A stretch of 64,000 bases of DNA from Bryopsis sp. KO-2023 (lineage: Eukaryota; Chlorophyta; Ulvophyceae; Bryopsidales; Bryopsidaceae): contig BSYQ01000001.1 in assembly GCA_030272585.1 (NCBI GenBank), forward strand, positions 1,302,001-1,366,000, given 5' to 3'. A program made the translations under genes and the position numbers. The number at the start of each line of letters is the position of its first letter. Positions within the stretch are counted from its first letter, which is position 1. Shown here piece by piece: positions 1 to 64,000 of the stretch. A model generated the notes under the pieces. It was not told where the DNA came from. It did not search any database and saw only the letters and a program-made list of their open reading frames with translations.

Positions 1-141
1 TGAAACTTGCCAGAGCATGGACCTCAAACCAGGGAAGCAAGCAAATCAACAAGAAGACTCGAAACATAATAATCACCACCAAACGACAAAAAACCCTTCG
101 TTGGAAGGTGTTCGAGCAGAAAATCTGAATGAGGTGGGGGG

Positions 142-982
142 TTGGGTCATGTGCCAAAAAAGAGCAAGATGAATATTTGGAATTTTTTTTTTTCGGCTTT
201 TTCATTGGATGATGTGAAGTCTTGTCTGACTGGAGATTCTGATGTGGTATTTGTTGGGGGGGAATTTTGCCAGACTGGGAAGGATGCCAAATGGTGGCCT
301 GGGGTTTCCGAAGCACACCCTTGGCTTGCTGATACTGTCGAGGTTCTGCCCGACATTCCCAAGTGAGTGAGTAGGAAAAAAAATCAGCCGAGAAAAAAAA
401 AAAAGAAAGCATGAGTTTTGGAGCGGACTGAAGGGTGCATTCCAAGATGAGATCTCGTGGTATATGCTTTTATCAGAGTGGAAAGACTGAAAGAGTCTGT
501 GCGATCATGCCAGGTGTGAAGTGGCAGCTGTTGAAGAAGCTCCGTTAGCAAATGGGCCCCCCCCCTTTCCGCCAATATCAAGACAAGGGAAAACGAGCGA
601 TTGCCCAAAACCAAGAATAGTATGTGTTCCAAGGATTGAATATGGATGGTCTGGTGAATGCAGATGCTCGCTTCCATGAATTTCATATTTACTGTATCGG
701 AAAAGAAAAAAAATAGCATCATTGTTTTTTTCTTAATTTATTTTTCCTTTGGTTTCATTCCAGGTGTTTGAAGTTTTTCAACCAAACTCCCACTTCAAGC
801 GGAAGTCGCCGGATGCTCCTTATTGTGTTGTGTGCACAGCTTCTGGGCAATTTTTGAATTTGAACACCATAAAAGCAATGGAGTCTGCTAGGGCTGGAAC
901 TCCGGTCATGTATGCAATGGTGGAGGATGGCGATGTGATGTTCTTTAGTGTAACAGAAACCAGCACCAGAGTGCTTCCTTGA
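142..982 (+). CDS. TSEN54: tRNA-splicing endonuclease subunit 54, C-terminal part (5' end outside window)
   Basis: Structural subunit of the TSEN complex, which cuts introns out of pre-tRNAs in the nucleus. The last exon (764-982, acceptor at 762-763) encodes about 72 residues that match the conserved C-terminal domain of the family: a VFEVFQPN block followed by FKRK and P-YC (compare FDVYQAD and FRKNNPGKPY in animals), then the PVMYAMVEDGDVMFFSV strand pair. An upstream open stretch from about 142 to 362 is probably the preceding exon, because it ends at a good donor (GTGAGT at 363). That donor is phase 2 and the acceptor needs phase 0, so either a weak in-frame donor near 344 is used or a small exon is missing. 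The first ~140 bases may hold more of the gene but I could not place them. The domain assignment is solid; the exon junction is not. Confidence 0.72.
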
Positions 983-1303
983 AAAAACATGACTGTTTTC
1001 ATGGTCCCCGACAGTAAAATGGCATTCAAAACTAGGCAAGTCCAAAATCCGGACCGCATTCAGACTAAAAGCTCCCAAAAACCCATGTATCTTCTTTTCT
1101 GTCCACAGTTGATTTCCAACGATCACCTCGACACATCCTACACACGCTTCTTCCAACGTAAATTCTATTCCCCCAACGGCAGTACATTTCTTAACAAAAA
1201 TCCTACAATACAGCCCCCACATCACTGCTTGGCCCAGAGAACACACAATCCCCATAACACCCCATGCACCTAGACTTAACAATACATCCCCAAGCATCCA
1301 CCT
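983..1303. other. convergent 3' region, no gene seen
   Basis: About 320 bases between the stop codons of two converging genes. The plus strand is rich in C and A. Short open frames here show no family resemblance. Confidence 0.6.
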
Positions 1304-1915
1304 TCAGGATTCCCGTTCAATTTCATCAATTGATACAGCCAGAGCAACCATCAATGCCGAATCCACCCCAGCAGCCACCTCCAAAAAGTAGGTCTCACGG
1401 TCAGTCAGCAAGGCTGCTGCTCCCCAACGATTCGTTCTTGTGGATTTTGCAATCAACTGACCACCTCTCATGATGATGAAAGCTCTATCCATGAAGTTTC
1501 CTTTGATCTCCAAAATCTCGGTGCGGCCTTGGTAGGTAACGGTGACTGTTATGCTCGAATTGAAAGAGAGTTTGATTTTCTTCTTGACGGTTGCTGCAAG
1601 GTCAGTCGATTGGCCCCTGTAGATTTCCTGGGTGCTGTGGAGAGAGAACACTTTGCTGTGCATGGTCAGGACTGGGACATTGGCCACATCGAACAGGGTT
1701 TTCTTATCCCTCAGACTGAAAGTCTTTCCCTTAACCTGAAACCAGTGCCGCCCGTTCGTATCATGGATGCTGAAATCGTCCCCAGAAAAGGAGAACTTTT
1801 CTTTCAAAACGAGATAGACTTCCTCTTGGGTTATGAATCTTGGGTCGATCGCCACCAGGGGAGCTTGGAGCTGATTTTGGAGCGGTCCCACGTTCGCACT
1901 GACGTCGTTGCCCAT
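1304..1915 (-). CDS. LURP-one-related (Tubby C-terminal-like) protein, single exon
   Basis: A complete 203-residue protein with no intron. It shows the LURP1-related (DUF567/LOR) pattern: F-I-D-NG-H-FQVKGK-FSLRDKKTLFD followed by a second strand repeat with a hydrophobic GNFMDRAFII segment and a C-terminal YFLEVAAGVDSALMVALAVSIDEI helix. In the Tubby-like fold that helix fills the beta barrel, as in phospholipid scramblases. Plant members are linked to pathogen responses; the biochemical role is not established. The ATG at 1915 is the first in frame and the length is usual for the family. The opposite strand also has a 189-codon open frame, which I treat as its shadow. Confidence 0.88.
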   Translation of the reverse strand: MGNDVSANVGPLQNQLQAPLVAIDPRFITQEEVYLVLKEKFSFSGDDFSIHDTNGRHWFQVKGKTFSLRDKKTLFDVANVPVLTMHSKVFSLHSTQEIYRGQSTDLAATVKKKIKLSFNSSITVTVTYQGRTEILEIKGNFMDRAFIIMRGGQLIAKSTRTNRWGAAALLTDRETYFLEVAAGVDSALMVALAVSIDEIERES

Positions 1916-2796
1916 TCTTTTCTTAAACCGTTGAACACAAAACGTCCAACTGTTGATATTGTGCCCGATCTGTGCACCAAAATATGCTCCGAAATGTGTG
2001 AGCTGAGAGGAAGCTGCCGTCCAGATCCCATTAGAAGAGGCGGACCTCGTCAGACTCTGCCCAATTTCGAGGTGAGAAGCTTGGGTGGGGACCTTTAATC
2101 CACCCTTGCTTTAGCTCTTGGAAGATGAAGGAGAAGAATAATGTTGTGAATCTATCTTTCTGAAAGAAGCTTCTTAGCCTTTGGTTTTTAGGACTCTGTC
2201 CAAGCACCAATAAGATACAAACATAAAACCAGCCCCAGTTTGGAAAGCAATCCACATTCACAGTTGGCGTTGCTAACCCAGAAACCAATCCATCAACTCT
2301 TTTTGACCATCACCCGTATAAAACCCAGAAAAATATAATTTTGAAGGCCAGCGAGTGGCTGGACTTGATTTTTGCATTTTCCAACATCTTTTTTTTTTTG
2401 CCATGTCTTCCAATAGCCTTTTTCTTCACAGGGTCCCCAATCCTTGCTATTTATTTCTCAATACAACAAAACTCAAAAAAACAAACTCAAAAAAACTCCG
2501 CCCAAAAATCCAGTCAAAAATGGGCCCCCTGAGCACCACCACTACGTTTCAGTTTCAAACGTTGACGTTCCTACCTAGAACCCCTCCCAACAGAAAACAC
2601 CCATTTTTCTTTTTTGGAAACCAGAGCGGCCTAGACCCCACTATCCCTTGTACATTGAACCGCCTTTTAACACACAAACTCAACTGCTCCTCACATTGCT
2701 AGTAGAACAAAAAAAAAAACACCACTGGAAAACTCAACAGACACTCATCACTCTCTCAAAATTTCTTGCCGAACCGGTGTGTAATCCAACCGACGA
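1916..2796. other. intergenic, A/C-rich, no gene seen
   Basis: 880 bases upstream of the LURP-like gene and downstream of the first SpoVS-like gene, both on the minus strand. Short open frames are made of poly-A and poly-T tracts. I see no conserved protein or RNA. Confidence 0.5.
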
Positions 2797-4091
2797 CTAA
2801 TACTGCATGGTTCGAGGGGGCTTCGGAATCACTCCACAGTCGATCTGAAGTCGAACTGCACGTTTTTTATCCCCCTCCAGGAAATCGAAGCCAGGTCGAA
2901 TGAGCATCACATGCCCAAGCCCGGTGAGTTTCCTTCTGAGCCGTTTGGCTGCATTCACCGATCGAGACAGAGCCTGGTAACCGACCGAACGCAAACCCAC
3001 CCGCTTGTGTTCAAACAACACCCCCTCCATGGCAGACGACAAATTCAGGCTCTTGGTGTTGGCAGTAACCTTCAGATGCCCCCCAAATCAAGCGGTTAGA
3101 ACTGTGGGGTCATATTGGCATTCGCAAAACATTGGCCGATGGAAAAATAAACACAACTCAACACCTGAAACACATGCGACCCTTCATTCCAAATGCGATC
3201 GTCTTTTCCTTCCTCCAGAGTGAATCTCAAGCCCCTGAAGGAGCTCCCGTCCGGCGCCTTTATGAGTTGACCCTCTTCTTTGAAACTGACCCAGAGCTTA
3301 TCATCTATAGTGTTGATCGCCACAGCCAGCACCATGAGTGTCTTCCTCAGGGTTTTGCTTTCTTTGCACAGAACGGAGCCATTTCCTTTCACTCGGAAAA
3401 CCTCTGCCAGCACACGGCCCACTGTTCTTGTGTCTGTCTTGGGCTCGATCGGAATCGTGACCTGTGGAAACCGGGGGCTTCGTTCCTCAGGATCGGTTTC
3501 GACATGCACAGACTCCTGTGATGGCCTTGGAAATGGTTGGAATGAGGTCCTGATCATGGCAAAACCACAAATCACAAAAATTGACTGGTGCTCGTGGAGT
3601 GGCGAAGGCACAATACTTCAAGTTGAAAGGAATATCCATGTGGTTGTATTAACATGAATTAAAGCCTGGTTTTTGGATGCTATTCAGGAAATCCCGTGGA
3701 AATTGAATACTGTTTGCAACGTGTCCGGTTGAAGTCATGCCGATGAACCATCGAAGCAATATTGCCTAATATTGCAAAGGCAGTCAGTTCCATGTGACCT
3801 ATATTAAGATACAGTGATGTGCATTGGGCCCAAGGAGAGGGTGGCATGTCTGTCAATAAAAAACAACTTTGCTGCCCAATTCTGTTTTGGGACGACGTGA
3901 GCGGAAAAACGCAAATCAACCACACCTTGTTTCCAGACTTGACCACCGCAAAGTACATACCTCAGCGGACCGCTGAATGCACCCCGACCCTTGACCAAAC
4001 CGTTCCGAAGAAAACCTCGCTTCACCCCACGAACCCCCACGTGCCGACCATACAAACACTTCGGCTGAGACGTAGTCACCACAAACCGCAT
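2797..4091 (-). CDS. two-domain SpoVS-like (Alba-superfamily) protein 1
   Basis: Exons (minus) 4091-3961, 3549-3165, 3069-2797 give 789 nt and 262 residues. Residues 1-44 are rich in Arg, Val and Gly with almost no acid, like an organelle-targeting peptide. Residues ~72-148 form one SpoVS-like domain (type A: TVGRVLAEVF..., then LRKTLMVLAVA). Residues ~173-255 form a second (type B: VTANTKSLNLSSAMEGVLF, then SVGYQALSRSVNAAKRL and GFDFLEGDKKRAVRLQI). Bacterial SpoVS has the same order: VxAxS-P-S-VAGALA, then AIGAGA-NQAVKA-AIAR, then G-DL-C-P-F, then RTAI-L. Its fold is Alba-like, so nucleic-acid binding is a fair inference, but no function is known for such tandem forms. Intron 1 is phase 2 (AG/G), as in the two paralogues. 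The third-exon acceptor (3070-3071) has a poor pyrimidine tract, yet it is the only one that keeps the frame. Confidence 0.8.
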
Positions 4092-4288
4092 TGGAACATC
4101 AGACAGGAAACAAAACAAAAAATCAATTCTCCATACAGTCGCGCGCAAAGAGGGGGACGAAACCAGTGAGTGTCACTGGCAGTGACACCAACCAGTCAAC
4201 CGTGCGTGTGTCGATTATCGATACACGATCAATTTTTAGAAATTCAAGGAGGGTAAAAGTGGGATGCTGGAATCATCACGTGCATTCT
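4092..4288. promoter_or_regulatory. 197 bp bidirectional promoter shared by SpoVS-like genes 1 and 2
   Basis: The start codons of two paralogous genes face away from each other across only 197 bases, so both must be driven from here. It contains a perfect inverted repeat near its middle (listed separately) and an ATCGAT-containing stretch near 4215. No clear TATA box is visible. Confidence 0.6.
4170..4188. promoter_or_regulatory. perfect 9-bp inverted repeat with 1-bp spacer (candidate operator)
   Basis: The sequence GTGTCACTGGCAGTGACAC is two exact 9-base arms around one G. Its centre at 4179 lies 88 bp from one start codon and 110 bp from the other. The shape fits a binding site for a homodimeric regulator. 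The function is inferred only from symmetry and position. Confidence 0.5.
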
Positions 4289-5513
4289 ATGATGGCGTTT
4301 GCGAGGCTCCTGGGGTCGTTTCCGTCCAAAGCAACACAGTCGCTGTGTCAGGGCGTACTGGACGCCGCAAGTCTCGCTGTGTGCTCCCACCAAGATATTT
4401 TTCGGAGGCTGAGGTACATATACAGCTTTAGTTTTTGTTTATGCCTTTTTTTTAATCATCATCGTGATTCTGGAAGGTTCCTGTTCCCCCGCATGAGAAA
4501 GGGGGAAATCAACCCCCCCCCCCAAGTAAAATTGAAACACACTGTTGCTGAAATGCGCAGCTTGTTTCTTGATTCGGTGGGCTGCATCTGGATAGCATTC
4601 AGTGCATTGATAATACCACCAATATTTCCCATGCAAATCCCACTTTTAAACTAGCAGTTTTAAAGGGGCTGCATCTAAGTTAACGAAATGATTCCTACTG
4701 CTTTTCAGTTCTCATGCGGAGCCATCCACTCCTGACGAAACGCAATCAAGCGGCAGGGACATCCCCATCAGAGCACCTAATTCAAACGGCCAATCTCCTG
4801 AAACTCCAGGCGAAGGCTCACCGCAACCACCATTAGTGTTTTCAATCAAAAGAGGTGGAAATGTGCACAAAGTGGGGGGAGCGATCGCCATGGAATTACG
4901 GAAAGGGAAAACAGTTCTAGCTCAGGCCACCGGCACAGAGCCTGTGAATGTTACCGTGAAAGCCTTGTGCATCGGGAGGGGATATGTGTTGGAGGACCCA
5001 GGGTTCGATCTGTGCTTCAGAGTAAACCATCAACCGCACAACAATCGGGAAAGGATATCCCAGCTTTCGTTCTCTGTGGAGGCCACCCCGATGCGATTTG
5101 TGCCGAAAAACCCAGTGGAGGAACTGAGAGTCACGGCTGAATCGAAAGGTCGAGGGATTGGCGCATTGATAGCATCCACGATACAGAACAATCGATGTCC
5201 GACTCTGCGGGCAGTGGGGCCCAAATCGGTGGGGAACATGATGGTGGGGGCGACCTGGGCCCGGCGGCTGCTACGGAGGCAAGGCTTGGATGTTTTGTGT
5301 TACCCGAGTTTTAAAACGATCAACATCGAGGATAAAGGGGACCGGACTTCGGTGGAGGTGGATTTTCGGTCGGTTGCGTATACGCATGTTCCCTACATCG
5401 ATTTCCCAGAGGAAGACGGTGCAGTCGAGCCAGATGTGCGGGAGGATAATGGAGAGTGTGATGATGTAGATTATGGGGTTCGAAAACATCTGAAGCAGTC
5501 GTTGGGGATTTGA
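4289..5513 (+). CDS. two-domain SpoVS-like (Alba-superfamily) protein 2
   Basis: Exons 4289-4413 and 4709-5513 give 930 nt and 309 residues. The first ~42 residues (MMAFARLLGSFPSKATQ...) are Ser/Arg-rich and acid-poor, like a plastid or mitochondrial presequence. A Pro/Ser-rich linker follows. A type-A SpoVS-like domain lies at ~85-165 (VFSIKRGGNVHKVGGAIAMEL, then TGTEPVNVTVKALCIGRGYV and GFDLCFRV). A type-B domain lies at ~180-263 (ELRVTAESKGRGIGALIAS, then AVGPKSVGNMMVGATWARR, then GLDVLCYPSFKTINIEDKGDRTSVEV). The tail is acidic. Intron 1 is phase 2 (AG/T), at the same place relative to the presequence as in the paralogues. ATG 4289 is followed at once by a second ATG at 4292; either could be used. 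Confidence 0.82.
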
Positions 5514-6482
5514 AAAGTGCACCAATCCAGGAATTCGTTGTCAAATTGATGCATGGCTGATAAAGCTGTGGGGTTGTCGGTCCAGGAGGGGGGGGGGGGG
5601 GGGAATTCAAAGAACTTGAGGTTGTGAGTGCGGGTAGGGAGAAAGGGCAACTTGGGGGGGGGGTATAGGGATTTTAAGAGGGGGGGGGGGGGGGATGGAG
5701 GAGGGAAATTCAGGCATGTAGTAAAAAGCAACAGCAAAAAATGGCAGTTCTTTCAATTGGTTTGGAGAGGTATCAAAAACTTGTCAAGGTTTGGCGATGG
5801 CAACGGCATCATTAGAGAGTTTTGATGAAAATGTGTCAGAATTTTTTGTTTCTTGTGGGGGAAAACGGGTGCTGAAAAGTGTTGGTGAATGTGTGTGGTG
5901 ATGGAAGCGGGGGAAATGTTGCAGTGAAGGATTGTAGCAGTTCTTTTTTCTGTTAATTGAATTTCGGTGTCAAATTCTGTTTTGTTAAAAGGGGGATCTC
6001 TTTTTCACAACCTTGTTATGGATCATATCGGGATCAGCAAGGTGTGGGAGCTGATATGTAAATTGGGGTTCAAATTCCAGAAGCCTACAGAAACAAGAAA
6101 AGCACATTGATTGAGACTTGAAACAGGTGTGCAGCCATAGTGACCTACTCAAGTGTAAAAAGATTCCATTTTTATTTTTTTTTAACAAGAAAAGTGGAGA
6201 AACCAACAACGATCCATCCATTCGTTCTCTACTAGCACGAGGTGAAAGTTGGGAAGAAAAAACGCTCCACAGTCCCAAAACATCAGAATCTTTTGGCAGT
6301 GCTAACCTACAGCAAACTCCTAGTATCCTCAAGAAAAACCCGAGCACACAGCCACAAACAAAACCCTGGTATGTATTACATACATCATTACACTTCGTCA
6401 TCCCGCGTCACACCTTCCTCCGACAGCGTGCGAAAACTGACGACTCGCTCATTGTGAACAGACGGCTTTTGGAACAGAATCA
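5514..6482. other. intergenic with long G tracts
   Basis: Just past the stop codon of the SpoVS-like gene 2 are three long runs of G on the sense strand (about 16 at 5588-5603, 10 at 5654-5663, 15 at 5680-5694). The rest is unremarkable and holds the convergent 3' end of the lectin gene. No gene seen. Confidence 0.6.
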
Positions 6483-6884
6483 CTACGCGTCGACAGTGTC
6501 AATTCCCGTGCCATAAGCGTCGAGATCTGCAGTCCATGTCACTTGAACCAAATGGGCAAAGGAGTCGCACCGAACTCCTACGCTCAGGTTGAAGCCTTCC
6601 TCTGTAACGTTTAACGCTTCCGTCCCGACCCTAACGCCCTGTCTGGAAAATAAGTCGAGCGCAGAGAGCGTCAGGGTGACCAGGGGTCTCGAGATGAACG
6701 CGTGCTCAAACTTGATCGGGACAACTCTCTCCCTCTTGTTGGTTTCCACTGTGCTCCAGGGCTTCTCAGGGCAGGAAGTTATATCACCCAAATCGGAGAC
6801 GTTCACCCGCCCTGCCTGAGTGACCTGGGTGTTGTTGGCGGCGACAGCCACGATGAGTAGAACGTCGGGTATCGAAGCAATCAT
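6483..6884 (-). CDS. small secreted H-type lectin domain protein
   Basis: A 133-residue single-exon protein starting at ATG 6884. Residues 1-20 (MIASIPDVLLIVAVAANNTQ) are hydrophobic and fit a signal peptide. Residues ~60-125 match the H-type lectin fold seen in discoidin I and Helix pomatia agglutinin: KFEHAF--RPLVTLTLSALDL, then VRVGTEALNVTEEGFNLSVGV, ending with VQVTWTA. Such domains trimerise and bind GalNAc or other sugars, so a secreted sugar-binding role is likely. The frame stays open upstream to 7121 but the first part looks non-coding. It is divergent from the ELMO gene, 248 bp away. Confidence 0.78.
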   Translation of the reverse strand: MIASIPDVLLIVAVAANNTQVTQAGRVNVSDLGDITSCPEKPWSTVETNKRERVVPIKFEHAFISRPLVTLTLSALDLFSRQGVRVGTEALNVTEEGFNLSVGVRCDSFAHLVQVTWTADLDAYGTGIDTVDA

Positions 6885-7132
6885 GACCCCAGACTCTGCA
6901 GAGTTTGCAGACGTGCTCTTTTCGGAATGTGTTTTGAATGTGTTTTGGCGTTTGTGTGTTGCGAAGTATTGCAGTTGCGAAGGGAAGCGTGAAAGAGTGA
7001 GCGCCTCCCACGTGATCGGTTCGCACCGGATTCGTCCAAGTGCGACGGGATGCATCACGTACATTATTGACATGCAACACGCCCAAAGAACAGCACTCCA
7101 CCCCACCAACACACGAAACACACAAGGCAGCG

Positions 7133-9513
7133 ATGTCCGCTTTCAGACGAAGGAAAAATGGAGGCGAAGAAGGTGGGACAGAAAACCAAGCTCCAAACTG
7201 AGCGTATGCTCCAGACAGTGCTTTTTTCTGCTGCAGAGCGGTCGTGGTAACCAATCGACTGTGTTTTTTTTTCTCCCTTGTCCAGACGATGGTCTCAGGG
7301 AGTCGTTGCTTCCTAGTGACGAAAACGTTGATTCGACGGCGCCGCAAGCCGTCGAGGGCCTCAAAGAATCGACGTCTGTTGGCGACCAGCACAATGTGCT
7401 TGTGCGGGCAGTTATGGAATCGTGGAATTGCCTGCTGGGTAGGGACATCCGACCAGATACTTGGGGGATGATTCGTGAATCCAGTCGATGAGGAAATTTG
7501 GCACACATTTATGAGGAATTGTTTTGTTTCATAATACATGGGTCATGGACACCTTTCTGCTCTGAAGAATTTTTTTGGTTTGTGCAGCTTTGCTTGCCTT
7601 TCTCTTGGGGCAGCATGGGCATCTGACATTGACATCCACACAGGTTAGCAGCCACAAAGGGAAAATCAGTATACGTATAAAAAAAAGAGAGAGGGAATTT
7701 ATCTCTCTTTTTACATGGAAAACACAGAAGTACTGGGAAAAAAGTGCTCCGAACGCACTCTTTCAATGCCCATTACTTCCAACGACAGCGTTTCATAATA
7801 TAATCGCTTCCACTTTTTTCCTTCCCCGTGGTTATAACTTCAATTGGGACCACCAATTGAATTAGTCATCTTGCAATTCAATGCTTTTCGCTTGCACAGG
7901 AGGCACGGCTGCGTGAGCTCCGCCGCAAATGTGTTGTTCCATATGATGACCAGAATCCAGATCATCTGGTGAGTGGAGTAAAACTGTGAAAATTGCTGGT
8001 GTCAGTCATACGGCTTTTTGTCCTCCAGGTTATATTAACGTCTGGGATGTTATCTTAAATTCGATTCTGAGAACGAAAACCACTTGTGAGTGTATTGTGG
8101 GGGCAGCTGGATTGGAACAGGGCTGTTGGTTGGGTGGGAAAACGAAAGTAATAATAAAGAGTGACACGATTGCCTGGATGACTGTCATAGGAATCTCTGA
8201 AGTCGCTATGGATGGCTGGCTTTCCAGACACTCCCTGGAACGGGGTAAAATCACCCAAGTGGAAGGAAATGGGCTGGCAGGTACTTTGTTTGATTCCTCG
8301 GTAAATATCTGTACAATCAATTTCTGCCCCCTACTTGAGGTCAGGCTTCAACAAGACAAAATTACATGGAGCTTTCACCCTGTAGATGCAATACATTTGG
8401 ATAAGGTTTTGAAAATAAATCGAAATAATCGCTGCAGTTTGGAATGTTGGGACTGCATGGGACAGTTAGTCATCGAAGGGCACGGTGAGTCAAATTATAT
8501 TTATTTAATTGTGGTGTTTATTCTTTGATTTTTCTTGTTTAGGGTGTAGACCCTGGGACCGATTTCAGAGGTGGAGGGTTATTCTCGCTGTCGAATTTGC
8601 TGTATATGGCAAACCACGAGTCCACTCTATTTGAGAAGCTCATGAAAAAATCGGATGGGGACAGGGTGGAGTGGGAATATCCGTTCGCAGCAGCGGGGGT
8701 CAATGTAACTGTGCACTTAGTCGGTACGTAGACAATCTCGGAGCAATGTCAGAATTATCATTGATGCTCTGTGGAGGTATCCCCACCACTTCACCTGAGA
8801 ATGTTTGATGTTCTTTTGCAGACTCTGTGAAGTTGCGCATTGAGAACCCCCCAAGCAGTCCCCACAGGCGAGGTTTCGTGAAGCTGCTGAACGAATCCGA
8901 TTCCACCTTCGAGGAGGTGTACTGCTGCACATTTGAGCTGCTCGATAAAGTCTGGTTGGAAATGCATGCCTCTTACATGGAGTTTCCCACAGTCCTCAAG
9001 TGAGTGTGCCCCCATCCACAGTCACTTCTTGTTGATGCCAGTGTGTCCCCCCCAAAACAAAAAGACCTTCTCAATTGATCAGAATGTTAGAATCGGCTAT
9101 TTGGACCCCCTTCAGAAATTGTGATAGCTGAAACCCTGTGTTGAAAAGTACACCAGAAGTGATGCTTCGATCAAAGTGGGTTCGATTCTGTAGGTTTTAA
9201 CATGAATTCCCCATGTTCATTCCCTGCGTTTTTATGGGAGTTTATTGGAGGCTTTAAACAACTTTCACTTCAAAATCAAATATCAAACTATGCCTTCTCC
9301 ATTGTGTTGAATTCATGTTTGAGTCATGAATTGCATGTTGTGGATCGGCGTCAGTCCAACCAAACATTTCTGCTCCTTTTCATATAAAAAATATGTACAT
9401 ATTAAATGAAGATAATGTTTCGCAGGCGCACAATCAAGCAAGTGGAAGAAGCCCTTGGCCGGCAGCCTGTAAATATTGCAGACCTTCGAAAGATGCTCGA
9501 TTTGAAAACATAA
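7133..9513 (+). CDS. ELMO/CED-12 domain protein
   Basis: Nine exons: 7133-7172, 7286-7438, 7588-7643, 7900-7972, 8029-8089, 8438-8484, 8550-8723, 8822-8999, 9426-9513 (870 nt, 289 residues). The ELMO domain covers roughly the last 190 residues: LRELRRKC, NPDH, VWD, the hallmark DPGTDFRGGGLFSLSNLLYMA, then YPFAAAGVNVT, and the C-terminal helices around FCTFELLDKVWL. In animals ELMOD proteins act as GAPs for ARF/ARL GTPases; the plant and algal role is less clear. No arginine-finger claim is made. Two donors (7973 and 8090) sit four bases past a better-looking GT; they were chosen because only they keep frame and family spacing. The N-terminal ~85 residues include a hydrophobic LLALLAFLLG segment. 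Confidence 0.85.
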
Positions 9514-10175
9514 TAACATTATGAATTCCGGATGACTGATGTCAGGATGCAGAACTGGGACATTTCCATGTGGACATTCTGCTTTCTTTGACGATTATTG
9601 GGTAGATTTTTCTAGTGTGTTGTATATGATTGCGGAGTGCGTAGTTTTTTTAGGCAGACAGTTCCGTGTGTCTTTTACCTTTATTATTTTTCAATTCTGT
9701 TGGTGGACAATGGAGGCAGCAAGTATTGTCACGATGATGTTTGTTTCTTGTTTTCTCAACTGATCTAATATTCTGCCAAGTTGTGGAACAGCTGATAAGC
9801 TGGGGGGGGGGGGGGTGCGAAACTAAACTGCCACAGGAATTTTCTTTCCCTATTTGATTCAAGAAAAATCACGAAAGGAGAGAATTTCATGAAACGTAGA
9901 AGTGAACAGCTGTTGTCTCGATCTGGAGGTTCGATCCCTGGATCGATTGGGTATTGCAAAGAGACATTTCAGGATGAGGTTATTTTTTTCCAACAGCGCT
10001 CAGTCTATCATGAGCCCTGTTCACATTTACTGTAATTCACCCTTGAGGTCAAGAATCGACTTCCACCTGGACTCTCATTGAAATGAGTGTGAAGCAATTT
10101 TTTTCCCAGTTACAGATGGTGTAGTTGTCTATGCTCCATTGGCCAGGAGACGAACAAACCCACCCAAGCCCAAAC
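9514..10175. other. convergent intergenic, no gene seen
   Basis: 660 bases between two converging genes. There is a run of 14 G at 9802-9815 on the sense strand of the ELMO gene. No recognisable coding or RNA feature. Confidence 0.5.
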
Positions 10176-11184
10176 CTAAAACAGGTCCGAAATATCCAGA
10201 ATGTCTGCCAAATCGGACAGGTCCAGATTCGACAAAATGTCCACGTTCTGTCTGCCCAGTTTCAACCTGACATCAAATTGTCCCCCTCCAAGCACCACTT
10301 CCTTGGCAATGCCCTTGGACTTGGCAATTTTGCATTCCTTTGATACAAACTCTGCTGCGGTCTTGTGCCTGTTGGTGCAGGTCGGGGCGCTTCTGGTGTA
10401 AACCAGCATTGGGGGCTCGCACTCGAAGCGTTGGCTCAACCTGTCGAAAAAATCCAACGATGGTCACTTGGATCGTAACAATTGAATGTAGAAACGCATA
10501 GGACACATTTTGGATTTTGCTTGCAGAACACCTTTATTTACGGCAAAAGTTTTTTTTTCCTTTGCCGGCTTTAGGGTCTTCCCGAGAAACAATCGTTTCA
10601 TTTGTCACGTGAACTCGTGTTTGAGCTTCCAGTACTTGATTTTTATGTGGGTTTGGTGAAGCACCAAGCGCATTGTGTTCTCACCTATCCACTACTGTGC
10701 ATTCACCCGGGGCAAGCTCCAACTTCGTCACCCACGACTTGCAGGTGTCCCCAACAGTTTCCCCGTTCATTTTCTCCTCGTCCGAACAATACTCGTTGTA
10801 TTGCGCCCTGACCATGGCCTCCGCCTCCTCTTGATTCTGAGGGAGGTTCGCGACAAAGTCCAGCACCGGCGTGGTCAGCAAGCCATCCACAAAATCCGAT
10901 AAACTGGCGGCTATGTCGAAGTCGTCGAAGAAATCCTCAAAGATGTCGTCGGCATCGATATCACCAAAGTCTATTTGTTGGAGCCGCCGCATTTTTCTTC
11001 CCAAAGGGGCGTCCGTTGAGTCGCCACCTCCCGTGAGTTTCGCGTCTTCGTCCCACAGCAGTTGCATGAAATCGTTCAGAACAGACGTAATTCCCTCCTT
11101 GTCCAGCTCCAGTGACTGGCAGCGAGTGCAAGCGAGCAATACCCCGCACACCCCCGCCACAAATATCATCCAAGAACTCGCCAT
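10176..11184 (-). CDS. secreted acidic protein of unknown family
   Basis: Exons (minus) 11184-10685 and 10440-10176 give 765 nt and 254 residues. The start MASSWMIFVAGVCGVLLACTRC is a clear signal peptide. The mature part begins with a very acidic region (DFGDIDADDIFEDFFDDFD). It ends with about 130 residues holding six cysteines, enough for three disulfides, and a repetitive LSNLDLSDLADILDISDLF tail. The intron is phase 2 with a good donor (GTGAGA) and acceptor. I do not recognise the family; an extracellular or vacuolar protein is the safest reading. Divergent from SpoVS-like gene 3 across 354 bp. Confidence 0.7.
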
Positions 11185-11538
11185 TTACCCACGGCGTGGA
11201 AACGCCGCCCAGGTTTGTGTTCGAATCGAAGATGCAAATCAGCGCCGCCAATTCTTCCAATCCAGCAAGAGGACGCCCTCCTTTCTTATCCGGAGACGCG
11301 ATTCCGGCGAGGAAAATCCTTAGAAGTCGCTGCTTATCACAAACCCGCCGCCGTTGTGTTTTTGGGAAAAGTATGCTGTTCGCCTTGGGTGCAGGGGGTC
11401 AGGAGGTTCCGATGAGCGCTTGGATTGTACGAGGAATCGCGTCATGTTGTCGTGGACCGGTCGAGTGACAGAAACTCTGGCCCATGCAAACATCAAATTT
11501 CACATTTCAGCAGCCAGGTTTTCCTGTTTTGGGACTGG
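11185..11538. other. divergent promoter region
   Basis: 354 bases between divergent start codons of the secreted protein and SpoVS-like gene 3. No motif stands out. Confidence 0.4.
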
Positions 11539-13568
11539 ATGATTCCGTCGGTTTTCCGATCTCTTCGCGACTGGGACGCTGCGGTGCGAATCTGGTCTGC
11601 GTCTAGCGCTTGGAGGCAGTCGAGGTAAGGCATACCTTCCTTGCGCCGCCTCGTCGACACCACAGATTGCTTCCTTTTTTTTCTGGACGTCCGCCCATAG
11701 TCCTATTCCAAACGTGTATCCACACGCTCAAAAAATTCCTGATTTTTTCGTCGTCTCGAAAGGGCTAGTGTTTTCAAAAGAGGCTGAAGGGCATTCTATG
11801 TTGAAACTGTCACCAGGTCCACCTTTGGGCAAGAGGGGTTTTCCTGTTGTTTCCTCCACAGCCTTCGAAGCACCCAGGAGGGTTTCTCGGAGAACAGCCC
11901 CCCGGGGGGAATTCGGAGATCCACGTTTGCAGCTAAATTGGTGGATGCTGATCCATTGCCACAACATTCGGAGTGGAGAGGTCCTGAACCTGGATCGGAA
12001 GCTGCAGAAGAGGTTAAACGCACTTTTCGGCATTATACGGGATTAGGAGCTCCTTACCGGTCATTATACCCACAAATTCGGGCACCTCCGACCTCAGATT
12101 TTTCGCATGCATTTCCATCAGGAGAAATTCGGATCGGGAAGGACAGCAACATTCGACTATCTGGGGCTGCTATAGCAGGTCTTTTACGGAAGGAAGGAAC
12201 TGGTCGGGTGCTGGCTGCTGGAGTGGAGGCAGTGAATCAAGCTGTCAAATCGTTCGTGCTGGCAAGGCAGTACATTCGGGAAAGGAATGAAGGAGATGTG
12301 TGCTTTAAAATCAACCACCTGTTCAGGTGGGTAGTTTACAACAGGAAATGGAAAAAACTAAGCCAATATATATGTTTTTCCTTTCACTGGAATGTGAAAA
12401 ATAAGGGTCTGAGCAACTCCCAGAGGATTTTGTTACGTCGAGAATTCACAGCGTTCCATTTCGCTTCCTTGCCAGAAAAGAAAATAGAAGGGTTAAGAAA
12501 AGTGATGAGCTGATATGTTTTCTTTTGTGGCGCAGGCATGACCGGAACTCGAGCAATCAAATCATGTTCGTTGGGAAGCGTGTGCAAACCCCATTTTCAA
12601 TTGGAGAAAATGCCGACGTGAATCGCTGCAAGAGTGTGTGTAACGTTCTCTCGGTCGGGACATCCATGGCAGCTTCTCTAAAACGATACCAGGCAAGCAT
12701 ACTGAAAGCCATTGGAGCTGGGGCGGCAGCCTCAGCTGTGGTCAGCATGACATGGGCTCGACGAAACCTGTTGCAAACTGGTTTCGATATGGAGTGCTAC
12801 CCCGAATTCGTGCTGTTAAAAATGGATGATGGCAAGGAGGTCCATGGCCTGAGATTTCTTTTGAACTTGACGGAAGACGGGGAGGCAAAGTCAAATAGTG
12901 TCAAGGAGCTGGCAGCCGTGGATCATCTAAAACTGAAAATCAGCGCTGAGGAGCTGCTGGATTGTGGGGAAGCCTTCTCCAATTTTTCGACGAAATCTTT
13001 GCCGGTCGTCAAAGTTGCGAAAACTAGTTTGGGGACTCCGACAGCGGCTGTGATTGTGAGTCAGCTGAGGTTTTACCCTGGTGTGCATGTTCTCTCCACG
13101 GGGTTGGATGCGAATAACCAGGCGTTCAAAGCATTGTGCGTTTCGAGGATATACGTCAATGAACATCCGGGCTACGATTTTGGGTTTCAGTGCATCCATG
13201 CACCCCCACAAAATGATGATGGAATCTGCCAGCTGTCGACTTGGGGGTTGCTGGTCAAGGCAAGGCAAACAGACACTGAAAGCGAGGAATTTCGACTCAA
13301 TTTCAACACCAGTGCCAAGAGCATGGGGGCTGCCTGTGGATACAGAATTCGGAAGGGGGAGAGGGTGACATGCGTTGGGATGGGCATCTCTTGTGTATCG
13401 AAGATGCTGGTGGCGCTTTCGTTCGCTAGATCATTTGTGGAAAGAAGCGGAATCGACGTGATTGGATTTCCGTTGTTCGACAATGTGCATTTGAAGCAAC
13501 CGGATGGGTCTTTGAAAAGAGTGGTGCGATTCAAACTAGAAATGGTGCCTTTCAAGAGGGACAGATAA
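11539..13568 (+). CDS. four-domain SpoVS-like (Alba-superfamily) protein 3
   Basis: First exon 11539-11624 encodes MIPSVFRSLRDWDAAVRIW..., basic and Trp/Ser-rich, like a targeting peptide, and ends in a phase-2 intron like both paralogues. Coding resumes at 11701, and a further exon runs to 12326. The junction somewhere in 11800-11880 changes frame and I could not fix it. The last exon is 12536-13568. Four SpoVS-like domains follow in order A-B-A-B: A1 from ~12121 (LAAGVEAVNQAVKSFVLARQYI), B1 from ~12600 (AIGAGAAASAVVSMTWARR, GFDMECYPEF), A2 from ~13000 (STGLDANNQAFKALCVSRIYV), B2 from ~13290 (VGMGISCVSKMLVALSFARSFV, GIDVIGFPLFDNV). B1 is the copy closest to bacterial SpoVS. Each A domain has a longer C-terminal strand region (HAPPQNDDGICQLSTWGLLV) also seen in gene 2. 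Function unknown. Confidence 0.78.
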
Positions 13569-14591
13569 AGGGAGGGGGGGTTGTGCTGGATTGGTAGAGC
13601 GAACTTGGTAGATGATATCGACTAGAAGCTGCTTGGTAAAGTGCATGGAGGCTATGCATGTTTCGCAGAATTTATGCACGAGCGAAAGGGTAATGTAGGT
13701 TTTTTTTGTTTTAATATGGTGGGATGGTGCTGCCCTCGTCCCTGAGGCAATATGATGCTTTTAAATTCATTTTGGAGGAGGAATCAAGCCAAAAAGCCAT
13801 GTATTTCAGCAAAACCAGATGAAAGATACAGTCAATGTCTTGTCAAATGTCTAGGAAACCCACATCCCTTCTCCTGTTCTTGATATCCGCCCGCCATTAC
13901 TCATAGACCCATCTGAGACCTAATGCTGGTAGATTTCCCGAAACCGTTTCAAACCTTGATAGGCTTTTTTCTTTTCTTTTTTCTTTCAATCATGTAAATC
14001 AAATTCTCCAAAATTGGTGGCTCCCCTTGCATGGTGGCCTCAAGATTTGAACCATCGCATTGGAATTTTTGCCGGAAAGGGATTCTTATGCAATATCCCC
14101 AACAATGACATAACCAACCATAAAACAGTCTTCCCCACCCCCCAATAAAGCTTTTTCAAACCTTGAGTGGACTACGACCAATCTGCAATGCAATTTATTT
14201 TTGATTTAAAGCTTTCCTGAAAAGCCAACAAATACCCCAATCCTTTATATCCAGAATTCAAACCTTACTATGAGCAGGCAATGATTTTTGTTTCCCCCCC
14301 CTCCAATTTTACTTGAAAATCACCAAAAGGATTGTAAATTCTCCAATGCACTACCCCACTGTTTGAGAAACATCACATCTCTGTGAAGGAGCATTTGCAA
14401 CCTTCCCTCCTTGTAATTGCACAGAATCATATGTTGCTTGAGTTGGTCAAAACAACAGGGATTCCTATCGAAATTACTAATTACTTCCCACATACCTTCG
14501 AACATACAGCTATGTGGTCTTCCCTCCCTAACCCCCCTCCCCCAAAAAAAGAAGAATGAAAAAGACAGATGGACAGAGACGTCAAGAGACG
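13569..14591. other. convergent intergenic, no gene seen
   Basis: About 1 kb between converging stop codons. It starts with a G-rich tract (13572-13580, sense for SpoVS-like gene 3) and carries C-rich tracts near 14295 and 14529, which are G-rich on the sense strand of the prolyl hydroxylase gene. Confidence 0.5.
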
Positions 14592-15422
14592 TCAAACAAC
14601 CCGATCCCTCAGTTCTTTTCTGTTTCTCAACAGGAGGGGGACGCTTTGAACGTCGCGACTCCAAACGCGTATCCATTTCGTGGCCGACCATTTTTCCCCC
14701 TGGAGCGTCGGACAACTACCATGTAAGCTGCTGGCATCAGCGGTTCCATTCGGAAACAGCGAATAAAACATAACAGCGTCGCCCTTTATCGGTTTCACAG
14801 ACATCCCCGCCCTCGCGCACGCCGACCACCCCGGTCCAGAAGATCTCCTATCGGCGCGAGGGAACACGGTTTCGCCGCCCTCCAGCGGGGTTTCGATGTA
14901 CATCAAAACCGTCATTATCCTCTGACCCCCAGCGCTGACCGAAGTGTGGGTTTCGTGGTGGAAAAAGTCGTGGTGTGGGGAGTATTTTTCTCCCTGTTGG
15001 TATCTGAGGATCTGCATGCTCTCCTGATGGCTTACGGGCAACATCGTCACTTGGGCCACCCTTTCCTCCACTCTCGACACGACGTCGTCCATCCCTCGCG
15101 CCAAAAACGTCCCTTGGCTGGTCCTTGCATTGCTCGGTTTGGGTTTCCCCGTGTCGTGGTCAACAACCGACGAAGCGTGCAGCGTGGGCTTGCCCAGCTC
15201 CTTTAGATGATCGCACTCGAAATCGCTCAAAAATCCTTTCAAGTGATAAACCCGCGGCGCCCACGACAAGAGGTTGACTTCCCCACGCCACTGCTCCCGA
15301 CCAATACCATATCCCACCGTCTTGTCTTCTTCGACCTCCTCCGACTCCACATTTCCAGCGAACGACGCCAACACAAGCAGCAGTCCTGTGATGAAACTGG
15401 GCAAAAGCATGACTGCCCGCAT
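14592..15422 (-). CDS. prolyl 4-hydroxylase alpha-like 2-oxoglutarate dioxygenase, secretory
   Basis: Single-exon, 276 residues. Residues 1-27 form a signal peptide or anchor (LLPSFITGLLLVLASFAG). The catalytic jelly roll carries the Fe(II) ligands His150 and Asp152 (SPHHDFF) and His234 (SLHGSCP), and the 2-oxoglutarate-binding Lys244 (GEKWSATKWIR). The TSQGTFLARG and GGETVFP motifs are typical of plant and algal P4Hs. It hydroxylates proline in secreted or cell-wall hydroxyproline-rich proteins in the ER/Golgi. Length agrees with the short plant type; no ShK tail is present. Start chosen as the ATG opening the signal peptide. Confidence 0.93.
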   Translation of the reverse strand: MRAVMLLPSFITGLLLVLASFAGNVESEEVEEDKTVGYGIGREQWRGEVNLLSWAPRVYHLKGFLSDFECDHLKELGKPTLHASSVVDHDTGKPKPSNARTSQGTFLARGMDDVVSRVEERVAQVTMLPVSHQESMQILRYQQGEKYSPHHDFFHHETHTSVSAGGQRIMTVLMYIETPLEGGETVFPRADRRSSGPGWSACARAGMSVKPIKGDAVMFYSLFPNGTADASSLHGSCPTLQGEKWSATKWIRVWSRDVQSVPLLLRNRKELRDRVV

Positions 15423-15998
15423 GAGTGGTTTCAGCGAAACGTAGATTCCTCGTCACTCAACCAGGCGGGTGCAAAATCGACGAACATGCACCACGCAAGA
15501 AGGGATACCATGGACGGAGACATGCGAAGGCAAGAAGAGAAGGGACGGAGGAGTGCGTGTTTCTTTCCACACAAAAACGATGGGACAGGGTGAAAAAGTG
15601 ATCGTATCTCTTGTCCAGAACAGACATCGGATAAACACGCGCTGGTTGTGTTTTTGAGTTAGGAAAAGAAGAAAACCGACGCCAGCAACAGGCGAGCGGC
15701 GCGAGGGCGTGAGCACGCAGCACCCTTTTTCTTAACCCTGTGTGGCTGCAGCTGAACGAGTTTTGAGAATAAGCAAAACTGCAAGAGAACGAACATCCAC
15801 TGTTCCTGCGGAGTTTTCATACTGACTGTCATGTAAGATGTGTGTTTGCAAACACACAAAGCTGAAACAATCTCCCGTACTGTCCCAACACAGTGACACC
15901 ATAACCCCTAACCAAAACCACAGCTTTGTTCGGAGCTGTAACCGTCACTGCAAGAAAGCCCCGAGTCCTGATGAGTCGTTCAGACTGTTACGGAACGA
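15423..15998. other. divergent promoter region, no gene seen
   Basis: 576 bases between divergent genes (prolyl hydroxylase and calmodulin-like protein). No coding signal recognised. Confidence 0.4.
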
Positions 15999-17946
15999 AT
16001 GAGATTGGTAGCGGGGACCAAGGCGGCGCCGCCGGAAGGCTCCAGCCAGGCACCACCATCGCGCCAGAAATCGAATGAATCCATGAATTCGCCTGGAGAA
16101 GAGCATGCAAGAACACCCACTGTGAATGCAGACCCCTTTTTCAGAGCATGAAAGAAAGAAATAAAAAAACGTCCACAAAAACGTGCAAAATGGGCACTGT
16201 ATGCCTGAACTATACTTGTTTCCAAAGATGAAAAAATACAATTCAGCAAAGAGTTACAAGACGATATGGGACCTTCAATTCCCTCGTCGTGCAAGTTGCT
16301 CATTGTTAGAATTATGTTTTCTACATAAAATGTGAACTGGTTATCCGCGAAAATCAGAGAATTTCTGACAGGTGTGGATTGTTGCAATTAAAATCCTTTT
16401 CTTTTTTCCAGATTCCAAGGTACATAAAGAATCTTGTGGATGCCGATGGGCTTTCCATGTTGCAGAGTTTGTTCAGGTGAAAGCATCGCATCCAAATCAA
16501 ATCCAAACCAAAACAAGCACCATGCGATCGAAAAAGCAATATTTTTGTAGGAAAATAGACTTCACCAACTTTTGTGGTGTTTTGTTTTTCAAGTGTGTTT
16601 GACTCTACTGGGGATGGAACCATGTCAGCTGATGATCTTGGAAATTGCTTGCGAGCAACGGGGTTCAACCCAACATCTTATGAGATTCAAGTACACAGTG
16701 AATATAGTTAAACCAGGCACTTTTTCCTTTCCGTTTCCACAAAAAACGATTTCCTGACAAAATCGACTCAAAAAAGCCAAAGGTGTTGGCTTGCTGATGA
16801 AGGTTTGTGTGTGGGTTTGGAATATTATTGAAGTGTCGTATGTGAGCTCGACTCCACAGTTGAGTTTCTTTATTTTTTGCTCCAACAGGATGTGTTTGCA
16901 GAATTTGACAAAGATCACAATGGAGACCTAGAATTGTACGAGTTTGTGGTTCTGGTGAGCGATACTCAAAATTCATTTTCCTTTATGTGACTTTTTTTGA
17001 ATTGCCTACGAGCTCAACTTGTTGTTCCCCTTGATTTCGAAACATGTGCAAACATGACATCTCTTGAGGATAATTTCTTTTTGAGTATAAGTGTGGATGT
17101 TGATTGTGCAATGAATCGCCAGTGGCACAGGTATTGCCAGCGAAACAGGGTGAGCAATGAAATCTACGTTCGACGGGCATTTGAGTTTCTGGACACTGAC
17201 GACATGAAGGCCATCCTGCTTGGGGAATTCACTTCTGTGATGACGGAAATTGGGGAGCCCCTGACACGAGATGAGCTGGATAAACTGTTCAAGATGGTGC
17301 GATTAAGGATTAAGGCATTGATGGCCGCCACCAATGTATTCAGCAAGTTTTTCTTGTATCCATGGTTGTGTGGTCAAATCTGAAGAAATAATGCCCAAGT
17401 CCAAGATAAGGGCCCTTACCCTGATCTCTTTCTTTGAGTGGTAATATTGCCGAAAGCCGGCTAGGATCTATCAAAGTATTGGTTCTCTGACAGAACCAAC
17501 TGCTCAGTGTTGTTATATCTTCCAGAATGGTCAGCCAGCTCCCGAAAAGTTGGCTCCAAAGGTTCCACAGGATAAACATACGGGGAGTTGTATGCTTTAT
17601 TCAGAACAAATCAACAAATTCTTACGACACAACTACGATTCCAATAACCAGTTGGCATACCCTGACGTAACGAAGTATATCTTCATGAAATTGTATTTTT
17701 TTCCTTCCCCAGCAGATTGACACCAACCAGGAGGGCATGTTCTACATCGACGAGTTCCTCAAAGTGAATGCCCAGCAGGCCATCGCTGACCGAGTGTTCC
17801 AGAAAGCCATGGGTGTGGCCGAAACATCCAGACAGACGGACATGACAAACAACAGGCCTGGGCCCAGCGAAGCATCGCACCCGAACCTGTTCAAACTCGC
17901 GACAAGATTCATGCGAAAGCACTGCCTCAAAATATTTAAAGGTTGA
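15999..17946 (+). CDS. calmodulin-like four-EF-hand protein
   Basis: Six exons: 15999-16121, 16412-16476, 16594-16690, 16889-16954, 17141-17296, 17716-17946 (738 nt, 245 residues). A Pro/Ser-rich N-terminal extension of ~45 residues precedes the EF-hands. EF1 is DSTGDGTMSADD, with Asp at position 12. EF2 is DKDHNGDLELYE and looks fully calcium-competent. EF3 is DTDDMKAILLGE; it lacks the Gly at position 6 and the ligand at 5, so it is probably dead. EF4 is DTNQEGMFYIDE. A ~60-residue C-terminal extension follows. The last acceptor is a CAGCAG pair (17712 or 17715); the second gives calmodulin-like spacing. Likely a calcium sensor; partner unknown. Exon 1 is less certain than the rest. Confidence 0.8.
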
Positions 17947-18126
17947 AAACACCCTTGGATTACCATCATCTCCTTGCTCAACTTTAGCCCGTCCAATCAC
18001 TTTTTTTCCACAAGCATATGCACCTCTTGCGCTGTAAAAAACCCCGAATAATTCCTTCCCAACCTCGTTCGTTACAACAAGAAAAACTCAAAAAGATCCC
18101 AGAAACACCACCACCATGGCCATCGT

Positions 18127-20463
18127 TCACATATACTCTTTTCTGATGTAAACTTCCAGTTTTCTCAATTTTTGAATGACTTCTGGGTTCATGGTGCCTG
18201 TGGCTTGTCCGAGCATCGTGTGCTTTCCCTTTTGCTCCTCGAAAGTAGATAACACTGCATTAATGGTTCTCATCAAATCGGAGGGTCGAGTGCTGAGATA
18301 ATCCAATTCGGCACTCGGAAATTCCCCAGGCGTGAAAGCATCATCCAAGGCTTTTCTCAACTCGCTGGGGTCTTCGATCTGTAACAAGTATTTCAAGATG
18401 CGAACCACGGGGGGCTGCTGAGCTTCGGTTTGCTCCTTGGACTTCAAATATAAATGGTACATTATCTGTTTCACCTGTAAAGGAAGCATACACAAACATA
18501 GCCCATCATTGTTTTCACAATCAAGTTCACTCAACCCAGAAAACATTACCCATTTCCACAGTGGACGGACTCCACGATGCTTTCCGCCTTAGCTTCGACA
18601 CTTTGAAAAGGAAAAGACAGATCTATCTATAAAAATATGTATTTTTTCCAAGCGCCAGCTGTTGTTTGGAGGCTGGCTATATGATTACCTCATCTTTGGT
18701 GTAAGGTGATTCTTTGACGGCCGAATACATAGTCGCCATAGTAAGCATCATGGCCCCATCCAAACCCCCTGATGATGCCAACTCATCCATTCGCCGATCC
18801 GCCTCCTCTAATGAACCCGACTGTCAAAACGCACCAATTTCAGCTAACAGCCATAACATTCAACCAAAAGCCAAAGAAGAAAACACCACAGCACAGCATC
18901 TCTGGACATCAAAAGAATTGACTTTTCAGAATGTATCTAACCTCCCAAAAATCTGCTTAGTTTTTTGAGTACCTGCAATATGTCCATTAATGATTCCCTG
19001 GCGAACTGCAACGACCTCTCGTCGCCAGCTGCTTGTTCGTAGATGTTGAGAAGGGCTAATGTGACTGTGCTGATTTCTTTCAGCCTTTCTTGCTCCTCCG
19101 GGTCATCTTTTCCAGCGGCAATCAGGTTGTTGAGGTGCTCGAAAAAGCCTGGCGTCATGTGTTCGCGATTGGCTGCCACGATGGCATCCCACTCGTACGT
19201 TTTCGAGGATATGAATTGGACCAGGATTTCGTCGTAGCGTGAAACCTCGGTGTGCACCTGTCTGGTGACCACTTCAGCATTATCTTATCAAGAAGGAATG
19301 GTATTTCGACGTTTCAACACAGAAGGGGTGTTTGAGGAAAAGCTGCCAACCAACCAGCCTATGCTTGAAGAATCATAAATCAACGATGACTTCAATCAAC
19401 ATTGCAACTGAGCCATACATAAAATGTTCATTTTCTTGGAGTCCCATGGAACATCCTGTTTAGGCAAAAGGAAAAACTTTCATAATTCATTCGTGTGGAA
19501 TCAGCCCGCCATATTTTTTTCAGAGGTTCGAGACGGAGCTTGGAAAAACGAAACCAGATTAGTCATGCTCACATTGAGAAGTGCCTTCCTGAACTCTCTC
19601 CATCCCAGCTGTGTTCCTGGATCTGTCTCTTCTTCAAACAAAGCATCGATCCTGCCCCATGAAGTCAAGTCAAAAAACAGTCCAATTCCAAATTCATCTG
19701 CCGGGAGTTTTCCCTCAACAGAAAACTAAACAGTTTTAACACAGTCACATGAACTGGAGACCCCCCCCCCCTTCACTTCTAATGAAAAATCCATATAAAT
19801 TTCGCAGATCCAAGGAGTCTGACATGGCCATCGAACCTGTCGAAAACTCCTGTGGCCAGCATGGGCCACTGTTTGCTGATGGCAATGAGTTTTTTCCAAT
19901 CTCCCCTGGGCTTTCCTTTGAATAACTGTATCAGCTGATCGTAAACTTCCAACATTCTGGGATCATCTTTGATAGCCTCAAAATCCAAAGCATCGTCTCG
20001 TTCGGAACTCTCTCCAGCCACAGTTTGGTCATTTTTCTTCAATTGTTTGGCCTTCATATCGGCATCAGCAGGAGCTGGGGGTTCCGTCTCAGCTGGTTTC
20101 AGGGTGCAAGAAACTGAACACCACAACAAATGTCCCGAGCTTTACAACCACCTCCAGCCCCTTGAAAACTCATATAGGATGCTTTTCCATACTCCGTTTT
20201 GGCATCTCATCAACTTGACAATACAGATTGTACAAAACACAATCGGCTGCACCAAATTTAGCCTTCCATTTTGATAATTTGGTGAAAAATTCCACATTGC
20301 TCAAATCAGGAGCTCCTAAACAAGACCATATTCTTACAGTTTGCACGAACCAGAACCCACCTTGGCGAATGGGTTGCTGCCTCCGTCCGACTTGCCGCCG
20401 CCGAACGCATCTTAAGCGCTGAACCGGGCATGAGGACAAGCGCAACACGCCGCTCTTCTGCAT
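18127..20463 (-). CDS. conserved plastid protein of the plant 'endoribonuclease E-like' family
   Basis: Exons (minus) 20463-20361, 20315-20193, 20113-19824, 19725-19573, 19257-18973, 18820-18689, 18474-18127 give 1434 nt and 477 residues. The N-terminus (MQKSGVLRLSSCPVQRLRCVRRRQ) is a plausible transit peptide. Blocks I associate with an uncharacterised chloroplast family of plants and algae are GDWKKLIAISKQWP, YDEILVQFISSKTYEWDAIVAANREHMTPGFFEHL, KESPYTKDEVKQIMYHLY, and FTPGEFPSAELDYLSTRPSDLMRTINAVL ending in MNPEVIQKLRKLE. The RNase E-like name is a database label from memory, not a demonstrated activity; no catalytic motif is visible. The donor at 19823 (CAT/GTCAGA) is weak but keeps frame. 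Mostly helical. Confidence 0.75.
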
Positions 20464-20651
20464 GCTGTCAAAAATCGTCTCGAGTTCTGCAACCCCCAAA
20501 CACCAGAAGCAACCTGATTCTCTAGTGGATATTTTTGGAATTCGTAAGTAATGATCCATCGGTGATGCTTCCATTATAGCCACGTGGATGCCAGTTTCTA
20601 CTGCACATCACAGCTCGGATTGTTTGTGTGTGCGCGGAGCCCCCAGGAGCG

Positions 20652-22652
20652 ATGTTCTGGTTCTTGCTGAAACAGCTGTTCGTTACCTGCGACGTCCTTT
20701 TCCAGGTAGAGCAAGGGCTCAGTGTTGTTTTTACTGATTCTCGTATGAGCGACGGGTGAAAGTTCGGGGTTTTCCTTCGCAGCGTTTTTGGTGTCGGAAC
20801 CTGGGCCCTGTCGACGAAGTGGGAGGATCCGCGCGCAATAGGACGATTATCATCACTGGGCCTACAAGGTTTGCGGATTTTTTTTTCAGCGTTGTATTCG
20901 GCCGTCGCGCAACGGTCACTTAAGTAACGTGGAAATCAGTTTTTCGTTTGAATAATCTGCAGTGGCATTGGGAAATCTACAGCAGCATCCTTGGCACGCA
21001 GAGGGGGTCGTGGTAAGTGCACTTTTGTTGGAAATATAGTGCCAGCGAGACTTCTTGCCTCTCATTTTCCGCTTGGAGGAATGCTGCTGAAAAACGCTTG
21101 CGTGTAACTTATGAGCGTTAGATGGCTGACTGTAGAGTTGCTTGTCGGTCATGTAGTGATTCTTGCATGTCGAAGTTTGTCCAAGGGCGAAGCCCTGAAA
21201 TCAGAGTTGCTGCAAGGGCAATCTGAAAATGGAAATGGAGGCATGCAAATTGAAGTGAGGAAGCTGGATGTGTCAGACCTGGACTCAGTCAGGCAGTTCG
21301 TCCAGGACTGGAATTCGACTGGCAGGCCACTGCACTTACTGATCAACAATGCTGGCGTGTTTCATATGGCTGGTGGGAGTCCTGGACATGCCTGTCTGGT
21401 GCTGCAAAGGTTTCTCGGACTACAGAACTCGTTGGGATGGAGATCAAGTTTGAAGGTTTTCATCCACTCAAGCCCACTGTTGTTTTTGGCAAGAAAGGTA
21501 TCGAAATGTGAGAATTTGCTGTATTTTGCTTAGGCCCCAGGACAGTGCTTCCGTCTAGAATGGAGTTGCATATGGCTACGAATCATTTGGGGCCGTTCAT
21601 GCTGACTCTGGGGTTGCTGCCGTCCTTGAGAAAGGGTGGTTTGGAATCTGGCGATGCCCGGGTGGTGAATGTTTCCTCGTACTTGCACATCATGACTGCG
21701 TTTGATCAGCGAGACCCCATGCTGGAGGGCCCTGGGAAATATGCGGCGCAGCTTTCCTATTCTCAAAGCAAGTTAGCCATGGTATGGAAACCTGGAGCAT
21801 GTTGAATCCCCTCCCTCTGGTTTCAAAGGGTTGCTGTGGAATTTGTGCGACAGTGAGTTTTTAGTTCGCAGGACAAAATAATACTTGAATGACATGACAT
21901 GGGTTGTGGACCGTTCGCAAACCTTTCAATGAAGCTTCCAGAGATTCTAGTACTTACATATATCTATATATAAGTATGGAATCAAAGTGGTGATTTTTTT
22001 TTTGTTCATTTTTTGTCTTGTTAGAATGCGTTTTCGGTTGAGCTTCAAAGGCGCCTCCCAGCAACGTCTGCCATCACGGTGTGTTCATTACACCCTGGGG
22101 ATGCCATAACAGACGTCGCCCGATCGCTTCCTCATTTTCTCCAATGGAGTTACAAAAATCTTCTTGGACTTATCCTGCTCACCCCAGATGAAGGTAAACG
22201 ATACGGCCCCATTCTGACAGTTACGTCGGATGGACCACCTGCAATTTGTTTCTCAGATGTGTTGCATCAAATTCTGAAAGCTCCAGTAGCCGATTGAGTG
22301 TGGGCCTGTTTCTCAGATTTTCTATTAGCAACCTAAATATACTGTATAAAAAAACGAATTATTGAAAAATATATAATTTTATTGTTTTATATATATACAT
22401 ATTTATATATATATATATTTTTTTGAATAGAGAATGTGTGGGTGGCCAGGTTCTAGATGCACGGTGTATTGTGCGACAGGCTCCAAAGTGCCAGAGGAAG
22501 CCAAGCAAACATTTGGTTATTTTGCATCCAACTGCAGGCCAACGATGCCCAGCCACATGTCCCGTTCAAAAGAATTTGCTGGATGGCTGTGGAAGTGGTC
22601 TGCAGAAATTACGAAATTACCCATCGAATGGGATCTCCCGGCTCTGGGTTGA
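20652..22652 (+). CDS. short-chain dehydrogenase, retinol dehydrogenase/WWOX-like
   Basis: Seven exons: 20652-20705, 20783-20868, 20963-21012, 21157-21372, 21534-21781, 22025-22193, 22450-22652 (1026 nt, 341 residues). All classical SDR landmarks are present in order: a hydrophobic N-terminus (MFWFLLKQLFVTCDVLF), a cofactor loop TGPTSGIGKST built across an intron, ACRSLSKGEA (an Arg suggesting NADP(H)), NNAG, DARVVNVSS with the catalytic Ser, and YSQSKLAM with the Tyr-x3-Lys pair, then HPGD. Likely a membrane-anchored NADPH-dependent oxidoreductase of lipid or retinoid-like alcohols and aldehydes. The substrate cannot be read from sequence. No WW domains. Confidence 0.9.
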
Positions 22653-23511
22653 GTCGCAGGATTGTCCTTACTATTTATTTATTTTTCTTGTTTCTCTTCC
22701 CCTTCTATTTTTTGTTGTTATTTGTTTTCCCAGCTTTCGAATGCGGAGGCGCTCATGTGCATTCAATCAACTTCCTGTCGCTGAGTGAAGAAACATATCT
22801 CGCTCAGCCTGGATGTGGTGTTCCGAGGTATGATCAGTTGGGAACGATGTCTGTCATGGAGCCACAGGCAGCAGGTTCATGGAGCATGATTGTTTGTGGG
22901 AAAAGAGTCTTTCTACCCTCGACAGCAAGGGGACAGTTGGGTCGAGGTTCCAGAAAGGAAAGAACACAACTGAGGTTGGAGTTTGAGACTCCAAAAACAG
23001 CCACAAGCGCGCCTAAATCTCCACCACGAAATCCCCATTTTCACCACTCACATAACGGAAGGCTCAACAGGGATTTTGGCAGAGTTCGCAGTGTCTCTGG
23101 GAATTCTCGGAAGTTCACTGTCATCTACCCACCTCCCCCAGAAAACATCCACCACTCATTGAAAACATCGTTCCCGATTTAGCATCAGCAACCCGCTTCC
23201 GTCCTCTTTCATTCCGCTGGTTTTCTCACTTCTCATTTCGTTGGCAGGTCCAGCGTACGGAATCGCGCGTGGTTTTGGTCCCGAATCCCTCTTTTTGTTG
23301 CGACTACCGCAAGTCTCGACAGGAAAAAGAAAACCACCCAAAGTTTGCTCGTTTTTTCCCCTCTCTTCGCTTATTTGCTCGTGTGACGGAGCGGCCTTGG
23401 TGGCGAAACGAAGTTCGGCGTACCAAGCCTCGCACGGAGCGTCTGTCCCATTCGTAAAGGGGGGGTGGTGGTTTCGTTGCATCCAGAAACGCGACTTCTC
23501 GGCGAAGTTTT
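22653..23511. other. intergenic; contains an unexplained open frame
   Basis: 860 bases between the SDR and F-box genes, both on the plus strand. One frame stays open from 22457 to 23182, overlapping the last SDR exon in another phase. The part after a polypyrimidine tract (from ~22734) is not obviously low-complexity, but resembles nothing I know. Confidence 0.35.
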
Positions 23512-25762
23512 ATGTCGGGTCGTGTAACCTGTCGCAAAAGATTGATGGAGGCAGTTCTTGGAAACGAAGCTGAGCAGAAACGAGTCGCGGTCGAACAGAC
23601 GGAGGGCGTCGACGAGGACGAGGGCTGTTCGGATGTCTTCCCGTTGTTAGCGTTGCCCGTCGACGTGCTCGTGTACGTTTTGAGTAAATTGGACGCCATC
23701 AGCTTGGTGAACATCGAACTCACCGCTCGCTCGTTTCGTGCGCGACACGCTGCGAGCCGGTTGCGAATCACGGAACAAGCTGCCAGGGAGGCCCTGGAAA
23801 CTCGCTTCGACAACAAAATCAAGCTCGACTCGGACTGGAGGTGAGACTTCGCGAAAATGCGCTCGTGGGTGTGTTCCCGTACAGCGTCTCAGGTCCCCCA
23901 GCGCTTGTGGAATCTCTCCTGGTTGACTTCTCGCTTCCGACCTGTGTTTTTGAAAGGTTGCCTTCCTGGAAACAGCGACTCTATTTGGAAGATGCGGGGG
24001 CTGGCTTCGACACGACCCGTGGAAAGCTGGAAGGGTTTGCCTTCGAAAAGGGCGACAGGCCCAACAGCGTGAAGCACATCAAGCTCGTGGGCCTTGGTCC
24101 CAAAATGCTCGTCTCTGACGTGTCGAGTCACCAGGAACCTAGGCTGCGCTGGAGGCTTCGAGTGAAAGGAAACACTGCTGTCGAATTTGGCGTCGTGCCA
24201 GTTTCCCTTCAGGTGGTCTGGCTAACCTTTCGGTTTTCCTTGAAACGAAGTCCACTTTTTTCAAACTCAATAGGGGTGATATGGCAGGGAAATTTGGTAG
24301 GGAGCAGAACCTTTTGGTTTTGCTTTCTTGAATTTCTGGGAAGCACATTGTCCGCTGTCCATAAACTGCTAGAGAATCAACAACTATCTGAAATTTTTAG
24401 CGACCCTTTAACCGTTTTAATGGGGTGCTTTTTCCTTAGACAATCTTCGAAATTTCCCCACTTCCCGAAAACGAAAAATTATTAAATAATAGGTACAATC
24501 AGCAAGCTAAGCTCAGGTGAACTGAGGATATCCTGATTGCCATTTTGATAGGAGAGGAAGAAGGCTCTCCACAAATGTCTGACTGAAACAGGGGGCATGC
24601 TGTGCGTGGGATTCTGTTCTCAAATCACCGTTGGCAGCCAGTTGCCGTTCAAGGTTCCTGTAGTGAAAGGCACGATTGTGGAAATGATTGTCCAAGATGG
24701 CAAAGCCAGTTTCATGGTCATGAATCCGTCCGACGGTTGGGATGTGCGGTGGGAAAATGACCGGAGAGTCCACTCTCAGTACAGGTAATGTTTGTTACCT
24801 AATCACAAACAAATTCTGATTCTAATTCTAATTTTTCACCCTTTTGCTCGTACGAATCGAAAGATCAGGGGTTTATTTTTTGATATTACTATTTATTTAT
24901 TTATTTATTTATTATTATTATCATTATTTTATTTATTTTATTTTTTTTTTTTGGGGGGGGGAGGGGCGTCCCATAGAGAAAAAAAAAAGTAGGAAAATTC
25001 ATGTAACCCTTCGAAATTCCTTTCTGTAAGCTGAAATTATGTTGGGAACTCGTAGGATTGTGTAGTGCTTTTATATCTTTCGATTATATTTTGGGTATGG
25101 AGAATGAAGCCACAGAAAGCACTGAATTCCAAAGCAATTGGAACAAAAATGGAAATTTATCGAGCAACGAAAGCGCTGCTTGCCATTTTTTCCATAGTTT
25201 TTTTTTCTTCTTCCCATGCACACCACCTCTTGTCTTAAATTCAAGCCCATCCTGGAAAGAAACCATCAAAAGAACAAATCCAGGAGAAAATTATCTTTGA
25301 TTTACATCGTAGTTAAAAAAAAGGGGGGAAGAAAAGGCAACCATTTTGTCGAAGGTTTTTTAACACTCTTTTCGGATCGCCCCACAGTTCTGAGAATCGT
25401 TGAACCTTTTCCCTCGCGAATATCATCATCTAAATTATGTCTGACTTATTGAATCATTATTTTTTGGCAGGGGCCCCGGTGATATCCATTTCGTTCAGGA
25501 ATTCCCTCGAGCTGCAGACGTGAAACTAGCATTGACCGCATGGGCCAAGGCAGATTTCGACGTAATGCATGCGTGTGGCCACACTGCATCGATCTGCTCT
25601 GCTAGGAAATTGTTGGAAGAAGAAATGGGGTCGGCTTTTAAAATGGCGGCTAGAAGATCCAGCCTGGCATTAGATGAGGATTCCAGCAGCGCAGGCGAAC
25701 AGAGAAATTCTGGGGATGAAGTCAGTCCCAGGTCGCTATATGATATCAGTGAACCATGGTAG
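23512..25762 (+). CDS. F-box protein with unrecognised C-terminal domain
   Basis: Exons 23512-23840, 23957-24212, 24552-24784, 25471-25762 give 1110 nt and 369 residues. Residues ~42-85 form an F-box (FPLLALPVDVLVYVLSKLDAISLVNIELTARSFR), which binds SKP1 in SCF ubiquitin ligases. The next ~200 residues alternate short beta strands (LRWRLRVKGNTAVEFGVVP, then MLCVGFCSQITVGSQLPFKVPVVKGTIVEMIVQDGKASFMVMN). They look like a beta-sandwich substrate domain, perhaps TRAF- or SPRY-like, but I cannot name it. The tail is Ser/Glu-rich. Intron 3 (24785-25470) carries a T/G-rich low-complexity block. Confidence 0.8.
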
Positions 25763-26959
25763 TGTGAAGAAAAAAAATCAAAAAAAAAAGAAAGAGTGAT
25801 ATTCTGATTAAAGAAAGAAACGGAAAAGAAAAAAGAAAGAGGGAAGCATCGTTGTGCGCATAAACAAAAAAAAAACAAAAACTGGCAGTGGATTGATATC
25901 GATTTATATTAAAAATGGCTTACTTACACTGAAGCATATTTTCGATTTTTTGTTTTTTTGGTGTGTGTTTTAAAAAAATTCACAAGAGAAAGAAAATAGG
26001 TGGAAGATGAATGAACGAATGAATGCAGCAGGTGGCGTTCATTTTTTTTTCTTTCGTTTTTTTTTTTTTTTTTGGTTTGTTTTCCTGGGGTTTGGATCAT
26101 CAAGACTTGGCCTTTTGGTTTTTTGTTTTTTTTAACTTTTCTCATTTGATGGGTTTTGGGGAGGGTGAACAAAGAAAACCAGAAAAAAAAAGACGAACGA
26201 ACAAAAAAAAAACAAGGGGGGAAAACAAGACATTGTGTTGAAAAAAACAAGGGAAAAAAAAAACAAGGGGGATTTGGGCTGTGCAAAAAGAGAATGGGCT
26301 GTGTGGGTTGTTGCAAGGAAATTCAGGGGTGTATTTTTGTGGGGAAAAAAAAAGAGGGGGTTTGGGGGAAAGAAAAGAGTTCTCATTTTGGTTCGTTTTT
26401 GACACAAAAAAAAGCAGCAATATTTGTTGGTTTTGGTCGCTTCAGTGAGGAAGGGATGTGATTCTCTCATTAGAGGGGTGTTCGGAGGGGGTTTTGAAAA
26501 GTTTGCATGGCTGACATTGGATAAAGCGTGCGGGGGTTGTGTGTGTTTATGGAAAATGGGGCATGTTAATAGACTGAAAACTTTTTTTTTTGGCTTTTTT
26601 AACTGTGTTGGTTTAATTTCAGAAAATCGCTGGGGATTATTAAAAAAAAAAGAAAAAAGAGAAGACTTTGGGTTGAAAAGAAAAAACAAGAAAAACGTTC
26701 TGCAAAATTAGGGGTAAAAAACAGAAAGAACAAGATGGGAAAAGGGGGTAAAAAGTAAAGAAAAAAAGAAAAAAAAGTGTGGCAGTGTTCTTTTTGGTTG
26801 TTTTTCTTGCCTTTGGTTTTTCTTGTTTTTGCCATATATATATACATATGTTTTCGAGCAAGTTTTAAGAGATGTTCTTTTTATTTTGTCTTTTCCACAT
26901 AAAATGAACCTAAACGAAAAGAAAAAAAAAGGAAAAAAAAGGAAAAATTCAAATTAAGA

Positions 26960-26995
26960 ATATATATATATATATATGAAAACATATAATCTCTC

Positions 26996-27030
<35 letters not shown>
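26960..27030. repeat. TA microsatellite, two tracts
   Basis: (TA)n at 26960-26977 and a longer perfect (AT)n at 26999-27030, separated by a short spacer. They lie in the gene-poor block. Confidence 0.95.
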
Positions 27031-27034
<4 letters not shown>

Positions 27035-27512
27035 CATCTGGAACTGCAGTGGGGATTTTTGTTGGGAAATCATCCCTTGAATATGAACTGCTATGTTTTT
27101 TGAACTTTGCACAAAAGTTAACTGGCAAGTGAAACCTACGCAGAAAAAAAAAGAAAAAGAATATAGGGAAGTTAAGGGAAAAAAAAAGAGCATCGGATAA
27201 ATTTGGGGTGCATTGATGGTAATTCTTCAGTAGTACGTGTTTTTTTTTGGTGTTTTTTTTGTTGTTTTGTTATGGTGGCTGTCCTCCGTTTTAGCAAAGG
27301 CCCCATCTGGTTGCTATGTTGGTGGTGTCTTTTGAGGAGAGTATGTTGAATGTAATTGACGCCTCTAAGAATTCTGCAAGAAAACAGAGGAGAAAAAATG
27401 GAAAAAGAATTCTCTATTTCTCTCTCCTTTTTTTGTTTCTTTGTCCAGGTCCATTTGAGGAAGGAAAAAACGTCTTCTTCATGTAGGTCAGACACTCAGG
27501 ACGATCCAATTG

Positions 27513-27542
27513 TTGAGGTTCTCCACAATTGAAGAACCTCAA
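27513..27542. repeat. inverted repeat, 10-bp arms, 10-nt loop
   Basis: TTGAGGTTCT at 27513-27522 pairs exactly with AGAACCTCAA at 27533-27542. As RNA it would form a short hairpin. No gene or terminator assignment. Confidence 0.6.
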
Positions 27543-27596
27543 TTGTGATGTGGATCCAGCATCTTGATGGACTCTGGATGCTGTGATACAGTATTT

Positions 27597-27618
27597 TCTT
27601 TCTTTCTTTCTTTCTGAA
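27597..27618. repeat. TTTC tetranucleotide repeat
   Basis: About five tandem copies of TTTC in the gene-poor block. Confidence 0.9.
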
Positions 27619-28492
27619 TTTGATCCACTCAATCAAACAACACAATTCTGTGCACCGGGCACCACCTTCCTCTGTGTTTTGGTCCCAAGCGTCACATGTG
27701 CAATGGTTGGGTTCACAGATTTTCCAAGATATATTCCGTAGCTTGGGGAATAAACAAGACCGATAAGAAAGAAATAAGAAATAATTCTCCAACTGGTTCT
27801 GAAAATATTGGTGATCGTGCAATAAATAATAATTCTCTACCACCAGTCCCGGTGGAACACAAACAGATTCACAACAAGAGCCATACAAAAGAAACAGAGT
27901 CCAGTATCCATCACTAACCACAGCCCTGTTGTATAGCAAAGAAGTGCTGTAACATCATGCAATACACTAGATTCCCCTTGGCATTTTCGACCCAGAGCAT
28001 TGATACTTGCTAAAATTTCCCCCTTGGTTTCCATGTGGTATCACCCTGTCAGTGTGTGTGGCTGATTCCCCAGGAACTACCCATCCAAAATCTAACTACG
28101 GGCATTTTTCTCCAGCCAGGAGGCAATCCCATTCTCTTGGGCGTGAAATCACGATGGAAGGAAGTTTACATGCAAACCCCCATTTTTGATATCGACAGGG
28201 CGACCACTATGCTATCCACCAGGCATCCCATAAAGAGAAGAAAAACAAAAAACCCAATCAAAAACACAGCAAAAACAGACCACCTCAAAACGCAAAACAT
28301 CACTGCACAAGATTCCGACCTTTTAAAAAAAGTCCCCAGGAAAAGAAAAAAACAGGGTAAGAAATTCACCAAATCAAGTTCCCAACATGACTGTCAGCGA
28401 AATGATATCCCCTTGCTTTCCAATGGAGCCGATGCAGATTTTCTTAACAGTCAGAATAACTAGGGAAAAAAAACCCAAAAGCTTTGACCCGA

Positions 28493-29818
28493 TCATCTTG
28501 CATTGGCGGCTGCATACACGAATTGGTTGAAATTAAGCAAGATTTGACCTTTTCTTTCGACATCAAAAGCCCCGAACGATGCTGCGCAACCTTTTAGAAA
28601 CAAGGTCATTGCGATAAACTCTGGCAGCCCTAATTGTTCGTTCCTGTCGGGGTCGAATGCTTTCACGACTGAGTCGAAGGATGGCTGGTCCAGGTTAAAT
28701 CCTGCACAAAAAAAAGGAATATGGCAAATTTCAGCCCTCATATTTCTGCATCAACACCAACGTTATCAGCACCTACCTCCCAATCATTTGCAAAATGGAA
28801 AAAAGCTGAGCTGGCAGTAAGAGTGTCAAATTCAATTGCACATAAGAAGGGGTGGATGCATGCAACCCCCAGTGCAAGGGCTATGTAAAGCTTTCAACCA
28901 TGATGTGCATTCGCAAAGAACAAATTTGCACACAGCGAGGATCCCAGCTATGAGCAGTTCCATTTTGCAGCAAACATCATAAGGGAGTTTTTGAAACTTC
29001 ACCCCACAGATCCTCAAAATTTCCGATTTTGTGAAGTACACGATCGACAACATTCCGCAACAGTGATTTTTCAGACCTGCGTGTGATATCGCTCTAAAAA
29101 CTTCGTCCCTCGACAAGGAACCACCCCTGTCCTGATCGAAATATTGAAAGCTCTGCTGCATGTTCATCAAAAATGCATGCAGTTGCTCGAACTCAGTGTA
29201 GCTGATGGTCCCCGTGTGATCAGCATCGTGCAACCTGTTCACCCCAAACTTGAAATAGAAATCAATTTTTGAATAGTCAAAGCCAGAACGGTTTGGACTG
29301 ACTGGAAGGTTTTATTTACCTTGTCCGGAGCAGATTAAAAAAAATCACATCCAAAGATTACTAGGATGGCACATCTGAGTTTCATATTCATAAAATTTCT
29401 ATTCAATAAGGAGGGGGTGTGGATCCGATGTTTTTTGGAAAAGCTTTTTCAGAATTGCATGATCAGAAGATAACACTTCTAATGAATATCCCCAAACTGA
29501 TTGCATGCGCGGGAAAAAAAGAAAAATGTACATGGAATCGATTCCCAGGCCAAAAAAAAAAACCTTCCTGCACAGCGCAAACCGACCGTCGAGACGCGAC
29601 CACACCTGATCATTTGAGCGGTGACAGTTAAACTGAACCGCATGTTTCCCATCGCCAGAGCTCGCTGCAGTTCTTGGGCCGAGATGTGACCGCTTCTGTC
29701 TCGATCGACGGTGTCGAACCACTGCAGAAGGACGCGCGAAATTTTACGACCCCAGGGTTGCTATTCGAGCTTGTTTGAAAAAAGACTTTGAGGATCTCAC
29801 CTGCCTCATGTTCGCCAT
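28493..29818 (-). CDS. penta-EF-hand protein (PDCD6/ALG-2-like)
   Basis: Exons (minus) 29818-29801, 29721-29606, 29234-29077, 28701-28493 give 501 nt and 166 residues. The first exon codes only MANMRQ. EF1 is DTVDRDRSGHISAQELQRAL (very close to ALG-2 AVDRDRSGQISxxELQ). EF2 is DADHTGTISYTEFEQLHAFL, EF3 is DQDRGGSLSRDEVFRAISHAG, EF4 is DPDRNEQLGLPEFIAMTLFL with a weaker loop, and EF5 is a degenerate dimerisation hand at the C-terminus. There is no Pro/Gly-rich N-terminal tail. Penta-EF-hand proteins bind calcium and dock onto ESCRT and COPII partners. The exon-3 acceptor at 29235 leaves one extra residue between EF1 and EF2 compared with animal ALG-2. Confidence 0.85.
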
Positions 29819-30172
29819 GGTGGTTTGTCGAGGGAGCCCTGAACAGCAAAACAAAAGAAAAGCGAGAAAATGTTGCACAAACTCGCGAAGTAAAAAAACC
29901 TTCAACCCAATATCTGTTAGTCATGTCCAATCAATCCAATCAGCCTGGTCGCGGGCCGAGGAAAAAAAACACCAAAAAAAAAAACCCACCACCAAAAAAC
30001 CTTGGACCTGCAGGAAGTGTTTTCCAGATCCGCCCCCCCCAAAAAAACAGGCTTTTCCTAATCCATGAAATAAATTTCAAATTTGTGGGAGGGTAGTTCT
30101 TGACAACAAAGCCATCATCATCTTACCGCTTGGTTCAGACACACATTTATCCGGAGCACATTCGTCCCCAAA
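29819..30172. other. divergent promoter region
   Basis: 354 bases between divergent genes (penta-EF-hand and LPAAT). A/C-rich, with no clear motif. Confidence 0.4.
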
Positions 30173-32125
30173 ATGCAGTGCCTCCACCATCGCCTGTTCG
30201 CATTGCAACCTTCCGAACCCCGCCGTCTGGCTCCAAGAGAATCCCAACCCCATTTCCAGCCATGCTCCAGGCTTCGCGCATTTCGTCCGGGTCCGCTGGC
30301 CGCCACCACCACTCCCTTGCCCACACTGACTCGCGAACAGCGCTCCAGAGATGTATCCTGCCCGTCCGCCGCCGCCGCGGTGCCAACGCCTGATACCTCC
30401 AACGACGGTGCGAGTCGCGCAGTCGACCAGGGACTTTCCTTGCTCGGAAACGATCTCGCGAGATCGTTCGTCGATCTCGACGCTTTCATCCATTGAATGA
30501 GCCTGATTCGATTTCCATCAGAATGCACTGAGATGAGTTGGTGCATGCCTTGCCCTGCAGACATGAAACTGGGCTATGAATAGCTGACCAAAAAAAAAGA
30601 AAGTTATCTGTGGCTTTTCCAGATGTCAGTCGCTCATCCAAATTCCACGTGAGTTTTTTGCAAATCCAGTTAATGGTGATGGCATCACCATCACGTAAAA
30701 ATAAGAAGCTGAGTTTTCTGTTCATTTTCGCTGTGGTGGCTGATTTCCAGATTCTGGTGGCCTGATGAACATGTTTGCTGGGGTTCGGGCAATAGTTTTC
30801 TACGCCTGGACATTGGCTCTCTCTGTGCCGCTGTTTGTAATCATGATGACCTTGTTTCCCTTTGTCATGCTGCTGGACCGCTACAAGTGAGATTGGTGGG
30901 GGAAATGCTTTCAAAAAGTGTGACATTTTTGGTCGAAATCCAGTCAGTCTGACCTCAACCATGATTTCCCTGTGGCTTTGCAGGCGATCAGGGGAACATT
31001 TCGTTAACAACATCTGGGCAAAACTGAGTTCATTTTTTCTCTACCGAGTCGAGGTGAGATGCACTTTTGATATTCAAGGGCTGCTCTATCGACCACCCAA
31101 AGGAAATGCAACACAAGGATTAGCAAAAAGCAACAGAGTTTGTTGAGTTTGGAATAAAATGACTGTATATTTTACAGATCGAAGGCAGAGAGAATCTCCC
31201 TAAGGACAATGTGCCAGCAGTGTACATTGCAAATCATCAAAGCTATTTGGTGGGTGCATGGATGCAATCAGATAATGAATGTATTGCCCCAAGTACCAGC
31301 AGCATTGAGTTCCGACCTTTTGGGCTTTGTCACTACCCATCTTTGTCACATCTTTCGAACATTATCTACAAACATACAGTCTTTCTGTCAGGTGGAAGTG
31401 GTGCACTTCATGCTGATTTTTCTGCCTTTTTGACTGCCAATATTAAGGTCTTGGTGGTGGTGGTGGTTTTTGCAGGACATATTCACGATGTTTCATTTGG
31501 ATCGATCGTTCAAATTCATCTCCAAAACTAGCAACTTTATGATTCCAATTATTGGATGGAGCATGTTCATGACAGGCAAGGGCTTCCCATTATCACTGCC
31601 AAACTGAAATCAGCTCTTGTTACAACAGAGGAATAAGCGCTTCTGTTCGGCGCATTGATCCTGAAACCAGTTTTGCCCAGAGGTCCCTTTACATCCATGT
31701 GTCTGGGAGGTGCGGGCATGAATGTATAAGAATACCCATGATTGTGATGTGCAGGCCACATCATGCTGAATCGTATCGATCGAAGGAGCCAAATGAAGTG
31801 CCTGAAACAGTGTCAAGAACTCTTGGCCAAGGGGGCCTCCGTTTTGTTCTTCCCGGAAGGCACACGGAGCAGCGACAAAAAGCTGCAAGAATTCAAGAAG
31901 GGGGCTTTCAGCGTGGCGGTGAAATCTGGTGTGGATGTCGTTCCGGTTACGCTCATTGGAACTGGGGATCTCATGCCGAAAGGCAAAGAATCGAAACTGT
32001 ACCCAGGCAAAATCAAAGTGGTGGTGCATCCAAAAATCGAGACGAAAGGGGCCGACGCCCAGGAAGTGTGTGATTTGGCACGGAGTGAAATTGCGAGTGC
32101 TTTGCCTGCTGAGCTCGCTGCGTGA
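30173..32125 (+). CDS. plastid 1-acyl-sn-glycerol-3-phosphate acyltransferase (LPAAT, ATS2-like)
   Basis: Six exons: 30173-30407, 30751-30886, 30984-31053, 31178-31249, 31476-31575, 31755-32125 (984 nt, 327 residues). It adds the second acyl chain to make phosphatidic acid in the plastid envelope. Exon 1 is GC-rich and encodes an Arg/Ser/Pro-rich transit peptide. A membrane segment follows (AIVFYAWTLALSVPLFVIMMTLFPFVMLL). Catalytic motif HX4D reads NHQSYLD and is split by an intron between Leu and Asp; the FPEGTRSSD motif and the PVTLIGTG block follow. It is closest to plant ATS2 rather than ER types. The intron after 31575 starts with GC, not GT (AG/GCAAGG), and is the only way to keep the frame. 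Confidence 0.92.
30449..30468. repeat. perfect 20-bp palindrome in LPAAT intron 1
   Basis: AACGATCTCGCGAGATCGTT is its own reverse complement. It lies 42 bases inside intron 1, close to the gene start, where an intronic transcription-factor site is possible. Confidence 0.6.
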
Positions 32126-32897
32126 GGAACCTGTGTTTCCTGCATATGGGAAACTTGGGGATTTTTATATTCATAGAAATATAATGGCCATTGACGTTGC
32201 GGGGAAATCTGATGGATGCCATTACATCACAGGATTGGGGTTTCTTTGGGTGAGACTTTTATTTTTTTTGGATATACAAATGTTTGGGAAAAAATCTGAC
32301 AATCATGAATTGCCAGAAAAGCAGGCACATACCCACCCGGTGTCATTTGCAATTGGGAACAAATTCTTACTTTGACATGTGTTTCTGAAAAAAGAAACTG
32401 GAAAGTGTGCCCTCACACTTTTGATTCAGTGGATGGCCTCGACAGAGATGCTCAATGATTGACCGGACTGATTTAAAATTATCCCCAACCGGCGATGAGT
32501 TCACATTATGGAAAAAAAAGGTAAAAATCCCAAACCAATACCCATGTCATCAATCTAATGACCAAGTTCATTCAGAAGGCCCCTTCCAATCAATCCCTTC
32601 CCCAAATACCTCCTTGATTGTGAATAATCCAGGAACAAATAGCCTTCAATAATCCTCCTCGGATTTTTTTTTCTCTTTTCTCACTCTTCTCTTCTCACTT
32701 TTTTCTTTACTTCACAAAAATGATAAATCTCAAAATGAACACATCACCCCCCATAATAAAAGGCCTTGAAGAAAAGAAAACCAAGAAATGCCACCACCAT
32801 GACTCATTGCCTCCTCGTTGAGCATATGTGTGAAACTTATGTGGAATTTTGTTCCTGTGAGAGTCCCAGGAGATGCAGCCATAAATTCAATTTCACC
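32126..32897. other. convergent intergenic, no gene seen
   Basis: 770 bases between the converging LPAAT and GDT1-like genes; T- and A-rich. The C-rich tract near 32745 is G-rich on the GDT1 sense strand. Confidence 0.5.
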
Positions 32898-34581
32898 TCA
32901 TGATAATCCCAACATGGTGGCGATCGCAAAAACAATGAACAGGCCTCCGCTGATGAAATTCACCCCTTTCTCAGAGACGAACTTTCCCACCAGGGCTCCA
33001 CCAATGACAGCAAGCGCTGCCGCCAAGACGTGCGCAACGACAGCCCCTGTCGCGACTCCAACAGGATTCTGTGCAGCCCCCAATGCAATCGTTGCCAGCA
33101 TGGATCGATCGCCCCATTCCCCCACGAACACCAACGAAACCACTTCCATGAACGATTTCCATGAGGTTTTCCCAGCAACCTTTCCGCTTTCCTCGGCTTC
33201 TCGAAGGGCCTCTTCAGCATCCGCCAATTCTCCGTCCTTCTCTTCCCCGTCTGCCCCCGCAGGTTTCGCCAACCAAGCTGCCCTCAAGCTTCGGAATCCA
33301 AAGAACAAAAGCAATGCCACGCCTGGAAAAAAAATCAGATATACCTTGTCAGAGAGATCATTCTCCTCACCTGTAATATTCAACCACATATGGGCAGTTC
33401 CCCCCATCTGGACACGCATCTAGCTATTTTGGAAGCCAACATATGTTTAATTCACATGCATCTAACCAATGAACCCTCACTGCAATGAATCCATCTGTCC
33501 AGACGATATTTTCCAGAAAATTCGATCCCCCCACTGAGAGTTATGAAGCTAAAAGCGTCACCTGACCCCACACTTTAATTCATGGAAATCAATTTCCTTG
33601 GGTAGCATCACTATGACTGACCTAGATACTCTCCAACAGGGACGCTCTGTTTCATTGCATCAGGGACGGCATTGAACAGCACACCGATGCCCACAGACAG
33701 AATCGATGTCAGTCCGAGGGCAAAGGCAGTCCCCAGGAAGGACACCCATCGACCCAGCCGCATGGCCAGCAGAGCGGCGATGAAGAATGTCTTATCACCG
33801 ATTTCTGACAAAAAAATGAGGGACAGGGCCGCCACAAAGCCAGATTTCCCAAGCCAGGATGCCATCACTTGTGCATGCAATCCAGCGGCCAACGAGGTCT
33901 GGGCTGAAAAATTGCAAAGATTGTGTTTCAGGCATTTTTTCTCATCATGCAGCACCCATCTTCAGCCAAGAGACCCCCCCCCTCTTGATGCATTATTTAC
34001 CCTCCACAGAAATTTTAATATATGCTATTTTGTGGGTCTGAAGAAGAAAATCAATTTTTACATCTAACATCCATTGATTGATGCATCACATCAGGGACAT
34101 GAATGTTGAAAAATAGGGGGCAAAATTCTGATGATAGTGAATTGCATGAAGACTAGGATTAGAGTCTGTGGATAAAAGGGGGGGTTGCCCAAATCAAACT
34201 TTCATGAAAACCTTGCCAATTTATCCATTTCTCCAGGTTTCCCCAACACCCACCTAATCCATAAATGGCTGCAACAACGCAAGAGCCGATAGCCAGAGGA
34301 CCTATCCAGGCCGACAAGCCTCCTGAGGACGGCTCAGGCAAACTCTCTTGTTCCCCAACAGCGCTGCTGCAGTGTATTCGGGTCGCTCCAGCACTTCGTT
34401 GCGAGGTGCTCTGAAGGTCAGGGGCATCAAGAAAATGATTCCGGACGCCCACTCGGTTTCGCCTGAACGCTGCACCGCTTGGTGATGGGCATGAGAAGGG
34501 GCTGGGTCGAATTATTCGGGGGGGCAGATTTCCAGAAACTTGCTGGCAGGTTGGGAAACGCGCAAGGCATCCAGGCGGCAT
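32898..34581 (-). CDS. GDT1/PAM71-like (UPF0016) cation transporter, plastid-type
   Basis: Exons (minus) 34581-34254, 33903-33622, 33322-32898 give 1035 nt and 344 residues. The family signature E-x-G-D-(KR)-(TS) occurs twice: SEIGDKTF in the first half and GEWGDRSM in the second, each followed by membrane helices. Together they form the Mn2+/Ca2+-H+ transport path. The ~80-residue N-terminus (MPPGCLARFPTCQQVSG..., Ser/Pro/Arg-rich) fits a transit peptide, which points to PAM71 or CMT1, the thylakoid or envelope Mn2+ importers that serve photosystem II. A charged loop (GADGEEKDGELADAEEALREAEE) separates the halves. The location is inferred from the N-terminus. Confidence 0.9.
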
Positions 34582-34883
34582 GCTTGCTTATGCGATGGTC
34601 AGGTTGTTGGAGGAAATGAACGGAACCTGACCAGCGAAAACGCGTCGATCGGGCAACTGGGCGGGTTTGTGCGGGACTGCTCGAAGTATTTTTTGGGGAA
34701 TATGGTGTAGGTTCGTTTCGGTCGACAAAAAGCAGAAGAGTTTGATTACTAAGCGAACGTATCTGTCACACTTTTGATTGCTACAACACTCTTTTGTTTT
34801 GGGCAAAGTGTTTTGGTGCGGGAAACGATTCGTTTTGCGACATACTCTGTTTTTTGGCTTGAACGGACGCGAAAGCTTTCGAT
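34582..34883. other. divergent promoter region
   Basis: 302 bases between the divergent GDT1-like and RPN5 genes. No motif recognised. Confidence 0.4.
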
Positions 34884-37800
34884 ATGGATCCTGCGCAGCT
34901 GGAAAAGGAGATTGCGGCTTGCAAAGCACTAGCCAAACAGGTGCAGCGACTTTCTGTACATAAACGTTGTGTTGGATTCGCCAGCTTTCTTTTGTTTTCT
35001 TTCCTATTTTTCGTTTTGAAAGTCAATCCTACCCTCCAGAAAGAAGCCGAACTTCGCATCGCTGCAGTGTATCTTTCCTGTAATCGTTTGTTTTTCTGGC
35101 GGAGGTCTGAGTAGGGCTGATCTGGTGTTGTCTCAGGGGCGAATTCCTGAAGCGATCGAGACTCTCCTCAATTTAGAAAAGCAGCATCGTTTTGCGGAAG
35201 AAGTCACCGGAACCAAGGCGTGTTGCGGGGCGATTCTTGACATATGCTTCGATGCCAAGGATTGGAAACTGCTCAATGAACAGATCGTTCTCCTGTCAAA
35301 ACGAAGGGGCCAGCTGAAACAGGTAAGGAAAAAACATTCAACACAAAATTCTTGACAAAGGTGTTGGGAACTGGCTTCAAGCCAGTTCTCAGCTTTCTCA
35401 CTGTTGGAAAACCTACAAAAACCTAAAAATTGCTTGGGTGTTTTTTTCCGAATCTTCCTCAAATTCCTGGAAAGCCTATGAAATATGTTCAGTCAACCTT
35501 TAGAAGCAATGAGGAACCACTCGAGGTATCAAATAAGACGATCCAAGGGAATTCGTTGGTTGTTCAGGCTGTCCAGAGTTTCGTAAGGCAGAGCATTGGC
35601 TACTTGGACCACACCCCCGACAAAGAAACCAAGGTTGAACTCATCAAAACTCTGCAAGCGGTGTCAGAGGGCAAGGTAATTATCCTTCACTTTCCAACGT
35701 CTTTTTTTTTTTCTAGCATTCGTTCTAATGCTGGCAAGAAAAGTGAAGATGCAGATTTTATTGTAAACTCCCATACCAGCTCCACCTAATGAATTTTGTT
35801 ACAAGCATATAAAAATTGGAGAAACAAATGAAGAAACTCCTGTGGGTTTTTTTATTAAATAACAAATAAAAACTCACATGAAAAACTAAATAATATGTTT
35901 ATATTTTCAATAAGTCTACACCTCTAATAATCGCTGTAGTCGTACTTTCACTGGATGAGATATAATTTGAAAAATAACCAAGTATGGTTTCCATTTCCAA
36001 TCATCCCAGGAAATCGTATTTCATTTTTCTGAAAAGTATTGCTTGAGGTTGGAAGTGTGTGCCGGCAGATCTATGTGGAAATCGAAAGAGCCCGATTAAC
36101 CAAAAAACTCGCGAAAATCAAAGAGGAGGAGGGCAACGTGAACGATGCTGCTGATATTCTGCAAGAGGTTGCTGTGGTAAGACAGCTTTTATCTTCTCTC
36201 GAAAAAAAAAAAAAAGAAACAAGAAAAAGAAAAAAGATTGAATAATATCAGACGAGCATCCCGAGAAGCAATTCACTGAACAAGAATAAAAGTGTCTTTT
36301 TTTAATATTTTTTTCCTCTTGAAAAGGAAACTTTCGGAGCAATGGCTAAGACGGAAAAGATTGCGTTTATTCTGGAGCAAGCCCGGCTTTGTCTGGACAA
36401 GGGTGATTATGTAAGAGCCCAGATCATAACCAGGAAAGTCAGCCCAAAAGCTTTCCTGCAGAGGCGAGGGGAAGGTCAAGGTGAAATTGGGATCGAAGGA
36501 ACTGCGATCGAAGCACCAGATGAGGTAGGCGAAAAAACACCTCTGATGTCAAAATTTCGATTTTGTTGCAAAGTGTTGGCTTTTTTTTTCTAATCTATGG
36601 GCATGATATTGCTTCCAGAATTTGAGTTTCTTATTTTCTATTTCTTTGGCTATGCAAGAATTTGAGTGAGAATTCAAATGCATGCTCAGGTTTTGGGTTC
36701 TTTTTGTTGCACAAGGTGGGGATCTTCTTTTTTTTTTTTTTTAATATTTTTTAATATTTTCTTTTTTTGGTGGCAGGGTGTGCCTGCGCTGGATGTTTTG
36801 AAAATGATGTATTACCACACTCTCATTCGCTACCACCTGCACTTCAACAACTACTTGGAAATCTGCAGATCTTTCAAATCGATGTATGAAAGTGAAGAAG
36901 TTTCGACCGATGCTGAGAAGTGGCAGCCAGTGAGTTCATCAATTTCCCATTTTTTTCTTTATTTATTTATTTCAGTCCAAACGACTGTGCTCTGCTTTTG
37001 CCTTTTTTCCTTTCTCCTTACAAAGAATCATTTCTTTATTTTGCAATATAGTTAGTCGAATAATATTTTTTTGGGGGGAAAATTCTGTGCATAGTTTATA
37101 GAAGATCTGGACATAGTTTTCGTTGAGAAAGGTGAACAAAATGAAAATTCCTGCTGTGTTTGAATGTCTTCTTTGCTTTCCCATTCAGCTCTTGAAGAAG
37201 ATCTGCTGGTACGTAGTGTTGGCCCCTCAACACTCCACTCAAGAAAGCGCATCCTCCGATCAAATCACGCTTTTGAACCTCACTTTTCAAGACAAGAATC
37301 TGGGGGATCTGCAATTGTACAAAGATCTACTCAAAACTTTCATCACCAAGGAGGTATGAGAAAAAACCAAAAAATTAGAAATATGGCCAATTAAGAATTG
37401 AACCAAACCTGGAACTACTTGTGTGTGGAAGTCTGATGGCAGGTAGCATTTCATGGAGAAATCTATGGGATTTTTTTTTGTTTTCATATTTTCTTCAACA
37501 ATGTATTCTGCCCCTGTACAATATATACTCACCCAAAATCGATGCCTGTTGCATCTTCTTTGTGCCTTAATACAGAGTTTCTGAAAAGCTGACTAATGCT
37601 TATGTAATGCAGCTTGTATTCTGGGGTAAATTTGAGGACACCTATCGATCAGCAATCATGGAGGAGCTGGACATATTTGGTGGCAAAGATGGAATTGAGC
37701 GGTTAAAGGATCTGAGGTCAGTCATGGATATGCATCCACTGTCGCTCATTTATTTCATCTCATTTTCCATTCTTTCATATCTCATCTTTTTGAAAAGAAA

Positions 37801-38638
37801 AGATAAAGCCACCCCTTGATCTATGGGATGTTTATAGTGAGGGTGATGTTTTTGAGACCCCCCCCCCCAAAAAAAAAAAAAAGAGTGACATGAAATTACA
37901 CTTTCAAGTTTTCGTGGGTTGGGTGATTGCTCTGTTGGATTATGGTTGACATTTTATTTATTTATTTATGTATTTTTATTTATTTATTTTGTTGTGAACT
38001 TGATTAGATCTCGAGTAACGGAGCACAACATTCTGGTGGTGTCCCAATATTACACTCGCATCTCAATGACCAGGCTTTCGCAGCTCCTGGACCTTGATAT
38101 TGCTCAGGTAAATCCAACCCTTTCTTTCAATCAAATTGCTGCTGGTGAGCGTTTTTTTTTTCAGACTTGTATGGGAGGAGGACTTTTTGCCGATTGTACC
38201 TTGCAACATTTCCATTTTTGGATCTGAATTGTCCGAAAGCTGTGTTATTTTTTCGTTACTTCGATAGCTTTCGAACGGAGGTGAAAAAACCCCGACGCCT
38301 TTTTAGAAGAAGAGTCTTACAAAAGCTTTTTGGGGGTGGCTTTATTTGAACAGAGCGCTGTAGGAAAAAAAAAGGAAAATTAACAGTGATGACTAACAAT
38401 GCCTTCCTGCTGTGGACAGACTGAGAAGCAGCTTTCTGATCTGGTTGTGAAAAAGGCGGTGTGCGCTAAGATCGACCGACCTGCTGGGGTGATTAAATTC
38501 GGTTCATCCATAAAGCCTGACAATACATTGAATGGATGGTCCAGCAACATTTCCAAGCTATTGAATTTGGTGGAGAAGAGTTGCCAACAGATCCAAAAGG
38601 AGTCCATGCAATACAAGATTCCGATCGGGTCGGTGTGA
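34884..38638 (+). CDS. RPN5: 26S proteasome lid subunit RPN5 (PSMD12)
   Basis: Ten exons: 34884-34940, 35137-35322, 35568-35675, 36069-36176, 36327-36524, 36777-36929, 37189-37353, 37613-37716, 38008-38107, 38420-38638 (1398 nt, 465 residues; human 456). It aligns end to end: [83 protein letters not shown], and the C-terminal PCI domain [27 protein letters not shown] with [14 protein letters not shown] scaffold subunit of the regulatory-particle lid in nucleus and cytosol. Nearly all introns are phase 0 and short. An insertion ([21 protein letters not shown]) after KAF is longer than in animals. Confidence 0.96.
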
Positions 38639-39871
38639 GTTGACCTGGATTCTTTTTAGAATGGGGAAAAAGGTTTCTCTTTTTTTCCCGATTAGGATGA
38701 TTGTTTGTTTGGAGGTGGGGGGGGAAAGGGGGAGCGGCTGGCGGGTTGTAACTTGGTGGTGTTTTAATCATTTGGGGGTGATTACATGTTTCTTGAGTTG
38801 GTAGTGAAAATGTTGCTGCTCAGTACAGTTGATGTCCTGATTAACTCTGCCACTTTGTTTTTGCCACTGGGCCTGCTTTTCTGGAAACCGTTACAAAATT
38901 CTCAACCAAATGTCTCATCATGGGATCTCCCACACCACCTTCCCTTCACCTTCCTATCATGTCACACAGCAAACCTGAGCTTCCTCTGAGGCACCAAACA
39001 GGTGTCTTTCTGTTGGGGTAGAAACATGCTTCATGTCCCAAATCCAGCCACCCCATTTCCCACAATGCACAAACTGGCATGACTAAGGAAAAAACCTCGC
39101 TGTCAGGAATGGATTGCCATTGCATCTAGATAGATATCTTTTGCCATAATGTTGAAATGCCTGTACTTCTCTCCAGGATGTGCAGATGCTGGAATTTATA
39201 GGAACAATACCACCCAGTAGTAGGAGGGAAGGTTCCCTCGGCTTTACTCATGCTGGTAAGTATCAGCGCCTTTTTCTCATCGGCCAGGCATTCTAGCATC
39301 TGCACTGGCACAAAAATCACCTCTGGTCCTAGATTCGATTTATCGATTAATGGTATCATTGCACATACCCGCAACCGAGGATTGATTGAGAGCACCAAAT
39401 CTCACAACAGATGCAAATCTGTCCAGACAAGTGTTTTTCCTCATAGTACACCACATCGCCCGTCCCTCCAAAAAAGAAATAAATAAAAACCTTGCTCCAC
39501 CCCTTTATGCTACACCGAAAGAATGACCCTCCAACACAGCAATATCGTTAGTCTTTTCTTTTTTTTAACCTCGTACATGATACAAAATGTTTTTTCCAAC
39601 CCAAAATCTCGACAAAGAGCACCATTCCTTTTCATACTTCTACCCAGATTCCCCCCCCCCCTCCCCCACCCCCGATCAACAACTGGATTTTCCTCAGAAC
39701 TGCGAAAGTCATTTTTAAAATCAATAAAAAGAAAGAGATAAAAAAAACAAGGCCAAAAAAAAAGAGAACCAGATATCCTCAGGTTACACTCTTGAGAAAG
39801 ACTATTCCTTTTTTTTTTTTCTTCCAGGCCACTTCCGGAGCGGAAAAAAAAAAGAATAAATTTTGCATCCC
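38639..39871. other. convergent intergenic, no gene seen
   Basis: 1.2 kb between converging RPN5 and FtsH genes. G-rich tract at ~38717-38733 (sense for RPN5) and a C-rich tract at ~39650-39675 (G-rich on the FtsH sense strand). Short open frames show no similarity. Confidence 0.5.
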
Positions 39872-42800
39872 TCAGGATTGCTGCTGAACATGTAGCTCTC
39901 CTTTTATGCGCTTGTCCCCGACGAGGTCCAATATTTCATCACAGGACAAGGTTTCCCTTTCCAGCAATGCTTTCGACAGCGTGTGTAAATCTGACATTTT
40001 CTCGGTGAGCAGTTTGGTGACTCTCTGCTGTGCGTCCTTCAGGATCTTGGAAACCTCGGCATCAATTTTCCTCTGGATATCCGCACTCAAATTGCTTCGA
40101 TTTTGGATGAAAACGGGCCCAATCTCATCGCTCATCCCGCATTGCATCACCATGTGCTCAGCGGTGGCTGTGGCTTGCTGCAAATCTGATGTTGCTCCAG
40201 TCGTGACATTATCCCTGCAATTTCAACCAAAATTTCACCGTTAGCCTACCAAAAAGGACATCATGCATGAGATACATTCCAGAATGTACATGCACATGCA
40301 CACGCAAATGTAAATGTGCATGCATGCATGTGTAAGAACCAAAAACATACAGCAACATCGCTACCGACCCCACCTATGCAACCAAGATGTTTCCCAAACT
40401 GGGCCTTATGACAGTTTTCTAATTTTTTTTTGTTCCTCGTCTTTGTGGCAGGTTTTTAAAACCAAAGTGATCTCCTTCAGTTAGTCAATCCCACCTTCCA
40501 AACACGAGCTCCTCCGCAACCTTCCCCCCCATGCACACATCGATCTGGGCTATCAATTGCTGCCTGCTAACGGAAAACTCATCCTTTCCGGGCATTTGCG
40601 CCACCATCCCCAATGCATTTCCCCTGGCCACGATCGTCGCCTTGTGAATCTTGTTCGCACCCTGGGTATTCACAGCCACCAGTGCATGGCCCGATTCATG
40701 GTAAGCTGTTCTCTTGACGCTCTCCTCCGTCCGCACCAGAGATTTCCTTTCCATGCCCATCAAAATCTTATCCCTGGATTGCTCGACCAGCTCCTTGGTG
40801 ATGTTGGGTTTGTCCCCTTTCGCAGCCATGAGTGCCGCTTCGTTCACCAGGTTATAAATTTCGGCCCCGCTGAAACCTCGGGTTTGCTGGGCGATTTGTT
40901 CAGGGTCAACAGACTCCCCTACCGGCTTATCCCTCAGGTAATACTCAGCAATTTCTTGTCGGCCCTTTACATCCGGAAGAGGCACCGTGATATGGCGATC
41001 GAATCTTCCCGCTCTGGTCAAAGCGGGGTCCAGAGTTTCTGGCAAATTGGTGGCGCCCATTACAATGATTCCTTCATTCACTTCGAATCCATCCATTTCC
41101 ACCAGCAGCTGATTGAGCGTTTTCCTGGTTTGGTTTTCCCAGTGTTTTCGGCTCGCACCGATCGCATCGATTTCGTCGATGAAAACTATGCATGGAGCGT
41201 TTTTTTTGGCAGCGTTGAACAAGGCTCGTACTCGACGGGAACCCACTCCAACAAACATCTCTTCAAATTCACTGCCTGCCCTGCACGTGCAAGAAAACTT
41301 TCGCCAAGTAAACAACAACAACCTTTCCCCATTTCCCTGGAATAAATCGTTCGCTGGAAGGCCTCCGTTCAGTTTCAATAAGTTGAAACCAAAAATAAAA
41401 ACGAGAGAAGGGGGGGTGCACGAACCTGTAAAAGAATGGCACTCCAGCTTCCCCTGCAACCGCTCTAGCTAGCAGAGTCTTTCCTGTCCCTGGAGGTCCT
41501 GTCAGCAACACCCCTTTGGGCAGAGTAGCCCCCATCCTTGTGAACTTGTCGGGATTCTTGAGAAATTCAACCACATCACCCAGCTCTTCTTTGGACTCGC
41601 TGCATCCCTGCAACCGATTTAAAAAAAAATCAACGTGTAAAAACTCAACAAGAGGCCAGGAACGTATCGAACTGAACACCAACTCGATAAGATCCGCCCC
41701 ACCCCACCCCACCTTGACATCGTCAAATGTTTTGATCGATTTTTCAGGGAGCTCCTCCTTGATGAATTGCTTCGGTGCCACGGACGGTGTTTTATCCCTG
41801 GAAGTTGGAGTGAAGCCATTCGCAGGCAGATTTTGCATGCTCATTTTCTTAACCACCCCACTTCCCAGGAGCCAAAGAAAAGAGAGCACCGCCAAGGCCC
41901 CCATCCACCGAATCATTCCTGACAGCACATCAAAAACCCCCGTGCTGCTCCTGGAGGCTGTTCCTTGTTCGAGATACACATGGAGGGGGACTTTTGGACT
42001 GGCTCCTGGAGACATTTCCAGATCGCCGCCACCGCTCAGAACCTACCGCAGAATCAGCAAGGAAACACCAGAGTTTTGTTAAGGGTGTCGAATTGGGAAT
42101 TCCAGCTTCAGTTTGTTGAAATAAAACTAATGCTATGGAGGTGAATTTAGGTTGGGATGGGGTACCCTTGTGGCTACTCCACATAGAAAATTTTGGAAAA
42201 GGGGCTTTACTTCGATCCGCTTAAGAAACTGGGGAACCTGATTTTTAACGTGGGTTTGGGAGTGTCACTAAAAAGAGCTGATTCCATTGTGTTTTGTTCA
42301 GGTGTGCTGCAGTTCTTGGTGAAGGTAGCTACTTGCAAGAGAAAACCTTCCTTTTAACAATGCACAATTCCCATTGCTTCAACACACTTTCAAACAAAAT
42401 CATCTAAATATTGAGTTGCACAGTGTGCAAGTTCTTGCACTGACAGACTGGAAATCTATTTGCTTGCTCTCCTATCTAATTCATTTTTCCTTTTCTTTTT
42501 CCATTCAGGGGAAAAAAAGAGGGGCTCTTTTTTCCTGTTGTAAAGACTCTACGCGTTTATTATTCAGGGAAATCAGAATTTGGGCATCACCTGCAGGTCC
42601 TGCAGCAGCTTGTCCATGGATCGATGGTCTTGTCCATTCGCAGGACCCTCCTCCTTCGCATACTCAGTCAACCGTCCGCTCACCACCAAAGCATTGATAT
42701 ACTCCACCACCACCAGGCTGTTGGATGCATATTTCCCCGATTCCACCCTGTCCAAAACCTCCAACGGACTGACCTTGTTCAACAGGGTGAGAAATCGTGC

Positions 42801-43307
42801 ATGCTTGTCAGCATCTGTTGGATCCTCATCGCTGACCATCTGTAGATTCCTTAATTGACGTTGTCTTTGCCAAGCAGGAATTTTTCCTACCCATCCAAAT
42901 AAGAGCTGGAAGATTTCCACCACATGGGCCTGGAGTTTTGCAATAATTCGGACCAGGGGCAATTCGCCAGCACCCTTATCCTTTTCTGAATTGGATTCAT
43001 CTTGGGTCTGTTTTTTCAAACTGCCCTCATCTTCTTGAGCAATAACTCCGGCACCTTCCCCAGCAGGAAATCTCCATTGAGTTCGGCACCCTCCTCCAAA
43101 AAATAGTTTTTTCGGGGAAACTGCCACGGGGCGGTGTGAAATTTGACACCAGTCTTGTCTCCTAGGGATCGAACCAGCTGCAGGATGATAACACCGTTTG
43201 CTTCCAAAAGTCGCGGGGAGGAACGTCCCCGTTCGACGGGGGTGGCAACCTGGGTGCGAAGGAGTACAAAAGCTGCCGGACGCCAGCCTCTGGTGTCCAA
43301 CCAGCAT
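39872..43307 (-). CDS. mitochondrial i-AAA protease, FtsH4/YME1 type
   Basis: Exons (minus) 43307-42591, 42042-41713, 41607-41426, 41280-40495, 40214-39872 give 2358 nt and 785 residues. ATP-driven zinc protease of membrane proteins. Order: ~240 N-terminal residues with a basic presequence-like start and the FtsH4-type helical region ([33 protein letters not shown]), one membrane helix at ~282-300, Walker A GPPGTGKT, Walker B IVFIDEID, the second region of homology ending in GRFDRHI, and zinc-binding HESGH near residue 610. A single membrane helix and the [12 protein letters not shown] and GMERKS wording mark the i-AAA group facing the intermembrane space, rather than thylakoid FtsH. The exact presequence is uncertain because an overlapping frame is also open near 43016-43315. 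An intron near 40260-40340 has an alternating purine-pyrimidine tract. Confidence 0.92.
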
Positions 43308-44519
43308 CTCAACAACTACCGATCCTTCACCAAGCGAGCCAAAAACTCCCCTGCAATTTCGCTCTGTCTGGGAACACGCAGACGGTGCTCAGAAGGACTT
43401 GGACAATTTTTGCGCGTGTGGAAAATAATAGACACACGAAAACGATGGCCTCCTTTCGTCCAGCACTGAGCGACAGGGATTGGCGCAATGAGAATTACCA
43501 GAATTGAGAAGTTCGCGCTGATGACGAGCGAGCAACGTTTTTCGATAGGCTGGCAAAAAAACGAACTACTCAACCGTCGTCACCAAAACAGGATTTGTGA
43601 TGCACGTTTGAGTGGGGTTTGTCAGACGCCTCCAAAATTTGCCTAAATCTCAATCTTGACAAGTTCCCAATTCCAAATCCCACAATTCGTTGGCTGACAA
43701 AATGCGCGGATTTACCGAAACAGCCACGAACTTGGGAAAGCGGGCAGTGTAAAAATGTTCGTGAGTTTGTTCGGAAGCGGGCGGCGCTGTTGATACAATA
43801 AGCATTAGTATTCACTCAAGAACACACGAAAAACCAAAGGTGTGAAACAAGCAGCGCAGTCCGCGCTTGCCTGAACACCAAAAAGAGGAAGAAAAACAGT
43901 CCAAATCACGCGTAATTTGCAATTCAGTAAATCATGTGACCAACCCGTCTCGCCGGATTGGGCTGATGTACTGACGACGGTTCTGGCGAGTATCTGGCAG
44001 CCCGCTCAATTTGCTGTTTTGTTTGTGGTTACACGGTCTGGGCGGGGTTTTTTAGAGCAACAAGGTGACGGTCGATACCAAGTTTCTGATAGTATAAGTT
44101 GACTTGTTGCGGATCACGTACTGGGACGTCCGTGGTGTGGACCATCTTGGTCAACATAGTGGCGCGCCAAACGATCTGGCTGGTTTTTCTGGTGTTTATC
44201 TTCCGTTGGCGTGCTTTCAGAGGACAAGCTTATTGCATTCTACCTTTTTTTGGGCAGAGTATGGAAATATTGCCACAGCCGAGCAATAGCGACGAGACGA
44301 GTGATCCTTCGCATCCGCTGAGCGACCTACGACAAGAGGTCCTTCGATATTTGCGCGGAACGGTGCGTTTGCTGTTTGGTTGACGTCGAAAGTGGCACTT
44401 TCCTGTCCAAGTTTATCGGGCGTCAGAGCGAATTCTCATTTTGGTCTGTGCCCCAGGGTCTGACGGAATTTGCGGCGGAGGCAGGAGTCCTAGAGAAATG
44501 CGGCTCTTTTTATTCAGGT
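43308..44519. other. divergent promoter region of the FtsH and DP genes
   Basis: 1.2 kb between divergent genes. It becomes CpG-rich towards the DP gene and holds an E2F-type site (listed). Part of 44290-44519 may be 5' coding or untranslated sequence of the DP gene, since that frame is open from 44376. Confidence 0.45.
44161..44171 (-). promoter_or_regulatory. E2F/DP consensus site upstream of the DP gene
   Basis: On the minus strand the site reads TTTGGCGCGCC, which contains the E2F consensus TTTSSCGC exactly. It sits 360 bp upstream of the chosen start codon (720 bp upstream of the alternative). E2F/DP genes are often controlled by E2F itself, so feedback control is plausible but not shown. 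Confidence 0.5.
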
Positions 44520-46700
44520 ATGGGGGACGAAACGGGTGCAGGAACTGCTGAACTGTCCGGTGTTGCTTGTCAAAGCGTTTTTCCCACACAACGAAACATT
44601 CATCTTCAATACGTTTGCCGCGGTTTCCACATTATCCATTCTCCAGGGGCGCCAGTCGATGAGAATGCACACACCGCTGCACCGGAAGCTGAGCTGTTCG
44701 CACACGAGACTTTGCACAGCGGAATAACATGGGGGAGAGGCGATGCGCCTGGTGAAAAGGACGATAGGGAGCAAAACGGGGCTTACCTTGGCCTGGTCGC
44801 AGACCAGTGGGCGGCAAACGCTAGCAATTTCGCGGCGTACGCGGGAACTCTATTGCGTGACGTCTCTCCGAAACAGAGGAAGATGTCTGGTGTCTCCCCA
44901 CGCAGAAGGCAAAAGCATCAGCATCTGCCCAGGGACAGCAAGGCGCGCACTTCACAGTCTGGGCGAAAGGGAACTAGAAAGTGCGTTTTCGTGAGCGAAA
45001 ACTTGCCCGAGGCGGAGAGCCACACGGGCGGGAGGCCGAACGGCAAGGGCCTGCGACATTTCAGCTCGAAAGTTTGCGAAAAAGTGGAGACGAAGGGACG
45101 AACGACTTACAACGAAGTTGCGGACGAGCTGGTGTTGGAAATGCGGCATCGCGAGAGTGACGAAAAGAATATAAGAAGGAGGGTTTACGACGCCCTGAAC
45201 GTCCTGATGGCTCTGGGCATCATCACGAAGGAGAAAAAACAGTTTTACTGGAAAGGTCTACCAGAAGCCCCCGCCTCAAAAGTAGCGAGTCTCGAGAAAG
45301 AAAAGGCGCGACTGAGTGCCAAGATAGCTCAGAAGCAAGCATATTTGCAGGTAAGAGGTGTGGAGGCCGGTCGACTGAAAACACACAGTGCGTCGACAGG
45401 AAGTTGGAGGGATCCTGCTCCATGGTGCAATAAACAATTTTGGTGGTGATTTCAACAGTTTTTCCCCCAAAATGGTCCACAACCATCAGCACTCTCAAGG
45501 GCAATGAGTCAAAGTTCAGTGTGATTGGAGTGAGATATGAGGAGATATTGAGATGCATATTTCAGGGGAAATTTGACATTTCTGTGTGCCCACCTCCAGG
45601 AGCTGGTCAAACAATACGAGTCCCAACGCGATTTGATTGAGAGAAACAAAGAAAGACCCCTTGACTTCAACCGGAACCAATCCGATGCAATTCAACTGCC
45701 ATTTTTTCTTGTCCAGGTCAGGGGATGATATGGTCACCGGGTGCAACTGAGAACCTTGAGACGGTCCAGGTCAAGAAAACTAAGACGTTGATTGCATTGG
45801 TGCTTGCAGGTGGATCCGATGGCTACTGTAGAGATGCAAATGTCGGATGACTTCCAGGATGTTTATTTTGATTTTCAAGAGTAAGTAGGCGATTCCCCTG
45901 TCTGACATCAATGCTACCCTCTCGTTAACATGCTATGGCTTGAGGACATTCCCTTCCACTCACTTTGCATCGGTAAGAATTATTCTGCTTGTTGAACAGG
46001 GATCGTTTTCAGATTCACGATGATGTGCACGTGCTGCGGTCCATGGCAGAAAACCCAGTGCCACTAAAGACACCACCGAAAGTTGGAGAGGCCGGCATCG
46101 AGCACGGCGAGAATGAGGCGAAAACTCTGCTGTCGGAGGAAGTGCTCTTGGAATCCCAAGGTGATGCACGAAAGAAACCAAAACGAAATGGGGCTTTCAT
46201 TCAGTCACATGCGGAATGATGTCGACTGTGACTCACAAATCCAAAGCTCCGGCAAGGTACAGTGGGTGGGTTTGTTCACAACTGATTTTTGCTACCATAT
46301 GGATGCTGGAGGGAAACTCTTCACAAAGCGTTTTCATTGGGCCCAAAAATCTGATGTTCCAGACCAGCAACGGCAGCTTCCCATTTCATGGCTAATAATT
46401 CTGGACACCACGTGAATGAGCTGGATTACGTATGTTTGTGACGAGTAGTGGCTTGATGTTTCAGATGACGATTCCTCCCAGCGCTCTACGCTTGTGCAGC
46501 CAAGCTTTCCATCCCGGGCGGAAACCTCCAACAAAATGCAGAATGGGAAATCTGGTCCCCGTAGTTATCCAGGGGCTGCCCGCCAGGTGCCGCAAAACCT
46601 TACGAAAGGAAGCGGCACCTACAGGAGATTTGAGGGCTCCTCGCCGTTCGTGCCGTGGTTGGGTGCTAGCTACATCCCACCGATGCCCAACCATGCATGA
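44520..46700 (+). CDS. DP: DP transcription factor (E2F dimerisation partner)
   Basis: Exons 44520-45350, 45600-45716, 45810-45880, 46000-46160, 46465-46700 give 1416 nt and 471 residues. The DNA-binding winged helix is at residues ~175-248: GKGLRHFSSKVCEKVETKGRTTYNEVADELV, then the DP signature DEKNIRRRVYDALNVLMALGIITKEKK. Next come the coiled coil (LEKEKARLSAKIAQKQAYLQELVKQYESQRDLIERN) and the DP-specific dimerisation region (QLPFFLVQ..., FDFQEDRFQIHDDVHVLRSM). With E2F it controls cell-cycle genes in the nucleus. The start is uncertain: ATG 44883 would remove 121 residues that look unlike DP. If the last intron is kept the protein stops at 46219 (412 residues). Confidence 0.88.
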
Positions 46701-48615
46701 AATTGGCCACCGTTGCAGAAGGCTTGGAACAGGAGATTCCAGGCCCCTTTGAGTTTATCAAACCGACGAAATTGTGACAGCTAAAGCAATGTATCATTAC
46801 TAGCGTGATTTGGGGTGGGTTAAGCAGGGAGGAAAAGGGATACGGGGAAGAGCGGTGGAGAGGGGGTGGTTGTTGGGGGGGGGGGGGGGGGGGGGGGAGT
46901 ACAAAACACACACACAAAAAAAAAGAGGAAAAGAAGGATATATATCTCATTGTCCTTAAATTTAAGTACATAGGCGTAGGGTGTCTTCGGATGGATCCGT
47001 GTTGTTACCGGCAAAAACATGGATGTCCTTTGATGTGCCCCATCATAGGATTGGTGGTTAGATAGTAGAGCAATAAGTTGTTTTTCTTCCATCTTGCCGG
47101 TGTTTTACTGGGAGAGATTGACAAGGTTTTTTTATTTTAGGTGCTGTGTAATTCACAGTTTGGAATTCTGAGGGGAGAGAAAAAAAAAAAAACAAAAAAA
47201 TTATGATAATTTGGTAAATTGAGGTCTTCTCCTGACTAGACTTAACATGTACTTGACTTCACTTGACGTGACCTGCCTTGAGGGTGTGGGAAAAAAAAAG
47301 AGAAAGAGAGAGAGAGAGAGAAAAAAAAAAGCACAAAGGTTTTTTTTTTGGTGTCTTTTTTTTATTGTTTTGTTCGCATATGTTGAGGTTGAGTTTCGAG
47401 TAGAAGACGTTTTTTTCCGGACGCTTGAGCTAAACCAAAATATTGGAGAAATGACAGGGGTTGATTTACATATATATATATAAATATACGTGGTGATCAG
47501 GTCTCCTTCTTCTGGGAGGTGTTTTTTTTTCCTTTTTTTTCAAACTCCCAATGAATGTATCGCCAGCAACGGGCCTCTGGTGGATGGGGTGTCATTTTTT
47601 CCCGATCACCACTATTATGATTATGTGAATAGGTAACCAATATGGGGCTTCCTTTCTTTTATGGGGTGGGTTGGGCTTAGAAGTTGGTTTGTTTGACTCT
47701 CTCTAATGATATATTGGGGGGGGGGAGGAGGATCTTTGTCAGTCCAGCAGGTTGAAGTACAGGGACTTGATTCTCGTTGGGTTGGGGGGTCGGGAAAGCC
47801 TGGTAAAAGAAAAGAGAGGTTTTGACGGCAGAAAATGAAATGATGGGAGAAAAACTGCCCGAAAACTTTTGTGTATTGATGAGGTTTGTCTGGGTTGATT
47901 GTCAATGAGAGGGTTTTGGAGTTTTGGGGGTACAGGGGGAGGGGGGGGGGAATATAAATCGAGAGAGAGAGAGAGGGAGAAACTGAGAGGGAAATGCAGT
48001 TTTGAGTGACTCTGGTCAACACCATCAGTTCAAAGTTAAAAGGAAAAGAATATATGTAACAGGGGCAAGCACACAACCGCTGGGGAAAATGGGAGGGGGG
48101 CACTGAAAGTGTGCCGCCCTGTCATTGTGGATTAAAAAAAAAATTGATAAAAAGGTGTTGGATCAGTGCATCTGTGGGTCCTGATTTTTGGTCATTGTAC
48201 AAATATGGTTAGGGAAAATGAAGTAGATTAGGTGGAGGAGAGGGATGCTGGGGTTGATGCCTGGTGGTGGTGCTTCTGCTGAAAAAAAAAACAAAAAAAA
48301 CAAAACTTTGGGGTCTGTCCCAATCCTTGCATCCAGATATTGTAAAACCGGACTTGACACTGATAAAAATGAAAAGAGGCTCCATTTTGTCTGCGCTGGA
48401 GACGGTCCCTTTCATCATTTCCTCTTGAGTGTCCTGTCAAGGTGGCTGCTGGAGCTAGGCACGAATATGCCCGCGGGTCAAAGGGGTGCAGTCAGTCGAA
48501 GCGCGCCAGCTTTCCTTTATTGGTACCAAAACCCTACGTCGCGCGACGATCGTGTATGCTCTTGAGCCACGGAAACTCTTTCCATCATTTTAACTGCAGC
48601 AGTCTTGTTCCACAG
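46701..48615. other. intergenic with long homopolymers and simple repeats
   Basis: 1.9 kb with no recognised gene. It has a run of 23 G at 46875-46897, a GA repeat at ~47298-47319, another G run at 47716-47725, a G-rich stretch around 47935-47950 and a GA repeat at ~47962-47974. The first exon of the RPN10-like gene should lie in the last ~200 bases but I could not identify it. Confidence 0.5.
46875..46897 (+). repeat. poly-G tract, 23 nt
   Basis: Longest G homopolymer in the window, 175 bp past the DP stop codon on the sense strand. Could form G-quadruplex-like structures; assembly length errors are also common in such runs. Confidence 0.85.
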
Positions 48616-49587
48616 TCTGGACAACTCAGAAGCCGCACATTTCTCAGAGGATTTCTCTCCTTCGAGATGGCTGCTACAACGAGAAGTCGTCAAACGACTT
48701 TGCGAGGGACCTGACGTCCTAGAGCGTTCGTTTGGCGTGTTGACAATGGCAGGACGGCCAGAAGTGGCTCGTCCTGTGTCAGCTCGCGAGCCTTTTTGTG
48801 TGGGTCAGCTGCCTGATGGACATGGTACAGGGCAAATACGCCTGGGAAATTGCATCAGGTTGGCAGTGGTGCGCAGTTGCTGAAGCTTCTGTTTCGTCGT
48901 CAGGATGTGTGAGCAGACGACTTGCCATCCTTCAACTGCCTGTGAATGAGTTCGGCCAACTGGCCAGCGTGCGGTCTTTCACGCTTTTTTTTCTGTTTTC
49001 GCAGCTCGTCTTGAAAAAACTCCCAGCGTCCCGACTGGTCGTCTTCGTCGCGAGCCAGGTATGCCCAAAACACAGTTTTTCCACAGCTCAACTCTGGAAC
49101 GAACTGACAAATCTATGACAAATTTGCTCGCACTCCAATTACGATATGTCAAACACATTCCAATAGTTCTACAGCGCACCCTCTCCACATCCACGCTTTT
49201 TCCTTGCAGAAGCTCACTTTCCTTCCAACTGCCCAGGTAGCATTTGCTCAATCGGAGGTTAAAGCCATCACCCGAGCTCTGCGGGATGCCAAAATTTGTG
49301 TCTCTATAGTGACGATATGTCCCAAACAAGAACTGGGCCCTGAGCTTTGCAAAACCCTGGAGAACATGATCACCAGCCTGAATTCGGATGGCAGTGCCCC
49401 CTGTGGAGCAACACACAGTTCTTCGCTCTTTCACGTCAATTGCGAACTTGAGATTGAAGAGGTGGTGGAATTCGTGAAAAGCAACAGGCAGGGAATGGAG
49501 ATGGACCAAGCGGCTTCGATCGAGGCAAGTTGCAACACAGCAAATTGTGGCGGAGTGAATTTCTCCTCTCTGATAGTTGGGGGGTAG
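48616..49587 (+). CDS. RPN10: proteasome ubiquitin receptor RPN10 (PSMD4)-like VWA domain; first exon missing
   Basis: Exons 48616-48868, 49005-49058 and 49210-49524 (or to a stop at 49587). They encode most of the VWA domain that anchors Rpn10 between lid and base of the 26S proteasome: LDNSE--DFSPSRW (compare DNSEWMRNGDYSPSRF), SFGVLTMAGRPEV (GVMTMAGK), IRLGNCIRLAVLVLKKLPASRLVVFVASQ, then VKAITRALRDAKICVSIVTI. The short first exon (normally M-V-L-E-A-T-x-I-C) lies before the acceptor at 48614 but is not resolved. No canonical ubiquitin-interacting motif follows. The frame either stops at 49587 or splices through a GC donor (GAG/GCAAGT at 49525) straight into the RPN13-like exons below. Sequence is diverged from animal and plant Rpn10. 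Confidence 0.78.
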
Positions 49588-49643
49588 GACTGGAGCTGAG
49601 GGTGTACAGATATTCAAATGACTAATCGACATTTCCTGGGTAG

Positions 49644-51319
49644 GGCCACCAAACAATTCACTCAACCACCGGTGGGGGGAAAAAGCCAAACGGGGCCCGT
49701 CAGCCCAGACTTTCTATGGCAAGCTCGAGTTGCCGGACTGAATCGATGGACTCCCTGCATCATCTATCGGGCGATGGATTCATGCATCCCTGGCTCCCTT
49801 CATACGTAAATTTCCCATGCCAGGTCCTTCAGTCAAGCCCCTTTCTTTCATTTTGCTACATCATCTCGATGTGTAGCAGCATTGCCAATCCACCCTACAA
49901 GAGTCTGCTGGAAGTCCAAGCTGGTCGAATGATCGGTCAAAAGGTCGATGAAGACCGTGTTTCGATGGAAGCTATGCTGGGTGGTGATGAGGAGGAGTGG
50001 CTTGAATCTGGGAATTTCTGGAATAGCAAATTTGGCCAAAGGACCGATGGTGTGGAGGAGATCGGAGCACATTGGAATCATTCCACTATTGATTGCTTCC
50101 GAGGACTTCAGTTCCAGTGGGAATGCAACGACGTACTAAGATCGAGCCAAGTCTCAGCACATCACAAACCGATTCATTTGGTGGCAGACCCAGCAAAGGG
50201 CCATCTTGCATTCACACAAACCTCGGATGGAACTGGGAAAATGAGATTGTTGTGGTGGAAAAGCTCGAAAACAACTGCCAAGGATGTCGGTCCAGCCCAA
50301 AATCTCTTCACCGCTTCTTCCCCTTCTGGAGACGAGGGGGCCCTGCCAAACCCAGACTTGGATATCGAAACCATCCCCAGCAAATGTGTTTTCAAAGCTG
50401 CTGAGAATTCGGACAATCGAGTCCTGGTTCTCGAATGCCAGCAATACGGTGCTTGCCACTCACAACCAAAACACAGAAGGCAAGTTCAACCACCAGCAAT
50501 GAGCTCCTCCTTAAGCAAACTTGCTGGATGTTCAATCACAAACACACATACACACTAGATCTAAACCTGGTGGTATTTAGGTGGTTCTTCTGGCTGCAAC
50601 AGCCGTTCACTGACGGTGAAGGGAGGTCGGGAGCCTCCGCTCTGGCTGCAAAGTTGATGAGCCTTTTGCACACACAACCCAAACCCGATCAATCCAAGGA
50701 ATCCTCAAACTCAACGCTCTGGATGGTACGCTCCGACTAATCAGAGTGCCTGTTTGTAATTGGCAATGCTCAGAGAATGAGGATTCAATATGATTGGCTG
50801 TGGTTTAAGGAATCCAGCGAGGCTGAAGATGCCCTTTCCCAGAATTTGGTCCTTGAACAGATCCAAGACACTTTGGCACAGCTTTCAGATTCCAGGTGGG
50901 TTTGTTGGTGCCATGATGTTGCTCACCCTGATCTCACTCTCAGGAAAATGGACTGCATCAGTTTGTTTTTTTGTGTCGGATTGATTTCCATTAATCCTTC
51001 TTCTTCAGTTCTGTTTTTTGTCTTTTGGTGTTGCCACCGTCGATCAGACATCCATCGTGGTTCCAACTGGCTTATGTTTCGAAGCCCAATTCTTCTGGCT
51101 ACCACTGTCATGTTTTTCCATTCATCCAGTAAGTGCCTCAGATTTTCTGTCTTGCACAGATTTGAAAGGGAAACGGAACGCAGGCGGCGGCGCGTTGGAA
51201 TCGTGAAATCAAAAGATGAGGGGCCGTCAGAAGCGTCAGAAGCCATTCCCCTGGTGGGAATGCCCAATGACGGCCAAGAATCCCAACAAGACGACTCCTT
51301 GATGTTTGATTTGGACTGA
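49644..51319 (+). CDS. RPN13: proteasome ubiquitin receptor RPN13 (ADRM1)-like Pru domain, possibly fused to the RPN10 part
   Basis: Exons 49644-49805, 49902-49956, 50188-50479, 50581-50725, 50810-50895, 51160-51319, all in consistent phase. The Pru domain reads SLLEVQAGRM--(KG)HLAFTQTSDGTGKMRLLWWKS (compare LVEFRAGKM...[21 protein letters not shown]), DIETIPSKCVFKAA--RVLVLE, and RWFFWLQQPFTDGE (RLFFWMQEPKTD). It binds ubiquitin and Rpn2. The UCH37-binding DEUBAD domain is absent; instead a basic stretch (ERETERRRRR) and acidic tail end in DDSLMFDLD. If independent, the first Met would be at 49716. The donor at 50480 is GC (AG/GCAAGT). The acceptor at 49901 is weak and the sequence before it is also open in frame. 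A 180-bp open stretch at 49960-50170 is read as intron. Confidence 0.75.
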
Positions 51320-51751
51320 TCTCTTTCCCCCTTTTCCACCGTCAACGAAAAGAAACTCATCTTATTGGTATTGTAACATATGACATCAGGTTTCAATATG
51401 GGACCTTCTACATTCAATAAAACATTGACCTCAGCTGCCAAATTTCTTTCCCAGCCAACAAGCAAACAAACACAGAGAATCATCCAAAAACAACAGGCCA
51501 GATTTTCATGAACATTTTCTTTAAATGAAGGAGCACGACATCATGACTGAGTCATTTCTTCCCAGGCATTCATTGAAAAAGATCTCTATCCAAAATCGTG
51601 ATTTGACCCCTACTCATTCCCTCCCTCACTAAAAAAAAGACAACACAAACCCTGTCACCCCACACTCACTCATTCACTCTTTTCAAAAACGAAACAGAAC
51701 TCCCATTATTGGCCTTTTTTTTGGGTACCCCTCTCCTCGCGTAACGGGTCA
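51320..51751. other. convergent intergenic, no gene seen
   Basis: 430 bases between converging genes, A/C-rich, nothing recognised. Confidence 0.5.
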
Positions 51752-53934
51752 TCATAACAGAAGCTCGGCGATTTGCACAGCGTTCAACGCTGCCCCCTTC
51801 TTGATTTGATCTCCACACACGAACAAATCCAGCCCTTTTTCATCGTCGCGTGAAATGTCCCTTCTCACTCTACCAACATACACATCATCTTGACTGGTGG
51901 CGTCCAGCGGAGTAGGGAATATGTTCTTTTCCCTGTCATTGATGATCGACACCCCAGGGAATCCAGCCAACACCTCCAAGGCTTCATCCTCAGTGATAGG
52001 ATTCTTGAATTGGAGATTGATGCTTTCTGCATGGGCTCGCATCACCGGCACTCGGATGCACGTCGCAGTGATGGCCACGTCCTCTTCGTTCCAGATCTTG
52101 CGGGTTTCCTTGACCATTTTCATTTCCTCTTCGTTGTAGCCGTTCTCCATCAACGGGGCGTTGTGGGAGAACAAGTTGAACGCGTACTGTGAATCAAGAA
52201 TCAAGTCTCAACCAACGTGCCATCTCTGTGGCACAAATTTTAGCCTGAATTCATTGACACTCTCGATGAAACTGAGAAAAGAAGTCCCAAGGTTCGACAG
52301 CCGAAACACATTCCCAAGATGAAGCCTTCCACAGAACGGTTCGAGTTGTAGAGCAAGTACAGATGGATTGCATGTTTCTGGACGTCCGAGTCATACCCAG
52401 ATGGGCTGAACAAACAACGATGTTGTGAAAGAGATCCACTCATCATCTCGGCACAGTTTCTGAAAGGGGGCCTCATGCGACCATGGCGCATTGCTGAAAA
52501 ATCACTCTTTTGGCTCCGGAAACCAATTTCTACACACCTGGAATGGGAAGATGTCCATGGTGATTGGCTTCTCATCGAGTGCCTCTTGAGTTTGCTGGAG
52601 TAATTCGTCCATGGCAGCTTGGCCAGCCCCGCTGGCGGCTTGGTAAGTGCTGACGACCATCCTTTCCACGCCTGCTTTCTTGTGAAGAGGCGTGGCAGCC
52701 ATCAACGCAATGATGGTGGAGCAGTTGGGGTTTGCAACGATTCCACCCTTTCCAGCTTTGCAATCTGCCATGGCCTCCGGGTTCACCTCTGGAATGACTA
52801 ATGGAACTCCGTCAGTCATACGGAATGCAGAGCTGTTATCGACGACCTGTTGTATACGCACACACACACGATTTTGATCTTAGCATGAACAGGTGCTCCA
52901 CCATTGACCAATGAATAGGAAATCAGGTTTTCTAGGGAATATTCCACCAGAACGTAGAATATTCTGGTTTGATATCAAGTTTTACCATAGCTTGCAACAC
53001 AACAGATTGTTCTATTATTAATGGTTATCAGAGTTTGCTTACAGTGCATCCAGCCTCGGAAGCGATTGGACCAAACTTTTTACTGATGGAGCCTCCAGCG
53101 CTGAACAATGCGATATCCACATCTCCAAAACTGAGCAAGCAAAGCAAAGGAGGAAACTCACTGAATCACTCGATCAACTTAAACATTTTTGAAGGGCATT
53201 ACTGAATTTATTTTTTCGAGTTTATGGCTGCTATGAAACCATCAAACTTTAAAAACATATCTTCTGGAATAATTTCAAACCTGTCCTGGCGGCACTAAAA
53301 ATGTAACTAGAAATGTCATTCATTACAGTTCACAAATCAAGCCTCACCTATCCTCAGTCAATTCTTCAATGACATAGGTGTTGCCATCAAACTCTCGAGT
53401 CTGACCTGCAGACCTGAGCCCAAGGTAGCAATTCAGATGCAGTACGATTTACTTCAAGATTGAAATGTATTGGATTTGTGCAACATCATCCAGGAAGTGA
53501 ACACTCAAAAACTCCAGCATCAAATTTCCACAAATTCATGTTTCTTCCTTCCCAACCTGGCGCTCGCCAAAAGCTTCATCGCAGAGTAAGGAAAGTCCCG
53601 TTCTTTCAACACCTGTGCAACGAAACCACTCGCCCGTTTCAACCTCCCCAAACAGGAGGAAATAAAAAAAAGCCAATAGATCCTGCACAATCTCCAAATT
53701 TTCTGCTACGCTGATCTAAACACGCGAGCACGATAGTTCTCTTACTCGAAGAAACTCTTGCCCCACGGCTCCGGTCACCCCAACGATTGCCACAGATGGC
53801 CCATCGCTGGTTTTCGCAGCTCTGGTGACGACGCCTAGACGCCGCGAAGGGCGTGAAACTCGAGCAGGGGATCTCTGCTGGATCAGTCGCAAAGCTTTCC
53901 CCGCTCTCAGCGGAGTCGATCGTGGCGCCTGCAT
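51752..53934 (-). CDS. aspartate-semialdehyde dehydrogenase, plastid
   Basis: Exons (minus) 53934-53746, 53612-53557, 53413-53348, 53130-53043, 52846-52538, 52186-51752 give 1143 nt and 380 residues. It reduces aspartyl phosphate to aspartate semialdehyde with NADPH, the branch step to Lys, Thr, Met and Ile. A typical plastid transit peptide (MQAPRSTPLRAGKALRLIQQRS...RLGVVTRAAKT) precedes the nucleotide-binding loop VGVTGAVGQEFL. Then come FPYSAMKLLASARSAGQ, ALFSAGGSISKKFG, DNSSAFRM, VIPEVNPEA, the catalytic Cys in NPNCST, and the C-terminal substrate-domain residues around VPVMRAHAESINLQF. All six exons join in phase and align over the full bacterial enzyme. Confidence 0.95.
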
Positions 53935-54388
53935 TGCGTGGCTTTACCCGGGAAAACGAACGCCTGAACAAAAACAGTTCGACGCTGCAAAAAGCACACT
54001 TAATACATTGTGTGCGTGGCTGCACCGGATGACCGACATGGCGAGGGGTTATGTGGAGATTGGGAGATGTTTGCAGCGGCTATTTGGAACCTGGGTGGCA
54101 TCACGTTGGAATCGGAGTTGCGCGCGTTGCCAATCAGCAGAGCGGCGTTGGGATGGTGAGTATTAACCCGCGGCGATGTCGCTGGTCGGAATAAGATAAG
54201 ATATATGTTCAGATATTTTTTGGGTTTTTTTTCGAGTCATCAGTGTTTCGATTACTCTAATTCCGATTCCCAATCTGCCAGAAAATTTGCCAGTATCATA
54301 GCTGAATTTTCTGGTGAAGCAGTTGATGATTCTTGGATGAGCTGAATCCATTAGCGAGTGCATCTGTATATTTGAACAAGGAAAATTC
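53935..54388. other. divergent promoter region; possible 5' exon of the METTL16-type gene
   Basis: About 450 bases. An exon ending at a good donor near 54155 (GGATG/GTGAGT) is likely. The most protein-like frame (MFAAAIWNLGGITLESELRALPISRAALG) ends in phase 2, which does not fit the next acceptor, so I leave it unassigned. Confidence 0.35.
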
Positions 54389-57300
54389 ATGGTCATTTCG
54401 GGATGTGGTTTTTATTTCTGCCAGGGTTTGGAAGTCGATGACTTGATTCAAGAATTGAAGGTCAATCTTGATGAAGTTGGCCAGATTCTGAAGGAGGATC
54501 CACAGAATGCCGATGCATTGGAGGTGCAAACGTTGGTAGCTGCTGAATTTTGAATATCGGAATGTATTTTTTTTCCCAGTTCAGATTTCGATTGGACCGA
54601 GTTTTGAATAGACTGCTGCATCCTTGGGCGAAGTAAAGAAATGCACCCCCAGAAATTGAAAATTGTTTTTGCTTGATGATAAGATGAAAGGACAGCTTGA
54701 GGGAGATTTGGCGGATGCCCTGGAAATGCAAAAAAGCGTTGGTGATCCAGATGCGTCTCAGAAAGCAGATGTTGAGCAGCCACCCGATGCTGCCCAAGGT
54801 GAATTCTCCAAACAAATTGTGACCTTTTTCCTAGATCTTTCCTTGAATTGCTGCTCCATGCACAAAAATGGCCCCCTAGCCCCATTCAAATTTCCAGTAT
54901 CGAGATTTTTACTGAGGTACATACATCCACTCCTCCACATGCTATGCGTAGATGTTCAATGATGATGAACCCATGCGTCAGTCTGACATGGTTGCCCTGG
55001 GTTGCTGATGAAACGATTTGATGTTGTGGATTTGCAGCCAGTGCGAGCACTGTTGGGCAAAAGAGACGGAGGGAAGGTCATGCACACAACCAGCGAATAC
55101 ACCCTCGCAGCAAGTATGCCTATGAGCAGCCCGACTTTCAGATGCTGGCGGACAAGTACCCATCTTTTGCAAAATTTGTCAAGAAAAAGAAAGGTGGTTA
55201 AAATTTCCCAAAATATCTTATTTTTCCATCAATCAGACTTATGTCTGTGACTGGGTTCACACAAACACTCGAAGAAGTTTTCACTGCTGGAATTCCGCTG
55301 CTGGGCTGTGCGTAGGACTGTTTTGTTCGGGTTTTTTTCCCCATGTGCTGCTTTTTTTCTCATTAAAAGTCCGGTCGATAGATTTGTTCTGTTCAAGTTC
55401 AACTCACTACCCTTGGGTAATCAAGAAATTGCATGTCAGTCATTGCAACCTGGGCTTGGCCTCCAGGGAATATGGACTTGAGAATCGATTGTGGGTTCAT
55501 GACAGGTAAACCCGCTTTGAACTTTGCGAATCCTCAAGCAGCCCTGGAGCTCACTCGGGTGCTTCTGAAGGAAGATTTTGGGCTGGAGTGGAGCATGCCC
55601 GTTGGAATGCTCGTCCCTCCATTGACAGGGCGACTGAACTACCTTCTGTGGCTGGAGGATCTGTTGGGACTCTCAACTCCACCTGGTAGGTGGAAAACCA
55701 CGCTGGGGGGAGGCTTTGCTTCCTTGATTCCGTGTTGGCTCAGGGAGAGAACCCCTTCAAGTTTTGTCGTGGTGGCGAGTAATTCAAGAAATCTATCTAG
55801 AAGTCTGACCTTTGCCCATTTCTAGAGAAAAAGCACTTCGAAGCGAGAAGCTGGTGTTTGAATGCTGGTGTTGGGGACCTGTGTAGGGGATGTGAGAGGT
55901 CTGGACATTGGGTGTGGTGCGAACTGCGTTTATCCCTTGTTGGGGGCGACGGCATTGGAGTGGGAATTCGTTGGGGTGGATATCGAGGAAGCGGCTGTAG
56001 AGAGTGCCAAGAAAAATGTGGAAATGAACCCAAGCATTTCGCATCTTATTTCCATTCGCCATGTGGCCAAGGTGCGAGTCTTCAGCGGATTGTTATATTT
56101 TTTTCTGATTTTTTTTGTTCAAGTATATCCAGCTCTTTTTTTTTTTTCTTTGGGAGGGGGGGTTCGCCGTCGTTTTTTTTAAATTCCTTGTTGTGTTTCT
56201 TACTGTGAATAGGTTGGTTTCATTTGAGTGGAAAAGGCAACCTAGGATCAAAGTGAAGAAGTGAAAATTTAAGGTGTGTGTGTGGCGGTTGGTTTTTACA
56301 TGCAGGGTTGCAAGGATATTCTGAAACCTGCCCTGGAGGCGAACGAGCGTTTTCACTTTTCCATGTGCAACCCTCCCTTTTTTGCAACGATGGAAGAATC
56401 TGGCCAAAACCCGAATACAGCCTTTGGGGGGACCCCGACAGAGATGGTTTATCCAGGGGGTGAACTGGCCTTCCTTTCTCAAATGATCGAAGACAGCGTG
56501 GAGCTGCAAGGGGCTGTGCATTGGTACTCCACCCTCCTTGGAAAGAAAACCACGTTGAAAGAGGTATCGCTGAAGTGCTTTTGAAAACCCCTTTGTCAAA
56601 GATCGGGGGTGCACGATTTTGGAATGGGAAAGAGAAACAACTGTGGGTTGTTTTTTTTTGAGGTGGTGCTGTGGATTGCTTTGCATCAGGTGCGAAACAA
56701 GCTGTACAGTGTGGGTGCCAAGGCGATCCGTACAACGGAGCTTTTTCAGGGTAAAACATCGAGGTGGGCGGTGGCTTGGTCATTTGTTGCGAAGGGAACT
56801 GAGAATAAACCGCTGAGAAGGCAGGCTGTTGAGGGGGTCCAGGCAGCCCCCATTACCATCAGAACTATGTGCTGCGAAGTCAAGGTAGAGTGAAGACCTG
56901 GATGGTTTCTTTTTACCATCGACTTAGGAAACCATGATTTGTGCACTTTCTTCTGAACATGAAATGAAGTGGCTAACTTGCATGTGTGTGTGTGAGTTTT
57001 TTGGTCAATTTTTTTTCAAGGTAAAGGAAATACACACAAAAAAAAGTAAAGGGGTTGCACAAAGTTGACTAAATTCCATGCCAACTTCCCGTGTTGAGCA
57101 TTTCAAATCAATTTTTGCAGAGCGGAAAGAAATCGGCATTGGATTTACTGCACATGATGGAGAAGATCTTCGGGGTGCACAATGGCACATGTGACCTGAA
57201 TGCCTCAACGTCAGCGATGAAAATCACAGTTCCTGTGGAGGGCATACCTTTGCAGTCCCGTGCAAAGAAACTCAAAGGCAAAGGAACGCAACAGGCTGCA

Positions 57301-57474
57301 GCCCCAGTGATGTGCACGAAGCAGCTGGAGGTTTCTGTGAGAGTTTCGCAAGAAAAGTCTGGGTTTTTCACAGCCACGGCGTCCATTGCCAGGGAGAGCA
57401 GCAATGCTGACGCCAGGGGCTTCAGCAAGCTCTTGAATGCTGTGTTTGAAGATTTGAGAATGATGTGGGGCTAG
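54389..57474 (+). CDS. METTL16: METTL16/FIONA1-type RNA m6A methyltransferase with SPF30-like N-terminal segment
   Basis: Exons 54425-54523 (or from ATG 54389), 54684-54798, 55038-55193, 55506-55685, 55887-56071, 56306-56563, 56690-56884, 57121-57474; about 525 residues. METTL16 methylates adenosine in U6 snRNA and hairpin RNAs. Core: [55 protein letters not shown] loop [16 protein letters not shown], catalytic NPPF (CNPPFF), [23 protein letters not shown], and [10 protein letters not shown]. The C-terminal part resembles the vertebrate-conserved region. The first two exons ([30 protein letters not shown], then [13 protein letters not shown]) resemble the helical N-terminus of splicing factor SPF30. 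They join in phase but could belong to a separate small transcript. Confidence 0.85.
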
Positions 57475-57899
57475 TGAAAGCATGGGAAGCAGCTTCTTCT
57501 TCCTCTTCTGTGTTGATGTGTCTTGTAAGAATAGGGTTGGATGAAAAAGATGGAAACTGTATGTCGCATGGCAGGTCCCTCAAATTTTTTTGCCCATTTT
57601 CAGGATATTGCCTGAATCTGTTTTTTGGGGGGTGCTCTTCCAAACAATGGACCCCCAAAGCCACCAACCAAGGAGCACTCTTGATCACGTGATCCAATCC
57701 CCCCCCCCACACACACGAAAAGAGAGGAAATATTCCGTGCTCACAGTTCCTTTTCTCCATTTTCAGATGTAGAATCCATGCACAAATGAATGGATGCACA
57801 TATTTGATTACATTACTTGAACTTGCCTCCACATGCGTGCCATAAACTCGACAGCTGCGACTCCGATCGCTGCAGGACATTCGATGATCAATAAGCAGA
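57475..57899. other. tandem intergenic, promoter of the PIG-A gene
   Basis: 425 bases between two plus-strand genes, with a G-rich tract near 57627 and a C tract near 57700. No further feature seen. Confidence 0.4.
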
Positions 57900-60679
57900 A
57901 TGCGTCACCGGATTTTGATGGTCAGCGACTTCTTCTACCCTAATTTTGGAGGCGTCGAGAGCCACATTTACCAATTATCGCAGTGCTTGATCAAACTGGG
58001 CCACAAGGTAGACCCAATGATTGTGATTCCAACATTTGATCCTCACTGTTGAAAGCAACACCAAGAGGCGGCTGTTTTGCTTTCCAGCCCTCAGCTGAGA
58101 AAACTGATTCAAAAAGTAGATGATTTGGTTGATGCTGTTATTCTGTCTGGCCCATCCACTGATTGTGTACATTTCCAAGAAAAGAAGCGCTAAGGAATGG
58201 CTCAAATCAAGCCAAAAATCTTTTGATCCAGAACTGCAGAAAAAATTTCTGATGCATTGTGACAGGTGGTGATATTGACACATGCCTATGGTGAAAGAAC
58301 TGGGGTGAGGTATTTGACAGAAGGCCTGAAGGTGGGTTTCAAAATTCAAGAGTGGCTAATAATTAACAAAAAAACTCTGTCGTGATTCTTCAAGAAACAA
58401 AATGTCCCTGAATTGATTCAAAAAAGATAAAACAATAAAACAAAACAAAAAAACAAAACAAAATAATAAAACAATTAATAACTAAGTTTAGCAGCTGGGA
58501 TGTTCTGCAGGTGTACTATGCTGCCCGGCCGCCATTCTACCTTCAGAGCTCTTTCCCAACTTTTTTTGGGGGATTCAGGTTGTTAAGATCAGTGTTGATT
58601 CGAGAAAAAATCACTCTGGTGCATTCACACCAAGCCTTCTCGATGCTCGGTGATCAGGCTGTCGTGTACGCTCGAACCATGGGCTACAAGGTCTGAAAAA
58701 AAAAGCAAAATTTTTTACTTTTAAAAAACCAAAAAAAAACCAAAAACAACCGGGCACTGTATTTATATGTTTACTATGTATCAACTGTATGTATGTGACC
58801 ACCACCTTTTTCCACCAAAATCAACAAGAAAATTCATTAAGATATGAGTTCGTTTCCGATATGATTTGCATATGAAAAAAAATAGTGAAAAAAACAAGCC
58901 ATGATGATGAGTTGAAGTGCTACAATTGTTATTGAATGAAGATTGGGTTTGGATGGGTGGGCAGGTGGTGTTCACAGATCATTCCCTGTTTGGGTTTGCC
59001 GATCTAGCCAGCATCGTGATCAATAAAATCATGAAATATGTGCTGTGTGATGCGCATGGCGTGATTTGCGTGTCGCACACCAGCAAGGAGAACATCGTTT
59101 TGAGGGCTTGCATCCCCCCCTCGAGAGTTTATGTCATTCCTAATGGTACATTTCCACCAGACGAAACTTATTCTGATCACTGCTTTTTTCATATATATTT
59201 TTGAATTTGATATGACGGGATGGTCCCCATCGATTTTATACACAGGGTTTTTGGCTCGTGTTTTCTGTCTCAATTTTGGCCACGAAGATGTTGCTCTTAT
59301 TTTTGTTTCTTTGACCGATGGATTTGCGTGTGTGTGATGTGTAGCTGTGGATGCGCGCCATTTTGAGCCTCTAGAATTTCCTCGTAATGATGGATTCGTG
59401 ACAATCGTTTCCCTGACCAGGCTTGTGTACAGAAAAGGCCTCGACCTGATAGCCGCCATAATGCCTGAAGTGATCCGAAAGCACCCAAACGTGCGAATCA
59501 TCATATGTAGGGAACCCCAATTCACCGCAACTTGTCTTTTCGTTAGATGGAGCGTATGTCAGAAATCGAGTTCTTTCTAGAATCGCATTGTGTTTCTGAA
59601 GGTTTGGAATTTTTTCGTTTGGACCTGAGCGACAAGCAACTGGCCCTATGAAGCGGTTGGATGATTGATTGTGTAATGGCAAGCTGTGGAAAGCCTTTCA
59701 TCTGGGATGTACGGTATGTGGGTTTGATCAGGTGGCGATGGGCCCAAAAAGAAGCTTCTTGAGGAGGTGATTGCCAGAGAGGAGTTGGAGGGCAGAGTGG
59801 AACTATTGCCTGGTGTTCCCCACAACAAAGCCAGAAGCATTCTGGTAAGTCCAAGGATGGATACTTTGCCGAAAACAGAATTGCTGTCAGCTGGGCGATG
59901 CGTTTCTCAAAAAGTGATCTTTTGAGTTCTATTGTTGCAGGAAGGGTAGAACCATCCTCCGTGTCGGGAGGTTAAACTTCTTGCATTTTTTTGGTTTGTT
60001 TTCAAGGTCAAGGGGGATATATTCTTGAACGCATCCTTGACGGAGGCATTTTGTATAGCCATCGTGGAGGCAGCATCAGCGGGCCTTCGGGTGGTGTCGA
60101 CCAAAGTGGGGGGTGTTCCAGAGGTGCGCAACCCATTTTCAAAAAGTCGGGGGTGGTTCTTTGATCAGATTGTTGATGGTAACTTCAACCTCAGTCCAAC
60201 CCTTTAAAGAACAACCCCTGGTTTTTTCCAGGTTCAAAAATTGTGAATTCAAACTGGGGAATTTGGAGTGTAACTGCTGTTTTGAAGCAACTCTCCGTAG
60301 TAACTGCTGTCAACAGGTGCTGCCTTCGGACATGATGTTATTGGCGGAACCCAACCCTCAATCTTTGCTGGATGGGTTGGACTCAGCCATTGAATCCATA
60401 AGCACCGTCGATCCCTGGAAGCAACACGCGAAGGTGGAAAAAATGTACAGTTGGCAGCGGGTTGCTGAGAGAACTGAACAGGTGTACGATGAGGTTTGTC
60501 GGAGCGACAGGGATGACTCCATGTTGGCAAGATTGGTTAGATTCCATAGGTGTGGTTTCGTCGCTGGGAAGATATTTTGTTTTCTGTCCTCCATGCATCA
60601 TATGTATTGGAGGTTGGTGGAGTGGTGGGATCCTGCTGATGAAATAGACATCGCACCAGATTTGTCTTTCGGTGGATAG
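57900..60679 (+). CDS. PIGA: PIG-A, catalytic subunit of GPI-GlcNAc transferase
   Basis: Eight exons: 57900-58007, 58266-58331, 58511-58690, 58965-59145, 59345-59506, 59732-59844, 60007-60123, 60317-60679 (1290 nt, 429 residues; human 484). First step of GPI-anchor synthesis: transfer of GlcNAc to phosphatidylinositol on the cytosolic ER face. Conserved blocks in order: [114 protein letters not shown], and [33 protein letters not shown] with the EX7E catalytic pair. The C-terminus has one hydrophobic stretch ([18 protein letters not shown]). Start chosen at the ATG just before MVSDFF. Confidence 0.95.
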
Positions 60680-61316
60680 ACGATTTTAGCACTTTTTTGG
60701 AAGGGGGATGGGGTTTTGGGGGATGTACAAGTAGTGTAAAAGTGCCAAGAAGCTTTTAACTTTGTGGAGGCAGTTCTGATGGCCTCTGGATTGCACGCAT
60801 CAATGTTGATGCGTCTGTCTGCCAAGTCAAGCAGATCACATAGCTGTTTCACATAATGGAATATGTCTTACATGTGGATTTGATTGCGTTTGGTGCTTTT
60901 TTTCCCCTTAAGAAAATGGGACCAACGAATGCAAGGAACTCTCCTATTTCATTGACATTGCTTAAACCAAGCTGGAATTCCAGTGCATCCACATGCAAGG
61001 GAGAGTGACTGTGATCTATCAAATGGTGAATTTCGCTGTTTTGTGCTGGGTATTTGATGTCCAATCGCATCAACATATTGTGAAACAAATCCCAAGGGTT
61101 GGTTGTCATGAATCTGACAATAATCCCATTCATTTGAACTTGCTGTGATTCAATTTCTATACAGTTGGAAAAAAAGAAAAGAAAAACACTCACCGTACAG
61201 TTATTCTCCAAGACTTCACTTTCTTGATTTGGGATCCCCCCCCCTCCTCCCAAAAAAAAGGAAAAAGAGGAAATTACAAAATTCTGACTACCCATGGCAG
61301 CCATCTGTGTCCCCAG
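60680..61316. other. convergent intergenic, no gene seen
   Basis: 640 bases between converging PIG-A and Nudix genes. G-rich near 60700-60722 (PIG-A sense) and C-rich at 61236-61247 (G-rich on the Nudix sense strand). A minus-strand open frame here has no similarity. Confidence 0.5.
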
Positions 61317-62289
<973 letters not shown>

Positions 62290-64000
62290 GCCCTGTCATT
62301 TCAGCACACAGCACACTTTTTTAGTTGAATTCCTGCCAATTCGGTGCTCAAAGTAGCACACATGGTGCCTCTGTGCTGTGTAATGTGGGGAATAAGGGGG
62401 CCTTTTGACAATTGACTTTTAACTGTTTTGTTCAAAGATTCGCCAACTGGCTGAGTAGGGAGGAGGCAGGTGTTTGCAGATACTCACGGGGAAGCCAGTT
62501 CACATCAATTCGAGCACGGTGTCGGAATCCTTACCGAAACCTGAATCGCCGCAATTTTGGGAAGAATCCAATCTGGGGCGAGGACACAGCTATTTGGGGG
62601 TGTATTCCCTGTTTGGCAGAATCGTTCGGGATGGAGATTTCTTTGGATCCGAGTGCAGTGTTGGTGGGGAAAACTGAATGTCAGGGACTTCTCCACATCC
62701 ACTGTAGAACGGATGTAGAAAACTTCGAGTGCGCATGTGCGATAATTATGGTCTATAACAGAGCCAGTTGTGGGAGATTGTACTGATTGAACGTTATAGT
62801 TGGTGTTTCATGGTGCGACTGGGAGGAGTTGGTAGTGAGAGTTAGTTGAAGGAGAAGTTGTATCAGTGTTGGGTAGAAACAGTTAGCCGAGCCGAGACTA
62901 TAAAAGAAGACGAACTATTCTCAAAGCATCTTCATCTGTAACCAGTCATCCATTGGGTCGCTCCTCATTGAGCACGTCTTCGAACCACATATGGTCCGCC
63001 AGATCCAGTCATGTTTGCTGATTGGTTGGGATGGCATGAGCCTGGTGAATAACATTCTTGTTAATATTTCACAGGATTTCAGGACAAGTTGTACATCTTT
63101 CTGCGACTTTCTTTCCGGGAACATTTACACATGCAATGTGGAGGAGCAAAACACTGTTTCTTTATTCTTTTGATGTGGAAGCCAGCGTTTTTGTACCTTC
63201 TCACATTCAAAAGGTTGAATTTTGAGTGCCGATATATCATGAAAAGGAAGCCGAGAGAAAGAAATGCTTAAAAAACATAGTTTACCGCGTTGATGTTCAG
63301 CCCACAACAGATTATTCAACCATGAAACAACTTCCCAGGTCAGCCAACTGCAGCCTCTTCCCAGCCTCTATTTCAACATTTAAGCCTTCTTTACCCTCTC
63401 ATCAATGCGAGATCCCTGAATCGGGGTTTGACATTTCTCTGTGGCCTTTTTCTGGCCCCCAACACTCCTAACTAAACATTGTTTCCCTCCAGAACTCCCA
63501 CCATTTGCAAGCAGTTGGTCAAGAACCCCTCGACCACAGGAGCTCCTCGCCACTCCATATATATATATATAGCATCCTCCCATGTCAAAATTAAAGCCAC
63601 CAGTGGCTGCAGAACTGTTTTTGCCCGACCAGTGTGCTTTTGATCTGTTCCCAAATGCTCCCAGCCCCATTGCTCATCGAAAATCCTTCCTTTCAGTTTC
63701 CCTCCCCCTTTTTTTTCTGGTCTCCATACATCTTTTTTTCATTTCTTTGTCCTGACGCAGTAGCCCATCCCAACATCCAGCCAGACATTGAGGAAGACCT
63801 CTCTCCCTTTCTCCAACACATTCCTCTCCTTCCTTCATCCCATGCTTGAATTATAGATCATTTTTTTTGGATCTTGCCCTTTTTTCTTTGCTTCTTACAG
63901 AAGTGCCGGAGTCCATTGACTGGTTGATCACCAGCAACTGATACTTTTGGGCATTTTCCTAAACTGTTTCTCCTGCCAGAATAGCCTGATTTACACTCCA
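62290..64000. other. end of window; probable partial gene on the minus strand, unresolved
   Basis: No complete gene recognised. On the minus strand a short exon-like segment near 63948-63898 (YQLLVINQSMDSGTS) ends at a good donor (GTAAGA), suggesting an interior exon of a gene that continues beyond the window. Downstream exons are not clear: 63670-63380 is open but contains a TA repeat (63560-63571), and 63050-62921 has an acceptor followed by an open frame. On the plus strand 62474-62677 is open without similarity. Confidence 0.3.

Follow-up and report, generated by a model that had tools for sequence, protein, structure and literature searches.

Nuclear genes of the green alga Bryopsis encode fused pairs of SpoVS-like domains with a possible role in organellar nucleic acid binding

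Three genes for SpoVS-like pairs in one nuclear window

The window analyzed here, a 64,000-nucleotide stretch of nuclear DNA from Bryopsis sp. KO-2023, a green seaweed of giant single cells, carries three genes for proteins built of SpoVS-like domains in which a type A domain precedes a type B domain. Splicing the window yields BSKO_00287, BSKO_00288 and BSKO_00292 (genes 1, 2 and 3) with exact identity to the deposited proteins P0005, P0001 and P0007; the initial annotation had given 262, 309 and more than 450 residues, and the deposited lengths after splicing are 262, 309 and 542 aa. Chance open reading frames are ruled out by introns inside domains, by the deposited proteins and by relatives that keep the same A-B arrangement.

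Gene 1 (2797..4091, reverse strand; exons 4091-3961, 3549-3165 and 3069-2797; 262 aa) has a relative, P0006 (246 aa, 74% identical), that is continuous across both exon junctions. Its 44-aa first exon (3961..4091, reverse strand) is presequence-like in charge pattern: the first 40 residues include nine K/R and zero D/E, the earliest acidic position is residue 56, and the hydrophobic moment of the N-terminus does not exceed that of shuffled sequences (0.494). Domain A (P0005 residues 74-159; 3204..3461, reverse strand) is the most divergent among the A domains. It gave no Pfam match in the PF04232 scan, is predicted to fold in the order b-a-b-a-b-b (block pLDDT 72-92), and aligns marginally with other A or B domains in hhalign (E 6e-4, probability 28-30%) and at E 0.017 with the bacterial set, against E 0.095 to 0.61 for the reversed control (the comparison "g5B vs Brest" matched g5B with itself, g5B being one of the Brest sequences, and was excluded). 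Domain B (residues 169-255; 2821..3176, reverse strand) is split by the intron at 3164-3070.

By the gene coordinates, 197 bp (4092..4288) separate the start codons of the divergent genes 1 and 2, an interval that is possibly a shared promoter. Gene 2 (4289..5513, forward strand; exons 4289-4413 and 4709-5513; 309 aa) also begins with a presequence-like exon (4289..4413, forward strand), in which the earliest acidic position is residue 25 and the junction with exon 2 reads, by eye, R-R-L|S-S; the helix predicted for residues 16-32 has a pLDDT of about 33, which is very low confidence. Domain A (residues 84-170; 4833..5093, forward strand) matches PF04232, has the predicted order b-a-b-a-b-b and scores 41.6 bits against the bacterial SpoVS profile, and domain B (residues 179-266; 5118..5381, forward strand) follows it.

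Gene 3 (11539..13568, forward strand; exons 11539-11624, 11817-12326 and 12536-13568; 542 aa) is organized as A-B-A-B, with A1 (residues 131-218; 12121..12593, split by the intron at 12327-12535), B1 (residues 228-314; 12621..12881), A2 (residues 355-442; 13002..13265) and B2 (residues 449-538; 13284..13553) all on the forward strand. We used the deposited model of exon 2; an alternative model, also of 542 aa, deviates upstream of the domains. The doubling of an A-B pair proposed for this gene is supported: the protein has four PF04232 stretches, and the doubling is common to a four-domain relative (33% identity).

Profile searches and predicted folds agree with the SpoVS/Alba identity first assigned to these proteins. 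At Pfam's curated threshold of 24 bits, PF04232 matches all three window proteins (whole-protein scores of 28.4 bits for P0005, 81.0 for P0001 and 135.6 for P0007, in 1, 2 and 4 stretches, respectively), and genes 4, 5 and 6 score 44.7, 41.5 and 120.4 bits, the exons of gene 6 having been joined by eye. Among 26 domains, 23 match a 15-sequence bacterial profile at E ≤1.1e-6 (E for 26 sequences), the remainder being g1A, its relative's P6A and g4A (E 0.82, 0.18 and 0.18). The predicted folds of genes 1 and 2 each contain two Alba-type domains of b-a-b-a-b-b topology. Eight proteins searched at E up to 0.1 gave no match to Alba (PF01918) or CRM (PF01985, CRS1_YhbY), and the Bryopsis genome has separate Alba places of its own. 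Pus10_C matches at E 0.053 and 0.081, below cut-off, were taken as chance. Because the family profile used for the PDB search included the B. subtilis SpoVS sequence, the E-value it gave for 2EH1 cannot count as independent; a separate comparison with 2EH1 can.

Divided residues and the history of the pair

The clustering of three genes stands as observed, but the family extends beyond them: Bryopsis has at least six such genes, every one with A followed by B as first described, giving 14 domains in seven pairs (domain A of gene 4 was assigned from position alone). Three further genes lie outside the window, at 5.45 and 5.49 Mb of C1 and on C3; the C3 gene is intron-rich and, by the bacterial profile, the nearest of the Bryopsis genes to bacterial SpoVS. 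Every window gene has a relative elsewhere. Spread through local gene duplication, as originally put forward, thus holds for part of the family, the three additional genes sitting elsewhere. Weak matches within the same genome on C13 (E 0.071), C4 (7.89), C7 (1.32) and C11 (6.16) were excluded as members, and inspection of the C13 and C4 sequences by eye revealed no SpoVS-like motif.

Conserved bacterial residues are divided between the two domain types. In counts that take in close relatives and are hence not independent, the lysine of NQAVK (K44) is present in 11/13 A and 0/13 B domains, the phenylalanine of P-x-F (F66) in 0/13 A and 11/13 B domains, and both together in no domain. For Bryopsis alone, K44 occurs in six of seven A and none of seven B domains and F66 in none of seven A and six of seven B domains, the seventh having Y. 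A conserved glycine (B. subtilis G35; 11/13 A, 13/13 B) and arginine (R50; 10/13 A, 13/13 B) are found in both types. At P64, a proline is counted in four A domains, of which that of gene 6 (QPAV) is ungapped and probably real and the other three stand behind gaps. The claim that A is divergent and B near bacterial is incomplete: B outscores A against the bacterial profile in 6/7 Bryopsis pairs, but each type has retained different bacterial residues, which argues that A is not simply degenerate. The division suggests residues that each half of a dimer requires, and together with the fixed fusion of the pair it makes the role of SpoVS testable.

The domain tree (86 columns) separates three groups uncleanly, with bootstrap values that had not settled and with long branches for g4A, g4B, P8B1, P8B2, g5B, g5A and g3B1; g1B, P6B and g4A are weakly placed among the bacterial sequences, and the grouping of g4B with g5B may be false. 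Rows at least 85% alike to a kept row were dropped, leaving 15 of 103 bacterial, phage or viral sequences. The final profile, alignment and tree also exclude one row with a mistranslated frame, and loci read on the wrong strand were eliminated by stop codons. We used the tree solely for a clade of 10 A domains and for AU tests. That clade unites 10/13 A domains (genes 2, 3, 5 and 6 with relatives; 95/88, bootstrap not fully settled), and a single origin is rejected neither for all A (AU p 0.456) nor for all B domains (0.455). An ancestral A-B pair, as had been suggested, probably predates the gene copies.

SpoVS is common in bacteria and present in 136/149 genomes of one bacterial phylum, with no copies side by side, by eye, among the matches listed for those 149 genomes; it also occurs in some phages. 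We found SpoVS matches in 17 plasmid records, 12 phage records and 6 viral contigs, with a single place per plasmid or phage record, and identified no donor of the Bryopsis domains among them. A phage origin of the pair was rejected after tblastn with P0001 against 50,697 phage records returned zero matches, as was a viral origin after scans of viral contigs with P0001 and P0007 returned no relative; a viral scan with a Thermus-type query also found none.

N-termini and a candidate organellar function

Action in an organelle, raised in the initial annotation, gains modest support from the N-termini of genes 1–5, all presequence-like by charge pattern, which make targeting plausible. Our preferred reading, held tentatively, is that the nuclear genes give rise to fused SpoVS (Alba-fold) pairs that would be imported into an organelle. 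Each A-B pair would probably fold as a pseudo-heterodimer, a covalent counterpart of Alba1/Alba2 or Rpp20/Rpp25; the idea of a built-in heterodimer gains from the divided residues, and A would pack against B. The pair would then bind organellar nucleic acid, most likely transcripts of the mitochondrial genome, which in Bryopsis's order of algae is large and intron-bearing, and could assist their splicing or maturation, much like the CRM-domain (YhbY-derived) proteins of plants. More doubtful is a broader scenario in which siphonous green algae evolved their own organellar RNA factors from SpoVS pairs, with ancestral residues divided between the NQAVK helix of A and the P-x-F turn of B, multiplied to at least six genes that serve a mitochondrial genome swollen in size and bearing introns, a course parallel to that of the plant CRM family.

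The pairs might instead be organelle nucleoid proteins, coating organellar DNA or forming bridges in it in the way that archaeal Alba acts on chromatin. Against this, Alba folds bind both RNA and DNA, and the family genes are diverged copies and not one protein, a pattern that fits distinct targets better; we consider the nucleoid reading unlikely. Somewhat harder to credit is a role outside organelles, in which the proteins would regulate by binding RNA in the cytosol or nucleus as eukaryotic Alba proteins do, perhaps in responses to CO2 or stress. In favour of it, amphipathicity clearly exceeds shuffles in gene 5 only, leaving 4/5 N-termini without a clear amphipathic helix, and Table 4 of PMC8320531 places Chlamydomonas Cre06.g258850 among carbon-concentrating-mechanism genes changed >8-fold in the gun4 mutant. 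Against a site outside organelles, residues 1-40 carry a net positive charge in 5/6 genes (the five readable), the positive stretch of genes 1 and 2 lies mostly on a separate first exon, and an R-x-[FL]|S-[SA] pattern is seen by eye in 3/5 N-termini. A structural or assembly role, with the fold mediating protein-protein contacts in, say, an enzyme complex or ribosome of the organelle, would dispense with nucleic acid altogether and appears improbable: apart from SpoVS, no PDB chain beats E 1.2 against the family profile, so no recognizable member is seen in solved ribosomes. Finally, bacteria are present in Bryopsis cultures (PMC12509668 and PMC3196581), but contamination or an assembly or annotation artefact is already refuted by GT-AG introns (two inside domains of window genes), the 11.4-Mb contig carrying the genes, deposited proteins that the spliced window reproduces exactly, and relatives that share the domain arrangement.

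Comparison with known systems

We know of no settled biochemical role for SpoVS. The Bryopsis domains resemble bacterial SpoVS (PF04232; PDB 2EH1/2EK0) in profile match for most of them, predicted b-a-b-a-b-b order and retention of G35 and R50. Bacterial SpoVS, however, consists of a single domain (about 86 aa), whereas the Bryopsis proteins have two or four plus an N-terminal extension and, unlike it, split conserved residues between A and B; they therefore represent a variant architecture rather than classical stand-alone SpoVS.

The initial statement that no eukaryotic function had been described agrees with our literature search, judged mostly by titles, in which no listed title concerned tandem or organellar SpoVS; an excerpt of PMC8119650 mentions SpoVK alone. 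The SpoVS name itself is nevertheless already in use: Cre06.g258850 is annotated as Stage V sporulation protein S (PMC8320531, Table 4) and Gonium has a marker named SpoVS (PMC4856071, Table 2). These share the family name with the Bryopsis genes and are compared by name alone; the Chlamydomonas annotation indicates that the domain was already known in green algae and that the Bryopsis form is a new variant.

Alba heterodimers (archaeal Alba1/Alba2, Rpp20/Rpp25 and Pop6/Pop7) consist of separate chains, in contrast to the fused Bryopsis domains, which lack a PF01918 match. Splicing factors with the CRM domain (CRS1-YhbY, PF01985) belong to a different family, as the missing PF01985 match indicates, but offer a likeness: a small bacterial-type domain in tandem, nuclear-encoded and organelle-imported (excerpts of PMC3927076), with a role that the Bryopsis pairs may parallel. 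If organellar RNA is the ligand, SpoVS would add to the cases in which a small domain of bacterial origin has expanded into a set of RNA factors for organelles.

Genes encoding fused SpoVS-like pairs

The window genes encode fused pairs of Alba-fold domains that belong to the SpoVS branch, with A-B order, complementary conservation between the two types, charged N-termini and relatives in the protein database. The initial annotation had called three genes of 262, 309 and more than 450 residues; they were modelled by eye and script, then matched to deposited proteins, and in each case the spliced window equals the deposited protein exactly. These are gene 1 (BSKO_00287, 262 aa, minus strand; window exons 4091-3961, 3549-3165 and 3069-2797), gene 2 (BSKO_00288, 309 aa, plus strand; 4289-4413 and 4709-5513) and gene 3 (BSKO_00292, 542 aa, plus strand; 11539-11624, 11817-12326 and 12536-13568), all with GT-AG introns. 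At the start of gene 3 (window 11625-11932), two splice models of equal length each yield 542 aa: the deposited model has an exon from 11817, the alternative an exon at 11701-11816 and the next from 11933. Genes 1 and 2 lie head to head, and the 197 bp separating their start codons (window 4092-4288) may hold shared control. The DNA is nuclear and from a siphonous green alga: the genome search placed the window at C1:1302001-1366000 in an assembly of 91.1 Mb and 28 contigs, and the protein search matched P0001, the gene 2 protein, to Bryopsis sp. KO-2023 locus BSKO_00288, whose contig is 11,444,927 bases long. Three neighbors, all on the minus strand, are a LURP-one-related (LOR, PF04525) protein adjoining the cluster (window 1304-1915, 104 bits), an H-type lectin domain (PF09458) between genes 2 and 3 (6483-7121, 34 bits) and a 2OG-Fe(II) oxygenase (PF13640) downstream of gene 3 (14592-15422, 64 bits). 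A lectin, BPL3, has reportedly been found in Bryopsis plumosa.

All three genes exceed the 24-bit cut-off of PF04232, the Pfam SpoVS profile (28.4, 81.0 and 135.6 bits for genes 1–3), in the profile search that the initial annotation had proposed, and Pfam recognizes one, two and four domains, respectively. Against PDB, gene 2 matched SpoVS 2EH1 at 9.5e-7 (all others ≥0.22), and a family profile, itself containing one bacterial SpoVS, matched it at 1.6e-21 (all others ≥1.2). Gene 1 A, which Pfam misses, is the weakest-supported domain within the window. Its hhalign match to other A or B domains is marginal (E 6e-4, probability 28-30%), and it aligns with bacterial SpoVS at E 0.017 (reversed-sequence control 0.095 to 0.61); its predicted fold has block pLDDT 72-92 (E75-77, H84-98, E102-105, H108-125, E129-141, E147-157). 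We count it as a domain because of its place, marginal profile match and predicted fold, and the proposed domain counts of two, two and four are then correct.

The family is larger than the three-gene cluster originally described, with further members outside the window. A PF04232 search of the genome returned nine places, 7/9 in the three window genes, and one more gene was recovered with P0001. Genes 4 (C1:5488301-5489149), 5 (C1:5447128-5448042; junction read by eye) and 6 (C3 near 6,876,000; at least six exons, junctions read by eye) are all on the minus strand, each read as an A-like then a B-like domain, and are our own models, unconfirmed by deposited proteins. The six genes total seven domains of each type, in A-B order in each as read, with gene 4 A assigned only by its place in the gene (best hhalign E 0.014; reversed sequence at least 0.24). 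Nearest to bacterial SpoVS by score is gene 6 (51.0 and 53.2 bits). Genes 4 and 5 (genome places L095 and L092; C1:5.488 and 5.447 Mb) share a strand, are separated by ~40 kb and form a second loose cluster.

Complementary conservation and origin of A and B

The two domain types retain different parts of the SpoVS signature. Thirteen domains of each type, close relatives included, were aligned with 15 SpoVS references from bacteria, phages or viruses (B. subtilis numbering). N40, Q41 and K44, invariant in the 15 references, occur in 9/13, 5/13 and 11/13 A domains and in 0/13 B domains. Conversely, F66 (14/15 references) is found in 11/13 B and 0/13 A domains, and P64 (14/15) in 12/13 B and 4/13 A domains, where the gene 6 instance looks real and the other three lie behind alignment gaps. 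G35 and R50 are retained in most domains of both types. Among Bryopsis domains alone, K44 is present in 6/7 A and 0/7 B domains, and F66 in 0/7 A and 6/7 B. B had been described as near-bacterial and A as divergent; B does score above A against the bacterial profile in 6/7 Bryopsis pairs, but the NQAVK residues are kept only by A. This split, together with import-like N-termini, raises the interest of the family.

A domain tree (41 rows, 86 columns) unites ten of the A domains, those from genes 2, 3, 5, 6 and relatives (support 95/88), and in AU tests a single origin is not rejected for A (P = 0.456), B (P = 0.455) or A plus B (P = 0.458). However, many branches are long, 20/38 inner branches are open, and weakly supported nodes place gene 1 B, the B domain of P0006 (a gene 1 relative) and gene 4 A on the bacterial side. 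The ancestral pair by domain duplication proposed initially, with one A/B duplication preceding the gene copies, would be the simplest reading, not a proven one.

Among 5.8 billion database sequences, gene 2 has three relatives (63-68% identity over ~84%), gene 1 has one, P0006 (74%, alignment A6), and gene 3 has one, the four-domain P0008 (33% in the alignment). P0006 is continuous across both gene 1 intron sites, as would be expected from a spliced transcript. No further relatives appeared at E 0.001 (145 candidates), nor among the best 8000 candidates at E 1 or 10. These searches overlook true members (that with gene 1 recovered neither P0003 nor any protein of genes 4–6), so non-detection elsewhere does not show absence.

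N-termini and possible function

Genes 1–5 carry 9, 4, 5, 7 and 5 K/R and 0, 2, 3, 0 and 3 D/E in their first 40 residues, with the first acidic residue at 56, 25, 11, 52 and 13 (start codons of genes 4 and 5 are our choice). Genes 2, 4 and 5 contain R-x-[FL]|S-[SA], spotted by eye and post hoc and in gene 5 crossing the eye-read junction, which we take to resemble a mitochondrial -3R processing site. Amphipathicity is clearly above shuffles in gene 5 only (0.005; other genes 0.10 to 0.49). Judged from sequence, organelle import is probable, and we lean toward the mitochondrion over the plastid.

Heterodimers are described as the usual working form of Alba-family proteins, and RNA binding by Rpp20-Rpp25 as requiring pairing (PMC11621453). 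In the reading we favor, the A-B unit would be a covalent pseudo-heterodimer that binds organellar RNA and assists its splicing or maturation. Introns are reported in 15 genes of the 408,555-bp mtDNA of Bryopsis hypnoides (PMC11852573), and 47 in Ostreobium mtDNA (PMC6944098). In plants, tandem CRM domains, related to bacterial YhbY, are described as serving organellar introns, and two tandem-CRM proteins as mitochondrial in Arabidopsis (PMC3927076). Rival explanations are an RNA role outside organelles, nucleoid packaging by A-B proteins and a protein-binding role. The organellar RNA function that we infer for A-B proteins is testable.

Comparison with known SpoVS proteins

In one bacterial phylum PF04232 occurs in 136/149 genomes, and visual inspection of an incomplete list of these matches showed no two next to each other. 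Six Streptomyces phage records (place L113, matches H24-H29) contain a SpoVS-like stretch at 39-43% identity, 5/6 annotated as hypothetical protein. The title of PDB entry 9a7h describes an integrative model of YunD with SP5S. We take SP5S to be B. subtilis SpoVS, and the entry is a possible lead to bacterial SpoVS function; our literature search found no paper naming SpoVS and YunD together. Among the papers listed in our literature searches, judged mostly by title, none is titled on tandem or organellar SpoVS. Among green algae, Chlamydomonas Cre06.g258850, annotated SpoVS, is listed among CCM genes with a more than 8-fold change in a gun4 mutant (PMC8320531, Table 4), and a Gonium marker bears the name SpoVS (PMC4856071, Table 2), both likened to the Bryopsis family by annotated name only. 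Against this background the domain itself is already known, and the Bryopsis SpoVS pairs are real, conserved and somewhat unexpected.
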